From Streptomyces sp. RPA4-2 (lineage in GTDB: Bacteria; Actinomycetota; Actinomycetes; Streptomycetales; Streptomycetaceae): 64,000 nucleotides of DNA. Below, piece after piece: positions 1-64,000 of the stretch. How positions within the stretch are numbered: position 1 is the first letter of the stretch; each line of letters begins with the position of its first letter. The position numbers and the translations under genes are program-made. The stretch covers positions 3,286,001 to 3,350,000 of the forward strand of contig NZ_CP050975.2 of assembly GCF_012273515.2 (NCBI RefSeq), read 5' to 3'. The notes beneath the pieces are model-generated. The model was not told the origin of the DNA, did no database searches, and saw only the letters and a program-made list of their open reading frames with translations.

Positions 1-393
1 GGAGGCGTCGACGAGGTGGCTGATGTCCCGGGCCGACAGGAGACGTACGACGGGGACCAGTTCGGCCTCGCGGATGCGGGAGCGCACGAGTGCGGTCAGT
101 TCTTCGGGGACGGTGTCGGAGAGCGGAGCGCGGATTTCGTCGCGGACGCCTTCGGAGACGGGGAGTTTGAGGTGCCAGCCCGCGTCGTCGCCGCCGGTGC
201 GGCGGCGGAGGGTGAGGAAGGCGGTGGCGAGCCGCTGGTCGGCCGTGTCGTAGTAGGTGGCGTCCAGTTCGGCTACGCCCTTGTCGATGACGCGCGAGAC
301 TCCCGGGACGTCGGTCAGGTCCGGGAGTGGCGCGTCGCCGCCGGCCGGGGGACCCTCGTACTTTCGCTCGATTTCGCGCTTGGTGTCCGCCAT
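1..393 (-). CDS. CYTH domain protein (probable CYTH-CHAD), 3' part outside window
   Basis: Reading from an ATG at 393, the first 131 codons are open to the window edge, so the C-terminal part is missing. The protein begins MADTKREIERKYE and carries the CYTH signature ExExK at residues 7-11. It continues with the basic and acidic strands typical of the triphosphate tunnel fold, for example LATAFLTLRRRTG and WHLKLPV. CYTH proteins bind or hydrolyse triphosphate or polyphosphate groups with divalent metal. In actinobacteria this N-terminus is usually fused to a helical CHAD domain that binds polyphosphate; that part would lie outside the window and is an inference. The gene is separated from the upstream rodA by about 300 bp that contain a dispersed repeat. 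Confidence 0.8.
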   Translation of the reverse strand, partial: MADTKREIERKYEGPPAGGDAPLPDLTDVPGVSRVIDKGVAELDATYYDTADQRLATAFLTLRRRTGGDDAGWHLKLPVSEGVRDEIRAPLSDTVPEELTALVRSRIREAELVPVVRLLSARDISHLVDAS

Positions 394-465
394 GAACTGA
401 ATCTAGTGGCTGTCGGGCCGGGATGGCAGTACCAGCCCCCTCCGGGGCCTCCGGGAACGACCGGA

Positions 466-647
466 TCTCGCCCCCGCCGCCCCTACCCGTCCCCAGGGGC
501 TCCGCCAGGAGGCGCTGCGCCCCCTGGACCCCCGCATCGGCCTGAACGGCCTCGTCATCAAGCACCGGACAGGCTGAAACTGCGGGCCGCTGTGGAGGCT
601 TTTAGGGGCGCGGGGAACTGCGCGACCAGCCCCCGCCCACCCGCAGA
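466..647. repeat. Dispersed intergenic repeat, copy 1
   Basis: This stretch holds blocks that recur at 9893-10060 and 26092-26199. The shared blocks are CTCGCCCCCGCCGCCCCTAC, CCCGCATCGGCCTGAACGGC, a degenerate CGCCGGACGGGCTGAAA, and GGGGCGCGGGGAACTGCGCG. Each copy lies just downstream of the 3' end of a minus-strand gene, here rodA. I see no coding potential in 394-699 beyond this element. Similar intergenic sequences are common in Streptomyces genomes in my experience; their function is not established. Confidence 0.7.
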
Positions 648-699
648 CAAGGAACCTCCAGCCACCAACGCACCCCCCTCCCGCCCAACCGCCGGAGGC

Positions 700-1896
700 C
701 TACGCCGACATGGGCCGTTGGACTCTGATCGACTGCAGCAGGCCCACCGCCACCCATACCGCGAACATCGATGAGCCGCCGTAGGAGACGAACGGGAGGG
801 GAAGGCCGGCGACCGGCATGATGCCGAGCGTCATGCCGATGTTCTCGAAGGCCTGGAAGGCGAACCAGGCGATGATGCCGGCGGCGACGATCGTGCCGTA
901 CAGCTCGGTGGTCTCGCGGGCGATGCGGCAGGCCCGCCACAGGACGACGCCGAGCAGGAACAGGATGAGGCCGGCGCCCACGAAGCCCAGTTCCTCGCCC
1001 GCGACCGTGAAGACGAAGTCCGTCTGCTGTTCGGGGACGAACTGGCCGGTCGTCTGGGAGCCGTGCCCCAGGCCGGTGCCGAAGAGGCCGCCGGAGCCGA
1101 TGGCGATCCGCGCCTGGTTGGTGTTGTAGCCGACGCCGGCGGGGTCGAGGTCGGGGTTGGCGAAGGCGGCGAAGCGGTTGATCTGGTACTCGTCGAGGAT
1201 CTTGAGCTGCCAGATCGCCACCGCGCCCAGTGCACCGGCTCCGAGCAGGCCGAACACCCAGCGGTTGGACGCGCCGGAGGCGAGCAGCACACCGAGCACG
1301 ATGATGACCGCGACCATGATCGTGCCGAGGTCGGGCATGAGCATGACGATCATCATCGGGACGGCCGCGAGGCCCAGTGCCTGCAGCACGGTGCGGTGGT
1401 CCGGGTACTGCTTGTCGCCCGCGTCCACCCGGGTGGCCAGCAGCATCGCCATGCCCAGGATGATCGTGATCTTGGTGAACTCGGCGGGCTGGAGCGAGAG
1501 ACCGCCCGCGACGAGCCAGTTGCGCTGGCCGTTGATCGTCGCGCCGAGCGGGGTGAGCACCAGCAGGATCATGAAGACCGAGAGGCCGTACAGGATCGGG
1601 ACCGCGGTGCGCAGGGTGCGGTGGCCGAGCCAGACCGTGCCGATCATCAGAGCGATGCCGATGCCGGTGTTCATGAGGTGGCGGATGAGGAAGTAGTACG
1701 GGTCGCCCTGGTTGATCTCGGTGCGGTTGCGGGTCGCCGAATAGACGAGGGCCGAGCCGATCAGCGACAGCGCGACGGCCGACAGCAGTATCGGCCAGTC
1801 GAGGCGGCGGGCCAGCGAGTCGCGGGCGAGGAGCCGCGACATGCCGCCGCGCTCGGGGCCGTACCCGGAGACGGAGAAGTTGTTCGCTCCGGTCAT
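700..1896 (-). CDS. rodA: Rod-shape SEDS glycosyltransferase RodA
   Basis: A 398-residue polytopic protein of the FtsW/RodA/SpoVE (SEDS) family, which polymerises lipid II into glycan strands in partnership with a class B penicillin-binding protein. About ten hydrophobic segments are visible, together with the family signatures GGLSLQPAEFTKI, MLMPDLGTIMV, the SGGLFGTGLGHGSQ loop and the C-terminal GLPLPFVSYGGSS. Its ATG overlaps the stop of the PBP2 gene by 4 nt (ATGA), so the two are translationally coupled, as expected for an enzyme pair. It is the last gene of the mreBCD-mrdA-rodA group. In Streptomyces this cluster mainly serves spore-wall integrity rather than rod shape. Confidence 0.95.
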   Translation of the reverse strand: MTGANNFSVSGYGPERGGMSRLLARDSLARRLDWPILLSAVALSLIGSALVYSATRNRTEINQGDPYYFLIRHLMNTGIGIALMIGTVWLGHRTLRTAVPILYGLSVFMILLVLTPLGATINGQRNWLVAGGLSLQPAEFTKITIILGMAMLLATRVDAGDKQYPDHRTVLQALGLAAVPMMIVMLMPDLGTIMVAVIIVLGVLLASGASNRWVFGLLGAGALGAVAIWQLKILDEYQINRFAAFANPDLDPAGVGYNTNQARIAIGSGGLFGTGLGHGSQTTGQFVPEQQTDFVFTVAGEELGFVGAGLILFLLGVVLWRACRIARETTELYGTIVAAGIIAWFAFQAFENIGMTLGIMPVAGLPLPFVSYGGSSMFAVWVAVGLLQSIRVQRPMSA

Positions 1897-4151
1897 GTCA
1901 GGATCCTCACCCTCCGCCGCTTCCGCGGGCGTTCCGAGCGCCTGCGGGTGTCGCGGTTGCTCGCGTTCGGCGACGGCGTGGTGGCCCCGTCCTGCTGCTG
2001 GTCGGTGGTGCCGGAGGTGTCCTTCTTGCTGGCCTGCTGGTCCTTGGCCGGGTCCTTGGAGATCTCCGGGGAGTCGATCGAGCCATCGGGCTGGATCTTG
2101 GGAAGGCTCTTCTGCGGGGTGGGGAGCAGGGCCTTCTTCTTGTCGATGGCACCGTCGGGCGAGACGCCGTACAGGGCGTTGTAGATGTTGCGGACGGCCT
2201 CACCGGAGGCTCCGGAACCCGTACCGGCCTGGGCGATCGTCATGACGATCGTGTAGTCCTTGGAGTAGGTGGCGAGCCAGGAAGTCGTCTGCTTGCCGTA
2301 GACCTCGGCGGTACCGGTCTTGGCGTGCAGCGGGATCTTGTCCTGCGGCCAGCCACCGAACTTCCAGGCGGCCGTACCGCGGGTGACGACGCCCTCAAGG
2401 GCCGCGTTCATGCCCTTGAGCGTGGCCTTGCTGACCGGCAGTTTCCCGCGGACCTGGGGCTTGATCTCCTTGACGCTCCTGCCGTCGGCGCTGACGATCG
2501 CCTTGCCGATGGTGGGCGTGTGCACGGTGCCGCCGTTGGCGATCGCCCCGTAGATCATGGCTTCCTGGATCGGGGTGACGAGGGTGTCGCCCTGGCCGAT
2601 GGAGTAGTTGATCGAGTCGCCCTCGCGCATCTTGTTGCCTTCGAGGCAGTTCTCGTACGCGATCCGCTGGACGTAGTCGCCGCTCTTCTTGCCGGTCTTG
2701 CACCAGACGGCCCTGTTGGCCTTCCAGTAGTTCTGCTTCCACTGGCGGTCGGGGACGCGGCCGGTGACCTCGTTCGGCAGGTCGACGCCGGTCTCCTTGC
2801 CGAGGCCGAACTGGTGGGCGGCCTTGTAGAAGTAGTCCTTGGGGGTCTTCTTCGGGTTGATGCCGCCGTCCTTCTTCCACTCGTTGTCGGCGAGGCCGTA
2901 GAAGACGGTGTCGCAGGAGACCTCGAGGGCCCGGCCGAGTGAGATGGGGCCGAAGTTCTCGCCCTCGAAGTTCTTGAAGACCTGGCTGCCCACGGAGTAG
3001 GAGCTCGTACAGGGGTAGTTGCCGTCGAAGTCGTAGCCGGCCTCGACCGCGGCGGCCGTGGAGACGACCTTGAACGTCGAACCGGGCGCGGACTGACCCT
3101 GTATGGCCCTGTTGAGCAGCGGGTAGTCGGAGTCCTTGCCGGTGAGCCGCGTGTAGTCCTTGGCGGAGATGCCGCCGACCCAGGCGTTCGGGTCGTACGT
3201 CGGGTTGGACGCCATGGCGACGATCCGGCCGGTCTTGGCCTCCATCACGACGACCGCGCCGGAGTCGGCCTTGTAGTTCTCGCTGGTGATCTTGTCGTAC
3301 TGGGTGCGGGCGATCTTCATCGCGTTGTTCAGCTCGTACTCGGCGACCCGCTGGACGCGGGCGTCGATGCTGGTGACGAGGTTCGCGCCGGACTCGGACT
3401 TGTCGCTCTTGGCCTTGCCGATGACACGGCCCAGGTTGTCGACCTCGTAGCGGGTGACGCCGGCCTTGCCGCGCAGTTCCTTGTCGTACTGGCGCTCGAG
3501 ACCGGAGCGGCCGACCTGGTCGGAGCGCAGGTACGGCGACTCGGTGTCCTTGGCCTTGGTGATCTCGGCGTCGGTGACCGGCGAGAGGTAGCCGAGGACC
3601 TGCGCGGCGTTGGACTTGCCGGGAGCGGCGTAGCGCCGTACGGCCTCGGGCTCGGCGGTGATGCCCGGGAAGTCCTCGGAGCGTTCACGGATCTGCAGGG
3701 CCTGCTTGGCGGTGGCCTCGTCCGTGATGGGGATCGGCTGGTAGGGCGAGCCGTTCCAGCAGGGCTGCGGGGTCTTCGCGTCGCACAGCCGGACCTTCTG
3801 GATGACGTCCTCGGGCTTCTCGCCGAGCACGTCGGCGAGCTTGGTCAGGACCGCCTTGCCGTCGTCCTTCATCTTCAGGAGGTCGGTGCGTGAGGCGGAG
3901 ACCACGAGCCGGGTCTCGTTGTCGGCGATCGGCACACCGCGCGCGTCGAGGATCGAGCCGCGCACGGCGGGCTGGACGACCTGCTGGACGTGGTTGCCGG
4001 AGGCTTCCTTGGCGTACTCGTCGCCGTTGCGGATCTGGAGGTACCAGAGGCGGCCGCCGAGGGTGCCGAGGAGGGAGAGCACGAGAATCTGGATGACGAC
4101 GAGTCGGATCTGGACCCGTGGGGTCCTGCCGGTCTCGGGGATGTTGGTCAC
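1893..4151 (-). CDS. mrdA: Penicillin-binding protein 2, class B transpeptidase
   Basis: A 752-residue class B PBP with a short cytoplasmic tail, one N-terminal membrane helix (about residues 14-32), a dimerisation domain and a transpeptidase domain. The catalytic SxxK is S358-T-F-K361 and the KTG triad starts at K611 (KTGTAE); an YSIGQGD segment lies between them. It cross-links peptidoglycan in the periplasm as partner of RodA, to which it is coupled by a 4-nt overlap. The C-terminus after the catalytic domain is a charged, low-complexity tail ending in an Arg-rich run. It is followed upstream, after a 98-bp gap, by mreD. Confidence 0.95.
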   Translation of the reverse strand: MTNIPETGRTPRVQIRLVVIQILVLSLLGTLGGRLWYLQIRNGDEYAKEASGNHVQQVVQPAVRGSILDARGVPIADNETRLVVSASRTDLLKMKDDGKAVLTKLADVLGEKPEDVIQKVRLCDAKTPQPCWNGSPYQPIPITDEATAKQALQIRERSEDFPGITAEPEAVRRYAAPGKSNAAQVLGYLSPVTDAEITKAKDTESPYLRSDQVGRSGLERQYDKELRGKAGVTRYEVDNLGRVIGKAKSDKSESGANLVTSIDARVQRVAEYELNNAMKIARTQYDKITSENYKADSGAVVVMEAKTGRIVAMASNPTYDPNAWVGGISAKDYTRLTGKDSDYPLLNRAIQGQSAPGSTFKVVSTAAAVEAGYDFDGNYPCTSSYSVGSQVFKNFEGENFGPISLGRALEVSCDTVFYGLADNEWKKDGGINPKKTPKDYFYKAAHQFGLGKETGVDLPNEVTGRVPDRQWKQNYWKANRAVWCKTGKKSGDYVQRIAYENCLEGNKMREGDSINYSIGQGDTLVTPIQEAMIYGAIANGGTVHTPTIGKAIVSADGRSVKEIKPQVRGKLPVSKATLKGMNAALEGVVTRGTAAWKFGGWPQDKIPLHAKTGTAEVYGKQTTSWLATYSKDYTIVMTIAQAGTGSGASGEAVRNIYNALYGVSPDGAIDKKKALLPTPQKSLPKIQPDGSIDSPEISKDPAKDQQASKKDTSGTTDQQQDGATTPSPNASNRDTRRRSERPRKRRRVRILT

Positions 4152-4249
4152 TGCTGCTGCCTCCCCCTCTCAGTGTGTGTACGAGACATACGAATACCCG
4201 GCCAACCTGTGTACGCCGGCCACGGCGCCCGGAGTGAACTCATCCGCGG

Positions 4250-4918
4250 TCACAGTCGCTTGACCCCCTTGATGCGCCCCGCGCGGGCGACGCGCGCCCT
4301 GGCCGCCTTGACCCGCATACCGCGCTGGCTGCCGATGCGCAGACCGGTGCCGGAGGCGAGCCACCCCGAGGAGACGTCGGCGGACTTGGCGGACGCGCCG
4401 GACTCACCGAGCGGGTTGTTCTCCGCGCGCCGGGCCAGCGCCATCAGCCCCGGCACCACGAACGGCGCGAGCAGCAGGTCGTACAGCGCGGCCGTGAACA
4501 GCAGGCTGCCGAGGCCCACATGGCGGGCGGCGGTGTCGCCGACGAGGGCGCCGACACCGGCGTAGAGCAGGGTGGAACCGACCGCGGCGGCGACGACCAC
4601 GGCCATCGGTCCGGTCGCGGACTTGAGCTGGCCGTTCTCCGGCTTCACCAGACCGGCGAGATAGCCGATGACGCACAGCACGAGGGCGTAGCGACCGGCG
4701 GCGTGGTCGGCGGGCGGGGCGAGGTCGGCGAGCAGGCCCGCGCCGAAGCCGATGAGGGCGCCGCCGACATGGCCGTAGACCATGGCGAGGGCCAGCACGG
4801 TCAGGAGGACCAGGTCCGGGACGGCACCGGGGAGGTGGAGACGGGCGAGGACGCTCACCTGGATCACCAGGGCGACGACCACCAGGGTGGTGGAGAGCAG
4901 CATCCGGTTGAGACGCAT
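4250..4918 (-). CDS. mreD: Rod-shape determining membrane protein MreD
   Basis: A 222-residue hydrophobic protein with about five to six membrane segments in the first 165 residues (for example STTLVVVALVIQVSVLARL and PDLVLLTVLALAMVYG), then a basic cytoplasmic tail rich in Arg and Lys. MreD links MreC to the SEDS/PBP machinery. The assignment rests on hydropathy, length and its place between mreC and mrdA, because MreD is weakly conserved in sequence. Twelve bases separate it from mreC, so they are co-transcribed. Confidence 0.9.
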   Translation of the reverse strand: MRLNRMLLSTTLVVVALVIQVSVLARLHLPGAVPDLVLLTVLALAMVYGHVGGALIGFGAGLLADLAPPADHAAGRYALVLCVIGYLAGLVKPENGQLKSATGPMAVVVAAAVGSTLLYAGVGALVGDTAARHVGLGSLLFTAALYDLLLAPFVVPGLMALARRAENNPLGESGASAKSADVSSGWLASGTGLRIGSQRGMRVKAARARVARAGRIKGVKRL

Positions 4919-4930
4919 GGGGTTCGGCTC

Positions 4931-5875
4931 CTACTGCTGTTGCTGCTGGCCGTCGAGGGGGGCGTCCGCCGAGGGGGTGACCGTGACGGTCACGGTCGGC
5001 GTGGGCGTCGGTCTGGGCTTGGGGGGCAGGACCTCGTCGCGGGGGTCCTTGCGGGGGGCCTGGACGACGACGCCGACGATGTCGAGCTTCGTGAACGAGG
5101 CGTACGGCGTCACGTAGACCGTGCGGGTCAGGCCGCCGCCGGAGGGGTCGACGCGGGAGACCACGCCGACCGGGACGCCGGGCACGAAGGGCTTGTCGGC
5201 CTGCGAGCCGAACGTGACCAGGCGGTCGCCCTTCTTGATCTTGGCCTTGCCGTTGAGCAGCTCGACCCGCAGCGGGCGGTCGCCCTGTCCGGAGGCGAAG
5301 CCGAGTTCGTCGCTCGATTCCATGCGTGTGCCGACCGTGAAGTCGGGGTCGTTGGCGAGCAGCACGGTGGAGGTGGCGGGGCCGACGGTGGTGATGCGTC
5401 CGACCAGTCCGTCCCCGTTCAGGACGGTCATGTCGCGGGTGATGCCGTCGTTGGCGCCGACGTCGATCGTCACGGTCCAGGAGAAGCCCTGGGCCGCTCC
5501 TATGGCGATGACCTCGGCGCCCTTGATGCCGTACTGTCCGTCGCCGGCCATGCGCAGCATCTTGTTGAGCTGGCCCAGCCGGCTGCGGTTGCGGTCGTCG
5601 CTGCCGAGTTTCGCCTTCAGCGCCGCGTTGTCGTGTTCGAGCCGGGCGACGCGGTCGTGCCGGTCGTCCGAGTCACGGACCGCGGTGATCGCGTTGCCGA
5701 CGGGGTCGACCGCGGAGGACACCCCGTTCTCGATCGGGCCGAAGACCGTCGCGGCGGCCTGACGGGCCCCCTGGACCGGTGAGTCCTCTCCGCCCCGGAT
5801 GTCCACCGTGATCAGAGCGAACGCGATGGCGATCAGCAGCACCAGGAGCAGCCGGCTCTCTCGTGTGTCCCTCAC
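4931..5875 (-). CDS. mreC: Rod-shape determining protein MreC
   Basis: A 314-residue bitopic protein. A membrane helix at about residues 9-25 is followed by a coiled-coil stretch (about residues 70-105, with RVARLEHDNAALKAKLG) and the two beta-barrel domains of MreC, recognisable by VTIDVGANDGI, MTVLNGDGLVGRI and GDRLVTFGSQ. The C-terminus has a Pro/Thr repeat tail (TPTPTVTVTVTP) and ends in QQQQQ. It is the periplasmic scaffold of the elongation or spore-wall complex. It is separated from mreB by 183 bp with a strong hairpin, so it may also have its own promoter. Confidence 0.95.
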   Translation of the reverse strand: MRDTRESRLLLVLLIAIAFALITVDIRGGEDSPVQGARQAAATVFGPIENGVSSAVDPVGNAITAVRDSDDRHDRVARLEHDNAALKAKLGSDDRNRSRLGQLNKMLRMAGDGQYGIKGAEVIAIGAAQGFSWTVTIDVGANDGITRDMTVLNGDGLVGRITTVGPATSTVLLANDPDFTVGTRMESSDELGFASGQGDRPLRVELLNGKAKIKKGDRLVTFGSQADKPFVPGVPVGVVSRVDPSGGGLTRTVYVTPYASFTKLDIVGVVVQAPRKDPRDEVLPPKPRPTPTPTVTVTVTPSADAPLDGQQQQQ

Positions 5876-5912
5876 GTGCGGCGGCCGTGCCTTCCTCGTC
5901 GGAATTCGTCGT

Positions 5913-5984
5913 ACCCAAAGAGGGCAGCCCGCAGGGCTGACCGGAGGGCCTCCCCAAGAGGCTGCCCCAAGAGGCTCTTTGGGT
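5913..5984. promoter_or_regulatory. Long-range inverted repeat in the mreC leader
   Basis: ACCCAAAGAG at 5913-5922 is repeated inverted as CTCTTTGGGT at 5975-5984. Between the arms are further GC-rich complementary pieces (GGGCAGCCC and CAAGAGGCTG-type repeats). The element lies between the mreB terminator-like hairpin and the mreC start, in the would-be 5' leader of mreC. It could be an operator, an attenuator or simply a structured leader; the sequence alone does not decide. Confidence 0.4.
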
Positions 5985-6008
5985 GAGCTTATGCCTCTAT
6001 ATCAACGA

Positions 6009-6044
6009 TCCGCCGTACGAGAGGAGATCATCTCGTACGGCGGA
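6009..6044 (-). terminator. Hairpin downstream of mreB
   Basis: A perfect 14-bp inverted repeat (TCCGCCGTACGAGA and its complement) with an 8-nt loop begins 15 bp past the mreB stop codon. It has no clear U-tract on either side. As it sits inside the mre group it probably attenuates rather than fully ends transcription, giving more mreB than mreC message. Confidence 0.6.
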
Positions 6045-6058
6045 ACCGAAGAGTTACC

Positions 6059-7090
6059 TCATCTGCGCGGCTGGGCGTCCAGCACCTGCTGGAGCGCCTC
6101 GAACTCCTCGACGCACTTGCCGGCACCGAGCGCGACGCTGTCCAGCGGGTCCTCGGCGATGTGGATCGGCATGCCGGTCTCGCGGCGCAGCCGCTCGTCG
6201 AGACCCCGCAGCAGGGCTCCGCCGCCGGTCAGAACGATTCCGCGGTCCATCACGTCGCCCGACAGCTCCGGCGGGCACTTGTCGAGGGTCGTCTTCACGG
6301 CGTCGATGATCGCGTTGACCGGCTCTTCGATGGCCTTGCGTACTTCGGCCGCGGAGATGACGACGGTCTTGGGCAGCCCGGAAACGAGATCCCGGCCGCG
6401 GATTTCGGTGTGTTCGTCATTGTCGAGGTCGTACGCCGAACCGATCGTGATCTTGATCTGTTCCGCGGTCCGCTCACCGAGGAGGAGGCTGTACTCCTTC
6501 TTGATGTGCTGGATGATCGCGTTGTCCAGTTCGTCGCCCGCGACGCGGATGGACTGGGCGGTGACGATCCCGCCGAGCGAGATCACCGCGACCTCCGTGG
6601 TGCCGCCGCCGATGTCCACCACCATGTTGCCCGTGGCCTCGTGGACCGGCAGGCCGGAACCGATGGCCGCGGCCATGGGCTCCTCGATGATGTGCACCTG
6701 GCGGGCCCCGGCCTGGGACGACGCCTCGATGACGGCACGGCGCTCGACGCCTGTGATGCCGGAGGGCACGCAGACGACGACACGGGGGCGGGCGAGGTAG
6801 CGCCGCTTGTGGATCTTCAGGATGAAGTAGCGGAGCATGCGCTCGGTGATCTCGAAGTCGGCGATGACACCGTCCCTCAGCGGACGCACGGCAACGATGT
6901 TGCCGGGGGTCCGCCCGATCATCTTCTTCGCTTCCGAGCCGACCGCGAGGATGCCACCGGTGTTGGTGTTGATCGCGACGACGGACGGCTCGTTGAGTAC
7001 GATCCCGCGACCCCTGACGTACACCAGCGTGTTGGCGGTCCCGAGGTCGACAGCCATGTCACGGCCGATGAACGACATTGAGTTCCCCAT
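6059..7090 (-). CDS. mreB: Actin-like cell-shape protein MreB
   Basis: A 343-residue protein with the actin/Hsp70 ATPase fold: phosphate-1 region [17 protein letters not shown] near the N-terminus, phosphate-2 [15 protein letters not shown] at about residues 160-175, and adenosine-binding [18 protein letters not shown] near residue 280. It forms membrane-associated filaments that position the MreCD/PBP2/RodA wall machinery. It is the first gene of the group. I kept the start [11 protein letters not shown], which matches the N-terminus I recall for Streptomyces MreB; the Met at residue 5 is an alternative. Confidence 0.96.
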
Positions 7091-7403
7091 CAGGATTCGT
7101 CTGGCCTTCCCAAGTGGAGCTTTGACGGCTTGTCAGGTAAGGCGAGGTGGGTGCTGTGACGTGAAGGCTTACATCGTAGACGCGCCTGCACGAACACTGC
7201 GCGAGGGTCTTCGCCATTGTCAGCATGTGCGACGCCGCCCCGCTTGTGGAGACGGGCCATCGGGGGCACGCGTTCCCCCAATCGGCACGCATATGCCACA
7301 GGACGGCCGGAAATTTCGCGGCCGCCCCGGAGCGGACATCCGAATGACGAGACGATCCCGCGAAAAATTCGCGGAAAATTAGCGCTCGCGCGGTCCGTGG
7401 AAC
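7091..7403 (-). promoter_or_regulatory. Non-coding region between ndk and mreB
   Basis: This 313-bp stretch holds no convincing gene on either strand. It must contain the mreB promoter, since mreB is the first gene of its group and ndk ends just upstream. I could not pick out a confident -10/-35 pair or a terminator for ndk. The segment near 7300-7380 is locally AT-richer than its surroundings, as expected for a promoter. Confidence 0.4.
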
Positions 7404-7817
7404 TCAGCCGCGGCCGGGAAAGAAGATCTTCAGCTCACGCTCGGCGGACTCCTCGGAGTCGGAGGCGTGGATCAGGTTCTCGCGGACGATCACGCCGTAG
7501 TCCCCGCGGATGGAGCCGGGGGCCGCGGCGATCGGGTCGGTGGGGCCGGCCAGCGCCCGCACCCCTTCGATGACCCGCTCGCCCTCGACGACCAGCGCCA
7601 CGACCGGGCCGGACGCCATGAACTCGACGAGCGGCTCGTAGAACGGCTTGCCCTGGTGTTCGCCGTAGTGCTGCTCCAGCGTGTCCTGGTCCAGCGTCCG
7701 CAGCTCCAGCGCGGTGATCTGCCAGCCGGCCTTGCGCTCGATGCGGCTGATGATCTCGCCGGTCAGGCCACGACGGACGGTGTCGGGCTTGAGGAGGACG
7801 AGGGTGCGCTGGCTCAC
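7404..7817 (-). CDS. ndk: Nucleoside diphosphate kinase
   Basis: A 137-residue protein that is full length for the family. It transfers the gamma phosphate between nucleoside triphosphates and diphosphates through a phospho-histidine. The N-terminus RTLVLLKPDTVRRGL, the GSIRGDYG segment and the active-site region NLIHASDSEESA with the catalytic histidine are all present. A GGAGCACCACC sequence precedes the ATG. It stands alone between mreB and the DUF4233 gene on the same strand. Confidence 0.97.
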   Translation of the reverse strand: MSQRTLVLLKPDTVRRGLTGEIISRIERKAGWQITALELRTLDQDTLEQHYGEHQGKPFYEPLVEFMASGPVVALVVEGERVIEGVRALAGPTDPIAAAPGSIRGDYGVIVRENLIHASDSEESAERELKIFFPGRG

Positions 7818-7943
7818 GGTGGTGCTCCTTCAGGTCACAAGTGTGCGGGTGACCGAGGCTACAGGGCGTGTCGGGGTGGGTGTCACGCAGAGTCAGGTGA
7901 TACGGAGCCTTGGGACCCGCGCGGAAGTCGTGGGGCGCGTCCG

Positions 7944-8297
7944 CTACGCGGCGTGCCCCTCCGCCTCCGCCTGCGCGGCGAACCGCGCCTTCGCCTCGTC
8001 GATCTTCCGGCCGTAGTGCACCGAAGCCCACCACAGCGCCGCGAAGATCGCGCCCAGGAAGAACATCGAGGTCACGAAGAACCCGCTGGCGATCAGCACG
8101 ATCTGGAGGGCCCAGCCGAGCTGCACCCCGCCGGGCCGGGTGATCATGCCACAGAGCAGGACACTCAGCACCATGACGATCCCGCTGACCGTCCAGACGG
8201 TGGACGTGGACAGCCCCGGGTCCTTCATCGCGACCAGCCCGGCGAAGCCGACGACGAAGAACTCGCCGATCAGGGTCGAAGCACAGAGCGTACGCAC
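7944..8297 (-). CDS. DUF4233 membrane protein
   Basis: Reading from a GTG at 8297, only 4 bp after the folC stop, gives 117 residues: VRTLCASTLIGEFFVVGFAG and onward. Three to four membrane helices are visible (LIGEFFVVGFAGLVAMKD, VWTVSGIVMVLSVLLCGM, LQIVLIASGFFVTSMFFLGAIFAALWW), followed by a short charged, helical C-terminus rich in Ala and Glu. DUF4233 proteins follow folC in many actinobacteria; their role is unknown. The tight spacing implies translation coupled to folC. A longer reading frame upstream only overlaps folC in another frame. Confidence 0.85.
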   Translation of the reverse strand: MRTLCASTLIGEFFVVGFAGLVAMKDPGLSTSTVWTVSGIVMVLSVLLCGMITRPGGVQLGWALQIVLIASGFFVTSMFFLGAIFAALWWASVHYGRKIDEAKARFAAQAEAEGHAA

Positions 8298-8301
8298 GGG
8301 G

Positions 8302-9843
8302 TCAGCGCCTTCCCAGAAGCAGTCGGGCCTCGCCGACGGTGATGACGGAACCGGTGACGAGGACGCCGCCGCCGGTGTACTCGCCCTCCTCCTCGGCCAG
8401 CGTGATCGCGGCCTCGATCGCGTCGTCGAGGCGCGGTTCGACCTGCACCCGGTCCTCGCCGAAGATCTCGACGGCGATCCCGGCCAGCTCGTCCACGTCC
8501 ATCGCGCGATGGCTGGAGTTCCGCGTGACCACGACCTCGGAGAAGATCGGCTCGAAGGCTTCCAGCAGCCCCCGTACGTTCTTGTCGGCACTCGCGCCGA
8601 CCACACCGATCAGCCGGCTGAAGTCGAAGACCTCGCTGACGGCCTCGGCGGTGGCGCGGGCGCCCGCCGGATTGTGCGCGGCGTCCAGGACGACGGTGGG
8701 CGAGCGGCGCACGATCTCCAGGCGGCCCGGCGAGGTCACCGAGGCGAAGGCCTTGCGGACGGTGTCGATGTCGAGGCTCTGCGCGTGCGCGGCACCGACG
8801 CCGAAGAACGCCTCGACGGCGGCGAGCGCCACGGCGGCGTTGTGCGCCTGGTACGCGCCGTGCAGCGGCAGGAAGACCTCCTCGTACTCCCCGCCGAGCC
8901 CGCGCAGCGTGACCAGCTGACCGCCCACGGCGACCTGCCGGGCCACGACCCCGAACTCCAGGCCCTCGCGGGCCACGGTGGCGTCGACCTCGACGGCCTT
9001 CTTCAGCAGCACCTGGGCCGCGTCCACCGGCTGCTGCGCCAGGATCACGGTCGCGTCCTGCTTGACGATGCCGGCCTTCTCCGTGGCGATCTCGCCGGGA
9101 GTCGTGCCGAGGCGGTCGGTGTGGTCGAGGTCGATGGGGGTGACGACGGCCACGGCGCCGTCGATCACGTTGGTGGCGTCCCAGCTGCCGCCCATCCCGA
9201 CCTCGACGACGGCCACGTCCACGGGGGCGTCCGCGAAGGCCGCGTACGCCATGGCCGTGAGCACCTCGAAGAAGGAGAGCCGGTACTCCTGCTGGGAGTC
9301 GACCATCTCGACGTACGGCTTGATGTCCTCGTACGTCTCGATGAACCGCTCGGCGGAGATCGGGGTCCCGTCGAGGCTGATCCGCTCGGTGACCGACTGG
9401 ACGTGAGGGCTGGTGTACCGGCCGGTGCGCAGGTCGAAGGCGCCCAGCAGGGCCTCGATCATGCGTGCGGTGGACGTCTTGCCGTTCGTCCCGGTGATGT
9501 GGATCGAGGGGTACGCGCGCTGCGGCTCGCCCAGCACGTCCATCAGCGCGGCGATGCGGCTGACGGAGGGCTCCAGCTTGGTCTCGCCCCAGCGGGTGGC
9601 GAGGTCGGCCTCCACCTCGCGCAGCGCCCTGTCGGTCTCCGGGTCGGCGGGGCGGCCCGGCACGTCGTCCCGCTCGGCGGCGCTGCCCTGGGCGCGCAGG
9701 GTGCGGCTGCCGGCCTCGATCACCGCGAGATCGGGGTCACGGTCGGTCTCGGCCGCGACGATCTCGTCGAAGAGGCCGATCGGATCCCGGGGTTCCGATT
9801 CGTCTGACTCGCTGCTGTCGTCGTACGGAGGGAGCTCACTCAC
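8302..9843 (-). CDS. folC: Folylpolyglutamate / dihydrofolate synthase
   Basis: A 513-residue Mur-ligase-family enzyme that adds glutamate to dihydropteroate and to folates. It has the ATP-binding loop ITGTNGKTSTARMIEALL at about residues 135-155, the segment VDVAVVEVGMGGSWDATNV with the metal-binding part, the omega-loop-like ITPIDLDHTDRLG, and the C-terminal VLDAAHNPAGARATAEA. The N-terminal extension of about 80 acidic residues is longer than in E. coli FolC, as often in actinobacteria. It is followed by the DUF4233 gene. Confidence 0.95.
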   Translation of the reverse strand: MSELPPYDDSSESDESEPRDPIGLFDEIVAAETDRDPDLAVIEAGSRTLRAQGSAAERDDVPGRPADPETDRALREVEADLATRWGETKLEPSVSRIAALMDVLGEPQRAYPSIHITGTNGKTSTARMIEALLGAFDLRTGRYTSPHVQSVTERISLDGTPISAERFIETYEDIKPYVEMVDSQQEYRLSFFEVLTAMAYAAFADAPVDVAVVEVGMGGSWDATNVIDGAVAVVTPIDLDHTDRLGTTPGEIATEKAGIVKQDATVILAQQPVDAAQVLLKKAVEVDATVAREGLEFGVVARQVAVGGQLVTLRGLGGEYEEVFLPLHGAYQAHNAAVALAAVEAFFGVGAAHAQSLDIDTVRKAFASVTSPGRLEIVRRSPTVVLDAAHNPAGARATAEAVSEVFDFSRLIGVVGASADKNVRGLLEAFEPIFSEVVVTRNSSHRAMDVDELAGIAVEIFGEDRVQVEPRLDDAIEAAITLAEEEGEYTGGGVLVTGSVITVGEARLLLGRR

Positions 9844-9892
9844 GGTTCCAGTCTACGGAGCCGCGCCCCTCCGGGGGTTCCCGCCCCACCGG

Positions 9893-10060
9893 TCCCCCGC
9901 ATCGGCCTGAACGGCCTCGTCCTCGAACGCCGGACGGGCTGAAAACCCACGCCCCCGCCCCGCCGCCGAGGGGGCGCGGGGATCCAAGGGGCGCGGGGAA
10001 CTGCGCGAGCAACCCCACCCGCCCGCACCCGCAAGTACGACGAAGCCCCCCGGAACCTCA
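9893..10060. repeat. Dispersed intergenic repeat, copy 2
   Basis: It carries CCCGCATCGGCCTGAACGGC, then CGAACGCCGGACGGGCTGAA, then after about 35 bp GGGGCGCGGGGAACTGCGCG with a following CCCACCCGCCCGC. These match copy 1 (466-647) in order and orientation. The element occupies most of the 240-bp gap between the valS 3' end and folC. The flanking CCCCCCGGAACC...GGATCCCGGAGGG near 10045-10075 could serve as a valS terminator. Confidence 0.7.
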
Positions 10061-10083
10061 CGGATCCCGGAGGGCCCGGCGGC

Positions 10084-12714
10084 TCACGCCTCCGGCAGTC
10101 GCTCCAGCTGTGCCCCGATGCGCGCGATGTCCTCGTCCGCCTTGGCGAGCCGCGTACGGATCTTCTCCACGACCTGGTCCGGAGCCTTCGCGAGAAACGC
10201 CTCGTTGCCGAGCTTGGCGTTCGCCTGTGCCTTCTCCTTCTCGGCGACGGCGAGATCCTTGGCGAGCCGCTTGCGCTCGGCCGCCACGTCGATCGTGCCG
10301 GAGAGGTCGAGCGCCACCGTGGCACCGGCGACCGGCAGCGTCGCCGTGGCCGCGAAGGCCTCCCCCTCCGGCTGGAGGCGCAGCAACTGCCGGATGGCCG
10401 CCTCGTGCGGGGCCAGTGCCGTCCCGTCGAGCGTCAGCCGGGCGGGAACGCGCTGACCGGGCTGCAGCCCCTGGTCGGCGCGGAAGCGACGGACCTCCGT
10501 GATGACCTGCTGGAGCGTCTCGATCTCCCGCTCGGCGGCGGCGTCACGGAACCCGCTGTCCTTCGGCCAGTCGGCGACGACGACCGACTCGCCACCGGTG
10601 AGCGTCGTCCAGAGCGTCTCCGTCACGAACGGGACGACCGGGTGGAGGAGGCGGAGCGTCACGTCGAGGACCTCGCCGAGCACCCGGCCGGAGATCTTCG
10701 CCGGCTCGCCGCCCGCCATGAACGTCGTCTTGGACAGCTCGACGTACCAGTCGAAGACCTCGTCCCACGCGAAGTGGTACAGCGCGTCGGACAGCTTCGC
10801 GAACTGGAAGTCCTCGTAGAACGCGTCGACTTCGGCCACGGTCTTGTTCAGCCGCGACAGGATCCACCGGTCGGTCGCCGACAGCTTCTCCGGCTCCGGC
10901 AGCGGGCCCTCGACCGTCGCGCCGTTCATCAGCGCGAAGCGGGTGGCGTTCCAGATCTTGTTGGCGAAGTTCCGGGACGCCTGGACCCAGTCCTCGCCGA
11001 TCGGCACGTCCGTACCGGGGTTGGCGCCGCGCGCGAGCGTGAAGCGGACGGCGTCCGAGCCGTACTTGTCCATCCAGTCGAGCGGGTCCACCACGTTGCC
11101 GAAGGACTTCGACATCTTCTTGCCGCGCTCGTCACGGACCAGGCCGGTGAGGGCGATGGTCTTGAAGGGCGCCTCGCCGTCCATCGCGTACAGGCCGAAC
11201 ATCATCATCCGGGCGACCCAGAAGAAGATGATGTCGTAGCCGGTGACCAGGACGTCGGTCGAGTAGAACTTCCGCAGGTCCGGGGTCTGTTCGGGCCAGC
11301 CCAGCGTGGAGAACGGCCACAGGCCGGACGAGAACCAGGTGTCCAGGACGTCCGTGTCCTGCTTCCAGCCCTCGGCCTCCGTGCCCGGCGGCTCCTCGTC
11401 GGGGCCGACGCAGACAACCTCGCCGCCGGGGCCGTACCAGACGGGAATCCGGTGGCCCCACCACAACTGCCGTGAGATGCACCAGTCGTGCATGTTGTCG
11501 ACCCAGTCGAAGTAGCGCTTCGACATGTCGGCGGGGTGGATGGCGACCCGGCCGTCGCGGACGGCGTCACCGGCCGCCTGGGCGAGCGGGGCGACCTTGA
11601 CCCACCACTGCATGGACAGGCGCGGCTCGACGGTGGTCCTGCACCGCGAGCAGTGGCCCACGGAGTGGGTGTAGGGGCGCTTCTCGGCGACGATCCGGCC
11701 CTGCGAACGCAGCGCGGCGACGATCGCGCTGCGCGCCTCGAAGCGGTCGAGGCCCTGGAAGGGGCCGTGGGTGATGATGACGGCCCGCTCGTCCATGACC
11801 GTGATCGACTCGAGGCCGTGGCGCTGGCCGATCGCGAAGTCGTTCGGGTCGTGGGCGGGGGTGACCTTCACGGCCCCCGTGCCGAACTCGGGGTCCACGT
11901 GGGTGTCCGCGACGACCGGGATCGTACGGTCCGTCAGCGGAAGCTTGATGCGCTTGCCGACCAGGTGCTTGTACCGCTCGTCGTCGGGGTGGACGGCGAC
12001 CGCCGTGTCACCCAGCATCGTCTCGGCACGGGTGGTGGCGACCACGAGGGTCTCGTCACCCTCCCCGTACTTGATCGAGACCAGCTCGCCGTCGTCGTCC
12101 TGGTACTCGACCTCGATGTCGGAGATCGCCGTCAGACAGCGGGGGCACCAGTTGATGATGCGCTCGGCGCGGTAGATCAGCTCGTCGTCGAACAGCCTCT
12201 TGAAGATGGTCTGGACGGCCTTGGACAGCCCCTCGTCCATGGTGAACCGCTCGCGGTCCCAGTCGACGCCGTCACCGAGGCGCCGCATCTGACCGAGGAT
12301 CTTGCCGCCGTACTCCTCCTTCCACTGCCAGACGCGCTCGACGAACTCCTCGCGCCCCAGGTCCTGCCGCGACTTGCCTTCCTCGGCGAGCTGCTGCTCC
12401 ACCTTGTTCTGGGTGGCGATACCGGCGTGGTCCATGCCGGGGAGCCACAGCGCCTCGTAGCCCTGCATGCGCTTGCGGCGGGTCAGCGCGTCCATCAGCG
12501 TGTGCTGGAAGGCGTGGCCCAGGTGCAGCGAGCCGGTGACGTTCGGCGGCGGGATGACGATGGTGTACGGGGGCTTGTCGCTCTTCGCGTCGGCCGCGAA
12601 GTAACCCCGTTCCACCCAGCGCTCGTACAGCTTCCCCTCTACCTCGGCCGGCGCGTACTGGGTCGGCAGTTCGGGTTCGGGCGCTGATGGCTGCTGCTGA
12701 GCGTTCTCGGTCAC
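10084..12714 (-). CDS. valS: Valyl-tRNA synthetase
   Basis: An 876-residue class I aminoacyl-tRNA synthetase charging tRNA-Val. The HIGH-type motif appears as GSLHLGHAF near residue 60, and KMSKS at residues 533-537. Between them are the CP1 editing domain (about residues 200-400, with [17 protein letters not shown]) and a zinc-ribbon-like pair CPRC and CSRC. The C-terminal coiled-coil arm ([21 protein letters not shown] region) typical of ValRS is present. The upstream 135-bp gap is shared with the divergent gene at 12850; I see no T-box leader there. Confidence 0.97.
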
Positions 12715-12849
12715 GGGGTCAGTTTAGAGGCGTCTCCGCCCTGTCCCGAAACGCGTTTCTTTCGTAACGGTCCGCCCCCCACCGCAGTGGTGTCCCGGGC
12801 GCTGCGCCAGGATGTCAGGAACACATAAGCATCTGGAGGGGAACCCAGA

Positions 12850-13827
12850 ATGAGCTACAACCAGCCGGGCCCGTACGGCGGGCAGCCCCAGCAGCCCGGA
12901 CCGTACGGCGGTCAGCCGGGGCAGCCTGGACCGTACGGCCAGCCGCCGCAGGCGCCCCAGCCCGGCTACGGCTACCCGCCGCAGGCCCCGGGGACTCCCC
13001 CGCAGCCCGGCTACGGCTACCCCCAGCAGGCACCCCAGGCACCCCAGGGTGTCCCGCCCCAGACGCCTCCGTACGGTCAGCAGCCCGCCTACGGCCAGCA
13101 GCCCCCCTACGGTGAGCAGCCTCCTTATGGCCAGCAGCCCTACGGGGCTCCGCAGCCGCCCGCGCCCGGCGGCGGCAAGAAGAAGACGGCGCTCATCATC
13201 GGCGCGGTGGCGGTCGTGGCCGTGATCGCCGTGGGCGCGGCCCTCCTCGTCGGTGGCGGCGGGGGCGGCAGTTCGGTGGCGGACGACGGGGCGCACAAGC
13301 TGACGGCGCCGGCGACGGTGATCGACGGCACGTACAAGAAGAGCGGCGACGCCAAGTCCGGCACCATGTCGAAGTCGGACATCAAGGACGCCGAGAGCTG
13401 GGGGGTCAAGAACCCCAAGGACGTCAGCGCGAGCTACCAGAGCGGCAGCCCCGTCAACGGCAAGCTGGTGACGTTCAGCGGCGTCTACGGCAGCATCGAC
13501 GACCCGGAGAAGGTCATCGACGCCATGTTCGCCAACACCAAGAAGGAGTCCGAGAAGGGCTCCGCCTCCGACGGCAAACTCGTCGGCAGCCCTCAGAAGA
13601 TGACGCCGGCCGGTTTCAAGAACGGCGTCATGAAGTGCCAGTTCGTGGAGACCGAGGCCGGCGGCAAGAAGACCCGGATGCCGATCTGCATCTGGGGCGA
13701 CCGCAGCACGGTCGCCTACGTGGTCTCGTACGACACGGCGACCATCCTCGCGGGCAAGAGCGGCTCGATGGACGTCGCGGCCCAGACCGCCGCCAAGCTG
13801 CGTGACGACGTACGCGAGAAGATCTGA
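12850..13827 (+). CDS. Proline/glutamine-rich single-pass membrane protein, function unknown
   Basis: A 325-residue protein with three parts. Residues 1-105 are a low-complexity cytoplasmic domain with repeated PGPYGGQP, PGYGYPPQ and YGQQPPYG units. One membrane helix follows (about residues 115-137, ALIIGAVAVVAVIAVGAALLV). Then a Gly run and an extracellular domain of about 185 residues contain two Cys (in KCQFVET and PICIWGD). This layout is common in Streptomyces. The Pro/Tyr/Gly tail is often a protein-protein contact region and the outer domain could be a sensor; neither can be assigned. A GGAGGGG site precedes the ATG. It is divergent from valS. Confidence 0.9.
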   Translation: MSYNQPGPYGGQPQQPGPYGGQPGQPGPYGQPPQAPQPGYGYPPQAPGTPPQPGYGYPQQAPQAPQGVPPQTPPYGQQPAYGQQPPYGEQPPYGQQPYGAPQPPAPGGGKKKTALIIGAVAVVAVIAVGAALLVGGGGGGSSVADDGAHKLTAPATVIDGTYKKSGDAKSGTMSKSDIKDAESWGVKNPKDVSASYQSGSPVNGKLVTFSGVYGSIDDPEKVIDAMFANTKKESEKGSASDGKLVGSPQKMTPAGFKNGVMKCQFVETEAGGKKTRMPICIWGDRSTVAYVVSYDTATILAGKSGSMDVAAQTAAKLRDDVREKI

Positions 13828-13842
13828 CCGTTCGCGTCGACC

Positions 13843-13880
13843 ACGAAGGGGCCCCGGTCGGTCGACCGGGGCCCCTTCGT
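13843..13880. terminator. Bidirectional terminator
   Basis: A perfect 17-bp stem (ACGAAGGGGCCCCGGTC and its complement) with a 4-nt loop lies between the convergent ends of the Pro-rich membrane protein gene and clpX. The symmetry allows it to end transcription from both sides. Confidence 0.85.
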
Positions 13881-13907
13881 CATGTGCCTGGTGTGTCCAT
13901 CTGCGGG

Positions 13908-15194
13908 TTACGCCGTCTTCTGCTCCCCCGGCCCCCGCCCGCGGGCGTCCCGCGGGATGAGCGTCGGGTTGACGTTCGACAGGACCACGTCGGCGGTGAT
14001 GACGACGCGGGCCACGTCCTTGCGGGACGGGACCTCGTACATCACCGCCTGGAGGACCTCCTCCATGATGGCGCGCAGGCCGCGCGCGCCGGTCTGGCGG
14101 AGGATGGCCTGGTCGGCGATGGCCTCGAGCGCCTCGCGCTCGAAGTCCAGCTCCACACCGTCGAGTTCGAAGAGACGCTGGTACTGCTTGACGAGCGCGT
14201 TGCGCGGTTCGACGAGGATCTGGAGGAGCGCCGCGCGGTCGAGGTTGTGGACCGACGTGATGACCGGGAGACGGCCGATGAACTCGGGGATCATGCCGAA
14301 CTTGACCAGGTCCTCGGGCATGACGTCCTCGAACTGGTCCTTCTCCTCCAGCTCGCGCTTCGAGCGGATCGTCGCGCCGAAGCCGATGCCCTTCGCGCCC
14401 GCACGGGACTCGATGAGCTTCTCCAGGCCCGCGAAGGCACCGCCCACGATGAACAGGACGTTCGTCGTGTCGATCTGGATGAACTCCTGGTGCGGGTGCT
14501 TGCGGCCGCCCTGGGGCGGGACCGAGGCCGTCGTGCCCTCCAGGATCTTCAGCAGCGCCTGCTGGACGCCCTCACCGCTCACGTCGCGCGTGATCGACGG
14601 GTTCTCGCTCTTGCGGGCCACCTTGTCGATCTCGTCGATGTAGATGATGCCCGTCTCGGCCTTCTTGACGTCGTAGTCCGCCGCCTGGATGAGCTTCAGC
14701 AGGATGTTCTCGACGTCCTCGCCCACGTAGCCCGCCTCCGTCAGCGCCGTCGCGTCGGCGATGGCGAACGGGACGTTGAGCATCCGGGCGAGTGTCTGGG
14801 CCAGCAGGGTCTTGCCGGAGCCCGTGGGACCCAGCAGCAGGATGTTGGACTTCGCCAACTCGATGGCGTCCTCCCGGCTCTGACCGCCGCCGTTCTCACC
14901 CGCCTGGACCCGCTTGTAGTGGTTGTACACCGCGACCGAGAGGGCCTTCTTCGCGGACTCCTGGCCGACGACGTACCCCTCCAGGAACTCGTAGATCTCG
15001 CGAGGTTTGGGGAGTTCCTCCCAGCGGACCTCGCTCGTTTCCGCGAGTTCTTCCTCGATGATCTCGTTGCAGAGATCGATGCACTCGTCGCAGATGTACA
15101 CACCGGGGCCTGCGATGAGCTTCTTGACCTGCTTCTGGCTCTTGCCACAGAACGAGCACTTGAGCAGATCGCCGCCGTCACCGATGCGTGCCAC
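13908..15194 (-). CDS. clpX: Clp protease ATP-binding unfoldase ClpX
   Basis: A 428-residue AAA+ unfoldase that selects substrates and feeds them to ClpP. An N-terminal zinc-binding domain has CSFC and CDECIDLC. Walker A is GPTGSGKT, Walker [10 protein letters not shown], and sensor and pore segments follow, with the IGF-loop region for ClpP docking. I chose the GTG at 15194 ([13 protein letters not shown]), preceded by GGGGAAG. It gives the length expected for Streptomyces ClpX; a longer open frame upstream lacks homology. It follows clpP2 by about 160 bp. Confidence 0.95.
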
Positions 15195-15354
15195 GGTGTG
15201 CTTCCCCTTCGCCTGGGAGACGCCTAGATCCAGCGGCTCCTGGTGCTGCCTTATGAACGACGGTACCTTGCCGAGCCCCCCGTTCGGGCCCCCCTTGGCG
15301 TGGTTCACTTTGTCGTGAACCGCGCCAAGGAGCGGCAGACGATACAGCGGTACG

Positions 15355-16035
15355 TCAGAGCACCGCGGAATTGTTCATCTTGCGGGTGGAGATGATCTGG
15401 TCGATCAGCCCGTACGCCAGCGCGTCCTCAGCGGTGAGGATCTTGTCGCGCTCGATGTCCTCGCGGATCTTCTCGATCGGCGTGGTCGAGTGCTTGGCCA
15501 GCATGTCCTCGAGCTGCGCGCGCATCCGGAGGATCTCGTTCGCCGCGATTTCGAGGTCCGAGACCTGGCCGCGGCCGGTCTCGCTGTAGGGCTGGTGGAT
15601 CAGCACACGGGCGTTCGGGAGCGCCATGCGCTTGCCCGGCGTACCGGCGGCCAGCAGGATCGCGGCGGCCGAGGCGGCCTGGCCCATGCAGACCGTCTGG
15701 ATGTCGGGCTTCACGAACTGCATCGTGTCGTAGATCGCGGTGAGCGCCGTGAAGGAGCCACCGGGGCTGTTGATGTAGACCGAGATGTCACGGTCGGGGT
15801 CCATCGACTCCAGGCACAGCAGCTGCGCCATGACGTCGTTGGCGGAGGCGTCGTCGATCTGCACGCCGAGGAAGATGACACGCTCCTCGAACAGCTTCGC
15901 GTACGGGTCGTACTCACGCACGCCCTGCGAGGTGCGCTCGACGAAGCGCGGGATGACGTAGCGGGACTCCGCGCGAGGACCGGTGTACTCGGCCTGCGTG
16001 CGGGCGTGGAGGCCGCTGCCGGGGAAGTCGTTCAC
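15355..16035 (-). CDS. clpP2: ATP-dependent Clp protease proteolytic subunit ClpP2
   Basis: A 226-residue serine protease subunit. The start is GTG at 16035 (VNDFPGSG), with AGGAG six bases upstream. The nucleophile lies in [14 protein letters not shown] and the catalytic His in [10 protein letters not shown]; the handle region and the [10 protein letters not shown] end are intact. The N-terminal stretch [18 protein letters not shown] is the form I know from Streptomyces ClpP2. In actinobacteria ClpP1 and ClpP2 form a mixed tetradecamer that works with ClpX, encoded next door. Confidence 0.95.
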
Positions 16036-16162
16036 TGTGTCTCCTGAAGAGCCTGAAAAGGGCTGAGGCGGTCGCCTGGGGGCGCTGGGGGCCCCGCACC
16101 ACCCCCGAGGGCGGGGATGGCGGCGGGTGGGCTCCACGGCCGCCCTGGGGGCGCTGAGGGGC

Positions 16163-16822
16163 TTACGCCGCCCCGGTGCCGCCGCCGCCCGGCATACCGG
16201 CAGCGGTGGGCATGATGTCGTCGATGAGGCCGTACTCCTTGGCCTCGATCGGGTCGAACCAGCGGTCGCGGTCCGAGTCTCGGGTGATCTGCTCCACGGT
16301 CTGGCCGGTGTGGAAGGAGGTCAGCTCCGCCATGCGCTTCTTCGTGTGCAGCAGCCGCTCGGCGTGGATCTTGATGTCCGAAGCCGAGCCGGCGAGGCCG
16401 GCCGAGGGCTGGTGGATCAGGATCTCGGCGTTCGGCAGCGCGAAGCGCTTGCCGGGGGTGCCCGCGCTGAGCAGGAACTGGCCCATCGAGGCCGCCATGC
16501 CCATGGCGATCGTCACCACGTCGTTCTTGATGTACTGCATGGTGTCGTAGATCGCCATGCCCGCGGTGATCGAACCGCCGGGGCTGTTGATGTAGAGGTA
16601 GATGTCCTTGTCCGGGTCGGAGGCAAGGAGCAGCAGCTGCGCCGTGATCTTGTTGGCGATGTCATCGTCGACCGCCTGGCCGAGGAAGATGATCCGCTCG
16701 CCGAGCAGTCGGTTGTAGACCTGGTCGCCGAGGCCACCACCGATGGGGTCGCCGGCAGCTGTGGGCATCAGATTCGTCACGTATCCACCTGCTCGTCTTA
16801 CGACGGCGCCGGGCCGTCTCAC
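16163..16822 (-). CDS. clpP1: ATP-dependent Clp protease proteolytic subunit ClpP1
   Basis: The paired ClpP subunit. The nucleophile is in [16 protein letters not shown], the catalytic His in [12 protein letters not shown], and the tail is rich in Gly ([11 protein letters not shown]). The start is uncertain. GTG at 16822 (VRRPGAVV) gives 219 residues, the length I recall for Streptomyces ClpP1. GTG at 16780 (VTNLMP) has a better AGGTGG ribosome site and gives 205 residues. The gene lies 127 bp from clpP2 and is downstream of tig, a conserved proteostasis order in which trigger factor and the Clp machine are made together. Confidence 0.93.
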
Positions 16823-17126
16823 GTCTTCTGCTGGGGGCGTGGGACCCCGGTGCAATCACCGCTCCGGGCGGCTTCGGGGACTCCCCTGCCCTCGTATTCA
16901 TGGACCCTAACGCGCTGGTCCCTCCGGGGAATCCCGCAGAAGGAACTGTTCGCTGTGAGCGCATGCGCCGCACCGCTCGGACCGGGGTGCCGCGGGCCCC
17001 TGGAGGGGCGCGGAGAGCCGTGCCGCCAACCCCCGTGGGGCCCTGGGAGCGCCCGCCACCGAGTGTGTGCCGAGGGGTACGTCCAGTGGCGGGGCGCCCG
17101 CCCGGTTCCGCGCGCCCCCGAGAGTC

Positions 17127-17155
17127 CCCGTGCCCCCGAAAGGCGGGGGCACGGG
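17127..17155. terminator. Hairpin between tig and clpP1
   Basis: A 12-bp stem (CCCGTGCCCCCG and complement) with a 5-nt AAAGG loop. Together with the hairpin at 17181-17220 it forms a tandem of strong hairpins after tig. The rest of 16823-17126 shows no gene; it should hold the clpP1 promoter and a leader, but I could not identify ClgR-type operators with confidence. Confidence 0.6.
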
Positions 17156-17180
17156 CCCGGAGGACGGGCGCCGGAAGACG

Positions 17181-17220
17181 GACGGGCCCCCGGGGACTCG
17201 GAAGTCCCCGGGGGCCCGTC
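17181..17220 (-). terminator. Terminator of tig
   Basis: A perfect 18-bp stem (GACGGGCCCCCGGGGACT and complement) closed by a CGGA tetraloop, starting about 44 bp past the tig stop. It separates tig from the clpP operon. Confidence 0.8.
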
Positions 17221-17264
17221 GCGGCGTACCGGTGAGGCGGTGAGGCCTCGTACTGGTGAGGCGA

Positions 17265-18662
17265 TCAGGCCTCGGGCTTGTCCTCGGCGTCGGCGTCGGC
17301 GTCGGCGGCCTCGACGACCTCGGCGGACTCCGTGGAGCCCTCCGTCTCGTCCTCGTCGTCCAGGTCGACGACCTCGCCGTTCGTGTCCTTGACCGTGGCG
17401 GCCTCGACGACGACCGCGAGCGCCTTGCCGCGGGCGACCTCGCCGACCAGCATCGGGACCTGGCCGCCCTCGACGACGGCCTGGGCGAACTGGTCGGGGG
17501 ACATGCCGGAGGAGGCGGCACGCCGCATGAGGTGCTCGGTGAGCTCCTCCTGGTTGACGTTCAGCTTCTCCTTGTTGACGAGCTCGTCGAGGACGAACTG
17601 CGTCTTGATGCCCTTGACCGCGGCGTCCTTGGTCTCGGCGTCGAACTCTTCCTCGGTCTTGCCCTGGATCTCCAGGTACTTCGCGAGGTCGAGGCCCATC
17701 TGGCCGAGCTGGTGGTGCTCGAGGTTGTGCTTGCGGGTGTTGATCTCGTCCTCGAGCAGCTTCTCGGGGACGGGTACCTCGACCAGCTCGAGCAGCTTCT
17801 CCAGGACGCGCTCCTGGGCCTGCGTGGCCTGGTCGTACTCCTTCATGTTCTCGAGGCGCTTGCGGCTGTCCGCGCGGAGCTCCTCGAGGGTGTCGAACTC
17901 GGAGGCGAGCTGCGCGAAGTCGTCGTCCAGCTCGGGGAGTTCGCGGGCGGCGACCTGGGAGACCTTGACGGTGACCTCGGCCTCCTTGCCGGCCGCGGAG
18001 CCGCCCTTGAGCTCGGAGGTGAAGGTGGTCTCGCCACCGGCCTCCAGGCCCTTGACGGCCTCGTCGATGCCTTCCAGCAGCTCGCCGGAGCCGATGGTGT
18101 AGGAGACGTCGGAGGCGACGCCGTCCTCCAGCACCTCTCCGTCGACCTTGGCCTCCAGGTCGAGCGTGACGACGTCGCCCTCCTCGGCGGCGCGCTCGAC
18201 CGGCGAGGTGGACGCGAAGCGCTCACGGAGCTCCTCGACGGCCTTCTCGATGTCCTCGTCGCTCACCTCGATGGCGTCGACCTCGACCTCGATGCCGGAG
18301 TAGTCCGGGATCTCGATGGCCGGACGGACGTCGACCTCGGCGGTGAAGTTCAGCGTCTCGCCGTCCTTCAGCTCGGTGATGTCCACCTCGGGCTGGCCGA
18401 GGACGTTCAGCTCAGCCTCGTTGACCGCTTCGGTGTAGAACTTCGGGAGCGCGTCGTTGACGGCCTCTTCGAGCACGGCGCCGCGACCGAACCGCTGGTC
18501 GATGACGCGGGCCGGGATCTTGCCCTTCCGGAAGCCCTTCACCGTGACCTGCTGGTTGATCTTCTTGTACGCCGCGTCGAGGCTGTCCTTGAGCTCCTCG
18601 AAGGGCACCTCGACAGTGAGCCGAACCCGGGTCGGGTTCAGGTTCTCCACGGCGCTCTTCAC
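17265..18662 (-). CDS. tig: Trigger factor chaperone
   Basis: A 465-residue ribosome-bound chaperone and peptidyl-prolyl isomerase. The N-terminal ribosome-binding domain contains the signature GFRKGKIP (about residues 44-51). The FKBP-like domain follows with [16 protein letters not shown] and [19 protein letters not shown], and a long helical C-terminal domain after that. The final 35 residues form an acidic tail of Asp, Glu, Ala and Ser. The start is GTG at 18662, with AAGGAG seven bases upstream; a longer frame upstream runs into the tRNA-Pro region and is rejected. Confidence 0.96.
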
Positions 18663-18888
18663 GGTTCGGTCTCCTTGTGGCTGACTTCTTGGGGGTACTG
18701 CTGCGGGGTTCCACCGCGGGCGTCCGCCCGGTCGGTCGGGCGGTGCCTCAGTGGATTCACGGGCCCTTGAGAGACGTAACAGTGCAGACATACGGGCGCG
18801 CAACCTGCATAGTAACCGCAGGCGGTACACGCCCCAAAAGGCGATCTTGCGATCCCGGCCATCGGCCTTCGATCGCCGATGTCACTGG

Positions 18889-18965
18889 TGGTCGGGGTGG
18901 CGGGATTTGAACCCACGGCCTTCCGCTCCCAAAGCGGACGCGCTACCAAGCTGCGCCACACCCCG
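18889..18965 (-). tRNA. tRNA-Pro (TGG anticodon)
   Basis: The reverse complement folds as a full cloverleaf: acceptor CGGGGTG pairing with CACCCCG, D-arm GCGCAGCTTGGTAGCGC, anticodon stem around CTTTGGGAG with anticodon TGG, T-arm GTGGGTTCAAATCCCGC, and an encoded CCA end at 18889-18891. It lies just upstream of tig on the same strand. Confidence 0.95.
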
Positions 18966-19117
18966 TCGGTGCGACACGTAGGGTACATGCCCGCAGGCAG
19001 TGCGGCTGCCGCATTTCGCGGGCGTCCGCGGGGCGCCGGAACAGGGTGTGCGTCGAGGGGGGACAACCCGCTACGATGCCTTCAGCGCCGCGGTCACTGA
19101 CCTGCGGTGCGATGTGT

Positions 19118-19188
19118 GCGGGCGTAGCTCAATGGTAGAGCCCTAGTCTTCCAAACTAGCTACGCGGGTTCGATTCCCGTCGCCCGCT
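19118..19188 (+). tRNA. tRNA-Gly (TCC anticodon)
   Basis: A 71-nt cloverleaf: acceptor GCGGGCG with CGCCCGC, D-arm with AGCTCAATGGTAGAGC, anticodon loop CTTCCAA (anticodon TCC), and T-arm CGGGTTCGATTCCCG. No CCA is encoded. It is divergent from tRNA-Pro; the space between them holds no gene. Confidence 0.95.
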
Positions 19189-19198
19189 CTGTACGACT

Positions 19199-19238
19199 CA
19201 GGGCCAGGCCGGAGGTTCATTCCTCCGCCTGGCCCTGA
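19199..19238 (+). terminator. Terminator after tRNA-Gly
   Basis: AGGGCCAGGCCGGAGG pairs with CCTCCGCCTGGCCCT, a 15-bp stem with one bulge and an 8-nt loop, beginning about 12 bp after the tRNA. Confidence 0.75.
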
Positions 19239-19333
19239 TCGTTTCCGGAGTCCGTGTTCCGCCCGCCGCGCCCCTCCCGTGCCCGTCGCCTATCGACCGG
19301 GCCGGCGCTTCGGTTCGAGGGACCACGGGAGGC

Positions 19334-19678
19334 TCAGCACGATCCCTGCCCCTGGCGGAATCCGGATTTGAAGCCGTCCTTGAACCCTCGCTGGTAGTCC
19401 TTGTCCTTGTTCTTGTTCTTGTCCGTGTGCAGAACGGTGGCGGACCGTTCGTCGTCCCCGCAGCTCCGCTGACCCTGGCGGACCCCGGACTTGAAGCCGT
19501 CCTTGAAGCCCCGCGCGTAGTCCTGGTTCGACTTGGAGACGTTGGCGGATGCACTGACCTGAGTGCCGCTCGGTGTGGCCGCGGACGCCTGCTGGATGCC
19601 GGCCGGGACCAGAGCGACCGTTGCGGCGATGAAGGCCGAGCTCAGGATGGCGGCACCTCTTCTGGGCGCAGTAGACAT
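19334..19678 (-). CDS. Small secreted protein with duplicated 21-residue repeat
   Basis: A 114-residue protein with a Sec signal peptide (MSTAPRRGAAILSSAFIAAT and a cleavage site after ASA at about residue 33). The mature part has two copies of a 21-residue unit at residues 53-73 and 94-114, of the form DYxRGFKDGFKSGxRQGQxSC. The copies differ at only three positions, and each ends in a Cys (C73 and C114), the only cysteines. They are joined by a charged linker with KNKNKDKD. The Cys pair suggests one disulfide or a dimer. I do not recognise the family; the repeat resembles short glycine-zipper or YjgB-like cell-surface repeats only superficially. Confidence 0.8.
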   Translation of the reverse strand: MSTAPRRGAAILSSAFIAATVALVPAGIQQASAATPSGTQVSASANVSKSNQDYARGFKDGFKSGVRQGQRSCGDDERSATVLHTDKNKNKDKDYQRGFKDGFKSGFRQGQGSC

Positions 19679-19972
19679 GACAGCCCCTTCGCATTTTTCT
19701 CACATAGGGTCAATTTCTACTGTAGTCACCCATTCGGGCGTCGCAACTGGTGCTGCCGCTCAGGCATTTCCCGCCCGGCCCCGGTCGCTTTCGGGTGCTT
19801 TCGGGCGCGGGAGTACCGGGGTAGCGGTGGCCGGGCGGCCGGCGAGCAGGGGTGGCCGAGGGCGCGGCCGTCGGTGTCCGCGGCCGTCGTGTGCGGGCCG
19901 GGCCGCGGCCGGACCCGGATCAGGCACCGCCCGACCGTCGGGGACCGCCGGCCGGAATCGGAAAGTGATCGA

Positions 19973-20167
19973 TCAGAAGCTGATCGAGTTGATGGTCTGC
20001 GCTATCGAGTCGAGGAACCGCTGGATGGACGGAGCCATGCCGGTCGACGCGAGGAAGAAGCCGAAGAGCACCGCGACGATCGCGGGCCCCGCCTTGATCG
20101 ATCCTCCCCGGATCAACACCACGAGGATGATCGCCAACAGCAGTACCACTGACAGCGAGATGGCCAC
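19973..20167 (-). CDS. Small membrane protein, function unknown
   Basis: A 64-residue protein made of one or two membrane helices (SLSVVLLLAIILVVLI and AGPAIVAVLFGFFLAST), joined by a RGGSIKAG loop and ending in an amphipathic helix (IQRFLDSIAQTINSISF). A GAGAG sequence precedes its ATG. Similar short proteins are widespread in Streptomyces in my experience, but no function can be given. It stands alone; the 290 bp on its 3' side hold no other gene I can support. Confidence 0.7.
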   Translation of the reverse strand: MAISLSVVLLLAIILVVLIRGGSIKAGPAIVAVLFGFFLASTGMAPSIQRFLDSIAQTINSISF

Positions 20168-20801
20168 AACTGATCACACCCTACGGTCGGTTCACTCTCC
20201 CGGCCCGGGGATGCAACCCCTCACACCCCCGCCAGAACCATCGTGCCACCAACGCGGCTTCCGTATGCCGCAGGTGACACATCATCGGTCGCGGACCCGT
20301 GGAGCCCGCCCCCCGGAAGCCTTCCGGGTCGAGTGAACAGCACTGACCCGCAGCGCAATTCGAGGCAACGCCGGTCATGGAATTCAGCAGGACCGTTGCT
20401 GTGTCCACACATCTCGTTCGCAGGCAATTCCAATTGTTGCCACAGACACCGCGAGGATGCCGCACACCGGTCACCAACAGGCCACTAAAGACTAATGAAC
20501 CGGACATATCACCAGAGTCGCCCGCGAGCCTTATGCACCGTTTAGTCATGAAGAATGCGGACAGATCATCCATACAACAACCGTATACGGTAAGCGAATC
20601 GGTATGCGGATCCGCTTGCGAACCAGCAGGCACACATCTTCAAATACGGGGTACTCGGAGCCCATATGCAGGAATGACCTCGAGGGTTTTACGAAGACAC
20701 ACATACGACGCTAGGGTGCCTCAGATGTTCCACGCCGCCTCGCCCCCCGCAAGCGCAGCAACGTTCCGGACCGTCCCCCTCCGCGCCTGGTGGGAGGGTC
20801 C
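20168..20801. other. Long non-coding region, locally AT-rich
   Basis: About 630 bp without a credible gene. Between roughly 20,400 and 20,700 base composition is clearly less GC-rich than the surroundings, with several short palindromic pieces. Open frames here lack codon bias and Shine-Dalgarno sites. It presumably holds the promoters of the small membrane gene (leftward) and of the acyltransferase gene (rightward), and may hold an unrecognised small RNA. Confidence 0.4.
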
Positions 20802-22001
20802 GTGACGAACTCGCTACGACCGAACGGCCAGCAGCGAGCACCGCTCCCCCCGGCACAGCAGCCGGTCCGGGGAGTGCCGGGCCCGCGCTCACCACGGAAT
20901 CAGTCCGCGCAGCACACCACGACGGGAACGGCCGAGGCCGCCACCCCGGCCGCGAAGCCCGCGGCGCCGCGCGACGCCTTCTTCGACAACGCCAAGTACC
21001 TGGCGATCGTGCTCGTGGCCATGGGGCACGCCTGGGAGCCCCTGAAGGGCCAGAGCCGCGTCCTGGAGGCGGCGTACACGGTCGTCTACGCCTTCCACAT
21101 GCCGGCCTTCATCATCATCTCCGGCTACTTCTCGCGCAGTTTCGACATGCGCCCCGACCGTCTGAAGCGGCTGGTGACCGGCGTCGCCGTCCCCTATGTC
21201 GTCTTCGAGGTGTCGTACGTCCTCTTCAAGCGCTGGGCCGACGACGACCCGTCGCTGCCGATCAGCCTGCTCGACCCGTGGTACCTCACCTGGTTCCTGT
21301 GCGCGCTGTTCATCTGGCGACTGACCACCCCCCTGTGGAAGATGGTGCGTTGGCCGCTCCCGGTCGCGCTCGCCGTCGCCATGCTCGCGTCCGTCTCACC
21401 GGACATCGGTGACGACCTCGACCTCCAGCGCGTCCTCCAGTTCCTCCCGTTCTTCGTGCTGGGCCTGATCATGAAGCCCGAGCACTTCCAGCTGGCGCGC
21501 CGCCGTGAGGTGCGGATCCTGTCGGTGCCGGTGTTCGCCGCCGCGCTGGCGGTGGGCTGGTGGGCGGTGCCACGGATGAACACCGCCTGGTTCTACCACC
21601 GCGACAGCGCGCAGGAACTCGGCGTCCCGTGGTGGGTGGGCCCGGTGATGGTGTTCGCCCTGTTCGGCTGCTCGCTGCTGCTCACCGCGTGCTTCTTCTC
21701 CTGGGTGCCGCGCCGCCGGACCTGGTTCACGGCGCTCGGCGCGGGCACGCTGTACGGCTATCTGCTGCACGGCTTCCTGGTCAAGGCCGGCACCTACTGG
21801 GGCTGGTTCGACCACGCGTGGCTGCACAGGCCGCTCGGTGAGATCTTCGTGACCCTCGTCGCGGCCGCGGCCGTCACCCTCCTGTGCACGGCACCGGTCC
21901 GCCGGGTCTTCCGCTTCGCGATGGAGCCCAGCATGCACTGGGCCTTCAGGCGGGACGCCACGGAACTGGCCCGCAGGCGGGCCAGGGCGGCCAAGGCCTG
22001 A
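20802..22001 (+). CDS. Acyltransferase family 3 membrane protein
   Basis: A 399-residue polytopic protein. After about 55 disordered residues rich in Pro, Ala and Gln comes FFDNAKYLAIVLVAMGHAWEP, the start of an acyltransferase-3 domain with its conserved His (residue about 75), followed by about ten membrane helices and FHMPAFIIISGYFSR. This family transfers acetyl or other acyl groups to sugars or other envelope substrates; the substrate is not evident. I used the GTG at 20802 with GGGAGGG directly upstream; a GTG at 20790 is in frame but overlaps that site. The C-terminus is Arg-rich. Confidence 0.88.
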   Translation: MTNSLRPNGQQRAPLPPAQQPVRGVPGPRSPRNQSAQHTTTGTAEAATPAAKPAAPRDAFFDNAKYLAIVLVAMGHAWEPLKGQSRVLEAAYTVVYAFHMPAFIIISGYFSRSFDMRPDRLKRLVTGVAVPYVVFEVSYVLFKRWADDDPSLPISLLDPWYLTWFLCALFIWRLTTPLWKMVRWPLPVALAVAMLASVSPDIGDDLDLQRVLQFLPFFVLGLIMKPEHFQLARRREVRILSVPVFAAALAVGWWAVPRMNTAWFYHRDSAQELGVPWWVGPVMVFALFGCSLLLTACFFSWVPRRRTWFTALGAGTLYGYLLHGFLVKAGTYWGWFDHAWLHRPLGEIFVTLVAAAAVTLLCTAPVRRVFRFAMEPSMHWAFRRDATELARRRARAAKA

Positions 22002-22029
22002 GGGCTGTCCCGGCCCCCGCGGGCCGGAC

Positions 22030-22485
22030 TCAGTTCGGGGGCAGGCCCAGCAGGGCCCGCATGGCGGCGTACTTCTTCGTGAGTCGTGCGCGCGTGTGCT
22101 CGTCGAGGACCGCGAGCCGGGCGGGGTCACCGTTGTGCGCCAGGTCCGAGGCCTTGACCAGGAGGGCTCCCGGAGTCGTACGGATGCGCTTCGCGTACGA
22201 CTCCGGGGGCTCTCCTTCACGTTTGGTGAGCGCCAGCACGATGTCCCGCGTGCGAGCGGGCAGCGCGGCGTCGCGCAGCCAGTCCTCGGAGAGCACGTCG
22301 TCCTCGACGGCGTCGTGCAGCCAGGCGGCCGCCATCTGTTCGTCGTCGCCGCCACGCTCGCGCACCCCGTCCGCGACGGCCTGCAGGTGCTCGGCGTACG
22401 GCCGCCCCGCCTTGTCGGTCTGGGCGGAGTGCGCCGCACGGGCGAGGGCCTCTATTTCGGCCAGGGTCAGGAGAGTCTGCGTCAC
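22030..22485 (-). CDS. HD domain hydrolase, RelA/SpoT hydrolase-like
   Basis: A 151-residue protein with the HD signature: an early His in ARAAHSAQTDKAGRPYAEHL, the HD pair in AAAWLHDAVEDD, and a later Asp in VKASDLAHNGDP. This pattern matches the stand-alone HD hydrolases related to the ppGpp hydrolase half of SpoT (MESH-like). The substrate could be ppGpp or another nucleotide and is not shown by the sequence. The gene ends 28 bp from the convergent acyltransferase gene; a short GGCCCCCGCGGGCC hairpin lies between them. Confidence 0.85.
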   Translation of the reverse strand: MTQTLLTLAEIEALARAAHSAQTDKAGRPYAEHLQAVADGVRERGGDDEQMAAAWLHDAVEDDVLSEDWLRDAALPARTRDIVLALTKREGEPPESYAKRIRTTPGALLVKASDLAHNGDPARLAVLDEHTRARLTKKYAAMRALLGLPPN

Positions 22486-22608
22486 CCCTCCAGTGTCTCC
22501 CGCCGCAGGGCCGCGCGGGCCGGGACCGCGCCCGCCGTCGCACCGAGCACGGTGATCGGCGCACCGAGCGCTCGCACGGCGTCACCGAACGCACGCCGGG
22601 GAGAGGGG

Positions 22609-23784
22609 TCAGCGGGCCGCCGGGGCGGGGGCTTCCCGGCAGATCAGCAGGAGCGCCCTGTCGTCGTTCACGTCCTTGGCCACCGCCTCGATGAGGTGCC
22701 AGGCGGCGCCGTGGAAGCCGCCGGCGACATAGCGGTCGGCCTCGCCGGTGAGACGGTCGATGCCCTCGACGATGTCCCGGTCGGAGGTTTCCACCAGGCC
22801 GTCCGTGAAGAGCATGAGGACGTCACCGGGCCGCAGCGAACCCTTGACCGAGTCGAACTGGGCACCGTCGTACACCCCGAGCAGCGGCCCCTCGGCCGCC
22901 TTCTCCTCCCAGCGGCCGCTGCCCGCGCTGAGCTGCAGCCCCGGTGGATGTCCGGCGGAGAAGAGTTCGTAGTCGCCGGAGTCCAGGTCGAGGACCAGGT
23001 GGATGGAGGTGGCGAAGCCCTCGTCCCAGTCCTGGCGCAGGAGGTAGCCGTTGGCCGCGGGAAGGAAGGCGTGCGGCGGGAGCGAGCCCAGCAGGCCGCC
23101 GAAGGCGCCGGACAGGAGCAGCGCCCGCGAACCCGCGTCCATCCCCTTGCCCGACACGTCCGTGAGGACGGCTTCCAGGGTCCGGCCCCCGTTCGTACGG
23201 GCCGCGACCACGAAGTCGCCCGAGAAGGACTGGCCGCCGGCCGGGCGCAGGGCCATCTCCCGGTGCCAGCCCAGCGGCAGCTTCGGCAGCTTGCTCTGGA
23301 CCCGGATGCGCTCGCGCAGGTCGAAGAGCATGGTGCCGCCGCGGCGCCAGGGCACGCCCACGCGGCTGCGGAACTGCGCGATCAGCAGACCGAAGAAGCC
23401 GCAGGCCGCGACGACGAGGACCACACCGGGGGTCACCCGGGACGGACCCTCCGTGTACGGGCCGAGTTTCACGGACTCCACTATCAGCCCGGTGGCGGCG
23501 GCCGCGTAGAGACCCAGCAGGCTCGCGGGGCGCAGCAGGAGGCCGCCCGCCACGATCGGGAGGACCAGCGCGGCCGGCGAGCACCAGACCGAGTTGACCA
23601 GCGTGGTCGCCGCGATCAGCGGGATCGTGAGCAGCAGGCCGGCCAGGGCGATCCAGTCGGAACCGTCCCCGCGGAAGTAGTCCACGGCGGATCTGCGCAG
23701 GCCGGTGCGAGCCCGGTGCCACTGCTTCTTCAACCGGGCCGTGAACGTCTCGGCTTCCGCGCGCCGCCCTCGTCCTGCTGCCAT
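22609..23784 (-). CDS. PP2C/SpoIIE-type phosphatase with N-terminal membrane domain
   Basis: A 391-residue protein. Residues 35-150 contain four to five membrane helices (WIALAGLLLTIPLIAATTLV and LGLYAAAATGLIVESVKL among them). The C-terminal domain has the metal-binding motifs of SpoIIE phosphatases: GGDFV-type start (SFSGDFVVAART), LTDVSGKGMDAG, FSAGHPPGLQL and LMLFTDGLVE. Such enzymes usually dephosphorylate anti-sigma-factor antagonists. No partner gene lies nearby. The neighbour on the 5' side is the divergent acetyltransferase gene. Confidence 0.92.
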   Translation of the reverse strand: MAAGRGRRAEAETFTARLKKQWHRARTGLRRSAVDYFRGDGSDWIALAGLLLTIPLIAATTLVNSVWCSPAALVLPIVAGGLLLRPASLLGLYAAAATGLIVESVKLGPYTEGPSRVTPGVVLVVAACGFFGLLIAQFRSRVGVPWRRGGTMLFDLRERIRVQSKLPKLPLGWHREMALRPAGGQSFSGDFVVAARTNGGRTLEAVLTDVSGKGMDAGSRALLLSGAFGGLLGSLPPHAFLPAANGYLLRQDWDEGFATSIHLVLDLDSGDYELFSAGHPPGLQLSAGSGRWEEKAAEGPLLGVYDGAQFDSVKGSLRPGDVLMLFTDGLVETSDRDIVEGIDRLTGEADRYVAGGFHGAAWHLIEAVAKDVNDDRALLLICREAPAPAAR

Positions 23785-23969
23785 TAGTTCGGGACCCTAT
23801 CCATCGGACCAGGTGCTTGGCACGGGAGGTCCCACTTGTCCCCCGTCCGAGCGCTCAACATCACAGTGAACTGCACGGCGAGCCTCATGGAGAAGGTCAC
23901 GGCACGCATCCCCCGCGGCCGGTGGAAAATTCTCTCGCTCGTACCGCACTGCCCTGGTAGGCATGGCGC

Positions 23970-25199
23970 ATGACGACTGACTTGCGGGTGCTGCGGCAGC
24001 CCGAATGGGATGCGTGGTACGACAATCTGGTTCGCGCGTTCGGGGGCGTACCGGAGTCGTCCGAGGAGCGCGAGCTGTGGAACGAGCTCACAGAGTACGA
24101 CCGTTCCCTGGGAATCTGGGAGGGCGACCAGTGCGTGGGCACCGCGGGGGCGTTCTCCTTCCGGGTCACGGTCCCCGGCGGCGCCTCCGTACCGGCCGCG
24201 GGCATCACCATGGTGAGCGTCGCGGCCACGCACCGCCGACGCGGGCTGCTGACGTCGATGATGCGGCGGCAGCTGGACGACATCCACTCCTGGGGCGAGC
24301 CGCTCGCCGTCCTGACCGCGTCGGAGCCGGCGATCTACGGCCGGTTCGGCTACGGCATCGCGACGCATCAGCACAACGCCGAGATCGACACCACCCGGGT
24401 ACGGCTGTCCGTACCGCCCGGCACCGATGACGTACGTCTGCGGTTCGCCGCGCCGGCCGACGTCCTCGACGCCTGCGAGTCGGTGTACGCACGGACGGTT
24501 CCGGGGCGGCCGGGCATGCTGGCGCGGCGGCCCGGCTGGGAGCGGGTGATGGTGCTCGACCCGGAGGGTAAGCGGAACGGGGCGTCGCCGTTGCAGTGCG
24601 TGGTCGCCGAGCGGGACGGCGAGGTGGTCGGCTACACCCGGTACCGGATCAAACCGGACCACGACCACACCGGGGCCAAGGCCACCGTCGTCCTCGACGA
24701 GCTCCAGGCGCTGGACCCGGCGGCGGACGCCGCGTTGTGGCGGCTGCTCTTCGACCTCGACCTGACGACGACGCTGCGCACCCGGGCACGTCCGGTGGAC
24801 GAGGCGTGGCAGCACATGGTGTCCGACATCCGGCGCTGCTCCGTGCGGTTGAAGGACTCGCTGCACGTACGGCTCGTCGATGTGGACGCCGCGCTGGAGG
24901 CGCGGACGTACCAGGCGCCGGTGGACCTGGTGTTCGAGGTCGAGGACGCGTTCTGCCCCTGGAACGAGGGGCGTTGGCGGCTCACCGGTGACGCGAAGGG
25001 GGCGACTTGTGTGCCGACCCGCGAGCCCGCCGATCTCGCGCTGTCCGTAAGGGAGTTGGGGGCGGCGTATCTCGGCGGGGTGTCCCTGGTGTCGCTCGCG
25101 GCGGCCGGGCGGGTGCGGGAGCTGCGGCAGGGGGCGCTGGCGGAGGCCTCGGTGGCCTTCTCGTCGGCGGTCGCGCCGTGGCTGCCGCACGGGTTCTAG
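23970..25199 (+). CDS. GNAT acetyltransferase, Eis family
   Basis: A 409-residue protein with the two-GNAT plus sterol-carrier-like layout of Eis. The acetyl-CoA loop is THRRRGLLTSMMRRQL following the beta-strand AAGITMVSVAA (residues about 72-100). The GRFGYG segment and the second GNAT half (RPVDEAWQHMVSDIRR) follow. The C-terminus has the SCP2-like part with DLALSVRELGAAYLGG. Eis enzymes acetylate amines on aminoglycosides, peptides or polyamines; the native substrate is unknown. It is convergent with the glycosylase gene, with 31 bp between stops. Confidence 0.9.
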   Translation: MTTDLRVLRQPEWDAWYDNLVRAFGGVPESSEERELWNELTEYDRSLGIWEGDQCVGTAGAFSFRVTVPGGASVPAAGITMVSVAATHRRRGLLTSMMRRQLDDIHSWGEPLAVLTASEPAIYGRFGYGIATHQHNAEIDTTRVRLSVPPGTDDVRLRFAAPADVLDACESVYARTVPGRPGMLARRPGWERVMVLDPEGKRNGASPLQCVVAERDGEVVGYTRYRIKPDHDHTGAKATVVLDELQALDPAADAALWRLLFDLDLTTTLRTRARPVDEAWQHMVSDIRRCSVRLKDSLHVRLVDVDAALEARTYQAPVDLVFEVEDAFCPWNEGRWRLTGDAKGATCVPTREPADLALSVRELGAAYLGGVSLVSLAAAGRVRELRQGALAEASVAFSSAVAPWLPHGF

Positions 25200-25230
25200 A
25201 CCGGTTCGGGGCCGGGGCGCGGGCCCCGGG

Positions 25231-26041
25231 TCACCGGTGCTGGCAGTGCGGGCACCAGAAGAGGTTGCGGGCGGCGAGACCGGCGGTGCGGATCTCGCCG
25301 CCACAGATGTGGCAGGGCAGGTTCGCCCTGCGGTACACGTAGACCTCGCCGCCGTGGTCGTCCACCCGGGGTGGGCGGCCCATGGCCTCGGGGGCGTGTT
25401 CCGGACGCACCGTGTCGATGCGGTTGTTGCGCACGCCCTCGCGCATCAGGTCCACGAGGTCGGTCCAGATCGCGTCCCACTCGGCGCGGGTGATGTCCCT
25501 GCCCGCGCGATACGGGTCGATGCCGTGCCGGAAGAGGACCTCGGCGCGGTAGACGTTGCCCACGCCCGCGATGATTTTCTGGTCCATGAGGAGGGCGGCG
25601 ACCGTCGTGCGGCTGCGGGAGACGCGGCGGTAGGCGGCCGACGGGTCGGCGTCGGGGCGCAGGGGGTCCGGGCCGAGGCGGGCGTGTATCGCCCGCTTTT
25701 CGTCGTCCGTGATCAGGGCGCAGGTCGTCGGGCCCCGGAGGTCGACGTACGTCGTGGGGTTCGCGAGGCGGAGACGGACCGTTTCCGTGGGGGGGCGGGG
25801 CGGGGGCGCCGCCGAAGTTCACCTTGCCGAAGAGGCCCAGGTGGATGTGGATCCACTCGGCGGCGCGGAAGCCGAGAAAGAGGTGTTTGCCGTGGGCGTC
25901 GGCGGATTCCAGGGGGGTGCCGTCGAGGAGGGCGGCGGCGTCCGCGAACTTGCCCTGGGGGCTGGTGACGCGGGTGGGGGTGCCGGTGAAGGCGGCCGCG
26001 TAGTCCTCGGCCAGCCGGTGGATGGTGTGCCCCTCGGGCAC
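25231..26041 (-). pseudogene. Nei/Fpg-type DNA glycosylase, interrupted by a frameshift
   Basis: The 5' part starts at GTG 26041 (AGGAGG upstream) with VPEGHTIHRLAEDY, where the Pro-Glu after the initiator is the catalytic pair. It runs through HGKHLFLGF and WIHIHLGLFGKVNFGG. The frame is lost near 25789-25795, a run of seven G. Removing one base there restores TETVRLRLANPTTYVDLRGP and the rest: the H2TH domain (KIIAGVGNVYRAEVLFR) and a zinc finger (CHIC and CPHC) ending at 25231. All catalytic and binding parts are therefore present except for one extra base. Either the gene is inactivated or the run was misread. The intact enzyme excises oxidised bases. Confidence 0.85.
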
Positions 26042-26091
26042 GGGGTCCTCCTGGGTTGTGTGCGGCTGTGACGAACCGGGCGGGGGGCTTT

Positions 26092-26199
26092 TCTCGCCCC
26101 CCGCCGCCCCTACCCGACCCGTCCCGTACCTGGGGGCTCCGCCCCCAGACCCCCGCATCGCCCGAAGGGCTCGTCCTCAAACGCCGGACGGGCTGAAAA
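26092..26199. repeat. Dispersed intergenic repeat, copy 3
   Basis: It contains the CTCGCCCC-CCGCCGCCCCTACCC block, a perfect hairpin CTGGGGGC-TCC-GCCCCCAG at 26130-26148, then CCCCCGCATCGCCCGAAGGG and CAAACGCCGGACGGGCTGAA. It lies just past the 3' end of rpiB. The GGGGCGCGGGGAACTGCGCG block present in copies 1 and 2 is absent here. Confidence 0.7.
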
Positions 26200-26229
26200 G
26201 CGACAGGCTCGCGTCCTGGGCCTGACGGG

Positions 26230-26715
26230 CTACGCCTGCGGGTGGTGGGGCGGGATCGGCGGGAGGTCGCCCGTGGCCTCGTACGCCGAGAGCATCTCGA
26301 TGCGGCGGACATGGCGGTCCACGCCGGAGAACGGGGTGTTGAGGAAGGTCTCGACGAACTTGGTCGCCTCCTCCTCGGAGTGCATACGGGCGCCCACGGA
26401 GATGACGTTGGCGTTGTTGTGCTCGCGGCCCAGCGCCGCCGTCTCCTCGCTCCAGGCGAGCACGGCGCGGACGCCGGCCACCTTGTTCGCCGCCATCTGC
26501 TCACCGTTGCCGGAACCGCCGATCACGATGCCGAGGGCACCGGGGTCGGCCACCGTGCGCTCCGCGGCGCGGAGGCAGAACGGCGGGTAGTCGTCCTCGG
26601 CGTCGTAGACGAGGGGCCCGCAGTCGACGGGTTCGTGGCCGGCCTCCTTGAGCCACTCCACGAGGTGGTTCTTGAGTTCGAAACCAGCATGATCGGAGCC
26701 GAGATACACGCGCAT
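26230..26715 (-). CDS. rpiB: Ribose-5-phosphate isomerase B
   Basis: A 161-residue RpiB/LacAB-family isomerase that interconverts ribose-5-phosphate and ribulose-5-phosphate. The N-terminus MRVYLGSDHAGFELK, the phosphate-binding GIVIGGSGNGEQMAANK and the region LGREHNNANVISVGARM match the family. The usual catalytic Cys position (GTGIG in E. coli) reads GSGNG, as in the mycobacterial-type enzymes where a Glu acts as base. It is likely transcribed with the damaged glycosylase gene downstream. Confidence 0.94.
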   Translation of the reverse strand: MRVYLGSDHAGFELKNHLVEWLKEAGHEPVDCGPLVYDAEDDYPPFCLRAAERTVADPGALGIVIGGSGNGEQMAANKVAGVRAVLAWSEETAALGREHNNANVISVGARMHSEEEATKFVETFLNTPFSGVDRHVRRIEMLSAYEATGDLPPIPPHHPQA

Positions 26716-26868
26716 GGTCCGAGTGTGACACGGCTGTTTCGGATCGGCCTCGCCGGGTGCCGCCAGGGAAAATTGTGAGCATGGCTACAAAACCTCAAGG
26801 AAACCTCAAGTAACGATCTGGATTCAAAGGTTCACGAATTCCTTTGCCTCCGATTCACTGGACCGGCT

Positions 26869-26907
26869 CGTACACCGCTCGTACGAGTCCCGTACACCGC
26901 TCGTACG
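26869..26907. promoter_or_regulatory. 17-bp direct repeat upstream of the amino-acid permease gene
   Basis: CGTACACCGCTCGTACG occurs at 26869-26885 and again at 26891-26907, a 22-bp period that puts the copies two helical turns apart. AGTACGGGAA follows at about 26911 and again near 26946. The block lies 80-120 bp before the permease start, a suitable place for an operator with two sites. The regulator is unknown. Confidence 0.5.
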
Positions 26908-26987
26908 GGAAGTACGGGAAGTCCGAGCAGTTCACCCCCAAGTGAAGTACGGGAAATCCGCTCACCGGCGCAAAGGAATCCCCCCTC

Positions 26988-28469
26988 ATGACCTCGCAGC
27001 CGACCCCCACGAAGGCCGCCGACGGCCCCGGAGGCCCCGGAGAACCCGGTTCGGGCCTCCAGGCAGGACTCAAGAACCGTCATCTGACCATGATCGCCAT
27101 CGGCGGTGTCATCGGCGCGGGCCTCTTCGTGGGCTCCAGCTCCGGTATCGCCACCGCCGGGCCGGGCATCCTGCTCTCCTACGCCCTCGTCGGCACGCTC
27201 GTGGTGCTGGTGATGCGGATGCTGGGCGAGATGTCCGCCGCCAATCCGACCTCCGGTTCGTTCTCCGCTCACGCCGACCGCGCGCTCGGACGCTGGGCCG
27301 GTTTCTCGATCGGCTGGCTGTACTGGTTCTTCTGGGTGGTCGTCCTGGCCGTCGAGGCGACAGCGGGCGCCACGATCCTCGAGGGCTGGGTCCCCGCCGT
27401 ACCGCAGTGGGGCTGGGCGCTCATCGTGATGATCGTGCTCACCGCGACCAACCTGGTCTCGGTCGGCTCGTACGGTGAGTTCGAGTTCTGGTTCGCCGGG
27501 ATCAAGGTCGTGGCGATCGGCGCGTTCATCATCGTCGGCGGCCTCGCGATCTTCGGTGTGCTGCCCGGTGTGGACGCCCCGAAGGCAGGACTGGGGAACC
27601 TCAGCGACCACGGCGGCTTCCTGCCGCACGGACCCGGCGCGATCCTCACCGGTGTGCTCCTGGTCGTCTTCTCCTTCATGGGCAGCGAGATCGCGACCCT
27701 CGCCGCCGGTGAGTCCGAGAACCCGCAGCGGGCCGTCACCAAGTCCACCAACAGCATCATCTGGCGGATCGGCGTCTTCTACCTCGGCTCGATCCTGGTC
27801 GTCGTCGCCCTGCTGCCCTGGAACGACCCCTCCATCAAGGACAAGGGCTCGTACGTCGCGGCTCTCGACTCCCTCGGCATCGCGCACGCCGGTGAGATCA
27901 TGAACTTCATCGTGCTGACGTCCGTGCTGTCCTGTCTCAACTCCGGCCTCTATACGGCCTCCCGGATGGCCTTCTCGCTCGGTGAGCGCGGGGACGCGCC
28001 CAAGGCCTTCTCGAAGACCACCTCACGCGGTGTGCCGCTGGCGGCGATCGTCGTCTCGGTCGTCTTCGGCTTCGTCGCCGTCTTCTTCAACTACAAGTTC
28101 CCGGACTCGGTCTTCCTCTTCCTGGTCAACTCCTCCGGCGCGGTCGCCCTCTTCGTCTGGCTGGTCATCTGCTTCTCGCAGCTGCGGATGCGGAAGATCA
28201 TCGAGCGCGAGTCCCCGGAGAAGCTGGTCGTCAAGATGTGGCTGTACCCGTACCTGACCTGGGCCACGGCCGCGCTGATCGTCTTCGTCCTCGGCTACAT
28301 GCTGACCGACACCGAGCACGACGGACGCGAGACCGTGCTGCTGTCACTGCTCGTCGCCGCCGTGGTGGTGGCCATCGCGGTGGTCAAGCAGCGGCTGCGC
28401 GGCGGCGGCGCCGCCGTGGAGTCCGCGGCCACTCCGGTGCCGGTCGAGGCCTCGTCCGAGGCCCGCTGA
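26988..28469 (+). CDS. APC-family amino-acid permease
   Basis: A 493-residue transporter with about 12 membrane helices. The family start is LKNRHLTMIAIGGVIGAGLFVGSS, the helix-1 substrate-binding glycine region. EMSAANPTSGSFSAHADRALG follows, and VFSFMGSEIATLAAGESENPQRAV further on. This is the GABA/aspartate/aromatic permease type (GabP, AnsP, AroP); the substrate is not decidable. The closely similar gene at 32968-34356 is a paralogue with 31 fewer residues. A strong terminator follows. Confidence 0.93.
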   Translation: MTSQPTPTKAADGPGGPGEPGSGLQAGLKNRHLTMIAIGGVIGAGLFVGSSSGIATAGPGILLSYALVGTLVVLVMRMLGEMSAANPTSGSFSAHADRALGRWAGFSIGWLYWFFWVVVLAVEATAGATILEGWVPAVPQWGWALIVMIVLTATNLVSVGSYGEFEFWFAGIKVVAIGAFIIVGGLAIFGVLPGVDAPKAGLGNLSDHGGFLPHGPGAILTGVLLVVFSFMGSEIATLAAGESENPQRAVTKSTNSIIWRIGVFYLGSILVVVALLPWNDPSIKDKGSYVAALDSLGIAHAGEIMNFIVLTSVLSCLNSGLYTASRMAFSLGERGDAPKAFSKTTSRGVPLAAIVVSVVFGFVAVFFNYKFPDSVFLFLVNSSGAVALFVWLVICFSQLRMRKIIERESPEKLVVKMWLYPYLTWATAALIVFVLGYMLTDTEHDGRETVLLSLLVAAVVVAIAVVKQRLRGGGAAVESAATPVPVEASSEAR

Positions 28470-28487
28470 GCACCACGGATCCGACGA

Positions 28488-28530
28488 GGGCGGGGCCCGG
28501 CGGCACTGCCGCCGGGCCCCGCCCCTTTTT
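28488..28530 (+). terminator. Intrinsic terminator after the first permease gene
   Basis: A stem of about 16 bp (GGGCGGGGCCCGGCGGC and complement) with a short loop is followed at once by TTTTT, a rare U-tract for this high-GC genome. It starts 19 bp after the stop codon. Confidence 0.88.
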
Positions 28531-28569
28531 CGCACGGCCGCCCGCGGCCGCCCACAGCCGCGCAGCCGC

Positions 28570-30881
28570 TCACAGCGGTGTGAAGCTCTGCCTCACCTCG
28601 TCGTAGACACGCAGCGCGGCGGCCTCGATGTCCGGGTGGTACCAGGTGCTGATCTCGTACGACGTGCCACCGGAACGGAAGCCCAGCAGCCGGACGTGCC
28701 AGAGCCGGCCCCTGGCCATGACGGTGTACTCCCAGGCGACCGCGCTCTCCCCGCGGAACGTCGTCGGCTCCAGCCTGATCCGCCGGTAGTCCAGCCCCTT
28801 GCTGGTGTCCCCCTCCGCCTGCTGCCACTGCGCCAGCAGGTCGCCCTTGGCCGGGGTCGCGTTGGCCACGATCTCCTGCGCGCTGTCGGGCGAGGTGTAG
28901 TGCACCTCGGAGCCGCTCTGCGCCACCCGCTGCCAGCCCTGCGGCGGGACCCATGCGTACAGCCCGGCCTCCTCACGGGCCCCGGCCGGCAGGCTCGGCG
29001 GACGCGAGGTGCCGTCCACAGTCGGAACGGGCGAGGACGGTTCACCGGACGGCGTCCGCGCGCTCGTCGCGGACGGTGACGTGCTCACGGACGCCGTTGT
29101 ACCCCCCGTGTCGTGGGAGGACCCCCCGTTCGCGGCGATCACGATCCCTGCCACCGCTCCCGCGACCACCACCCCGCCGGCGGCGACGAGCGCCATCCGG
29201 CGCCTGCGGTCGCCCGGAACCGACGGCATCACGGGGCCGGGGAGTTCACCCGGCGGCATGAGTACGGGGACGGGGCCGTGAGTGGTGGTGTGCGAGGCGA
29301 GGGAAGAGGGCGAGGAAGGCGCAGAGGGGGTGGCGGGGGTGGCAGGGGCTGAGGGGATTTCCGAGCGGACCTGTGAGTGCAGCTCGGTGGGGGCCTCGGT
29401 GGAGGCGTTGGAAGTGGGAGTGGAGGGACCGTGAGAGTGGGGACGGGGGGCTCGGGCGGTTCGGGTTCCTCGGCCATGGCACGGGAGCCGTTGTCGCGGG
29501 GGGCTGTGTCACGTGGGCCCGGGTCTCGGGGGCGGCTGTGGCCTGCTCCTCGGCCGGGGGTGCACCGGGGTCGGGTGGGTACTTCCGTGTCGGGGTGTAG
29601 AGCGCAGGGATGGCGTCCTGTACGGGATCGGGGGCGGAATCGGAATCGGGCTCGGACCCGCGCTCGGGATCGGGATCGGGATCGGGATCGGGGGCAGGAT
29701 CGGGTTCGGGTTCCGATCCGGCGTTCGCGTCAGGGCCGGGGGCCGAGTCAGGAACGGGGGCCGAGTCAGGCACGGGGGCCGAGTCAGGCACGGGTGCGCA
29801 TTCCCCGTCCGGCTCCTGCTCCTGCTCCTGATCCGGCTCCGGCTGCTGCTCCTGGCCCCGCTCCCCCGCCTCCTCCGGCTCCGCCTCTGTTTCCGGTTCC
29901 GGTTCCGGTTCCGGTTCCGGTTCCGGCTGCGGCTGCGGTTCCGACTGCGGTCGTGGCGGACGGCGCCGTGCCTCCCGTATCAGCTGAGGGTCCAGGAACA
30001 CCGGTGTGGGGGACTCCTGGTGGACCGGGAGAACGGAGGGTGCGGCTTCCGGTGCCCGCGGACCTTCCTGCGCCGGCTCCGGTGCCGGGAACGCGATCGG
30101 CCACAACGCCGACCCGAGCTCATCGAGGCCGGGCCGGGTCGACGGGTCCTTCTCCAGGAGCGCCGCCAGGACGTCCCTCAAGCCGCCTTCGACTGGGGGG
30201 AGTTCGGGCTCCTCGTAGAGGACGGCGTGCAGGGTCGCCAGGGTGGTCGAGCGGGAGAACGGGGAACGGCCGCCGAGGGCCGCGCAGAGCGTCGCCCCGA
30301 GGGACCACACGTCGGACGGCGGGCCCTGCGGCCGGCCGGAGATGCGCTCGGGCGCCATGTAGTCGGGGGAACCGACCAGCATCCCGACCATGGTGAGCGC
30401 CTCGGCGTCCTGCAGCGCGGCGATGCCGAAGTCGGTGAGGACGACACGCTGGCCGCGCCTCTCGACCAGGACGTTGCCCGGCTTGATGTCCCGGTGCAGC
30501 ACTCCCCCGGCGTGCACCTGGCGCAGCGCCGAGACGAGTCCGAGGCCGATACGGGCCGCGGTGGACGGGTCGAGCGGGCCGTCCTCGACCACCACCTGTT
30601 CGAGTGAGCGGCCCTCGACCAGTTCCATCACGATCCACAGCCGCTCGTCCTCGTCGACGACGTCGTAGATGCGTACGACGTTGGGATGGTCGATCCGAGC
30701 CGTGGCCCTGGCTTCGCGCAGTGTGCGTTCGCGGCGGGTGCGGGTGTCCTCCGGGTCGAGTCCGTCGATGCGCATTTCCTTGACGGCGACCTGTCGGCCG
30801 AGCACGTCGTCGACGGCCCGCCACACCCGCCCCATTCCCCCCCTGCCCAATACTCTCGGCCAGTCGATATCGGCCCGTCAC
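28570..30881 (-). pseudogene. Ser/Thr protein kinase with extracellular domain, out of frame at two sites
   Basis: Three reading frames together make one receptor-type kinase. The 5' end (VTGRYRLAESIGQGG, from about GTG 30881) is separated from the main part by an apparent extra base in the C7 run at 30837-30843. The main frame has the glycine loop GMGRVW, the Lys in VAVKEM, HRDIKPGN, DFG and an APE motif. A long linker of Glu-Pro and Asp-Pro repeats with PVPDSA units follows. An apparent extra base in the G6 run at 29445-29450 then moves the frame to a membrane helix (LVAAGGVVVAGAVAGIVI) and an outer domain ending at 28570. Undamaged, it would sense an external signal. Start codon uncertain. 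Confidence 0.8.
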
Positions 30882-31068
30882 CAATAACCCCGGAACGCCG
30901 CCACTCGCATTCCCCGTCAATCTCCCGCACCCCCTCGGCACCCGCCATAAACGTCTGCCACACAGGAAACACAATGGTCACACTTCATGCCGTACCAGCA
31001 TAGTGCGGAGAAATCTTGTGGTACCTCTTCAAGTACTGCGAATTCAGGCGCAGCCAAGGGGGACGAAC

Positions 31069-31791
31069 ATGAGTTCTCGTCACACGACGACCATCGCGGG
31101 ATCGCTGATCGCGGCATCTTTCTCGGCCGTGATGATCCTTTCCTTCACCGCCGTCGCGGACGATCAGGGACCGGGGAGCAGCAAGGGAGGAAAGGCCGTC
31201 GATCCGGCGCCGGCGGGCGTGAAGCCGACCACCACACTGCCCGGCAGGATCTCGGTGGACAACAGCTCGCACAAGACGTCGATTACCGCCACGGTAAAGA
31301 ACGAGGGGACCAAGGAAAGCGGCGGCATCCGGCTTCTGGTGGTCGGTTTCGACGGTTTGCGGGTCAAAGGCGTTCAGGGGTGTTCCGCCATGGCGGAGAA
31401 AGATCTTCCGAAAGGTTCGAACAGCGGTTTCGTGTGCGACGTCGGCAATCTCGCGGCCGGAAAGTCGAAGTCGTACGCCGTCGACGCGACCTTCGATCTG
31501 AGCAGGACCGGAAAGATCTGCCTGCCGGTCCAGGACAGTGCCGGGAAGAAGACGTTCTGGCAGCAGGGTCCGGTGCCGTTCGGTGCGTCGAACCCGTCGC
31601 CCAACGCCCCGACCACCCCACTGCTGCTCGACACCACCAACAAGCCGGTGTCGCCCGGCGGCGACGAGTTGCCCAGGACCGGCGCCGGAAGCGATCTCCT
31701 GCCGCTCGGCGCGGCGGGCGCGGCGCTCGTCTCGTTGGGCGCGGCGGGGCTGTGGTGGACCCAGCGGCGCCCTCGGCGTCAGCCGTCCTGA
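31069..31791 (+). CDS. LPxTG-anchored cell-surface protein
   Basis: A 240-residue secreted protein. A signal peptide spans about residues 1-32 (SLIAASFSAVMILSFTAVA). The mature domain looks like a beta-sandwich with two cysteines (GCSAM and FVCDV) and a third in ICLPV. It ends with the sortase signal LPRTG at about residues 203-207, a membrane helix (LLPLGAAGAALVSLGAAGLW) and a basic tail QRRPRRQ. Streptomyces class E sortases usually favour LAxTG, so the LP form is worth noting. The ATG at 31069 follows AAGGGGG; I rejected an in-frame earlier start. It is divergent from the kinase gene. Confidence 0.85.
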   Translation: MSSRHTTTIAGSLIAASFSAVMILSFTAVADDQGPGSSKGGKAVDPAPAGVKPTTTLPGRISVDNSSHKTSITATVKNEGTKESGGIRLLVVGFDGLRVKGVQGCSAMAEKDLPKGSNSGFVCDVGNLAAGKSKSYAVDATFDLSRTGKICLPVQDSAGKKTFWQQGPVPFGASNPSPNAPTTPLLLDTTNKPVSPGGDELPRTGAGSDLLPLGAAGAALVSLGAAGLWWTQRRPRRQPS

Positions 31792-31845
31792 CCTGAGGGG
31801 ACATCCGCACGGACGCGGACCCGCAGAGCTGCGGAAACGCGGAAA

Positions 31846-31903
31846 CGCGGAAGAGGCTCGCCGGACCGGAGGTCGCGTCGCGACCCGGCGAACCTCTTCC
31901 GCG
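31846..31903. terminator. Bidirectional terminator
   Basis: CGCGGAAGAGGCTCGCCGG pairs with CCGGCGAACCTCTTCCGCG: 19 positions with one mismatch, around a GC-rich inner hairpin. It lies between the convergent surface-protein and bioY genes. Confidence 0.75.
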
Positions 31904-31963
31904 GGAATCACGGGACCGGGGCCCATGACGTCACGTCGGGCCCGTGACGTCGGGCCCGCGAGG

Positions 31964-32557
31964 TCACTTCTTGTCGAGGAACTTCCACGCCGTGGGCAGC
32001 AGGCCCATCGCCAGTGCCGCCTTCAGGGCGTCGCCGATCAGGAACGGTGTGAGGCCCGCCGCGAGGGTCGCGCCGAGGGACATGCCGGTGGCGGCGCCCA
32101 GGTACGGGAGGCCGACCGCGTAGATGATGGCCTCGCCGAGCAGCATCGCGCCGGCCGTGCGCAGTACGGAGCGGTCGGCGCCGCGGCGGGCGAGGGCGCC
32201 CACGGCGGCGGAGGCGAAGACCATGCCGAGGACGTAGCCGAGCGAGGGGGCCGCGAAGCCGGAGGCGCCGCCGGCGAACCAGGGCATGCCGGCCATGCCG
32301 ACGAGCGCGTACACCAGGAGGGAGAGGAAGCCGCGGCCGGCGCCGAGGGCCGTGCCCACGAGGAGGGCGGCGAAGGTCTGGCCCGTCACCGGCACCGGGG
32401 AGCCCGGCACGGGGAGGGAGATCTGGGCGGCGAGCCCGGTGAGCGCGGCGCCGCCGAGCACCAGGGCGGCGTCCCGGACGCGGGAGGCCGGGAGCAGGTC
32501 GGCGAGGACCTCGCCGGGGCGGATGCCTGTGCGGGACGTGACGGCGGCGGTGCTCAT
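31964..32557 (-). CDS. bioY: Biotin transporter substrate-binding component BioY
   Basis: A 197-residue membrane protein with six helices. The family signature LPVPGSPVPVTGQTFAALLVG and the segment SLLVYALVGMAGMPWFAGG are clear, and the C-terminus ends LLPTAWKFLDKK. BioY is the S component of the ECF-type biotin importer. No BioM or BioN gene lies nearby, so it may work alone or use a shared energising module. A GGAG site precedes the ATG. No biotin-repressor site could be recognised in the promoter. Confidence 0.93.
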   Translation of the reverse strand: MSTAAVTSRTGIRPGEVLADLLPASRVRDAALVLGGAALTGLAAQISLPVPGSPVPVTGQTFAALLVGTALGAGRGFLSLLVYALVGMAGMPWFAGGASGFAAPSLGYVLGMVFASAAVGALARRGADRSVLRTAGAMLLGEAIIYAVGLPYLGAATGMSLGATLAAGLTPFLIGDALKAALAMGLLPTAWKFLDKK

Positions 32558-32967
32558 GGGGACTCCGGCGGGTGACGGGGGCTGCGGGACACGGTGACGC
32601 TATCCCAGGGGCCCTGAGCTGATCACCATCAGCGATCGACAAAGCGGGGATCGGCGGCTTGGTGCACCTCTCACAAAAGTGCGGCATACACCTGCCGGAG
32701 CGTGACACTGGTCACTGAGGTGGGATCGTTTCTCCTACGGAGTCGGGGTGAGCTGCCGCTGTAGGGTCCCGCCAAATCGCCCCACCCCGGGCTCGGAGGC
32801 CGCCCGCCCGTCGCTCCGGCCCGCGCCGCGACTCACCGGACAGGTGACCGGACTACTACACTCCGTATCACCCACGTCCGTATGGTGGGCAGGGGCTGAC
32901 CCGGAGCGGAGGGCCGCCCAGACTGTGGGCGTTTTGCCCCCTCCCCTGTAAGGGACCACCCGCTCTC
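32558..32967. other. Non-coding region between bioY and the second permease gene
   Basis: This 410-bp divergent region holds the bioY promoter (leftward) and a long leader of the permease gene. A partial inverted repeat TCACCGGAC...GGTGACCGG lies near 32832-32852. The leader ends with CTCCCCTGTAAGGG just before the ATG. A structured 5' leader is possible, but I could not match it to a known riboswitch. Confidence 0.4.
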
Positions 32968-34356
32968 ATGTCCCGCACCACCCTCGACGCCCCGCCCGGT
33001 ACCCCGGCCGCCGGGGACGTCCCGCTCTCCCACGGCCTCAAGCAGCGCCACCTGTCGATGATCGCCCTCGGCGGGGTGATCGGCGCGGGCCTGTTCGTCG
33101 GCTCCGGCGCGGGCATCGCCGCCGCCGGACCGTCGATCGTGATCGCGTACGCCGTCTCCGGTCTGCTCGTCATGCTGGTGATGCGGATGCTCGGCGAGAT
33201 GTCGGCCGCCCATCCGTCCTCGGGCTCCTTCTCGGCACACGCCGAGCGGGCGATGGGCCCGTGGGCCGGCTTCACCGCCGGGTGGTCCTTCTGGGTGCTG
33301 TTGTGCACGGCCGTGGGCCTGGAGGGCATCGGCGCCGCGAAGATCGTCACCGGCTGGCTGCCGGGTACGCCCGAGTGGGGCTGGGTCGCCCTCTTCGTGG
33401 CGGTCTTCTGCGCCGCGAACCTCGCCGCCGTGAAGAACTTCGGCGAGTTCGAGTTCTGGTTCGCCGCGCTGAAGGTCGGCGCGATCGGCCTGTTCCTCGT
33501 CCTCGGTGTGCTGGCCATCGCCGGGGTGCTGCCCGGCACGGACTCCCCGGGCACGGCCAACCTGGCCGACTTCCTGCCGCACGGCAGCGAGGGGCTGGTC
33601 ATCGGTCTGCTCGCGTCGGTCTTCGCCTACGGCGGCCTGGAGACGGTCACCATCGCGGCGGCCGAGTCGCAGGACCCGGTCCGGGGCGTCGCGCGCGCCG
33701 TCCGTACGGCGATGTGGCGCATCGCGCTCTTCTACATCGGCTCGATGGCGGTCATCGTCACCCTGGTGCCCTGGGACTCGAAGGCGGTCGTCGAGCAGGG
33801 CCCGTACGTCGCGGCCCTGGACCGGCTGGGCATCCCGGGCGCCGGCCAGTTGATGAACGTGGTCGTGCTGGTGGCGCTGCTCTCGGCGATGAACGCCAAC
33901 ATCTACGGCTCCTCGCGCATCGCCTACTCGCTGGTGGAGCGCGGCCAGGGCCCGAAGGCCCTCGGGAAGGTCTCCGCCGGGGTCCCGCGCATCGCCGTGC
34001 TCGTCTCCTGCGTCTTCGGCTTCGTCTGCGTCCTGCTGAGCTACTGGCGGCCCGACGACGTCTTCCCCTGGCTGCTGAACATGATCGGCGCGGTGATCCT
34101 GGTCGTCTGGATCTTCATCGCGGTCTCCCAACTGCGCTTGCGCCGCACGGTGGAGCGCGAGACGCCGGAGAAGCTGGTCGTACGGATGTGGCTGTTCCCC
34201 GTCCTGACCTGGGTCGCGCTGGCCGGCATGGCCGCGATCTTCGTCCTGATGGCCCGGGAGCCCGACACCCGGGTGCAGTTGTACTCCACGGGCGGGATGA
34301 CGCTGCTCCTGGCGGCCGCCGGGTACACCAGGCAGCGGATGCGCACCCGGAACTGA
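32968..34356 (+). CDS. APC-family amino-acid permease, paralogue
   Basis: A 462-residue transporter with about 12 helices, closely similar to the gene at 26988. Shared stretches include LSMIALGGVIGAGLFVGSG, EMSAAHPSSGSFSAHAERAMG, NFGEFEFWFAALKV and the C-terminal RETPEKLVVRMWLFP. Differences lie in helices 6-8 (VFAYGGLETVTIAAAESQDPV here against VFSFMGSEIATLAAGESENPQ there), so substrates may differ. The family moves amino acids with protons. The two copies flank a 4.5-kb segment and suggest an old duplication. Confidence 0.92.
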   Translation: MSRTTLDAPPGTPAAGDVPLSHGLKQRHLSMIALGGVIGAGLFVGSGAGIAAAGPSIVIAYAVSGLLVMLVMRMLGEMSAAHPSSGSFSAHAERAMGPWAGFTAGWSFWVLLCTAVGLEGIGAAKIVTGWLPGTPEWGWVALFVAVFCAANLAAVKNFGEFEFWFAALKVGAIGLFLVLGVLAIAGVLPGTDSPGTANLADFLPHGSEGLVIGLLASVFAYGGLETVTIAAAESQDPVRGVARAVRTAMWRIALFYIGSMAVIVTLVPWDSKAVVEQGPYVAALDRLGIPGAGQLMNVVVLVALLSAMNANIYGSSRIAYSLVERGQGPKALGKVSAGVPRIAVLVSCVFGFVCVLLSYWRPDDVFPWLLNMIGAVILVVWIFIAVSQLRLRRTVERETPEKLVVRMWLFPVLTWVALAGMAAIFVLMAREPDTRVQLYSTGGMTLLLAAAGYTRQRMRTRN

Positions 34357-34401
34357 GCCCCCGCCACACCCGACACACCCGCGACACCCGCCACTCCCGA
34401 G

Positions 34402-34430
34402 AAGCCCTCGTGCGCCCCGCACGAGGGCTT
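34402..34430 (+). terminator. Terminator after the second permease gene
   Basis: A perfect 12-bp stem (AAGCCCTCGTGC and complement) with a GCCCC loop, followed by CTTGCT. It ends 18 bp before the Nur box, insulating sodF. Confidence 0.8.
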
Positions 34431-34448
34431 CTTGCTGCTAGCGTGTAG

Positions 34449-34465
34449 TTGCAAGTTATTTGCAA
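34449..34465 (+). promoter_or_regulatory. Nur box (nickel-responsive operator) of sodF
   Basis: TTGCAA-GTTAT-TTGCAA lies 23 bp before the sodF start. This TTGCAA-N5-TTGCAA form agrees with the operator described for the Streptomyces coelicolor Fur-family repressor Nur at its sodF promoter. When nickel is present Nur represses the iron superoxide dismutase and the nickel enzyme takes over. The site match is direct; the regulation here is inferred. Confidence 0.85.
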
Positions 34466-34487
34466 TAAGCCTGGAGGGGACCCCGCC

Positions 34488-35129
34488 ATGCCCGTCTACA
34501 CACTCCCTGAACTGCCGTACGACTACTCCGCGCTCGCACCCGTGATCAGTCCCGAGATCATCGAGCTGCACCACGACAAGCACCACGCGGCGTACGTGAA
34601 GGGGGCCAACGACACCCTGGAACAGCTCGCGGAGGCACGCGACAAGGAGTCGTGGGAGGCGGTCAACGGCCTGGAGAAGAGCCTCGCCTTCCACCTGTCC
34701 GGCCACATCCTGCACAGCGTCTACTGGACGAACATGACCGGCGACGGCGGCGGTGAGCCGCTCGCCGCGGACGGCGTCGGCGACCTCGCGGACGCCCTCA
34801 CCGAGTCGTTCGGCTCCTTCGCCGGGTTCAGGGCCCAGCTGACCAAGGCCGCCGCGACCACACAGGGGTCCGGGTGGGGTGTCCTCGCCTACGAGCCGCT
34901 GAGCGGGCGCCTCCTGGTCGAGCAGATCTACGACCACCAGGGCAACGTGGGCCAGGGCTCGGTGCCGATCCTGGTCTTCGACGCCTGGGAGCACGCCTTC
35001 TACCTGCAGTACAAGAACCAGAAGGTCGACTTCGTCGAGGCGATGTGGCAGGTCGTCGACTGGCAGGACGTGGCGCGCCGCTACGCCGCCGCGAAGTCCC
35101 GTACGAATGTGCTGCTGCCGGCCTCCTGA
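34488..35129 (+). CDS. sodF: Iron (Fe/Zn) superoxide dismutase
   Basis: A 213-residue Fe/Mn-family superoxide dismutase. Metal-ligand regions are all present: [14 protein letters not shown] (first His), [13 protein letters not shown] (second His), and [13 protein letters not shown] (Asp and third His). It disproportionates superoxide in the cytoplasm. The ATG at 34488 follows GGAGGGG; an earlier in-frame ATG at 34449 lies inside the Nur box and is rejected. Nickel control through the upstream Nur box marks it as the alternative to a nickel superoxide dismutase encoded elsewhere. Confidence 0.96.
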
Positions 35130-35192
35130 GCCGGCCGCGAGACGTCCTGCTCGTGATCGTCTTCTCACCCTTCACGCGGCAGGCGGAGAAAC

Positions 35193-35231
35193 GGGGAGCC
35201 CCCGCGCGGACCTGCCGCGCGGGGGCTCCCC
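35193..35231. terminator. Bidirectional terminator
   Basis: A perfect 17-bp stem (GGGGAGCCCCCGCGCGG and complement) with an ACCTG loop, between the convergent sodF and histidine-phosphatase genes. Confidence 0.85.
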
Positions 35232-35242
35232 CACGTCGTGGC

Positions 35243-35899
35243 TCACGCGCACGGCACGTTGAGCGACAGCAGCGCGGCGGCCCCGTCCGTCATCCGGAGT
35301 TCGGTGAGCGCCGCGTTGCGCAGCCGGGGGAAGACCTTGCGGTACTCGCCCAGCGGGATGCCGAGCAGCGAGCAGAGCACCAGACGCAGCAGGGTGTTGT
35401 GGGCGACGACCAGGACGCGTTCGCCGTGGTGGGCCGCCGCGATGCGGCGCAGGGACGCGGTGCCGCGGGCCGCCGCGGTCCGGGGGTCCTCCGCCTCCGG
35501 GAACGGGTAGGACACCGGGTCCGACCTGTACGCCTTCGCGCGGGCCGGGTTGTCGGCCTCGAACTCGGCGAGGGTACGGCCCTCCACGACGCCGAAGTCG
35601 CATTCACGCAGGGTGGGTTCACGGTGCGCGGTGAGCCCGAGGGCCCGGCAGGCGGGGGCGGCGGTCGCGGCGGCGCGGGAGAGGGTCGACGTCCACACCG
35701 CGTCCACGGGATGGGCGGCGGCCCAGCGGCCGAGCGCCTCCGCCTGCGCGCGGCCCTCGTCCGTGAGGGCCACGTCGCTCACCCCGGCGTAGCGGTTCTC
35801 GGCGTGCCAGACGGTCTGGCCGTGCCGGGCCAGCAGCAGGGTCGCGCTCGCCGGAGTCCCGGGGCTCGTGGCGTCGTCGGTGGTGTGCGTCGTCCTCAT
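35243..35899 (-). CDS. Histidine phosphatase family protein
   Basis: A 218-residue member of the phosphoglycerate-mutase superfamily. The RHG catalytic motif is in LLLARHGQTVWHAENRYAG (about residues 21-39), the acid/base Glu in LRECDFGVVEG, and the second His in VLVVAHNTLLRLVLC. Members dephosphorylate small metabolites such as sugar phosphates or alpha-ribazole phosphate; the substrate here is not evident and no cobalamin genes lie nearby. It starts with about 18 extra residues before the core. Confidence 0.9.
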   Translation of the reverse strand: MRTTHTTDDATSPGTPASATLLLARHGQTVWHAENRYAGVSDVALTDEGRAQAEALGRWAAAHPVDAVWTSTLSRAAATAAPACRALGLTAHREPTLRECDFGVVEGRTLAEFEADNPARAKAYRSDPVSYPFPEAEDPRTAAARGTASLRRIAAAHHGERVLVVAHNTLLRLVLCSLLGIPLGEYRKVFPRLRNAALTELRMTDGAAALLSLNVPCA

Positions 35900-36330
35900 G
35901 ACCCCGCAGTATCCAGGTCGAGGCGGGCGCGTGCGTGCGCTCCGACGGAAGCGGGCAGCTTAAGCCGCGCTCTTCGAGTACGCCGACCAGGTGGGCGTCG
36001 GGGTAAACGAACCGTGCCGTGCGGGCGGCCCACGGGGCGGGGTCGGAGGCGGGGGTGCCGAGGACGAAGGGACGGCGTCCGGGGCGAGGAAGGGAAAACG
36101 TTCGCCGGGTGAGACGAGCGGACAGGCGAGGACCGACGCGGGTTCGTGGGCGGCGGCGGCCCGGTCCAGGGTGGCCGGATCGGCACCCGGGAAGGCCGCC
36201 CGCGACGCGCCGATGCCCGGAGCCCCGGGCTCGCGAGCGCGCCCGCCGCTGCATTCCGGGCGGCGCGACGCGACCGGCGCGGCGGGTGCGATGTCTTACG
36301 GTACGGGGGCTTCCGGGGCATTGTGGCGGG
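35900..36330. other. Non-coding region, no gene recognised
   Basis: A 430-bp stretch between the divergent histidine-phosphatase and small Cys-rich protein genes. Very GC-rich open frames cross it on both strands, but none has a ribosome site or recognisable protein sequence. It must hold two promoters; I could not place them. Confidence 0.35.
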
Positions 36331-36567
36331 ATGCCTAGGGAAATGACGTATCCCTGCTGTACGTGCGGATCGGACCAGCCGCACCGACAGCCCCGGGACG
36401 ACCGGGAACGGGACATCATCCGCGAACTGACGCACGCAAGAACGCCCCACGCCTACGTCGACGACTACTGGATCTGCGGTCGCACCGACTACGACTGCCG
36501 CAACATCCGGCACGCGTGGCGGGTCAAGCCGTTCGACCCGCCACGCAAGATGCCCGAACCGGACTGA
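36331..36567 (+). CDS. Small cysteine-rich protein, function unknown
   Basis: A 78-residue hydrophilic protein beginning MPREMTYPCCTCGSDQPH. It has five Cys: a CCTC cluster near the N-terminus and two further ones (YWICGR and YDCRN), arranged like a zinc ribbon. The C-terminus WRVKPFDPPRKMPEPD looks conserved in other Streptomyces proteins I have seen. Starts at ATG 36331 and ATG 36343 are both possible; neither has a strong ribosome site. It is convergent with the DsbA-like gene, with 21 bp between the stops. Confidence 0.65.
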   Translation: MPREMTYPCCTCGSDQPHRQPRDDRERDIIRELTHARTPHAYVDDYWICGRTDYDCRNIRHAWRVKPFDPPRKMPEPD

Positions 36568-36588
36568 CGCACCGGCCGCCCGGACGGC

Positions 36589-37245
36589 TCAGAGGTTGCT
36601 GAAGTCCGGGCCGGCCGTCCGCGTCCGCTTGATCTCGTAGAAGCCGGGCGTGGAGGCGACGAGCAGCGCGCCGTCCCACAGCCTGGCCGCGGCGTCGCCC
36701 TTGGGGGTCGGGGTGACGACCGGGCCGAAGAAGGCGATCTGCTCGCCGTCGTCGCCGGGGAGCGCGATCACCGGGGTGCCGACCTCCTGGCCGACCTTGT
36801 CGATGCCCTCCTTGTGGGAGGCGCGCAGCTCGGCGTCGAACTCGAAGTCCTCCTGGTCGGCGTAGTCGATCAGGGAGGCCGGCAGACCGACGTCGGCGAG
36901 CGCGCCGGCGACCGCCTCGACGGTCGGGCCCTCGCCCTGGTTGTGGATCCGGGTGCCGAGCGCGGTGTAGAGCGGGCCGAGGACGTCCTCGCCGTGCTTC
37001 TGCCACGCGGCGGTGACCACCCGGATCGGCTTCCAGGCCTTGGTGGCGAGCATCTCCCGGTACTCCTCGGGGAGCGTGTCCAGCTTGTCCTCGTTCAGCA
37101 CCGCGAGGCTCATGATGTGCCAGCGGACCTCGATGTCCCGGACCTTCTCCACTTCCAGGACCCAGCGCGAGGTCATCCAGGCCCAGGGGCACAGCGGGTC
37201 GAACCAGAAGTCGACGGGGGTCTTGCCGGAGATGGTCTCGGACAT
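36589..37245 (-). CDS. DsbA-family mycothiol-dependent oxidoreductase (Rv2466c type)
   Basis: A 218-residue thioredoxin-fold protein with an alpha-helical insert. The active-site segment is FWFDPLCPWAWMTSRW. The motif is CPWA, so the second Cys of the CPWC form known from Rv2466c is missing, which implies a one-thiol (mycothiol-assisted) mechanism. The cis-Pro loop is EVGTPVIALPG. Relatives reduce mycothiol disulfides or nitro compounds. The ATG at 37245 has GAGGAG five bases upstream; an earlier in-frame start is less likely. Confidence 0.85.
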   Translation of the reverse strand: MSETISGKTPVDFWFDPLCPWAWMTSRWVLEVEKVRDIEVRWHIMSLAVLNEDKLDTLPEEYREMLATKAWKPIRVVTAAWQKHGEDVLGPLYTALGTRIHNQGEGPTVEAVAGALADVGLPASLIDYADQEDFEFDAELRASHKEGIDKVGQEVGTPVIALPGDDGEQIAFFGPVVTPTPKGDAAARLWDGALLVASTPGFYEIKRTRTAGPDFSNL

Positions 37246-37439
37246 GGTTCTCCTCAAAGGGTCCTCTTTTTCCGGCCAACACCACGGGGCCCCTGCTCAT
37301 TCCCGCCGGGTGCTTCGCGCCTCCGGGCCGAAGACCCCATTCCCGGCCGCCCTGAAGGCCGGGATTCCCTGCGAAGATCAGGGGATGGGAGGATCTCTCC
37401 CGTTCACACATGTCTATGACGCCATGAGGGAGTGCCGCC

Positions 37440-40031
37440 GTGCCCGGTGAGAATCTGTCCCGCGACGAGGCCCAGGAGCGGGCAGCCCTGCTGTCCGTGG
37501 ACGGGTACGAGGTCTCCCTCGACCTGCGATCCGCCGTGGGCGCCGCCGAGGCCGGAGCGCGTACGTTCCGCTCGGTCACCACGATCCGCTTCCGCTGTGC
37601 CGAGCCCGGCGCCGCGAGCTTCGCCGACCTGATCGCACCGAGCGTCACGGCCGTCTCGCTCAACGGCAGGGACCTCGACCCCGGCGAGGTCTTCGACGGC
37701 ACCCGCATCCGGCTGGAGGACCTCGCCGCGGAGAACGAGCTGGTGGTCGACGCCCAGTGCGCCTACTCCCGCACCGGCGAGGGCATGCACCGCTTCGTCG
37801 ACCCCGAGGACGGCGAGACCTACCTCTACACCCAGTACGAGCCCGCCGACTCGCGGCGCGTCTTCGCCAACTTCGAGCAGCCCGACCTCAAGGCGCCCTT
37901 CCGCTTCGAGGTGCGGGCCCCCGAGGGCTGGGTCGTGTGGAGCAACGGCGTCGGTGAACTCACGGACGGGGTGTGGCAGTTCGCCGAGACGAAGCCGATC
38001 TCGACGTACATCACGGCGGTCGTGGCGGGCCCGTACCACTATGTGACGGACAGCTACTCCCGCACCTTCGACGACGGTACGACGCTGGAGATCCCGCTCG
38101 GCGCGATGTGCCGCAAGGGCCTGGCCCCCCACTTCGACGCGGACGACGTCTTCCTCGTCACCAAGCAGGGTCTGGACTTCTTCCACGACCACTTCGACTA
38201 CCCGTACCCCTTCGGCAAGTACGACCAGGCGTTCGTGCCCGAGTACAACCTCGGCGCGATGGAGAACCCGGGACTCGTCACCTTCCGTGAGGAGTACATC
38301 TTCCGCGGCAAGGTCACGCAGGCGTCGTACGAGGGCCGGGCGAACGTCATCCTGCACGAGATGGCGCACATGTGGTTCGGCGACCTCGTCACCATGGAGT
38401 GGTGGGACGACCTGTGGCTCAAGGAGTCCTTCGCCGACTTCATGGGCGCGTTCGCGCTGGTCGGGGCCACCCGCTTCGAGGACGGCTGGATCACCTTCGC
38501 CAACCGCCGCAAGGCCTGGGCCTACCGCGCCGACCAGCTGCCGTCCACGCACCCGATCACGGCCGACATCCGCGACCTGCAGGACGCCAAGCTCAACTTC
38601 GACGGCATCACGTACGCCAAGGGCGCCTCGGTGCTCAAACAGCTCGTCGCGTACGTCGGCCAGGACGCGTTCCTGGAGGGCGCGCGCCGGTACTTCAAGC
38701 GCAACGCGTACGGCAACACGCGCCTGGGCGACCTGCTGTCCGCGCTGGAGGAGACCAGCGGGCGCGATCTGGCCGCCTGGTCACGGGCGTGGCTGCAGAC
38801 CGCCGGGGTCAACTCGCTGACTCCGCAGGTGATCCTGGACGCGGACGGACGGGTCGCCGAGCTGTCCGTGCTCCAGGAGGCGGCCGAGTCGCATCCCGAA
38901 CTGCGCCCGCACCGCGTCGCGGTGGGCCTCTACCGGCGCGGGACCGGGCCGGACGGACAGCCCGGTCCCCTGGTGCGCTACGCGCGCGCCGAGACGGACG
39001 TCGACGGCCCGCGCACGGTGGTCGGGGAACTCGTCGGCGCCGATGCGCCGGAGCTGGTCCTCGTCAACGACGACGACCTGACCTACTGCAAGATCCGCTT
39101 CGACGAGAACTCGCTGGCCACGCTGCGGGAGCTGCTCGGCGACATCACCGACCCGCTCGCCCGCGCGCTGTGCTGGTCGGCGCTGTGGAACCTGACCCGG
39201 GACGGGCTCATGCCCGCCCGGGACTTCGTCGGCCTGGTGCTGCGCTTCGCGGGCCGCGAGTCGGACATCGGCGTGCTCCAGATGCTGCACGCGTGGGCCG
39301 ACTCCGCGCTCACCCACTACACGGCGCCGGACTGGCGGGCGACCGGCGGGCGGCTCCTCGCCCAGGGCGCCCTCAAGGAGCTCCGGCTCGCCGCGCCCGG
39401 CAGCCAGCACCAGCTCACCTGGGCCCGTTTCTTCGCGGCGGTCGCGTCCGAGCGGGCCGACCTGCAGCTGCTCCAGGACCTGCTGGACGGCACGGCGAAG
39501 ATCGACGGCCTGGACGTCGACCAGGAGCTGCGCTGGGCGTTGCTGGAACCGCTGGCCGCGCACGGGATCGCCGACGAGTCCGCGCTGGCCGCCGAGCTGG
39601 CCCGCGACGACACGGCCTCCGGCAAGCGCCACCAGGTCCGCTGCCTCGCGGCCCGTCCGTCGGCGGCGGTCAAGGCGCAGGCCTGGGCCCAGGTCGTCGA
39701 GTCGGACGCGCTGTCGAACGCGCTCGTGGAGGCGACCATCGCGGGCTTCACCCAGCCCTCGCAGCGCGAGCTGCTCGCCCCGTACGCCGGGAAGTACTTC
39801 GCCGCCATCGAGCGGATCTGGGCCGAGCGGTCCATCCAGATCGGCATGGACGTGGTGAAGGGGCTGTTCCCCTCCCTGCAGGACTCCCAGGAGACCCTGG
39901 ACGCGACGGACGCGTGGCTGACGGCACACGAGAGCGCGGCGCCGGCCCTGCGCCGTCTGGTCCTCGAGGCCCGCGACGACCTGGCACGGGCGCTGCGCGG
40001 ACAGCGGCGCGACGCGGCGACCGCCGGCTGA
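37440..40031 (+). CDS. pepN: Aminopeptidase N, M1 family (copy 1)
   Basis: An 863-residue zinc aminopeptidase. The exopeptidase motif is GAMENPG and the zinc motif is H306-E-M-A-H310 with the third ligand Glu in LWLKESFADFMG. The N-terminal beta domain and the C-terminal ERAP1-like helical domain are both present. The start is GTG (VPGENLSRDEAQERAALL). The gene at 53087 is a paralogue with the usual GAMENAG. The Ala-to-Pro change beside the substrate-binding loop could alter specificity. It releases N-terminal residues from cytosolic peptides, downstream of proteases such as Clp. Confidence 0.94.
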   Translation: MPGENLSRDEAQERAALLSVDGYEVSLDLRSAVGAAEAGARTFRSVTTIRFRCAEPGAASFADLIAPSVTAVSLNGRDLDPGEVFDGTRIRLEDLAAENELVVDAQCAYSRTGEGMHRFVDPEDGETYLYTQYEPADSRRVFANFEQPDLKAPFRFEVRAPEGWVVWSNGVGELTDGVWQFAETKPISTYITAVVAGPYHYVTDSYSRTFDDGTTLEIPLGAMCRKGLAPHFDADDVFLVTKQGLDFFHDHFDYPYPFGKYDQAFVPEYNLGAMENPGLVTFREEYIFRGKVTQASYEGRANVILHEMAHMWFGDLVTMEWWDDLWLKESFADFMGAFALVGATRFEDGWITFANRRKAWAYRADQLPSTHPITADIRDLQDAKLNFDGITYAKGASVLKQLVAYVGQDAFLEGARRYFKRNAYGNTRLGDLLSALEETSGRDLAAWSRAWLQTAGVNSLTPQVILDADGRVAELSVLQEAAESHPELRPHRVAVGLYRRGTGPDGQPGPLVRYARAETDVDGPRTVVGELVGADAPELVLVNDDDLTYCKIRFDENSLATLRELLGDITDPLARALCWSALWNLTRDGLMPARDFVGLVLRFAGRESDIGVLQMLHAWADSALTHYTAPDWRATGGRLLAQGALKELRLAAPGSQHQLTWARFFAAVASERADLQLLQDLLDGTAKIDGLDVDQELRWALLEPLAAHGIADESALAAELARDDTASGKRHQVRCLAARPSAAVKAQAWAQVVESDALSNALVEATIAGFTQPSQRELLAPYAGKYFAAIERIWAERSIQIGMDVVKGLFPSLQDSQETLDATDAWLTAHESAAPALRRLVLEARDDLARALRGQRRDAATAG

Positions 40032-40076
40032 GACGGGCGGACGCCGACGGACCCGGAGGGGTCCGACCCGCGGCAC

Positions 40077-40110
40077 CAGAGGGGCACCGGTTCCGGCCGG
40101 TGCCCCTCTG
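40077..40110 (+). terminator. Terminator after pepN copy 1
   Basis: A perfect 14-bp stem (CAGAGGGGCACCGG and complement) with a TTCCGG loop, 45 bp past the stop codon. Confidence 0.8.
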
Positions 40111-40298
40111 CCATGGGCACCACCGGTACGGGTGGTTACGAAATTCAGGTATGCAGAGCCGTAACCCCTACTAGTCCCCATCCGGACCAGCGCCTTTCGG
40201 CAGTCGAACGCCCGTACTTTAGGACGAGCTTGTCCGCATTTGTCGACAGGCGTGTAACAGCGGTTAGGGGACGGATCGGGCGCGGAAAACCCCCGTGC

Positions 40299-41353
40299 AT
40301 GAACCACAACACCCCGCTCTCCCCCCGCCCCCTGCGTCACCTCTCCGACGTCCGGCGCCGGGTGCTGACGACCGCCCAGCTGCGTGCCCGCGGCGTCACC
40401 GCCGCCGGGGCGAGCGAACAGTGCTTAAGCCGGGCGGACCCTGGCAGCAGTTCCTTCCGGGTGTCTTCCTCCTCCACGCCGTACCGCCCACCACCGAGGA
40501 ACGCCTGCACGCGGTCCTGCTGTTCGCCGCCCGCACCCCCGCGACGGCACCCGCGACCGCGATCCCCGTCCAGCCGGGCGCCGAGGAGCCGCACGCCCCC
40601 CAGCCCTACACGGACGCGCTGATCACCGGCCTCGCCGCCCTCACCCTGTACGGCTTCACGTCGGCCCCGTCCCTGCTCTCCCTCGACAGGATCGACGTCC
40701 TGGTGCCCCGGCTGCGCCGGCTGCGCTCGCAGGGCTGCGCCCGCATCGTCCGCACCGCCGCCCTTCCCGCCCCCTCCTACGTCACCGGTGTCCCGGTCGC
40801 CCCGGTCCCGCGCGCCCTCGCCGACGCGGTGGCGGAGCTGACGGACGCGGACGCGGTACGCCGTCTGCTGACCGAGGCGGTACGCGGCGGCCACTGCGAT
40901 CCGGCGGTGGTGGTGCGGGAGCTGACGCAGGCCCGGCTGCTGAGCCGGCCGCACGTGGTGGGCGCCGTCGACTCCCTGCTGGCCGAGGGACGCACCGTCG
41001 CGGAGGAACGGCTCTACCGGATGGTCCGTGAGCACGGTCTGCCCGAGCCGGTCTGGAACGTGGACCTCCATCTGCCGGGCGGCCCTCACCTGGGCGGCCT
41101 CGACGCCTACTGGCCGGACCAGGCGGTGGCCCTGGAGCTGGACACCCGGGCTCCCCGCCAGGACGAGGACGCCCTCGGGTCGGAGTACGCCCGCAAGCGC
41201 GAGCACCTGGAGCGTCTGGGCATCACGGTCGTCCACGTCACGCCGAAGAAGCTCCGTGACGCGATCCAGCAGCAGGCGACGGTCGTCCGGACCGCCCTGA
41301 TGGCGGCGAGCGACCGTGAACCCGCGGCGTATGTCGTGGTGCTGCCCCGGTAG
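40299..41353 (+). pseudogene. AbiEi-like antitoxin-domain protein, frameshifted near the 5' end
   Basis: The 5' frame starts at ATG 40299 (MNHNTPLSPRPLRHLSDVRR) and continues RVLTTAQLRARGVTAAGASEQC, a winged-helix like the AbiEi N-terminal domain. The frame is lost at about 40421-40428 (TGCTTAAG). The next frame goes on as KPGGPWQQFLPGVFLLH, which completes the domain, and then runs as about 300 further residues. These include AEERLYRMVREHGLPEPVWN and a C-terminal part resembling a restriction-endonuclease-like DUF559 fold (VALELDTRAP, HLERLGITVVHVT). One base is missing, or two are extra, and no long homopolymer is at the site. An internal GTG could start a shortened protein. Confidence 0.75.
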
Positions 41354-41385
41354 GGAGGGACCGGCCGGGCGGCAGGAGGGGAGCG

Positions 41386-41413
41386 GAGGGGCCACCGGGG
41401 CCGGTGGCCCCTC
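41386..41413 (+). terminator. Terminator after the AbiEi-like gene
   Basis: A 13-bp self-complementary run (GAGGGGCCACCGG and complement, two bases apart), 33 bp past the stop codon. It lies between convergent genes and may serve both. Confidence 0.7.
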
Positions 41414-41528
41414 CTCGTGCGTGCGGGCGCGGACCCGGGTCCGGGCGGCGGCTACGCGGGGCAGTACTCCGCGTCGATCACCGCGTCGCCGTCCCCCGAC
41501 TGAGCGGCTTGGGACGGTTGAGTGGGAT

Positions 41529-43301
41529 TCAGCCCTTCTTCAGTACCAGCTCCGTGTTGCGGTCGCCCGAGGTGCCGCTCAGCACGGTGCTCCGGCCCGG
41601 CGCGTTGAAGGAGAGCTCCCGGTAGAGCGCCGCCAGGCCCGTCTGGCTCAGGTCGGAGAAGTCCGTGCGGTGCGGGGCGGCGGACTCGATGAGAGTGGTG
41701 AAGAGGGAGAGCGTGCCGTCCTTGTTGTCGACCAGTTCGACGATGCGGGCCAGGTGCGGGAAGTCGACGTGCGAGGCGGTGTTGATCTCCCAGAAGGACC
41801 CGTTGCCCGGCGCGGAGTGCGGGATGATCTCGTTCTTGTGGGTGTGGCCGTTCACCCAGGCCAGGACGTTGCGGTGCTTGGAGAGCGCGGCGACGACCTC
41901 CTCGCCGCCGTGGCGCTGCTCGCTGGGGTGGGCGGGGTCCTTGCGGCGGTTGCGCATGGACTTGCTGGTGTGGTGGCTGAAGACGATCGCGTACGAGTCC
42001 TTGTTCTCGGTCAGCGTCCGCTCCAGCCACTTTAGCTGCGCCGTGCCGACGGAGCCCTCGTAGTGGCCGCCCGGGTCGGTGGTGTCGAGGCTGATGCCGA
42101 GGACGTCGTCGGCGATCCGGAAGGCGTAGTACTGGGTGCCCTCGGTGAGGTTCGCCTCCGAGTAGCCGTGGCCGACCGGGCCCGGTCCGGTGTGCGCCGG
42201 GTCGAGGTGCGCCTTGAGGTACTCGGCGGGGGTGAAGGGGGCGCGCGAGTGGTCGGGGGTGACCGACCTGAGCTGCCGCGCGTGCGCCTTGAGCAGGTCC
42301 CGGAGCTGGGTGCCCTTGGGGTCCTTGTCGTTCTTGATGGCGGCGCGCAGGTCGACGCTCTGCGAGGCGGGCAGGCTCATCAGCTTCTTGCCGCCGACGG
42401 CGAACTCGGCGAGGAAGGAGTCGCCGTGCCGGTAGCAGCCCAGCGGCAGCGCGTCGTGGTTGCCCACGGTGGAGTACCAGGGCAGGCCGAGACCCGGGCT
42501 GCGCAGTTCGCGGATGGCGGCGGCCAGGAAGCCGTGGAGGTGCGGGAAGCCGCGCTGCTTGTCGGCGTCGCGGACGGTCCCGTCGGGCTGCCAGTACGTC
42601 TTGATGCCGCTGTTCTGGACGCCCTCGTAGTGGCGCGGGTCACCGCTGTTGGGCCGGATGCGGCCACCGCTCATGACCTTGAGGAACCAGTCCAGCTCCG
42701 TCTTGGAGTTGTTGTCCGTGTTGTCCCCGGTGGTGATCACGAAGTGCAGCGGGGAGCCGGTGACGGGGGCTCCCCGCAGCGAGTTGACCCGCTCGACGAG
42801 CGAGACGGCGCCCGCGACGGTCAGCGCCTCCTGCGGACGCCAGGCGTTCGCGGCGCCCGAGCGCAGGAACTCCAGCCGCAGCGGATGCTGGACGTCGATC
42901 AGATGCAGGTCGGTGAACTGTACGAAGGAGGCGAGCGCGGTGCGCCGCTCGGCCCGGCCGGCCTTGGCCGACGCCAGCTCGCCGCGCACCACCCGCTTCC
43001 AGGCGGGGCCGTCGCCGAGCCGCTGGTAACCCCCGGTGCCGGTGTGCGGCGCGGCGACGCTCTGCAGGGTGGTGCCACGCTCGTACGGCGCGAGGGGAGC
43101 GGGTGGCGCCTTGCGGGATGCGGCGACGGGGGCCTCGCCGGCGTCGGCGGCATGCGCCCCGCCCGCGTCGGCGGCGTGAGCCTCGGAGTCGGGCCGCAGG
43201 GCGTAGCCGATGCCCGCGGACAGGGTCACCGCCCCGGTCGCGGCGAGGAGGGTACGGCGGTTCATGGCGGCGGCGGTGGCGACAGAGCGTATGCGCGGCA
43301 T
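41529..43301 (-). CDS. Tat-exported metallophosphoesterase
   Basis: A 590-residue protein. The N-terminus MPRIRSVATAAAMNRRTLLA, with a following ATGAVTLSAGIGYAL, looks like a twin-arginine signal. Calcineurin-type metal motifs are in order: FTDLHLIDVQHP (DxH), ITTGDNTDNNSK (GDxxD), STVGNHDALPLG (GNHD), IVFSHHTS and WVNGHTHKNEI (GHxH). This resembles a family of actinobacterial metallophosphoesterases with Tat signals; the substrate is unknown. ATG 43301 follows GGGGAG; an earlier start would bury the signal peptide. It is convergent with the AbiEi-like gene. Confidence 0.9.
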   Translation of the reverse strand: MPRIRSVATAAAMNRRTLLAATGAVTLSAGIGYALRPDSEAHAADAGGAHAADAGEAPVAASRKAPPAPLAPYERGTTLQSVAAPHTGTGGYQRLGDGPAWKRVVRGELASAKAGRAERRTALASFVQFTDLHLIDVQHPLRLEFLRSGAANAWRPQEALTVAGAVSLVERVNSLRGAPVTGSPLHFVITTGDNTDNNSKTELDWFLKVMSGGRIRPNSGDPRHYEGVQNSGIKTYWQPDGTVRDADKQRGFPHLHGFLAAAIRELRSPGLGLPWYSTVGNHDALPLGCYRHGDSFLAEFAVGGKKLMSLPASQSVDLRAAIKNDKDPKGTQLRDLLKAHARQLRSVTPDHSRAPFTPAEYLKAHLDPAHTGPGPVGHGYSEANLTEGTQYYAFRIADDVLGISLDTTDPGGHYEGSVGTAQLKWLERTLTENKDSYAIVFSHHTSKSMRNRRKDPAHPSEQRHGGEEVVAALSKHRNVLAWVNGHTHKNEIIPHSAPGNGSFWEINTASHVDFPHLARIVELVDNKDGTLSLFTTLIESAAPHRTDFSDLSQTGLAALYRELSFNAPGRSTVLSGTSGDRNTELVLKKG

Positions 43302-43501
43302 GGCGCGATCTCCCCGAGTGCGAACGCGTCGACAGTGGTCGCGGGGGGCTCGTTGCGGTAACTCCCCGCTCACTCTGGATCGTTGGCACCTGGGGTGACC
43401 TGGACGTTAACTCGACGGCAACGCCCGACACCGATCACCGTACGTGGATCTTGGGCTACCCTGCGCGTCCATGGAGCTCTCCCCGGACGGCCGGGAGGCG
43501 G

Positions 43502-44014
43502 TCACTCCGTGTTCATTTTCCGGGGTAGTGAACCGTGGCCGCGGTCGGACCCGGCCCGGCCCGCGGGCCGGGCCGCACGCCCGAGCGCCGGTCGCTCGCG
43601 CCAGAGTTCCAGGCCTGTGTCGACCAGCCCGACCCGTTCGAGCGACGGCACCTCGTCGAGGGGGTACCAGGCCGCCATGTCGGTGGAGCCGTCCGTCTCG
43701 TGGCGGAGGTCGCCGCCGGTGATCCGGGCCTCGTAGACGATCCGGAGGCCGTGGAAGTCGGTGGCGCCGCCCATCCGGCGCGGGTGGGTGCGCAACTGGG
43801 AGTCGATGCCGAGCAGCGCGACCGGTTCGACGGCGTACCCCGTCTCCTCGTCGACCTCGCGGACGACGGTGTCGTAGGGGTCCTCTCCGTGGTCCATGCC
43901 ACCGCCCGGCAGGGTCCACCGCCTGGTCCCGTCGCCCGCGACCCACCGGGCCAACAGCATCTGCCCGTCCCGCACGCATACGGCGTAGGCCGCCACCCTC
44001 AACTGCTTCGGCAT
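43502..44014 (-). CDS. NUDIX hydrolase
   Basis: A 170-residue protein with a complete Nudix box GGGMDHGEDPYDTVVREVDE followed by ETG (about residues 37-59), preceded by RRWTLP. It hydrolyses a nucleoside diphosphate linked to another moiety; the substrate cannot be named. The last 30 residues are rich in Arg, Ala and Gly. It lies 9 bp after the PNPOx-like gene on the same strand, so the two are likely co-transcribed with the VOC gene. Confidence 0.9.
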   Translation of the reverse strand: MPKQLRVAAYAVCVRDGQMLLARWVAGDGTRRWTLPGGGMDHGEDPYDTVVREVDEETGYAVEPVALLGIDSQLRTHPRRMGGATDFHGLRIVYEARITGGDLRHETDGSTDMAAWYPLDEVPSLERVGLVDTGLELWRERPALGRAARPAGRAGSDRGHGSLPRKMNTE

Positions 44015-44023
44015 GCCCAGACG

Positions 44024-44902
44024 TTACGGCAGGGAGGGGTTGGCCGGAGAGTATTCGGGCGGCGACCAGCGCAGGGGGCTGCCCTCGGGCGTCTCGACGA
44101 CCCCGGTGACGGTGAAGCGGACCGTGCGCTCCCCGTCCGGGGCGTACGCGGCGCGGGCCGTGCCGGTGAGCCGGAGCACCGTTCCCGACGTCCAGTCCAG
44201 GAAGAGCAGTCCGGCCCTCGGGTCCGCCTCCAGGTTGCCGAGGGTCAGGAACATGGAGTTGCCGGGGTAGTCGCGCCAGCGCAGTTCGGAGGGGCCGTCG
44301 GCGTGGACGAAGCCCGGGTTGCCGCCCCGGTGGCTGGCGTCGGCGCCGTGCGCGTGGACGGTGGCCAGGAAGAAGGTGTCGGCGGCCTCGACGAGGGCGC
44401 GCTGCCGGGGGGAGAGCCCGCCGGAGCGGCGGGCCTCGCCCGGCCGGCGCCCGACCGTCTCGTAGGACTCCCTGCGCTGCAGGTACTTCGGACAGTTGGC
44501 GAAGACCCGGTCGGCCTCCACGGCGAACCCCCCGGCGGTGGGCCGGGACCGGCCGTTCAGGCGCATCCGGCGGCGGGTGCGCGGGTCGAGCGCGATCGTC
44601 CCGACGAGGGTGCCCTCGGCGGCGAGCGCGGCGGCGAGGGGGTCGTCCTCGGAGGGGCGGCCGGTCACCGAGATCTGCCGGACGCCGGTGGCCCGGACGA
44701 AGCCGGGCGGGCCCGTGAGCAGTGAGGCCCACACCGCGCCGGTGGCCGGGTCGGCCGCCCCGGCCACCAGCATCGGCTGCTGTTCGAGGAAGGCGGCGGC
44801 CACCGGGCGGATGCCCTGCCCGACCGCCTGTCCCACGTGGTCGGCGAGATCACGGACGCCGACCCGGTCCTGGACGGCGCGCGAGCCGGAGTGGTAGGTC
44901 AT
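44024..44902 (-). CDS. Pyridoxamine-5'-phosphate-oxidase-like flavin protein
   Basis: A 292-residue protein of the split-barrel FMN-binding fold. Typical strands are MLVAGAADPATGAVWASLLTG in the first half and TFFLATVHAHGADASHRGGNP with LRWRDYPGNSMFLTLGNLEADP in the second. These are two tandem barrel halves, of which the second has the likely FMN-contacting residues. Members bind FMN or F420 and reduce small molecules. It is 12 bp downstream of the VOC gene and 9 bp before the NUDIX gene. Confidence 0.85.
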   Translation of the reverse strand: MTYHSGSRAVQDRVGVRDLADHVGQAVGQGIRPVAAAFLEQQPMLVAGAADPATGAVWASLLTGPPGFVRATGVRQISVTGRPSEDDPLAAALAAEGTLVGTIALDPRTRRRMRLNGRSRPTAGGFAVEADRVFANCPKYLQRRESYETVGRRPGEARRSGGLSPRQRALVEAADTFFLATVHAHGADASHRGGNPGFVHADGPSELRWRDYPGNSMFLTLGNLEADPRAGLLFLDWTSGTVLRLTGTARAAYAPDGERTVRFTVTGVVETPEGSPLRWSPPEYSPANPSLP

Positions 44903-44914
44903 CTCGCCCTCCGT

Positions 44915-45376
44915 CTAGAAGAAACCGCAGGTCGGAGCGGACTCGGATGGTGCCGGTGCCCCTTCGGCGCCGGTCGGGGCGTAGACCTCCAGCCGGGTGC
45001 CGTCCGGGTCGTGGAAGAAGATGCCGCCGGACGCCGAGCCCTCGCGGTGGGCGACGACGCCCTCGTGGGCGAACGTGACGCCGTGGTCGCGCAGCGCCGT
45101 CTCGTACGTCCTGACCTGGTCGATCGAGTCCACTTCGAGGGCGAGGTGGTGGAGGCCGGCGCGGTCCTCGCCGTAGGGCCCCCGTGCCTGCTGCCAGAGC
45201 GTGAGGGCGGGACGGCCGTCCCCGTCCGAGGAGCCCAGGAACGCGTACCTGCGTTCCCCCTCCTCACCGTCCTTGCCCTCGGAGAGGAGGGCGAAGCCGA
45301 GCACGTCCCGGTAGAAGGCGAGCGAGCGGTCGAGGTCCGTGACGTTCAGGCCGACATGGCCGGTGCGCGGTGTCAT
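44915..45376 (-). CDS. VOC family (glyoxalase-like) protein
   Basis: A 153-residue protein with paired beta-alpha-beta-beta-beta modules: GHVGLNVTDLDRSLAFYRDV at the N-terminus, LHHLALEVDSIDQV in the middle and FFHDPDGTRLEVYAPTG towards the end. The His and Glu positions fit a metal-binding site. Family members act as glyoxalases, dioxygenases or antibiotic-binding proteins. ATG 45376 has GGAGG seven bases upstream. It is the first gene of a three-gene group with the PNPOx-like and NUDIX genes. Confidence 0.88.
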   Translation of the reverse strand: MTPRTGHVGLNVTDLDRSLAFYRDVLGFALLSEGKDGEEGERRYAFLGSSDGDGRPALTLWQQARGPYGEDRAGLHHLALEVDSIDQVRTYETALRDHGVTFAHEGVVAHREGSASGGIFFHDPDGTRLEVYAPTGAEGAPAPSESAPTCGFF

Positions 45377-45416
45377 GACTGTCCTCCGGGACGGTGGCGG
45401 CCCCCACATCGAGAGC

Positions 45417-45437
45417 TAACCTCTGTAAGCGAGGTTA
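45417..45437. promoter_or_regulatory. Inverted repeat in the VOC / CGNR divergent promoter
   Basis: TAACCTC-N7-GAGGTTA lies between the divergent VOC and CGNR genes, 40 bp before the VOC start and 70 bp before the preferred CGNR start. It is a good candidate operator; the CGNR protein itself may bind it. Confidence 0.55.
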
Positions 45438-45506
45438 AGGGTTAGAATGAGTAACGTCAACCAGTCACCTACTCTTGAACGGTTAGCCGCCGAAGGGAGC
45501 CCCACC

Positions 45507-46067
45507 GTGTCCGCCGTCACCGACCCCCGCCCCCTCACCGGGGAACCGCTCGCGCTCGACCTGCTGAACACCCGCTGGAACAGCGAGGGGGTGCCCCAGG
45601 ACCTGCTCACGGACACCGGGGGGCTGGCGGTGTGGCTGGCCGCGAACGGGTTCGCCCTCCCGGCCGACGAGACCGTGCTGCGCCACACCCTCCAGGCGCG
45701 CGACGCCCTGCGGGCGGCAGTGGACGGGCACCTGCGGGGAGAGGCGGACGGGGCGTCCTCGGCCGGGGCGGAGCGGGTCGACGCCGTCCTCGCGCACGGG
45801 CGCATCAGGGTCACCCTGTCGCCCGAGGGGCCGGGCGAGCGCGCCGAGTTCGAGGACCCGGCATGGGAGCCCGGCTGGCTCGCCGCGCGCAACTACCTGG
45901 AGCTGCTGGGCGCTTCCCCCGACCGCATCCGCCACTGCGCCCACGAGACCTGCGTCCTGCACTTCCTCGACACCTCACGCAACGGCACCCGCCGCTGGTG
46001 CTCGATGGCGGGCTGCGGTAACCGGGCGAAGGCGTCCCGCCACTACGCGCGCACGAAAGAGAACTGA
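45507..46067 (+). CDS. CGNR zinc-finger protein (ABATE domain), putative regulator
   Basis: A 186-residue protein. The N-terminal ABATE-type domain begins ALDLLNTRW. The C-terminal zinc finger is CAHETC with CSMAGCGNRAKASRHY, which gives the family its CGNR name. These are thought to be stress-related transcription factors. GTG 45507 has AAGGGAG upstream. An in-frame ATG at 45447, with AAGGG upstream, adds 20 residues and cannot be excluded. It is divergent from the VOC group, which it may control through the inverted repeat between them. Confidence 0.82.
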   Translation: MSAVTDPRPLTGEPLALDLLNTRWNSEGVPQDLLTDTGGLAVWLAANGFALPADETVLRHTLQARDALRAAVDGHLRGEADGASSAGAERVDAVLAHGRIRVTLSPEGPGERAEFEDPAWEPGWLAARNYLELLGASPDRIRHCAHETCVLHFLDTSRNGTRRWCSMAGCGNRAKASRHYARTKEN

Positions 46068-46310
46068 GCCGGCGCCCAGGCGGTTCGAGGAGCCCGGCAT
46101 GTCCGGCCATACCGCGCTATCACCGGCGTGGCGTATGGCGGAAGTACGCCATGCTTCCATCCCGTCACGGTCAACTCTCCCCAAATAACTGCCCTTTGGG
46201 TAAAGCTGAGCGGTCATCCGGGTTCACATACCGGACTGATGTGATCGCGTCCCGTAGGAACGTCGGGACGGGTCACTCCACGCTCGTTCCTTTACCTACA
46301 AGGGATGCCG

Positions 46311-49300
46311 ATGACCCTCGACCCCCAGCGCGCTCCTCTGTCGGGCGCGAGACGCGTGGTCCGCATAGCCGTGGCCGCGGGCCTGGTGGCCGCGCTCTCC
46401 GCGGCCGGACCGATACCCATGGCCCTCGCCGCGGACCACGCACCCGCCGCCACGCCCGACCCGGGCACCAAGTCCGCGAGCGCCAAGCTCGGTTCGGACG
46501 ACGCGGCCCTCCTCGCCGAGGCCAAGGCCGACGGCACCAAGAACGTCACGATGATGGTCGCCACCGCGCCCGGCCAGACCGAGCAGGTCGCCCGGCAACT
46601 GGACGCGGTCCAGGGCGGTCTCGTCGGCCGGACCTTCGACAAGGTCGGCTACGTCCGGGCCACCGTCCCGACCGCGAAGGCGGACGCGGCCATCGCCGCC
46701 GCCGCCAAGCTCTCCTCCGTGCACGGCATCGACCTGCGCCAGGACATCGCACTGGACGACCCGACCCCGAGCGCGGACACCGCCAAGGGCGCCGACAAGG
46801 CCCACGGCACGGTCACCCGCTCCGCCCCGGGCAAGAACACCCCCGCCGAGAACCCGTACAACCCGTCCTTCGAGACGGGCGCCGTCGACTTCGTGAAGAA
46901 GAACCCGAAGGCGGACGGCCGCGGCGTCACCATCGGCATCCTCGACTCGGGCGTGGACCTGGGCCACCCGGCGCTGCAGAAGACCACCACCGGCGAGCGC
47001 AAGGTCGTCGACTGGGTCACGTCCACCGACCCGGTCAACGACGGCGACGGCAGCTGGCGGCGGATGACCAGCGCGGTCTCCGGCCCGTCCTTCCCCATCA
47101 CGACGGCCAGTCAGGGCACCGAGTCCTTCAAGGCCCCGGCCGGCGCCTACAAGTTCAACTACATGTACGAGTCGGCCACCGCGGGCGGCGACGAAGCGGG
47201 CGACCTGAACCGCGACGGCGACACCACCGACGCCTGGGGCGTGCTGTACGACCCGGCCTCCGGAACCGTGCGGGTCGACGCGAACGACAACCTCGACTTC
47301 ACCGACGACGCGCCGATGAAGCCGTACAAGGACGGTTTCCAGGTCGGCTACTTCGGCAAGGACAACCCGGCGACCGACGTCGTCGAGCGCATCCCGTTCG
47401 TCGTCGAGATCCGCAAGGACGTGGTCTTCGACGCGGCCGGTTCCAAGGCCGACTATGTCAACATCGGCGTCATCTCCAGCGAGCACGGCACGCACGTGGC
47501 GGGCATCACCTCCGCCAACGGCCTGTTCGGCGGCAGGATGAACGGCGCCGCCCCCGGAGCGAAGATCGTCTCGTCCCGCGCCTGCGTCTTCGGCCCCGGC
47601 TGCACCAACATCGCGCTCACCGAGGGCATGATCGACCTCGTCGTCAACCGCGGCGTCGACATCGTCAACATGTCCATCGGCGGCCTGCCCGCGCTGAACG
47701 ACGGCAACAACGCGCGCTCCGAGCTCTACACGCGTCTCATCGACACCTACGGCGTCCAGCTGGTGATCTCCGCGGGCAACTCCGGCCCCGGTGCCAACAC
47801 CATCGGCGACCCCGGCCTCGCCGACAAGGTCATCTCGGTCGGCGCGTCCATCTCCAAGGAGACCTGGGCCGCCAACTACGGCTCGGTCGTGGAGAAGAAG
47901 TACGCGATGATGCCGTTCTCCTCGCGCGGTCCGCGTGAGGACGGCGGCTTCACGCCGACGCTGACGGCGCCCGGCGCCGCGATCAACACCACCCAGACCT
48001 GGCTGCCGGGCTCCCCGGTCGCCGAGTCGGGCTACACCCTGCCGGCCGGCTACTCGATGCTCCAGGGCACCTCGATGGCGTCCCCGCAGGCCGCGGGCGC
48101 GTCCGCGCTGCTGCTGAGCGCCGCCAAGCAGAAGGGCATCGCCCTGACGCCCGCCGACCTCCGCACGGCCCTCACCTCGACCGCCGACCACATCAAGGGT
48201 GTGCAGGCGTACGAGGAGGGCGCGGGCCTCATCAACATCGTGGACGCGTGGAAGGCCGTCAAGGACGACGCGACCGCCCACGAGTACACCGTGAAGGCGC
48301 CGGTCGACACCGCGATCGACTACGCGCTGAAGACCCCCGGCTTCGGCACCGGACTGTACGACCGCGAGGGCGGTCTCAAGGCCGGCGTGAAGAAGACGTA
48401 CGAGATCACCGTCACCCGTACCTCCGGTCCGGACCGGGCGATCCGCCACGAGCTGCACTTCGAGAACAACGCCGGTGACACCTTCAGGATCGTCGGCTCC
48501 GACGAGGTGAAGCTCGAACTGAACAAGCCGGTCACCGTCAAGGTCTCCGCGAAGGCCTCCTCGGCCGGCATCAAGAGCGCGATCCTCGAACTCGACGACC
48601 CGAGGACCGAGGGCGTCGACCGGCAGATCCTGACCACGGTCGTGGTCTCGACGCCGCTCAAGTACGCGTACGCCGACTCGGGTTCGGTGCAGCGTGACAG
48701 CACGCGGTCGTACTTCCTGACCGTGCCCGAGGGCGCCAGGAGCCTCGAGGTCGCCATCGGCGGGCTGAAGGGCCTGAGCCAGACCCGGTTCATCTCCATC
48801 CACCCGTACGGAGTCCCGGTCGAGGACACCGGCACGCCGTACTGCTACAGCAACTACCCGAACACCAACGGCTGCAAGCCCGACGTGCGTGCGTACGCGG
48901 ACCCGCAGCCCGGTGTCTGGGAGGTCGAGGTCGAGGCGCGCCGCACGTCGCCGCTGCTCGACAACCCGTACAAGCTGGAGGCCACCGTGCTCGGCGCGGC
49001 CTTCGACCCGGAGACCGTGACGGTGCCCGAGGCCAAGGTGGGCACGCCCGTCACCGCCTCCTGGAAGGTGACGAACCAGTTCGCCGCGATCGACGGCAGG
49101 CTGCGGGGCGGCCCGCTCGGCTCCTCGAAGACGGACCGGCCGACCATCGCCCAGAACGCCACGCAGACCACCACGGTCGACGTGCCCGCGGGCGCCGCCT
49201 CGCTGGACGTCGCCATCGGCAACGTCTCCGACACCGCCGCCGACCTCGACCTGACGGTGTACGACTCCACCGGCAAGCAGGTCGCCCAGTCCGCGGACGG

Positions 49301-49622
49301 CGACTCGGAGGAGGCGGTCTCCATCCCCAGCCCCGCCGCGGGCACGTACACCATCGAGGTCGCGGGCTACTCGGTCCCGTCGGGCTCGACCGCGTACGAC
49401 TACCGTGACGTCTTCTTCTCGTCCGCGCTCGGCACGGTCGTCGTCGACGCGTCCACGCCGGTGAAGCTCTCCACGGGCGGCACGGCGCAGGTGTCCGGCA
49501 CGGTCACCGCCCTGGCCCCGGCCCCCGAGGGACGCGAGTTCTTCGGCCAGGTACAGCTGGTGAACGCCCGTGGCACCGCCGCGGGCCTCGGCAGCGTGAA
49601 GATCGAGAAGGTCACGCCGTAG
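46311..49622 (+). CDS. Secreted subtilisin-family (S8) serine protease
   Basis: A 1103-residue exported protease. A signal peptide with LVAALSAAGPIPMALAA ends at about residue 40, and an I9-like propeptide follows. The catalytic triad is D212 (GILDSGVDLGHP), H392 (SEHGTHVAGI) and S588 (GTSMASPQAAG), with the oxyanion Asn in ISAGNSGPGA. The 180 residues between Asp and His are a large insert with acidic Asp-rich loops (DLNRDGDTTDAWG) likely to bind calcium. Beta-rich C-terminal domains, including one like the pre-peptidase PPC domain, make up the last 400 residues. ATG 46311 has AAGGG six bases upstream; the ATG at 46305 overlaps it. Such enzymes digest external protein. Confidence 0.93.
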   Translation: MTLDPQRAPLSGARRVVRIAVAAGLVAALSAAGPIPMALAADHAPAATPDPGTKSASAKLGSDDAALLAEAKADGTKNVTMMVATAPGQTEQVARQLDAVQGGLVGRTFDKVGYVRATVPTAKADAAIAAAAKLSSVHGIDLRQDIALDDPTPSADTAKGADKAHGTVTRSAPGKNTPAENPYNPSFETGAVDFVKKNPKADGRGVTIGILDSGVDLGHPALQKTTTGERKVVDWVTSTDPVNDGDGSWRRMTSAVSGPSFPITTASQGTESFKAPAGAYKFNYMYESATAGGDEAGDLNRDGDTTDAWGVLYDPASGTVRVDANDNLDFTDDAPMKPYKDGFQVGYFGKDNPATDVVERIPFVVEIRKDVVFDAAGSKADYVNIGVISSEHGTHVAGITSANGLFGGRMNGAAPGAKIVSSRACVFGPGCTNIALTEGMIDLVVNRGVDIVNMSIGGLPALNDGNNARSELYTRLIDTYGVQLVISAGNSGPGANTIGDPGLADKVISVGASISKETWAANYGSVVEKKYAMMPFSSRGPREDGGFTPTLTAPGAAINTTQTWLPGSPVAESGYTLPAGYSMLQGTSMASPQAAGASALLLSAAKQKGIALTPADLRTALTSTADHIKGVQAYEEGAGLINIVDAWKAVKDDATAHEYTVKAPVDTAIDYALKTPGFGTGLYDREGGLKAGVKKTYEITVTRTSGPDRAIRHELHFENNAGDTFRIVGSDEVKLELNKPVTVKVSAKASSAGIKSAILELDDPRTEGVDRQILTTVVVSTPLKYAYADSGSVQRDSTRSYFLTVPEGARSLEVAIGGLKGLSQTRFISIHPYGVPVEDTGTPYCYSNYPNTNGCKPDVRAYADPQPGVWEVEVEARRTSPLLDNPYKLEATVLGAAFDPETVTVPEAKVGTPVTASWKVTNQFAAIDGRLRGGPLGSSKTDRPTIAQNATQTTTVDVPAGAASLDVAIGNVSDTAADLDLTVYDSTGKQVAQSADGDSEEAVSIPSPAAGTYTIEVAGYSVPSGSTAYDYRDVFFSSALGTVVVDASTPVKLSTGGTAQVSGTVTALAPAPEGREFFGQVQLVNARGTAAGLGSVKIEKVTP

Positions 49623-49637
49623 CGCGTGCGCCCGTGA

Positions 49638-49676
49638 GGGGGCGGGCGTCCGGAGTTCCGGGCGCCCGCCCCCTTT
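49638..49676 (+). terminator. Terminator after the subtilisin gene
   Basis: GGGGGCGGGCGTCCGGA pairs with TCCGGGCGCCCGCCCCC, 17 positions with one G-T pair, followed by TTT. It begins 15 bp after the stop codon. Confidence 0.82.
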
Positions 49677-49725
49677 CCTCTGCGCGTCTTCTCATGCCCG
49701 GTCGAGCCCTCCCGGTCGAGCCCTC

Positions 49726-50475
49726 TCATTCGCAGGTGAGGGAGCGGGAGGCGGGCAGCGCCCGGAGGATCCACTCCCGGTCGCGGGCGATGTCCTTCTC
49801 CCCCGTCGTCCACCGGTCGGGGGTCACCGCGCCCCGTCGGATGCCGACCAGTACGTGCTCACCCCGGCGCGGAGCGGCCTCCTCCCGGTCCACCAGGAAG
49901 GTGACCCGCGTCTTCCCCTTCGCCGGTTTGTAGGAGCGCGTCACGTCGAGGGTGACCCGGTCCCGCCCGGTGCCCGGAACCGGCTCGATCCCGGCGATCT
50001 CGCCCTCGGCCAGCAGCCGGGAGCAGGCGAGGTAACCGGGGCCGCTGAGCGAGGCCGAGCCGCTCGCGCTGTCCGCCGCCTTCGCCCCGCTGTCCGCCGA
50101 CGACTTCGAATCCACGCCCCCGCCCTGCGCGATCAGCCAGCCCATGCCGACGACCATCGAGGCGACGACGGCCGCGGCGAGGGTGCCCAGGACGACGGCT
50201 AGGGGACGGCGGCCCCGGTTCCTCGGCGCCCCCGCCGGACGGCGCGGACGCTGCCTGGGAACCCGTACGGGCCTCGTCTCCTCCCCCGCTTCCGCCAGTG
50301 CGCCCCCGATGGCGGCCAGCTGTTCCCGCAGCACCACCAGGTCCGCGACCGCCGACCGGTGCTCCGCCACCGCCTCCGGGTCGTCGCGGGCCCCTTCGGG
50401 CAGCGGTTCACCGGTGATCGCGGCCCACAGCGCGTCCGCTGCCGCACTGTCCTCGTGCTCGGCGTACCCGGCCAC
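49726..50475 (-). CDS. Single-pass membrane protein, putative sigma-factor partner
   Basis: A 249-residue protein read from GTG 50475, one base after the sigma-factor stop. The N-terminal cytoplasmic part has about 85 residues with a helical core (HEDSAAADALWAAITGE). A membrane helix lies at about residues 90-112 (LAVVLGTLAAAVVASMVVGMGW), and an outer domain with two Cys follows (YLACSRLL and SLTCE). By position it should be the anti-sigma factor, but the HxxxCxxC zinc motif of the ZAS family is absent, so the mode of control must differ. It is translationally coupled to the sigma gene. Confidence 0.78.
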   Translation of the reverse strand: MAGYAEHEDSAAADALWAAITGEPLPEGARDDPEAVAEHRSAVADLVVLREQLAAIGGALAEAGEETRPVRVPRQRPRRPAGAPRNRGRRPLAVVLGTLAAAVVASMVVGMGWLIAQGGGVDSKSSADSGAKAADSASGSASLSGPGYLACSRLLAEGEIAGIEPVPGTGRDRVTLDVTRSYKPAKGKTRVTFLVDREEAAPRRGEHVLVGIRRGAVTPDRWTTGEKDIARDREWILRALPASRSLTCE

Positions 50476-50476
50476 G

Positions 50477-52317
<1,841 letters not shown>

Positions 52318-52337
52318 CGCCCACCGCGCACGCCCCC

Positions 52338-52365
52338 GGGGCGGTCACCGCACGGTGACCGCCCC
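52338..52365 (+). terminator. Terminator after asd
   Basis: A perfect 12-bp stem (GGGGCGGTCACC and complement) with a GCAC loop, 21 bp past the stop codon. Downstream, from 52388 to 52445, a degenerate CTCACGCCGTGCCC unit repeats three times with no coding role I can see. Confidence 0.8.
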
Positions 52366-52490
52366 TTCGCACGCCCTGACCACTCCTGGTCACGCCGTGC
52401 CCCCTCCCGCTCACGCCGTGCCCGCCGCGGCTCACGCGGTGTCCGCTCCTGTCCGCGGCCGACCGCCGCCCCTCCGGGGGCACGCGCCCG

Positions 52491-52973
52491 TCACGCCCGG
52501 CGCACCTCGTAGAGGAAACAGCCGTACTCGACGGCCCGTACGTGGACCAGCTCCACCGCCGGGTCGGCGAAGGCCGCCTCGAAGGCCGCCTCGAACGCGG
52601 ACCACTCCGGGACCTCCACCAGCCGGCCCCCGAGGATGCGGCCCCCGGCGGAGTAGCGCCGCACGGTGCGGTGGGCGCCCTCGAACGGCCGGACGTCCGC
52701 GGCCGGCCCCCCGCACTCCCGCGCGTGGACGAAGACCGGGCCCTGCTCGTCGTACGCGCCCGGATCGACGCCGGCCGCGGCGGCCCAGCGGCGCAGCGGG
52801 GCGTACGAGACGAGGGCGATCCGCTCCCCCGGCTCACCACGGCGCAGACAGCAGCGGAGCGGAGCGCCGCCCTCCTCGTCCGTGAAGGGAACCATCGGGC
52901 GCCCCGCGTCGTCAGCTGTGCGGAGATCCTTCAGGACCTCCGGTTCGATGGGGCGTGCGGTGTAGGTCGTCAT
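52491..52973 (-). CDS. DUF1203 family protein
   Basis: A 160-residue soluble protein. The pattern LRCCLRRGEPGERIALVSYAP near the middle, then GPVFVHARECGG and the C-terminal VHVRAVEYGCFLYEVRRA are typical of DUF1203, whose function is not known. I used ATG 52973 (MTTYTARPIEPEVLKDLR); an ATG three codons upstream is also possible. It is convergent with asd. Confidence 0.85.
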   Translation of the reverse strand: MTTYTARPIEPEVLKDLRTADDAGRPMVPFTDEEGGAPLRCCLRRGEPGERIALVSYAPLRRWAAAAGVDPGAYDEQGPVFVHARECGGPAADVRPFEGAHRTVRRYSAGGRILGGRLVEVPEWSAFEAAFEAAFADPAVELVHVRAVEYGCFLYEVRRA

Positions 52974-53086
52974 GCGCTCCACAGTCGCGCCCGAAAGCCC
53001 CGGTCACCGGCGGGATACGGACATCGCGTTCCGTGCTGGTCCCGTGGAAGGATGGCGCAACCGTCACATAACGAGGAGATGACCGC

Positions 53087-55657
53087 GTGCCTGGCACAAA
53101 CCTGACCCGCGAAGAGGCGCAGCAGCGCGCGAAGCTGCTCACCGTTGACTCGTACGAGATCGATCTCGACCTCTCGGGCGCGCAGGAGGGCGGCACCTAC
53201 CGGTCCGTGACCACAGTGCGCTTCGATGTCTCCGAGAGCGGCGCGGAGTCCTTCATCGACCTGGTGGCCCCGACCGTTCACGAGGTGGTCCTCAACGGGG
53301 ACGCCCTCGCCCCCGCCGAAGTCTTCGAGGACTCGCGGATCACGCTGCCGGGCCTCCTGGAGGGACGCAACGTCCTGCGGGTCGTCGCGGACTGCGCGTA
53401 CACCAACACCGGCGAGGGTCTGCACCGGTTCGTCGACCCGGTCGACCAGCAGGCCTACCTGTACACCCAGTTCGAGGTCCCGGACGCCCGACGCGTCTTC
53501 GCGTCCTTCGAGCAGCCCGACCTGAAGGCCACCTTCCGGTTCACCGTGAAGGCGCCCTCCGGCTGGACCGTCATTTCCAACTCGCCGTCGCCCGAGCCCA
53601 AGGACGACACCTGGGCCTTCGAGCCGACGCCGAGGATCTCCACGTACATCACCGCGCTGATCGTCGGCCCGTACCACTCGGTGCACAGCGTGTACGAGAA
53701 GGACGGGCAGAGCGTGCCGCTCGGCATCTACTGCCGTCCCTCGCTCGCCGAGTTCCTCGACTCGGACGCGATCTTCGAGGTCACCCGGCAGGGCTTCGAG
53801 TGGTTCCAGGAGAAGTTCGACTTCGCGTACCCGTTCAAGAAGTACGACCAGCTCTTCGTGCCGGAGTTCAACGCGGGCGCGATGGAGAACGCGGGCGCGG
53901 TGACGATCCGGGACCAGTACGTGTTCCGGTCGAAGGTCACCGACGCCGCGTACGAGGTGCGCGCCGAGACGATCCTGCACGAGCTGGCCCACATGTGGTT
54001 CGGCGACCTCGTGACCATGGAGTGGTGGAACGACCTGTGGCTGAACGAGTCGTTCGCCACCTACACCTCCATCGCCTGCCAGGCCTACGCGCCGGACAGC
54101 CGCTGGCCGCACTCCTGGACCACCTTCGCGAACTCCATGAAGACGTGGGCGTACCGGCAGGACCAACTGCCCTCCACCCACCCGATCATGGCGGAGATCG
54201 GCGACCTGGACGACGTGCTCGTCAACTTCGACGGGATCACGTACGCGAAGGGGGCGAGCGTGCTGAAGCAGCTCGTCGCGTACGTCGGCATGGACGAGTT
54301 CTTCCGGGGCGTGCAGACCTACTTCAAGCGGCACGCGTACGGCAACACGCGCCTGTCCGACCTGCTGGGCGCGCTGGAGGAGACCTCCGGGCGCGACCTG
54401 AAGAACTGGTCGGAGAAGTGGCTGCGGACCGCCGGCATCAACGTCCTGCGCCCAGAGGTCGAGACGGACGCGGACGGGGTCATCACCTCCTTCGCGATCC
54501 GCCAGGAGGCCCCGGCGCTCCCGGCGGGCGCCAAGGGCGAGCCGACGCTCCGCCCCCACCGCATCGCGGTCGGCCTCTACAACCTCGACGCGAGCGGCAA
54601 GCTGGTGCGCGACGAGCGGATCGAGCTCGACGTCGACGGTGAGCTGACCGCCGTGCCCGAGCTGACCGGCAAGCGCCGTCCGGCCGTCTTCCTGCTCAAC
54701 GACGACGACCTGTCGTACGCCAAGGTCCGTCTCGACGAGGACTCGCTGGCCTTCGTGACGGAGCACCTCGGCGACTTCGAGTCCTCGCTGCCGCGCGCGC
54801 TGTGCTGGGCCTCCGCCTGGGACATGACCCGCGACGGGGAGCTCGCCACCCGCGACTACCTTTCCCTGGTGCTGTCCGGCATCGGCAAGGAGTCCGACAT
54901 CGGTGTCGTGCAGTCGCTGCAGCGGCAGCTCAAGCTGGCGATCGAGATGTACGCCGACCCCGCCACCCGCGAGGCGCTGCTGACCCGCTGGACCGAGGCG
55001 ACCCTCGCGCACCTGCGCGCGGCCGAGGCCGGCGGCGACCACCAGCTCGCCTGGGCGCGCGCCTTCGCGGACACCGCCCGCACGCCGGAGCAGCTGGACC
55101 TCCTGGAGGGTCTGCTGGAGGACCGGGAGACCATCGGGGGTCTCGCCGTCGACACCGAGCTGCGCTGGGCGTTCGTACAGCGGCTCGCGGCGGTCGGACG
55201 CTACGACGAGGCGGAGATCACGGCCGAGTACGAGCGAGACCGGACGGCGGCCGGTGAGCGGCACGCGGCCACCGCGCGGGCCGGCCGTCCCACCGCGGAG
55301 GCGAAGGAGGAGGCCTGGGTCTCGGTCATCGAGTCCGACAAGCTCCCCAACGCCGTGCAGGAGGCGGTGATCGGCGGCTTCGTGCAGACCGACCAGCGTG
55401 AGCTGCTCGCTCCGTACGCGGACCGGTTCTTCGCCGTGGTGAAGGACATCTGGGACGCCCGTTCGCACGAGATCGCCCAGCAGATCGCGATCGGCCTGTA
55501 CCCGTCGATCCAGGTCTCCGAGGAGACCCTCGCCAAGACGGACGCGTGGCTGGCCTCCGCCGAGCCCAACGCGGCACTGCGCCGCCTGATCTCGGAGTCC
55601 CGCGCCGGGATCGAGCGCGCGCTGAAGGCACAGGCGGCGGACGCGGCGGCCTCGTAG
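53087..55657 (+). CDS. pepN: Aminopeptidase N, M1 family (copy 2)
   Basis: An 856-residue M1 aminopeptidase with the exopeptidase motif GAMENAG and zinc motif H298-E-L-A-H302, third ligand Glu in LWLNESFATYTS. A C-terminal ERAP1-like helical domain completes it. The start is GTG 53087 with GAGGAG upstream (VPGTNLTREEAQQRAKLL). It is collinear over its whole length with the copy at 37440, and its motif is the canonical one, so this is likely the main housekeeping enzyme. Confidence 0.95.
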   Translation: MPGTNLTREEAQQRAKLLTVDSYEIDLDLSGAQEGGTYRSVTTVRFDVSESGAESFIDLVAPTVHEVVLNGDALAPAEVFEDSRITLPGLLEGRNVLRVVADCAYTNTGEGLHRFVDPVDQQAYLYTQFEVPDARRVFASFEQPDLKATFRFTVKAPSGWTVISNSPSPEPKDDTWAFEPTPRISTYITALIVGPYHSVHSVYEKDGQSVPLGIYCRPSLAEFLDSDAIFEVTRQGFEWFQEKFDFAYPFKKYDQLFVPEFNAGAMENAGAVTIRDQYVFRSKVTDAAYEVRAETILHELAHMWFGDLVTMEWWNDLWLNESFATYTSIACQAYAPDSRWPHSWTTFANSMKTWAYRQDQLPSTHPIMAEIGDLDDVLVNFDGITYAKGASVLKQLVAYVGMDEFFRGVQTYFKRHAYGNTRLSDLLGALEETSGRDLKNWSEKWLRTAGINVLRPEVETDADGVITSFAIRQEAPALPAGAKGEPTLRPHRIAVGLYNLDASGKLVRDERIELDVDGELTAVPELTGKRRPAVFLLNDDDLSYAKVRLDEDSLAFVTEHLGDFESSLPRALCWASAWDMTRDGELATRDYLSLVLSGIGKESDIGVVQSLQRQLKLAIEMYADPATREALLTRWTEATLAHLRAAEAGGDHQLAWARAFADTARTPEQLDLLEGLLEDRETIGGLAVDTELRWAFVQRLAAVGRYDEAEITAEYERDRTAAGERHAATARAGRPTAEAKEEAWVSVIESDKLPNAVQEAVIGGFVQTDQRELLAPYADRFFAVVKDIWDARSHEIAQQIAIGLYPSIQVSEETLAKTDAWLASAEPNAALRRLISESRAGIERALKAQAADAAAS

Positions 55658-55689
55658 CCCGTCGTACGTCGCGCATAGGTACGGTCTGA

Positions 55690-55720
55690 GGGCGCCCGGC
55701 GTTGTGCCGGGCGCCCCTTT
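55690..55720 (+). terminator. Terminator after pepN copy 2
   Basis: A perfect 11-bp stem (GGGCGCCCGGC and complement) with a GTTGT loop and a following CTTT, 32 bp past the stop codon. Confidence 0.82.
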
Positions 55721-55766
55721 CCGTTCGTGGGGCGCCCTCACCTCTCCGTTCGTGGGGCGCCCTCAC
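55720..55766. repeat. 22-bp direct repeat at the end of the M14 gene
   Basis: TCCGTTCGTGGGGCGCCCTCAC occurs at 55720-55741 and at 55745-55766, with 25-bp spacing. The second copy contains the stop codon of the carboxypeptidase gene (55763-55765). A GGGGCGCCC core gives each copy a small palindrome. Confidence 0.7.
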
Positions 55767-57031
55767 ATCAGGGCGCGGGCGAGCACGAGCATGGTGCGGG
55801 CCTGGAGCGCGGTCTGGTCGGCGACGGACACCCAGCGGGCGTCGAACGTGCGCTCCAGCTCGCGGGCCCACCCGTCCACGAGGGTGTCCAGCGCCGGTGC
55901 GCCGCCCAGGGCCCGGCTCATCATGGCCGCCGCGCGCAGCGGGATGCGGCGGGCCGCGATACCGAGCGAGACGGAGTTGCCGACGGTGGTGGCCAGTTCG
56001 GCAGCGCTCCAGGTGTCCACGACCCCGGACCCGATGTCCATGAGTTCACGGGCCGCCGTGAAATGGGCCAGCTCGTCAGTTGTTCCGGGCGGACGCGAAT
56101 CCAACTCGCCGACCACGGACTCCAGTTGCTTGACCCGGCCGAGCAGGATCTCGCTGACGTCGGCGAGTTCACGGCGCGGCTCCGCCACCGGCCGCGGATC
56201 GCCGACGCCCGCCACGCTCCAGAAGGGCGCCTCGACCACGGCCGAGACGGTGCCGTGGCGCATCGCGTGCAGCCAGGTGGCCCGCGAGACGAAGCCCGAG
56301 GGGTCCCGTTCCTCCGCCGGACTGCCGTCCGGCAGGACGAGCACACCCGGTCCCTCGACGAGCCACCCCATGCCGTCGAAGGGCCGGTGTTCCAGGGGAA
56401 TGCCCAGGTCCGCCGCGATCCGGCGGTAGGCGGCCGGCACTCCGGGCACCGCGCGGGTCAGTTGCAGGAAGGTTCCTCCTGCTTCGACGCCGTGCAACGA
56501 GAACTGCACGACGGGGCGCAGTTCGTCGATGAGCCCCAGCAGCGCCTCGGACTCCGGCATCGGTGCGCGCGGATCCCCCGCGACGGGCGGGAACTCGGGC
56601 TGGGCGGCGAAGGCGGGGCGGTAGAAGCGCCGGTAGTAGCTCCCGATGAGGGGCGGTGCGGCGGCGTCCGGGACACCGGAGGAATGCGCGGTCATCCAGC
56701 CGTCGGCGAGACGCGCACCGTCGGGATCGAGGCAGAGCAGGAAATGCCAGGTGCAGTCCAGCCCTCCGTCGCCGCTGCCCAGGACACTGGGATCACGGGC
56801 GAGCCACCGGGCGAACCGGAGTGAAGTGGCCCCGCCCACCGGCTCGTTGGCGTGCGCGCCGGCGACCGTGAGCAGCTGGCGCGGGCCGTGTCCGGCCGAC
56901 AGCAGCCACAGCGGGCGGCCGGCACGCGAGGTCCCGATGTCGCGCAGACGCAAGTCGCCGGGCCGCGCGGCCACCGTCGCACGAGCGCCTCGCAGCAACT
57001 CGTCCAGGGTGGGATACGGGGTTCCCCGCAT
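55763..57031 (-). CDS. M14-family zinc carboxypeptidase of the putative RiPP locus
   Basis: A 422-residue protein of the M14 fold. The zinc site is H60-x-x-E63 (VAGAHANEPVGG) and H180 (VQFSLHGVEAGG); the likely catalytic Glu is E267 (SAVVEAPFW). LDPDGARLADGWM also fits the family. There is no signal peptide, so it acts in the cytoplasm. A C-terminal helical part of about 150 residues follows the catalytic domain. Its ATG is 12 bp after the stop of the second small peptide gene, with no strong ribosome site of its own, so it is probably coupled. A role trimming the C-terminus of the small peptides is my inference. Confidence 0.88.
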   Translation of the reverse strand: MRGTPYPTLDELLRGARATVAARPGDLRLRDIGTSRAGRPLWLLSAGHGPRQLLTVAGAHANEPVGGATSLRFARWLARDPSVLGSGDGGLDCTWHFLLCLDPDGARLADGWMTAHSSGVPDAAAPPLIGSYYRRFYRPAFAAQPEFPPVAGDPRAPMPESEALLGLIDELRPVVQFSLHGVEAGGTFLQLTRAVPGVPAAYRRIAADLGIPLEHRPFDGMGWLVEGPGVLVLPDGSPAEERDPSGFVSRATWLHAMRHGTVSAVVEAPFWSVAGVGDPRPVAEPRRELADVSEILLGRVKQLESVVGELDSRPPGTTDELAHFTAARELMDIGSGVVDTWSAAELATTVGNSVSLGIAARRIPLRAAAMMSRALGGAPALDTLVDGWARELERTFDARWVSVADQTALQARTMLVLARALM

Positions 57032-57043
57032 GCCGGGATCCGG

Positions 57044-57118
57044 TCAGGTGCCGTTCGCGTTGCTGGCCCCGGTGGTCTCCTTCTTGTCCAGCGGACGGAT
57101 CACGATCCTGGCAGCCAT
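57044..57118 (-). CDS. Putative RiPP precursor peptide 2 (24 residues)
   Basis: ATG 57118 is preceded by GAAGGAGAGGGG. The peptide begins MAAR, then has the block IVIRPLDKKETTG identical in the neighbouring peptide, and ends ASNANGT. Two adjacent copies with an identical first part and a different last 7-8 residues look like a leader and a variable core. No signal peptide or membrane helix is present. The neighbours (E1-like enzyme, PqqD-type domains, two proteases) support a precursor role. It lies 12 bp before the M14 gene. A 7-bp hairpin (GCCCGGT-CCGT-ACCGGGC, 57161-57178) separates it from peptide 1. Confidence 0.75.
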   Translation of the reverse strand: MAARIVIRPLDKKETTGASNANGT

Positions 57119-57202
57119 GTGGTCCCCTCTCCTTCACAACCGACTGTGCGCAACAGCGGAGCCCGGTCCGTACCGGGCCGTCGAGCGGGTACGACGGGCT
57201 GG

Positions 57203-57280
57203 TCAGCCGCCGTTGCCCCCGCTGCTGTCACCCGTGGTCTCCTTCTTGTCCAAAGGACGGATCACGATCTTGGTGGGCAC
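57203..57280 (-). CDS. Putative RiPP precursor peptide 1 (25 residues)
   Basis: GTG 57280 follows GGGGGAGGAG with normal spacing. The peptide begins VPTK, continues with IVIRPLDKKETTG, the same 13 residues as peptide 2, and ends DSSGGNGG. The C-terminal Gly-Gly recalls substrates of E1-type adenylating enzymes such as ThiS and MoaD, but at 25 residues it cannot form their fold. It is the first gene of the leftward group and faces the E1-like gene across a 123-bp promoter region. The reading as a precursor is an inference from this context. Confidence 0.77.
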   Translation of the reverse strand: MPTKIVIRPLDKKETTGDSSGGNGG

Positions 57281-57403
57281 GCCAACTCCTCCCCCTCGCA
57301 AGGATGTTGCGTATCGCGGCGCAATCGCCGACCGCGTCTTGTCAAGGCTCGACTCGGGGCACCAGAGTGTCAAGGCATGTACCTGTAACGGGAAGGGGTC
57401 CTG
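57281..57403. promoter_or_regulatory. Divergent promoter region of the putative RiPP locus
   Basis: TGTCAAGGC occurs twice as a direct repeat, at 57340-57348 and 57368-57376, a 28-bp period. TTGTCA at the first copy could serve as a -35 box. The region is less GC-rich than its flanks. A shared regulator binding here could switch both arms together; no regulator gene is present in the locus. Confidence 0.5.
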
Positions 57404-58801
57404 GTGACGGTCACGGTCGAGACGCTCCGCCGGCCCCGGATCAAACCCGAGCACCGGGCCTACCGCACGATCGACGGCAACGTCCGCATCGGCAGCGTCA
57501 TCCACGGCATCGGCGCGGAGATAGCGGACCCGGAGGGCTGGGTCTGGACCCTGGTCGGGGCGATGGACGGAACGCGGGGGCCGGCCGAGGTCGTCGACGC
57601 GGTGCTGCGGGCTCATCCCGGACTCCCCGCTCTCACGGACGAGGACACCCGTCAGGCGATGGCGGATCTGCTCGACGCCGGGTTCGTGGAGGACGCCGGA
57701 GCGCCCGTGCCGGTGTCCGGGCGGGAGCGCGTCCGCTACAGCCGGGGCGTGCCGCTGCTGCGCTGGATGGATCTCGGTCCCCGGGCGAACCCGTGGGACG
57801 CCCAGCTCCGGCTGGGCAGCGCCCGGGTGCTGCTCATCGGCGTCGGCGGCACGGGAGGCCATGCCGCGCAGAGTCTGGTCGCCTCCGGAGTCGGCCACCT
57901 GCACTGCGTGGACCCGGACGTGGTCGAACTGTCGAACCTCAACCGCCAGCCCCTGTTCCGCGAGTCCGACCTCGGCCGTCCCAAGGTGGAGGCCGCGCTC
58001 GGCACGCTGCGGGCCCTGAACTCGGACGTGACGGTGACCGGGGAGCGGCGAGAGGTGCGGGGGCCGGAGGATCTGGCGGAGCTGGTGCGCTCCGGGGCGC
58101 CCGAGGTCCCGCGTCCGCTCCCGGTCCCGGTCCCGCGTCCGTTCCAGGTCCCGCATCCGCTCCCGGATCCGCCCGGGGCCCCGCGTCCGCCCGAGGCCCG
58201 GCGCGCCTCCGAGCCGTACGACCTGCTCGTTCTCGCCGCCGACCGCCCGGACGACATCCGGCGCTGGGCGAACCGTGTCTGTCTGGCCGCGGGCCTGCCG
58301 TGGGCCGACGCCGGATACCGGGGTCCCCTGGTGACGGCCGGGGTGCACGTGCCCGGCCGGGGAGCCTGCTGGGAGTGTCTGCGGGCCACGGAGGTCGCCC
58401 GCCGCGATCTGCGGCTGGCGCCGGGCCAGGACGAGGAGGCCGCCTCCCCGCATCTGCCGTGGAACCCCGCGAGCGCGGTCACCGCCGGTCTCTCCGGCGG
58501 GCTGCTCGCCCACGCGGCCCTGGCCCTGCTCACCGGCGTGCCCGCGCTCGACCCGGGTTTCCGGTTCGGGATGAACCTGATGCTGCCGGGGGATCCGGTG
58601 CTGGAGAGATCCCCGCGGCGGCCCGACTGCCCGGCCTGCGGCGACCGGCCCACCGGAGAACCCGCCAGAGAACCCACCGGGTCACAGACCGGAGGAGGGG
58701 CCGAGGGACCACCCGGAGAACGGGCCGGAGGCGGGACCGAACGGCGGGCCGGAGAGCGGGCCGGGGAACAGGCCGGAGAGCGGGCCGGAGGACAGCGGTG
58801 A
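57404..58801 (+). CDS. E1/ThiF-family adenylating enzyme with leader-binding-like N-terminus
   Basis: A 465-residue protein. Residues 20-110 (DGNVRIGSVIHGIGAEIA and a helical half ending MADLLDAGFVED) resemble a PqqD-like winged-helix RiPP recognition domain. The E1 domain follows: G146-V-G-G-T-G-G152, the CVDPDVVELSNLNRQPLF segment with the adenylation Arg, and a likely zinc site C322-x-x-C325 with C409-x-x-C412. A proline-rich insert with PVPRP-type repeats interrupts the domain near residue 240. The last 45 residues are a GERAG-type low-complexity tail. It should activate a carboxyl group as acyl-adenylate. GTG 57404 follows GGAAGGGG. Its end overlaps the next gene by 4 nt. Confidence 0.88.
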   Translation: MTVTVETLRRPRIKPEHRAYRTIDGNVRIGSVIHGIGAEIADPEGWVWTLVGAMDGTRGPAEVVDAVLRAHPGLPALTDEDTRQAMADLLDAGFVEDAGAPVPVSGRERVRYSRGVPLLRWMDLGPRANPWDAQLRLGSARVLLIGVGGTGGHAAQSLVASGVGHLHCVDPDVVELSNLNRQPLFRESDLGRPKVEAALGTLRALNSDVTVTGERREVRGPEDLAELVRSGAPEVPRPLPVPVPRPFQVPHPLPDPPGAPRPPEARRASEPYDLLVLAADRPDDIRRWANRVCLAAGLPWADAGYRGPLVTAGVHVPGRGACWECLRATEVARRDLRLAPGQDEEAASPHLPWNPASAVTAGLSGGLLAHAALALLTGVPALDPGFRFGMNLMLPGDPVLERSPRRPDCPACGDRPTGEPAREPTGSQTGGGAEGPPGERAGGGTERRAGERAGEQAGERAGGQR

Positions 58802-60036
58802 CCCGGTCCGCCGGGGAGCGTCACGGGTCCGTCGGCCCCACCGGCCCCCCGGCGTCCCCGGGCCCCACCCCCCACGTACGCCTCCACCGGCTCGACTCGC
58901 GCCCCGACGGGGACGAATGGATCGTCGGGCGCCTCGCGACCGGCCGGTTCGTCGCGCTGCCCGAGGTCGGCAAGCAGGCGCTGGACCTGCTCGGCCAGGG
59001 GCTGGGCGCCGCCGAGGTCGGGCGGCGGCTGCGGGAGGCGACCGGCGACGACATCGACGTACCCGATTTCGTCGAGGCGCTGGTGGACCTCGGGTTCGTG
59101 GCCGAGGTGGACGGACGGCCGACCGAGTCGCCGCCTCCGCCGAAGCCGACGTTCGCCCGGATCCGGCCCCGGCACGTGCGCTGGGTGCTGAGCCCTGTCG
59201 TCCCCGTCCTGGTCGGGCTGCTGATCGCGGTCGCCCTCCTCACCCGGCCGCCCGTTCCGCTCGGCTACCGCACCCTCCTGTGGAGCCCGCACGGCAGCGC
59301 GGTGATCGCGCTCGGCGCGGGCGTGGGCTGGACACTGCTGCTGCTCCACGAGTGCGCGCACCTGGTGGCCGCCCGCGCGACCGGCGTGCCCGGCCGGATG
59401 CGGCTGGGCACGCGGCTCCAGTTCCTGGTCATGCAGACGGACATCAGCGGCATCGAGATCGCCCCGCGCCGCCACCGTCTGACCGCCTACCTGGCCGGCA
59501 TCGCCACCAACCTGTCCGTCGCCTCGCTCGCCGCCCTCGCGGCGGGCACCACGGACGGCACGGCCCGCGGGGTCCTCGCCGCCGTCGCGCTGCTCGCCCT
59601 GCTCCCGCTGCCCTTCCAGCTCATGGTCTTCATGCGTACCGACCTGTACTTCGTCCTCCAGGACCTGACGCGCTGCCGCGATCTGTACGGGGACGGGGTG
59701 GCGTTCTCCAAGTACGCGGCCCGGCGCGTGCTGCGACGCGCGCCCGCCCCGGACCCCAGCCTCGATCTGCCCCTCCACGAACGGCGGGCCGTGCGGGTGT
59801 ACAGCGCCGTGCTCGTCGTGGGCACCACGCTGTGCCTCGCGTTCCTCGCGACCGTCACCCTGCCCGCGGACGTCATCCTGTTCGCCCGTGCGGTGACCCG
59901 GCTGGGCCCCGGCCACTCCGCGGCGCAGCGCCTCGACTCCGCGGCGGTCGTGGTCGCGCTCGGCGGGGTCCACCTGCTGTGGGCGCGCACCTGGTGGCGG
60001 GGGCGCGGAGTCAGTGCGGAACCATCCCGCCCGTGA
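58798..60036 (+). CDS. Membrane M50-type (site-2-like) protease with PqqD-like N-terminal domain
   Basis: A 412-residue protein. GTG 58798 overlaps the E1-like gene's stop (GTGA). Residues 35-100 (GRLATGRFVALPEVGKQALD through VEALVDLGFVAEVDG) look like a PqqD/RiPP-recognition winged helix. About six membrane helices follow. The zinc motif is H184-E-C-A-H188 in a helix, and the third-ligand Asp is probably in FMRTDLYFVLQD. M50 proteases cleave within or beside the membrane; here it could remove the leader or help export the product. A much longer frame upstream in the same phase overlaps the E1-like gene and is not real. It ends 26 bp inside the convergent SDR gene. Confidence 0.87.
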   Translation: MTRSAGERHGSVGPTGPPASPGPTPHVRLHRLDSRPDGDEWIVGRLATGRFVALPEVGKQALDLLGQGLGAAEVGRRLREATGDDIDVPDFVEALVDLGFVAEVDGRPTESPPPPKPTFARIRPRHVRWVLSPVVPVLVGLLIAVALLTRPPVPLGYRTLLWSPHGSAVIALGAGVGWTLLLLHECAHLVAARATGVPGRMRLGTRLQFLVMQTDISGIEIAPRRHRLTAYLAGIATNLSVASLAALAAGTTDGTARGVLAAVALLALLPLPFQLMVFMRTDLYFVLQDLTRCRDLYGDGVAFSKYAARRVLRRAPAPDPSLDLPLHERRAVRVYSAVLVVGTTLCLAFLATVTLPADVILFARAVTRLGPGHSAAQRLDSAAVVVALGGVHLLWARTWWRGRGVSAEPSRP

Positions 60037-60787
60037 CGTTGACGAACGTGCCGGTGATGCCGCCCGCCCGGTCGGAGGCGAGGAACGCGGCGGTGGCGGC
60101 GATCTCCGCGAGGGTGGGGTTGCGGCGGGTCATCCGCATCCCGGCGAGGTTCGCGAGCAGTCCCTGAAGGGCCGTCTCATCGAGGTCCATACGGCTGTCG
60201 ACCGCGGCGAGCTTCTCCCGGGTCAGCGTCTCGGGCACCCCGGCCGCCCACAGGCCCACGACCCGCAGTCCGCGCGGTCCCAGCTCCGTCGCCAGGTTCC
60301 GCACCAGCGTGTCGATCGCCGCGTCGGCAGGTCCCGTGCCGCCCATCATCGGACTGCCGTGCGCGGAGCCGCTGTTGAGCGTGAGCACCACGCCCGAGCC
60401 CGCCTCGGCCATGCGCCGGGCGGCGGCGCGGGCGGTCGTGAAGGTGGCGCGGATGCCGGTCTCGACAGGCCGTACGAAGTCCTCGACCGGCAGGTCGACC
60501 AGCGGAACTCCTTGCACGTCGCCCCGCGTGACCAGGTTGAACGAGATGTCGACGGCGTCCAGCGAGGCGATGTGTGCCTCGACCGCCGCCTCGTCCAGCG
60601 CGTCGAGCACCGCGGTCTCGGCGTGCCCCCCCGCCGCCACGATGTCCTTCGCCACCGCGTCCAGCGTCTCGCCCGTACGCCCCACCAGGTGCACGCGGGC
60701 ACCCTCCTGGGCGAAGGTGCGCGCGACGGCGCCGCCGATGGAACCGCCGGCGCCGTAGATGATCGCGGTCTTGTCGGTGAGCAGCAT
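60011..60787 (-). CDS. SDR-family protein with altered catalytic site
   Basis: A 258-residue short-chain dehydrogenase/reductase fold. The nucleotide-binding loop is IIYGAGGSIGGAVARTF, and the C-terminal ITGTFVNVTGGMVPH is typical. The Ser strand is VVLTLNSGSAHGSP, but where YxxxK should follow the sequence reads GGTGPADAAIDTLVRNLA. The catalytic Tyr and Lys are both missing, so it may not be an active oxidoreductase, or may use another mechanism as some atypical SDR proteins do. The ATG at 60787 has AGGAGAG upstream. Its 3' end overlaps the M50 gene by 26 bp; membership in that locus is uncertain. Confidence 0.88.
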   Translation of the reverse strand: MLLTDKTAIIYGAGGSIGGAVARTFAQEGARVHLVGRTGETLDAVAKDIVAAGGHAETAVLDALDEAAVEAHIASLDAVDISFNLVTRGDVQGVPLVDLPVEDFVRPVETGIRATFTTARAAARRMAEAGSGVVLTLNSGSAHGSPMMGGTGPADAAIDTLVRNLATELGPRGLRVVGLWAAGVPETLTREKLAAVDSRMDLDETALQGLLANLAGMRMTRRNPTLAEIAATAAFLASDRAGGITGTFVNVTGGMVPH

Positions 60788-60879
60788 GGTGATCTCTCCT
60801 GAAGGTGTACGGCCGTACGAGTGCGTCGTACGGGTCCGTCGAACGTGTCGGTCATGCAGACGTACGCGCCCGCCCGCAC

Positions 60880-61000
60880 TCATCGGTCGCCACTCGCCGG
60901 CGGGCACTCATCGGTCTCCGTTCATCGGTCTCCGCTCATCGACCGTCGCTCATCGGTCTCCGCTCATCGACCGTCGCTGATCGACCGTCGCTCAGCGGTC
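60880..61000. repeat. 14-bp tandem repeat
   Basis: About eight and a half copies of a 14-bp unit, TCATCGGTCTCCGC alternating with TCATCGACCGTCGC. The last unit contains the stop codon of the sigma-factor gene (60992-60994). It lies between that stop and the SDR start. The unit is not a multiple of three in sense, and it is outside any coding frame apart from the last few bases. Confidence 0.85.
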
Positions 61001-62536
61001 GGCCGGGAGCCGCAGGGGCAGTCCGAACGCCGGGAAGAGGTGCGGCTCGAAGGAGGTGATCTCCACGATGCGGTCGCCCTCGATCCGCAGTACGTCGAGG
61101 ACCTGGGCGCGGTACACGGTCGTACCGGGCCGTCGTACGTAACCCCCCGCCGCGAGCTGCCCGTTGGCCCGCGCCGGAAGGTGGCGCCAGTGGCCGAGGA
61201 ACAGCGGGGACGCGGGGTCGAGGCTGATCCCGAGGAACTCGGTGAGCGCGGCGCGGCCGACGAACCAGTACGGGTTCGGCGGCATGGTGAGCCTGATGTC
61301 CTCGCTGAGCAGGTCGGTGAACGCGGCCAGGTCGAGGCTTTCGGCGGCTGCCATGTAACGCCCGAGGACCTCTCGTTCCCGGGCGCCGGCTTCCGCGGTC
61401 CATTCGGTACGGCGGCGGGGCAGCCGGTCGCGCAGGGTGGGCCGGGCGCGTTGCAGGGCGCTGTTGACCGAGGCCACCGTCATCTCCAGCGCCTCAGCGG
61501 TCTCGGCCGCGGAGAGTCCGAGCACGTCGCGCAGGACCAGGACGGCACGCTGGCGGGGCGGCAGGTGCTGGATGGCGGCGAGGAAGACGAGCTCCATGGT
61601 CTCCCGGGAGACCGCGAGGGCGTCCGGCTGGTCGTCGGCCGAGGGCAGGTCCTCGTCGGGGTACGGCTGGAGCCAGGTGATGCGGGCCGGGGGTTCGGCG
61701 CTGCCGTGGTTCATACCGGGCAGCGGCTCGTACCGCTGGGGACGCCGGGCGGTGCGCCGCTGGAAGTCCAGACAGGTGTTCGTGGCGATCCGGTACAGCC
61801 AGGTCCGTACGCTCGCCCGCCCCGCGAAGTCGTCCCGGGCCCGCCAGGCCCGCAGGAACGTCTCCTGGACGAGGTCCTCGGCGTCGTCGTACGAGCCCGC
61901 CATCCGGTAGCAGTGCACACGCAGCTCGCGCCGGTACGGCTCGACGAGCGCGGCGAAGTCGCTCTCCCCGAGGGCGGCGTGCGGGCCGGAGCCTTGCGTC
62001 ACGGAGGTCCGCGTGACGGAAGGCTGCGTGACGGCTTGCTGCCCGGCGGGAGTCCGCGTGACGGAGGTCCGCCCGGCGGAGGTCCGCCCGGCGGGAGGCC
62101 GCGTGACGGAATCGCGCGGACCGGAGCCCTGGTCCGGGGAAGTCCGCGGAGCGGTGGCCTGCGGCGCGTCGTGGTCCGCCGTCGCGGGTTCGTCGCCGGG
62201 GACCGGCGAGCCCGGCTCTTTCGTCACGTCGGCCCGCGTGACGGAATCGTCGTTCGCGGTGTCCCGGGCGACCCGGGCGATGCGGCGCAGCCGTCCGACC
62301 GAGGAGGCCAGGTCGGTCACGCCGGAGTAGAAGACGGACGGCGGCTGCGGAACCAGCGCCTCGACCTGCCGCCCGACCTCCTCGATCAGCCCGCGCGCGG
62401 TGTCGACCGGCGCAGCGCGCCGCTCCCGGTACGCCTTCTGCCGGCAGGCGGCGGAGCAGTACACCGAGCTCCGCCCCGTCCGCCCGGCCCGCCCGGCCAG
62501 GGGCTTGGCGCAACTGCGGCACACGGCATCGGTCAC
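60992..62536 (-). CDS. Zinc-finger / ECF sigma factor / SnoaL fusion protein
   Basis: A 514-residue protein with three parts. Residues 1-45 form a zinc finger (C6-x2-C9 and C27-x3-C31, SSVYCSAACRQKAYRERR). Residues 100-195 are a disordered linker with repeats such as SVTRPPAGRTSAGRTSVTR. Then comes an ECF sigma factor of the SigJ type: region 2 DAEDLVQETFLRAWRARDDF, region 4 LPPRQRAVLVLRDVLGLSAAETAEAL. A C-terminal SnoaL-like domain (about residues 395-514, YMAAAESLDLAAFTDLLSED) replaces an anti-sigma factor in such proteins. The zinc-finger fusion is unusual. GTG 62536 follows TTGGAGG. Confidence 0.88.
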   Translation of the reverse strand: MTDAVCRSCAKPLAGRAGRTGRSSVYCSAACRQKAYRERRAAPVDTARGLIEEVGRQVEALVPQPPSVFYSGVTDLASSVGRLRRIARVARDTANDDSVTRADVTKEPGSPVPGDEPATADHDAPQATAPRTSPDQGSGPRDSVTRPPAGRTSAGRTSVTRTPAGQQAVTQPSVTRTSVTQGSGPHAALGESDFAALVEPYRRELRVHCYRMAGSYDDAEDLVQETFLRAWRARDDFAGRASVRTWLYRIATNTCLDFQRRTARRPQRYEPLPGMNHGSAEPPARITWLQPYPDEDLPSADDQPDALAVSRETMELVFLAAIQHLPPRQRAVLVLRDVLGLSAAETAEALEMTVASVNSALQRARPTLRDRLPRRRTEWTAEAGAREREVLGRYMAAAESLDLAAFTDLLSEDIRLTMPPNPYWFVGRAALTEFLGISLDPASPLFLGHWRHLPARANGQLAAGGYVRRPGTTVYRAQVLDVLRIEGDRIVEITSFEPHLFPAFGLPLRLPADR

Positions 62537-62646
62537 GGGAACCTCCAAGGGACACGTCACGCGGGATCGACGTGACGCTATCGCCGCGGCCCCGCCTCGC
62601 GAAGGCGATCGGCACGGCCCGGACGACACCCCTCAGTCGCGCACCT

Positions 62647-64000
62647 TCAGTCGCCCACCGCGGCCGTCACCGCCGCCTCGACCGCCGCCTCGTCGGGGGT
62701 CTCGGCGGCCCAGGCCACGTATCCGTCGGGCCGCACGAGCAGCGTCGTCCGCCGGTCGCTCGCCCAGCTCTCCACCACGAGCCGGTCCTTGCGGTCGCCG
62801 GCCTCGTACGGCCGAGGGGCCGGTCCCGGCGTCACGAGGACGAACCTGCCGCCCCGCAGGGCCTCGTAGAGACGTCCGCCGCGCAGGGCGACATCGGGGA
62901 CACGGGTGCCGACGAGGGCGTGCGAGCCGCGTGGCGCCCGGTAGGCGTAGCCGATGCCGGTGATCTGGCCGGCCGCCTTCCGGCCGGCCGGACCGACGCC
63001 GTTGAGGACCGTGGTGAGCGCGGCGCGCAGCGCCAGCGTCCACGGACGCTTGGCCATCGCGAGCCGTACGATCCCGCCGCTGCTGCGCAGCACCGACCTG
63101 CCGACGGGGTGGCGCTCGGCCTGGTAGGTGTCCAGCAGGGCGGGCGCCGCGTGACCGTTGACGACCAGGGCCAGCTTCCAGCCGAGGTTCGCCGCGTCCT
63201 GAAGACCGGTGTTCATGCCCTGACCACCGGCCGGGGTGTGGACGTGCGCGGCGTCACCGGCGAGGAAGACCCGGCCGACGCGGTACGCGGGTGCCTGGCG
63301 CTCGTCGCTGTGGAAGCGGGACATCCAGCGGGCGTCGTGCATGCCGTAGTCGCGGCCCAGGGAGAGCCGGGTGATCTCCCTGACCTCGTCGAGTCCGAGC
63401 GGCTCGCTGTCGGGGACGTTCCGGCCGCGGTGCCAGCCGATCACGCGGTAGTAGCCGTCGCCGAAGGGTGCGATGAAGGCGAAGGCGTCGCCGACGGCGT
63501 TGGCGGTCAGCACCGACTCGGGTTCCTCGGCCAGCCGGACGTCCGCGAGGACGACGGACCGGATGACCGACTTGCCGGGGAACGGCAGTCCGACCGCCTC
63601 GCGCACCGCGCTGTGCATCCCGTCCGTGCCGACGACGTACGCGCCGCGCAGTTCCCCGGGCTCCCCGTCCGGGTGCCGGACGTCGAGCGTCACGCCGTCC
63701 GCGTCCTGGCGCAGCCCGGTCACCTCGGTCTCGTACACGAACCGCACCCCGGCCTCGGCCGCCCGCCGCTCCAGCGCCTTCTCCACCTCGTACTGCGGGA
63801 TCACCAGCAGGTGGTTGAAGCGGGAGGGGAGGGTGTCGAGTTCGACGGTGAGCCGGTCGAAGAGCCGGATGCGGTCGAGGGACCGGCCCTGGGCCTCCAG
63901 TTCGTCGGCGAGACCGCGGGCGTCGAGCTGCTCCAGGGTGCGGGCGTGCAGGACGAAGGCGCGCGAGAGGTTGCTGATCCTGTGCGGGCGTTTCTCGACG
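62647..64000 (-). CDS. FAD-dependent aromatic monooxygenase, N-terminus outside window
   Basis: A 451-residue fragment, open to the window edge; the N-terminal FAD GxGxxG part is missing. It has SNLSRAFVLHARTLEQLDAR, the NAD(P)H-related DG motif in YVVGTDGMHSAVREAVG, and the second FAD motif in FLAGDAAHVHTPAGGQGMNT. A C-terminal thioredoxin-like domain follows (KDRLVVESWASDRRTTLLVR). This is the PheA/MhpA/rifampin-monooxygenase type, which hydroxylates aromatic rings or antibiotics; the substrate is not shown. The frame continues beyond an internal Met at 63804, which is not the start. Confidence 0.92.
   Translation of the reverse strand, partial: VEKRPHRISNLSRAFVLHARTLEQLDARGLADELEAQGRSLDRIRLFDRLTVELDTLPSRFNHLLVIPQYEVEKALERRAAEAGVRFVYETEVTGLRQDADGVTLDVRHPDGEPGELRGAYVVGTDGMHSAVREAVGLPFPGKSVIRSVVLADVRLAEEPESVLTANAVGDAFAFIAPFGDGYYRVIGWHRGRNVPDSEPLGLDEVREITRLSLGRDYGMHDARWMSRFHSDERQAPAYRVGRVFLAGDAAHVHTPAGGQGMNTGLQDAANLGWKLALVVNGHAAPALLDTYQAERHPVGRSVLRSSGGIVRLAMAKRPWTLALRAALTTVLNGVGPAGRKAAGQITGIGYAYRAPRGSHALVGTRVPDVALRGGRLYEALRGGRFVLVTPGPAPRPYEAGDRKDRLVVESWASDRRTTLLVRPDGYVAWAAETPDEAAVEAAVTAAVGD

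Follow-up and report, generated by a model that had tools for sequence, protein, structure and literature searches.

A probable RiPP cassette of Streptomyces pairing short leader-bearing peptides with an RRE-fused E1-like enzyme and an RRE-carrying M50 protease, an actinobacterial variant of the ThiF-like adenylyltransferase group

The window, a 64,000-nt stretch of a Streptomyces chromosome (genome of 9.86 Mb in a single contig), contains a cassette of five genes, which is flanked by an M1 aminopeptidase gene (53087-55657) and by a short-chain dehydrogenase gene on the minus strand (60014-60802). The minus strand carries two precursor peptide genes followed by the gene of an M14-type carboxypeptidase, and the plus strand carries the genes of an E1/ThiF-type enzyme and of an M50-type protease (Table 1). 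The initial annotation had described twin genes of 24-25 residues sharing a block, an M14 gene 12 bp downstream of them, and a divergent E1-M50 pair overlapping by 4 nt. Translation confirms the twin genes, the M14 gene indeed starts 12 nt past the stop of precursor 2, and the 4-nt overlap (GTGA) is present; the E1 and M50 genes are however co-directional, and the divergence is that of this pair against the peptide genes. A scan of the divergent intergenic region for the sigma-70 consensus gave no promoter match. The flanking aminopeptidase (PepN) was rejected as a cassette member, its gene group being found in 6 of 39 near loci (see below), and crude clustering of called genes placed no further shared gene in more than 8 of these 39. 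Rfam matches in the window comprise a sodF sRNA (35142-35231) and two tRNAs (18892-18965 and 19118-19188).

Table 1. Features of the cassette, in window coordinates.
Feature	Position	Strand	Basis
M14-type zinc carboxypeptidase, 422 aa	55763..57031	-	Pfam M14, 4.7e-8
Precursor peptide 2, 24 aa, ATG start, MAAR-IVIRPLDKKETT-GASNANGT	57044..57118	-	translation
Variable core of precursor 2, GASNANGT	57047..57070	-	family comparison
Conserved 12-residue leader block, precursor 2	57071..57106	-	family comparison
Precursor peptide 1, 25 aa, GTG start, (M)PTK-IVIRPLDKKETT-GDSSGGNGG	57203..57280	-	translation
Variable core of precursor 1, GDSSGGNGG	57206..57232	-	family comparison
Conserved 12-residue leader block, precursor 1	57233..57268	-	family comparison, pN/pS
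Divergent intergenic region, precursor 1 to E1	57281..57403	.	presumed promoters
RRE-E1, ThiF/PaaA/MccB-like adenylyltransferase, 465 aa	57404..58801	+	Pfam, sequence and fold matches, conserved residues
N-terminal RRE (PaaA-like_N) part of E1, about residues 9-100	57428..57703	+	predicted fold
RRE-M50, membrane site-2-type metalloprotease, 412 aa	58798..60036	+	sequence and fold matches; start codon uncertain
N-terminal RRE of the M50 protein, residues 25-106	58870..59115	+	predicted fold
HExxH (H184, E185, H188) of M50	59347..59361	+	69/69 proteins

The full translations of the two precursors are (V/M)PTKIVIRPLDKKETTGDSSGGNGG for precursor 1 and MAARIVIRPLDKKETTGASNANGT for precursor 2, the block common to both being exactly IVIRPLDKKETTG, and a ribosome-binding-site-like sequence precedes each gene (5 and 6 of 6 positions matched). 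The leader motif of the family is [I/L/V]x[I/V][R/K]xL[D/E][K/R]xE[T/A]T. Among 68 distinct peptides the leader is nearly fixed at positions 4 (R 60, K 8), 6 (L 65), 7 (D 45, E 20), 10 (E 63, Q 4, D 1), 11 (T 63, A 5) and 12 (T 64, A 3, P 1), a near-fixity that was partly selected by the search motif itself, while the tails are untouched by it. These tails are hypervariable (GDSNANGT, VCSNSTGN, GLREGG, IYMPPPKL, AACPIHGDC and CEEEGCEGAGG are examples) and have 6-11 residues, the length rule having permitted 5 to 14. A pN/pS ratio of 0.24 for the leader, versus 0.875 for the core, was obtained from 21 nucleotide sequences belonging to a single length class. Of 73 distinct peptides (the 68 and five from plasmids), 68 terminate in G, S, N, A or T; in the 30 most variable tails, small residues make up 25 of the 30 end positions versus 56 of the 172 interior ones (p 2e-7, kinship uncorrected). 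Asn is the last residue in 12 of the 68 peptides, the window precursors ending in Thr or Gly. Ser occupies core position 3 in 34 of 41 distinct peptides of the set preceding the 68-peptide one, no acidic residue is present in 31 of 68 tails, seven of the 68 cores lack S/T/C/Y/K altogether, and EEN is absent from all 68.

The family was followed in 96 loci. An E1 scan of genome contigs yielded a near set of 39 loci, which became 38 when a spurious locus (L041) and one with E1 cut by the contig end (L039) were dropped and the window was added. The 58 further loci are mostly better-scoring, and one of them (L069), from Streptomyces, falls in the near clade; 39 loci (L151-L187, L189 and L190) were hand-picked, mostly from the top of the E1 match list, and are a non-random sample. 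A peptide was called by a single rule, which asked for the leader motif, a length of 17-26 residues counted from the leader to the stop, and a start codon with a ribosome-site-like sequence. Of the 96 loci fetched, 79 have such a peptide no more than 2.5 kb from the E1 gene: 35 of the 38 near loci, to which a looser rule adds L030, and 44 of the 58 further ones. The DNA near E1 (472 kb) holds 88 motif peptides versus 2 in 506 kb farther off, and shuffled DNA, 1.42 Mb in all, yields none under the same rule. This control and the recurrence beside E1 lead us to reject chance or spurious small ORFs, and the small peptides that the initial annotation expected next to the enzyme pair in most genomes are thus where it placed them. 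The two farther-off peptides, in L100 and L157, both lie past a DUF6879-type gene of the same clusters and are read as second precursors.

A close form of the cassette occurs in 4 of the 37 same-genus genomes (own genome included, 66-100 percent identity) among 61 related genomes, and in another actinobacterial family an E1 alignment search hit 77 of the 200 genomes with E values no higher than 1e-45. Four records of a plasmid collection, found after the main count, all contain motif peptides, five in total. Three of these cassettes sit on plasmids of 241-342 kb, whose gene tables, which are incomplete, omit the motif peptides; the fourth record, of 11.85 Mb, is almost unannotated. Since the precursors are too short for the gene tables available for the three plasmid records, such cassettes are easily overlooked in genome mining. 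Many Streptomyces homologues returned by a protein search are labelled only as ThiF/MoeB-type or hypothetical proteins.

The E1 protein matches Pfam ThiF at 5e-39. Its best sequence match, N-terminal domain included, is PaaA, and MccB is the best fold match across the whole protein. The ATP-site residues are kept nearly throughout the 96 loci (R181 in 94, K194 and D280 in 95 each); four cysteines (C322, C325, C409 and C412) presumably bind zinc, and C293, the one further Cys tested, is kept in 73 of 96. Against the TOMM model the protein reaches 16.2 bits (cut-off 36.9), and no YcaO is found among the five cassette genes. The enzyme is a putative adenylyltransferase of the PaaA/MccB type, with a predicted N-terminal RRE and with the residues of the ATP site retained.

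The M50 gene is present in 69 of 96 loci. The first 25 residues of its product are non-conserved, and D282, a further candidate zinc ligand, is invariant in 69 of 69 proteins, as is the HExxH. The window protein falls under the Pfam M50 cut-off (5.8e-4), and all 22 aligned members match this model at E values up to 10, the best being 1.5e-6; the match to NCBIfam daptide_HExxH is weak (1.3e-4, 21.2 bits, the 300-bit cut-off not being reached). The initial annotation had anticipated PqqD- or RRE-like N-terminal domains on both E1 and M50, and the predicted folds support such a domain on each.

The M14 peptidase, with H60, E63, H180 and E267 invariant in 23 of 23 proteins, is distributed differently. 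It is found in 35 of the 96 loci, all of one clade (34 of 38 near loci versus 1 of 58 others, namely L069), and this confinement led us to reject it as a constant part of the cassette; it is a lineage-specific accessory. The M50 gene is present in 26 of the 38 near loci; of the 12 without it, 11 have M14, and three Nocardia loci show the opposite state, M50 being present and M14 absent. The earlier suggestion that two proteases trim both ends is therefore no general rule, the two being no obligatory pair. Elsewhere, M14 matches occur in 22 of the 61 related genomes, 18 of these being without a close E1, and seven such regions in five genomes contain neither a motif peptide nor a called gene matching E1. 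M14 relatives elsewhere in Streptomyces (L191-L197) form a convergent pair in several genomes, and several of these regions adjoin genes that we take to be related to trehalose/maltose metabolism.

As in RiPP loci generally, a precursor with conserved leader and variable core lies beside modifying enzymes in 79 of 96 loci, RREs are predicted on both E1 and M50, and, as in the ThiF-like adenylyltransferase group, an RRE is fused to an E1/ThiF fold with the Arg, Lys and Asp of the ATP site. On this sequence evidence we estimate the probability that the locus is a RiPP cassette, as the initial annotation had proposed, at about 0.93. Its further statement that no class fits was too strong; RRE-fused ThiF-like enzymes are an already described RiPP group (PMC12250964, PMC12150305), whose members bind the leader and adenylate a carboxylate, the capturing nucleophile then coming either from that peptide itself or from another molecule.

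The cassette shares with the pantocin A system (PaaP/PaaA) a PaaA-like N-terminal domain joined to an E1 core and the recognition of the precursor by a leader motif, FXXLXXRI in pantocin (PMC12250964); unlike it, the five genes include neither a 2OG oxygenase (PaaB) nor an EamA exporter (PaaC), M50 and M14 being present instead, and the EEN core is lacking. With microcin C (MccA/MccB) it has in common the RRE-E1 architecture and a tiny precursor, but here the precursor has a real leader, only 12 of 68 peptides end in Asn, and no exporter is part of the cassette. Enterofaecin (EnfA/EnfB) and the indolylamide system (IndA/IndF) likewise use an RRE-ThiF-like enzyme on a short precursor. The (V/I)RKA leader motif of EnfA resembles the IR/VRK part of the cassette leader, the IndA core starts with EDTT (PMC12250964, PMC12150305), and the spacing of 13 from the E1 Arg to the Lys is that reported for EnfB (R167, K180; PMC12250964). 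The EnfA and IndA cores, from enterococci and streptococci, end in WWIVI or NWYFI, however, whereas the cassette tails end in small polar residues or Gly, and the IndF cluster contains an M16 peptidase and a transporter, in contrast to M50/M14 and no shared transporter in the actinobacteria. Membrane M50-type proteases are also found in the RiPP clusters of EpeP, TglG/TmoG and daptide_HExxH (PMC10885120), although the cassette protein differs by its own predicted N-terminal RRE and its pairing with an RRE-E1. Lasso peptides differ in that no Asn-synthetase-like cyclase or transglutaminase-like B2 protein is among the five genes.

The cassette is consequently placed as a new, widespread actinobacterial variant of the RiPPs made with ThiF-like adenylyltransferases (microcin C, pantocin, enterofaecin and IndF). 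Since the IndF authors report 27,400 candidate RRE-ThiF fusions (PMC12150305), the group is probably contained in their set. Six leader strings had no match in open-licence papers (supplements apart), and literature searches within that same set gave no mention of the leader, the precursors or the RRE-E1 and RRE-M50 pairing. A more ambitious reading, which we hold only tentatively, is that of a large and chemically undescribed actinobacterial class of C-terminally activated mini-peptides, defined by a fixed 12-residue leader, hypervariable tails of 6-11 residues, closure by RRE-E1 on the peptide's own C-terminus, and release by an RRE-carrying intramembrane protease.

In the pathway that we propose, the leader would dock by adding a strand to the RRE of E1, which would then adenylate the C-terminal carboxylate of the tail. 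The acyl-adenylate would be captured within the same peptide to give a macrolactone, lactam or imide with loss of water; in the clade of the window, the conserved Ser of core position 3 may be the capturing group. The modified peptide would pass to the RRE of the membrane M50 protease, be cut near E-T-T and be let out as a small product, while M14 would remove linear or residual peptide. As a complete explanation, judged from the sequences, this chain of steps has a slightly better than even chance. The initial annotation had left the choice between the C-terminus and the D/E of the conserved block as the activated group; the C-terminus appears the better candidate and the block the weaker one, since the C-terminus supplies the one carboxylate that every tail has (31 of 68 contain no acid) and since the constraint seen on the end residue is absent from the remainder of the tail. 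We consider C-terminal activation probable, and intramolecular closure of the core a little short of an even bet. A Ser lactone would apply to part of the family at most, given the seven tails without S/T/C/Y/K; alternative capturing groups could be a backbone amide, as reported for EnfB, the threonine of E-T-T, or a freed N-terminus.

A serious rival to C-terminal activation is a pantocin-like chemistry, in which E1 would target the conserved Glu of the leader (K-x-E-T-T), adenylating its side chain to form a glutarimide or bicyclic unit, and the tail would be a follower cut off by M14 or M50, a task that would suit a carboxypeptidase. PaaA, the nearest relative of E1, modifies Glu, GrcB is also described as Glu-using, and the six residues separating R10 from the first modified Glu, E16, in PaaP (PMC12250964) equally separate R4 from E10 here. 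Position 10 is indeed Glu in 63 of 68 peptides, but the Gln in four and the Asp in one argue against a universal target, loci with Gln such as L066-L068 retain R181, K194 and D280 of E1, and a follower needs neither a small end residue nor core-like divergence; we regard this chemistry as unlikely. Equally unlikely in our view is an intermolecular capture, in which a nucleophile from another molecule would attack the C-terminal acyl-adenylate and the product would be a microcin C-like peptide-nucleotide, a C-terminal amide or a conjugate and not a ring. The MccB fold as closest structure, the amidation with free amines reported for EnfB (PMC12250964) and the seven cores without S/T/C/Y/K are in its favour, whereas MccB uses a C-terminal Asn (PMC12150305), which is last in so few peptides here, and the clustered neighbourhoods contain no widely shared companion gene for the nucleophile.

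Hypervariable tails bear on two further readings, both of which predict a constant tail. A mini sulfur carrier, whose small C-terminus E1 would activate as MoeB and ThiF do to yield a C-terminal thioacid as sulfur donor or product, is improbable, C293 being kept in only 73 of 96 loci and a third enzyme gene not being widely shared nearby. Similarly improbable is a pearlin-like scaffold, with something built on the peptide C-terminus and freed by M50 or by M14 as carboxypeptidase: TglG and TmoG are M50 proteases that free C-terminal residues from scaffold peptides (PMC10885120), and M14 accompanies nearly all near loci without M50 while the Nocardia loci show the reverse, but the clustered neighbours of the cassette include no elaborating enzyme that many loci share. 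Ubiquitin-like conjugation or an anti-phage E1 system in place of RiPP biosynthesis has the lowest standing. PADLOC E1-E2 models do match a short part of the E1 core, the best at 2.3e-13 over 80 residues; against this, M50 and M14 have no PADLOC match at E 0.01, no E2 or ubiquitin-like protein is among the five genes, the partner is a 24-residue peptide, and RRE domains are predicted. A defence system of the E1-E2 type was rejected on these partial matches, the missing E2 and the unmatched proteases.

The neighbourhoods of 40 distant loci include a large SARP-type regulator near E1 in 13 (each of the three members tested has BTAD, NB-ARC and TPR domains) and a DUF6879-type protein in seven (one member checked). 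No exporter recurs widely, an MFS-containing group being found in 3 of the 40, and one gene group present in 4 of 40 includes what is presumably an ABC ATPase-like protein. On the more ambitious reading, the variation of the tails between strains, the plasmid location of some loci and the SARP-type regulators in a third of the distant neighbourhoods suggest that the products may act as signals or weapons particular to a strain. The same leader beside the same enzyme type in many actinobacteria, with short tails that differ, points to a large group of small modified peptides that are chemically uncharacterised, and one leader motif together with one E1 profile suffices to find the cassettes. 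If E1 accepts the C-terminus of any small-ended tail, it would be a peptide-activating enzyme that relies on the leader for guidance and naturally serves a very broad range of substrates.

Several E1-like genes lie at or beyond the border of the family. L063-L065 and L113-L117 were dropped before the counts as other E1 types. In L113-L117 no leader-motif peptide was found near the E1-like genes, whose neighbours in most loci we take to be XRE regulator-like, DUF6879-like and DUF397-like proteins. A second RRE-E1-like system is present in two genomes (L063:6279-7625 in G023 and L064:6033-7335 in G007), with the peptides MSVAMTTRKASIAGQANEG and MTVAMKTRKASIAGSTVEG adjoining E1, a transporter-like protein and, in L063, an M3 peptidase; the TRKA stretch of this system resembles the reported EnfA leader motif. 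A Saccharothrix E1 locus (L035) is without the leader motif, and just upstream of E1 it has a 23-residue ORF, MAMIEFHEVDDEEMTFSGTDSEA (L035:5899-5970), with a strong ribosome-site-like sequence, which is possibly a diverged precursor. Two very distant E1 loci contain still shorter candidate precursors with tails of a few residues, MKIEVRKVEAVKATQFMT (L183:3250-3306) and MEIKVKKVESVKATQNPAT (L184:4053-4112).
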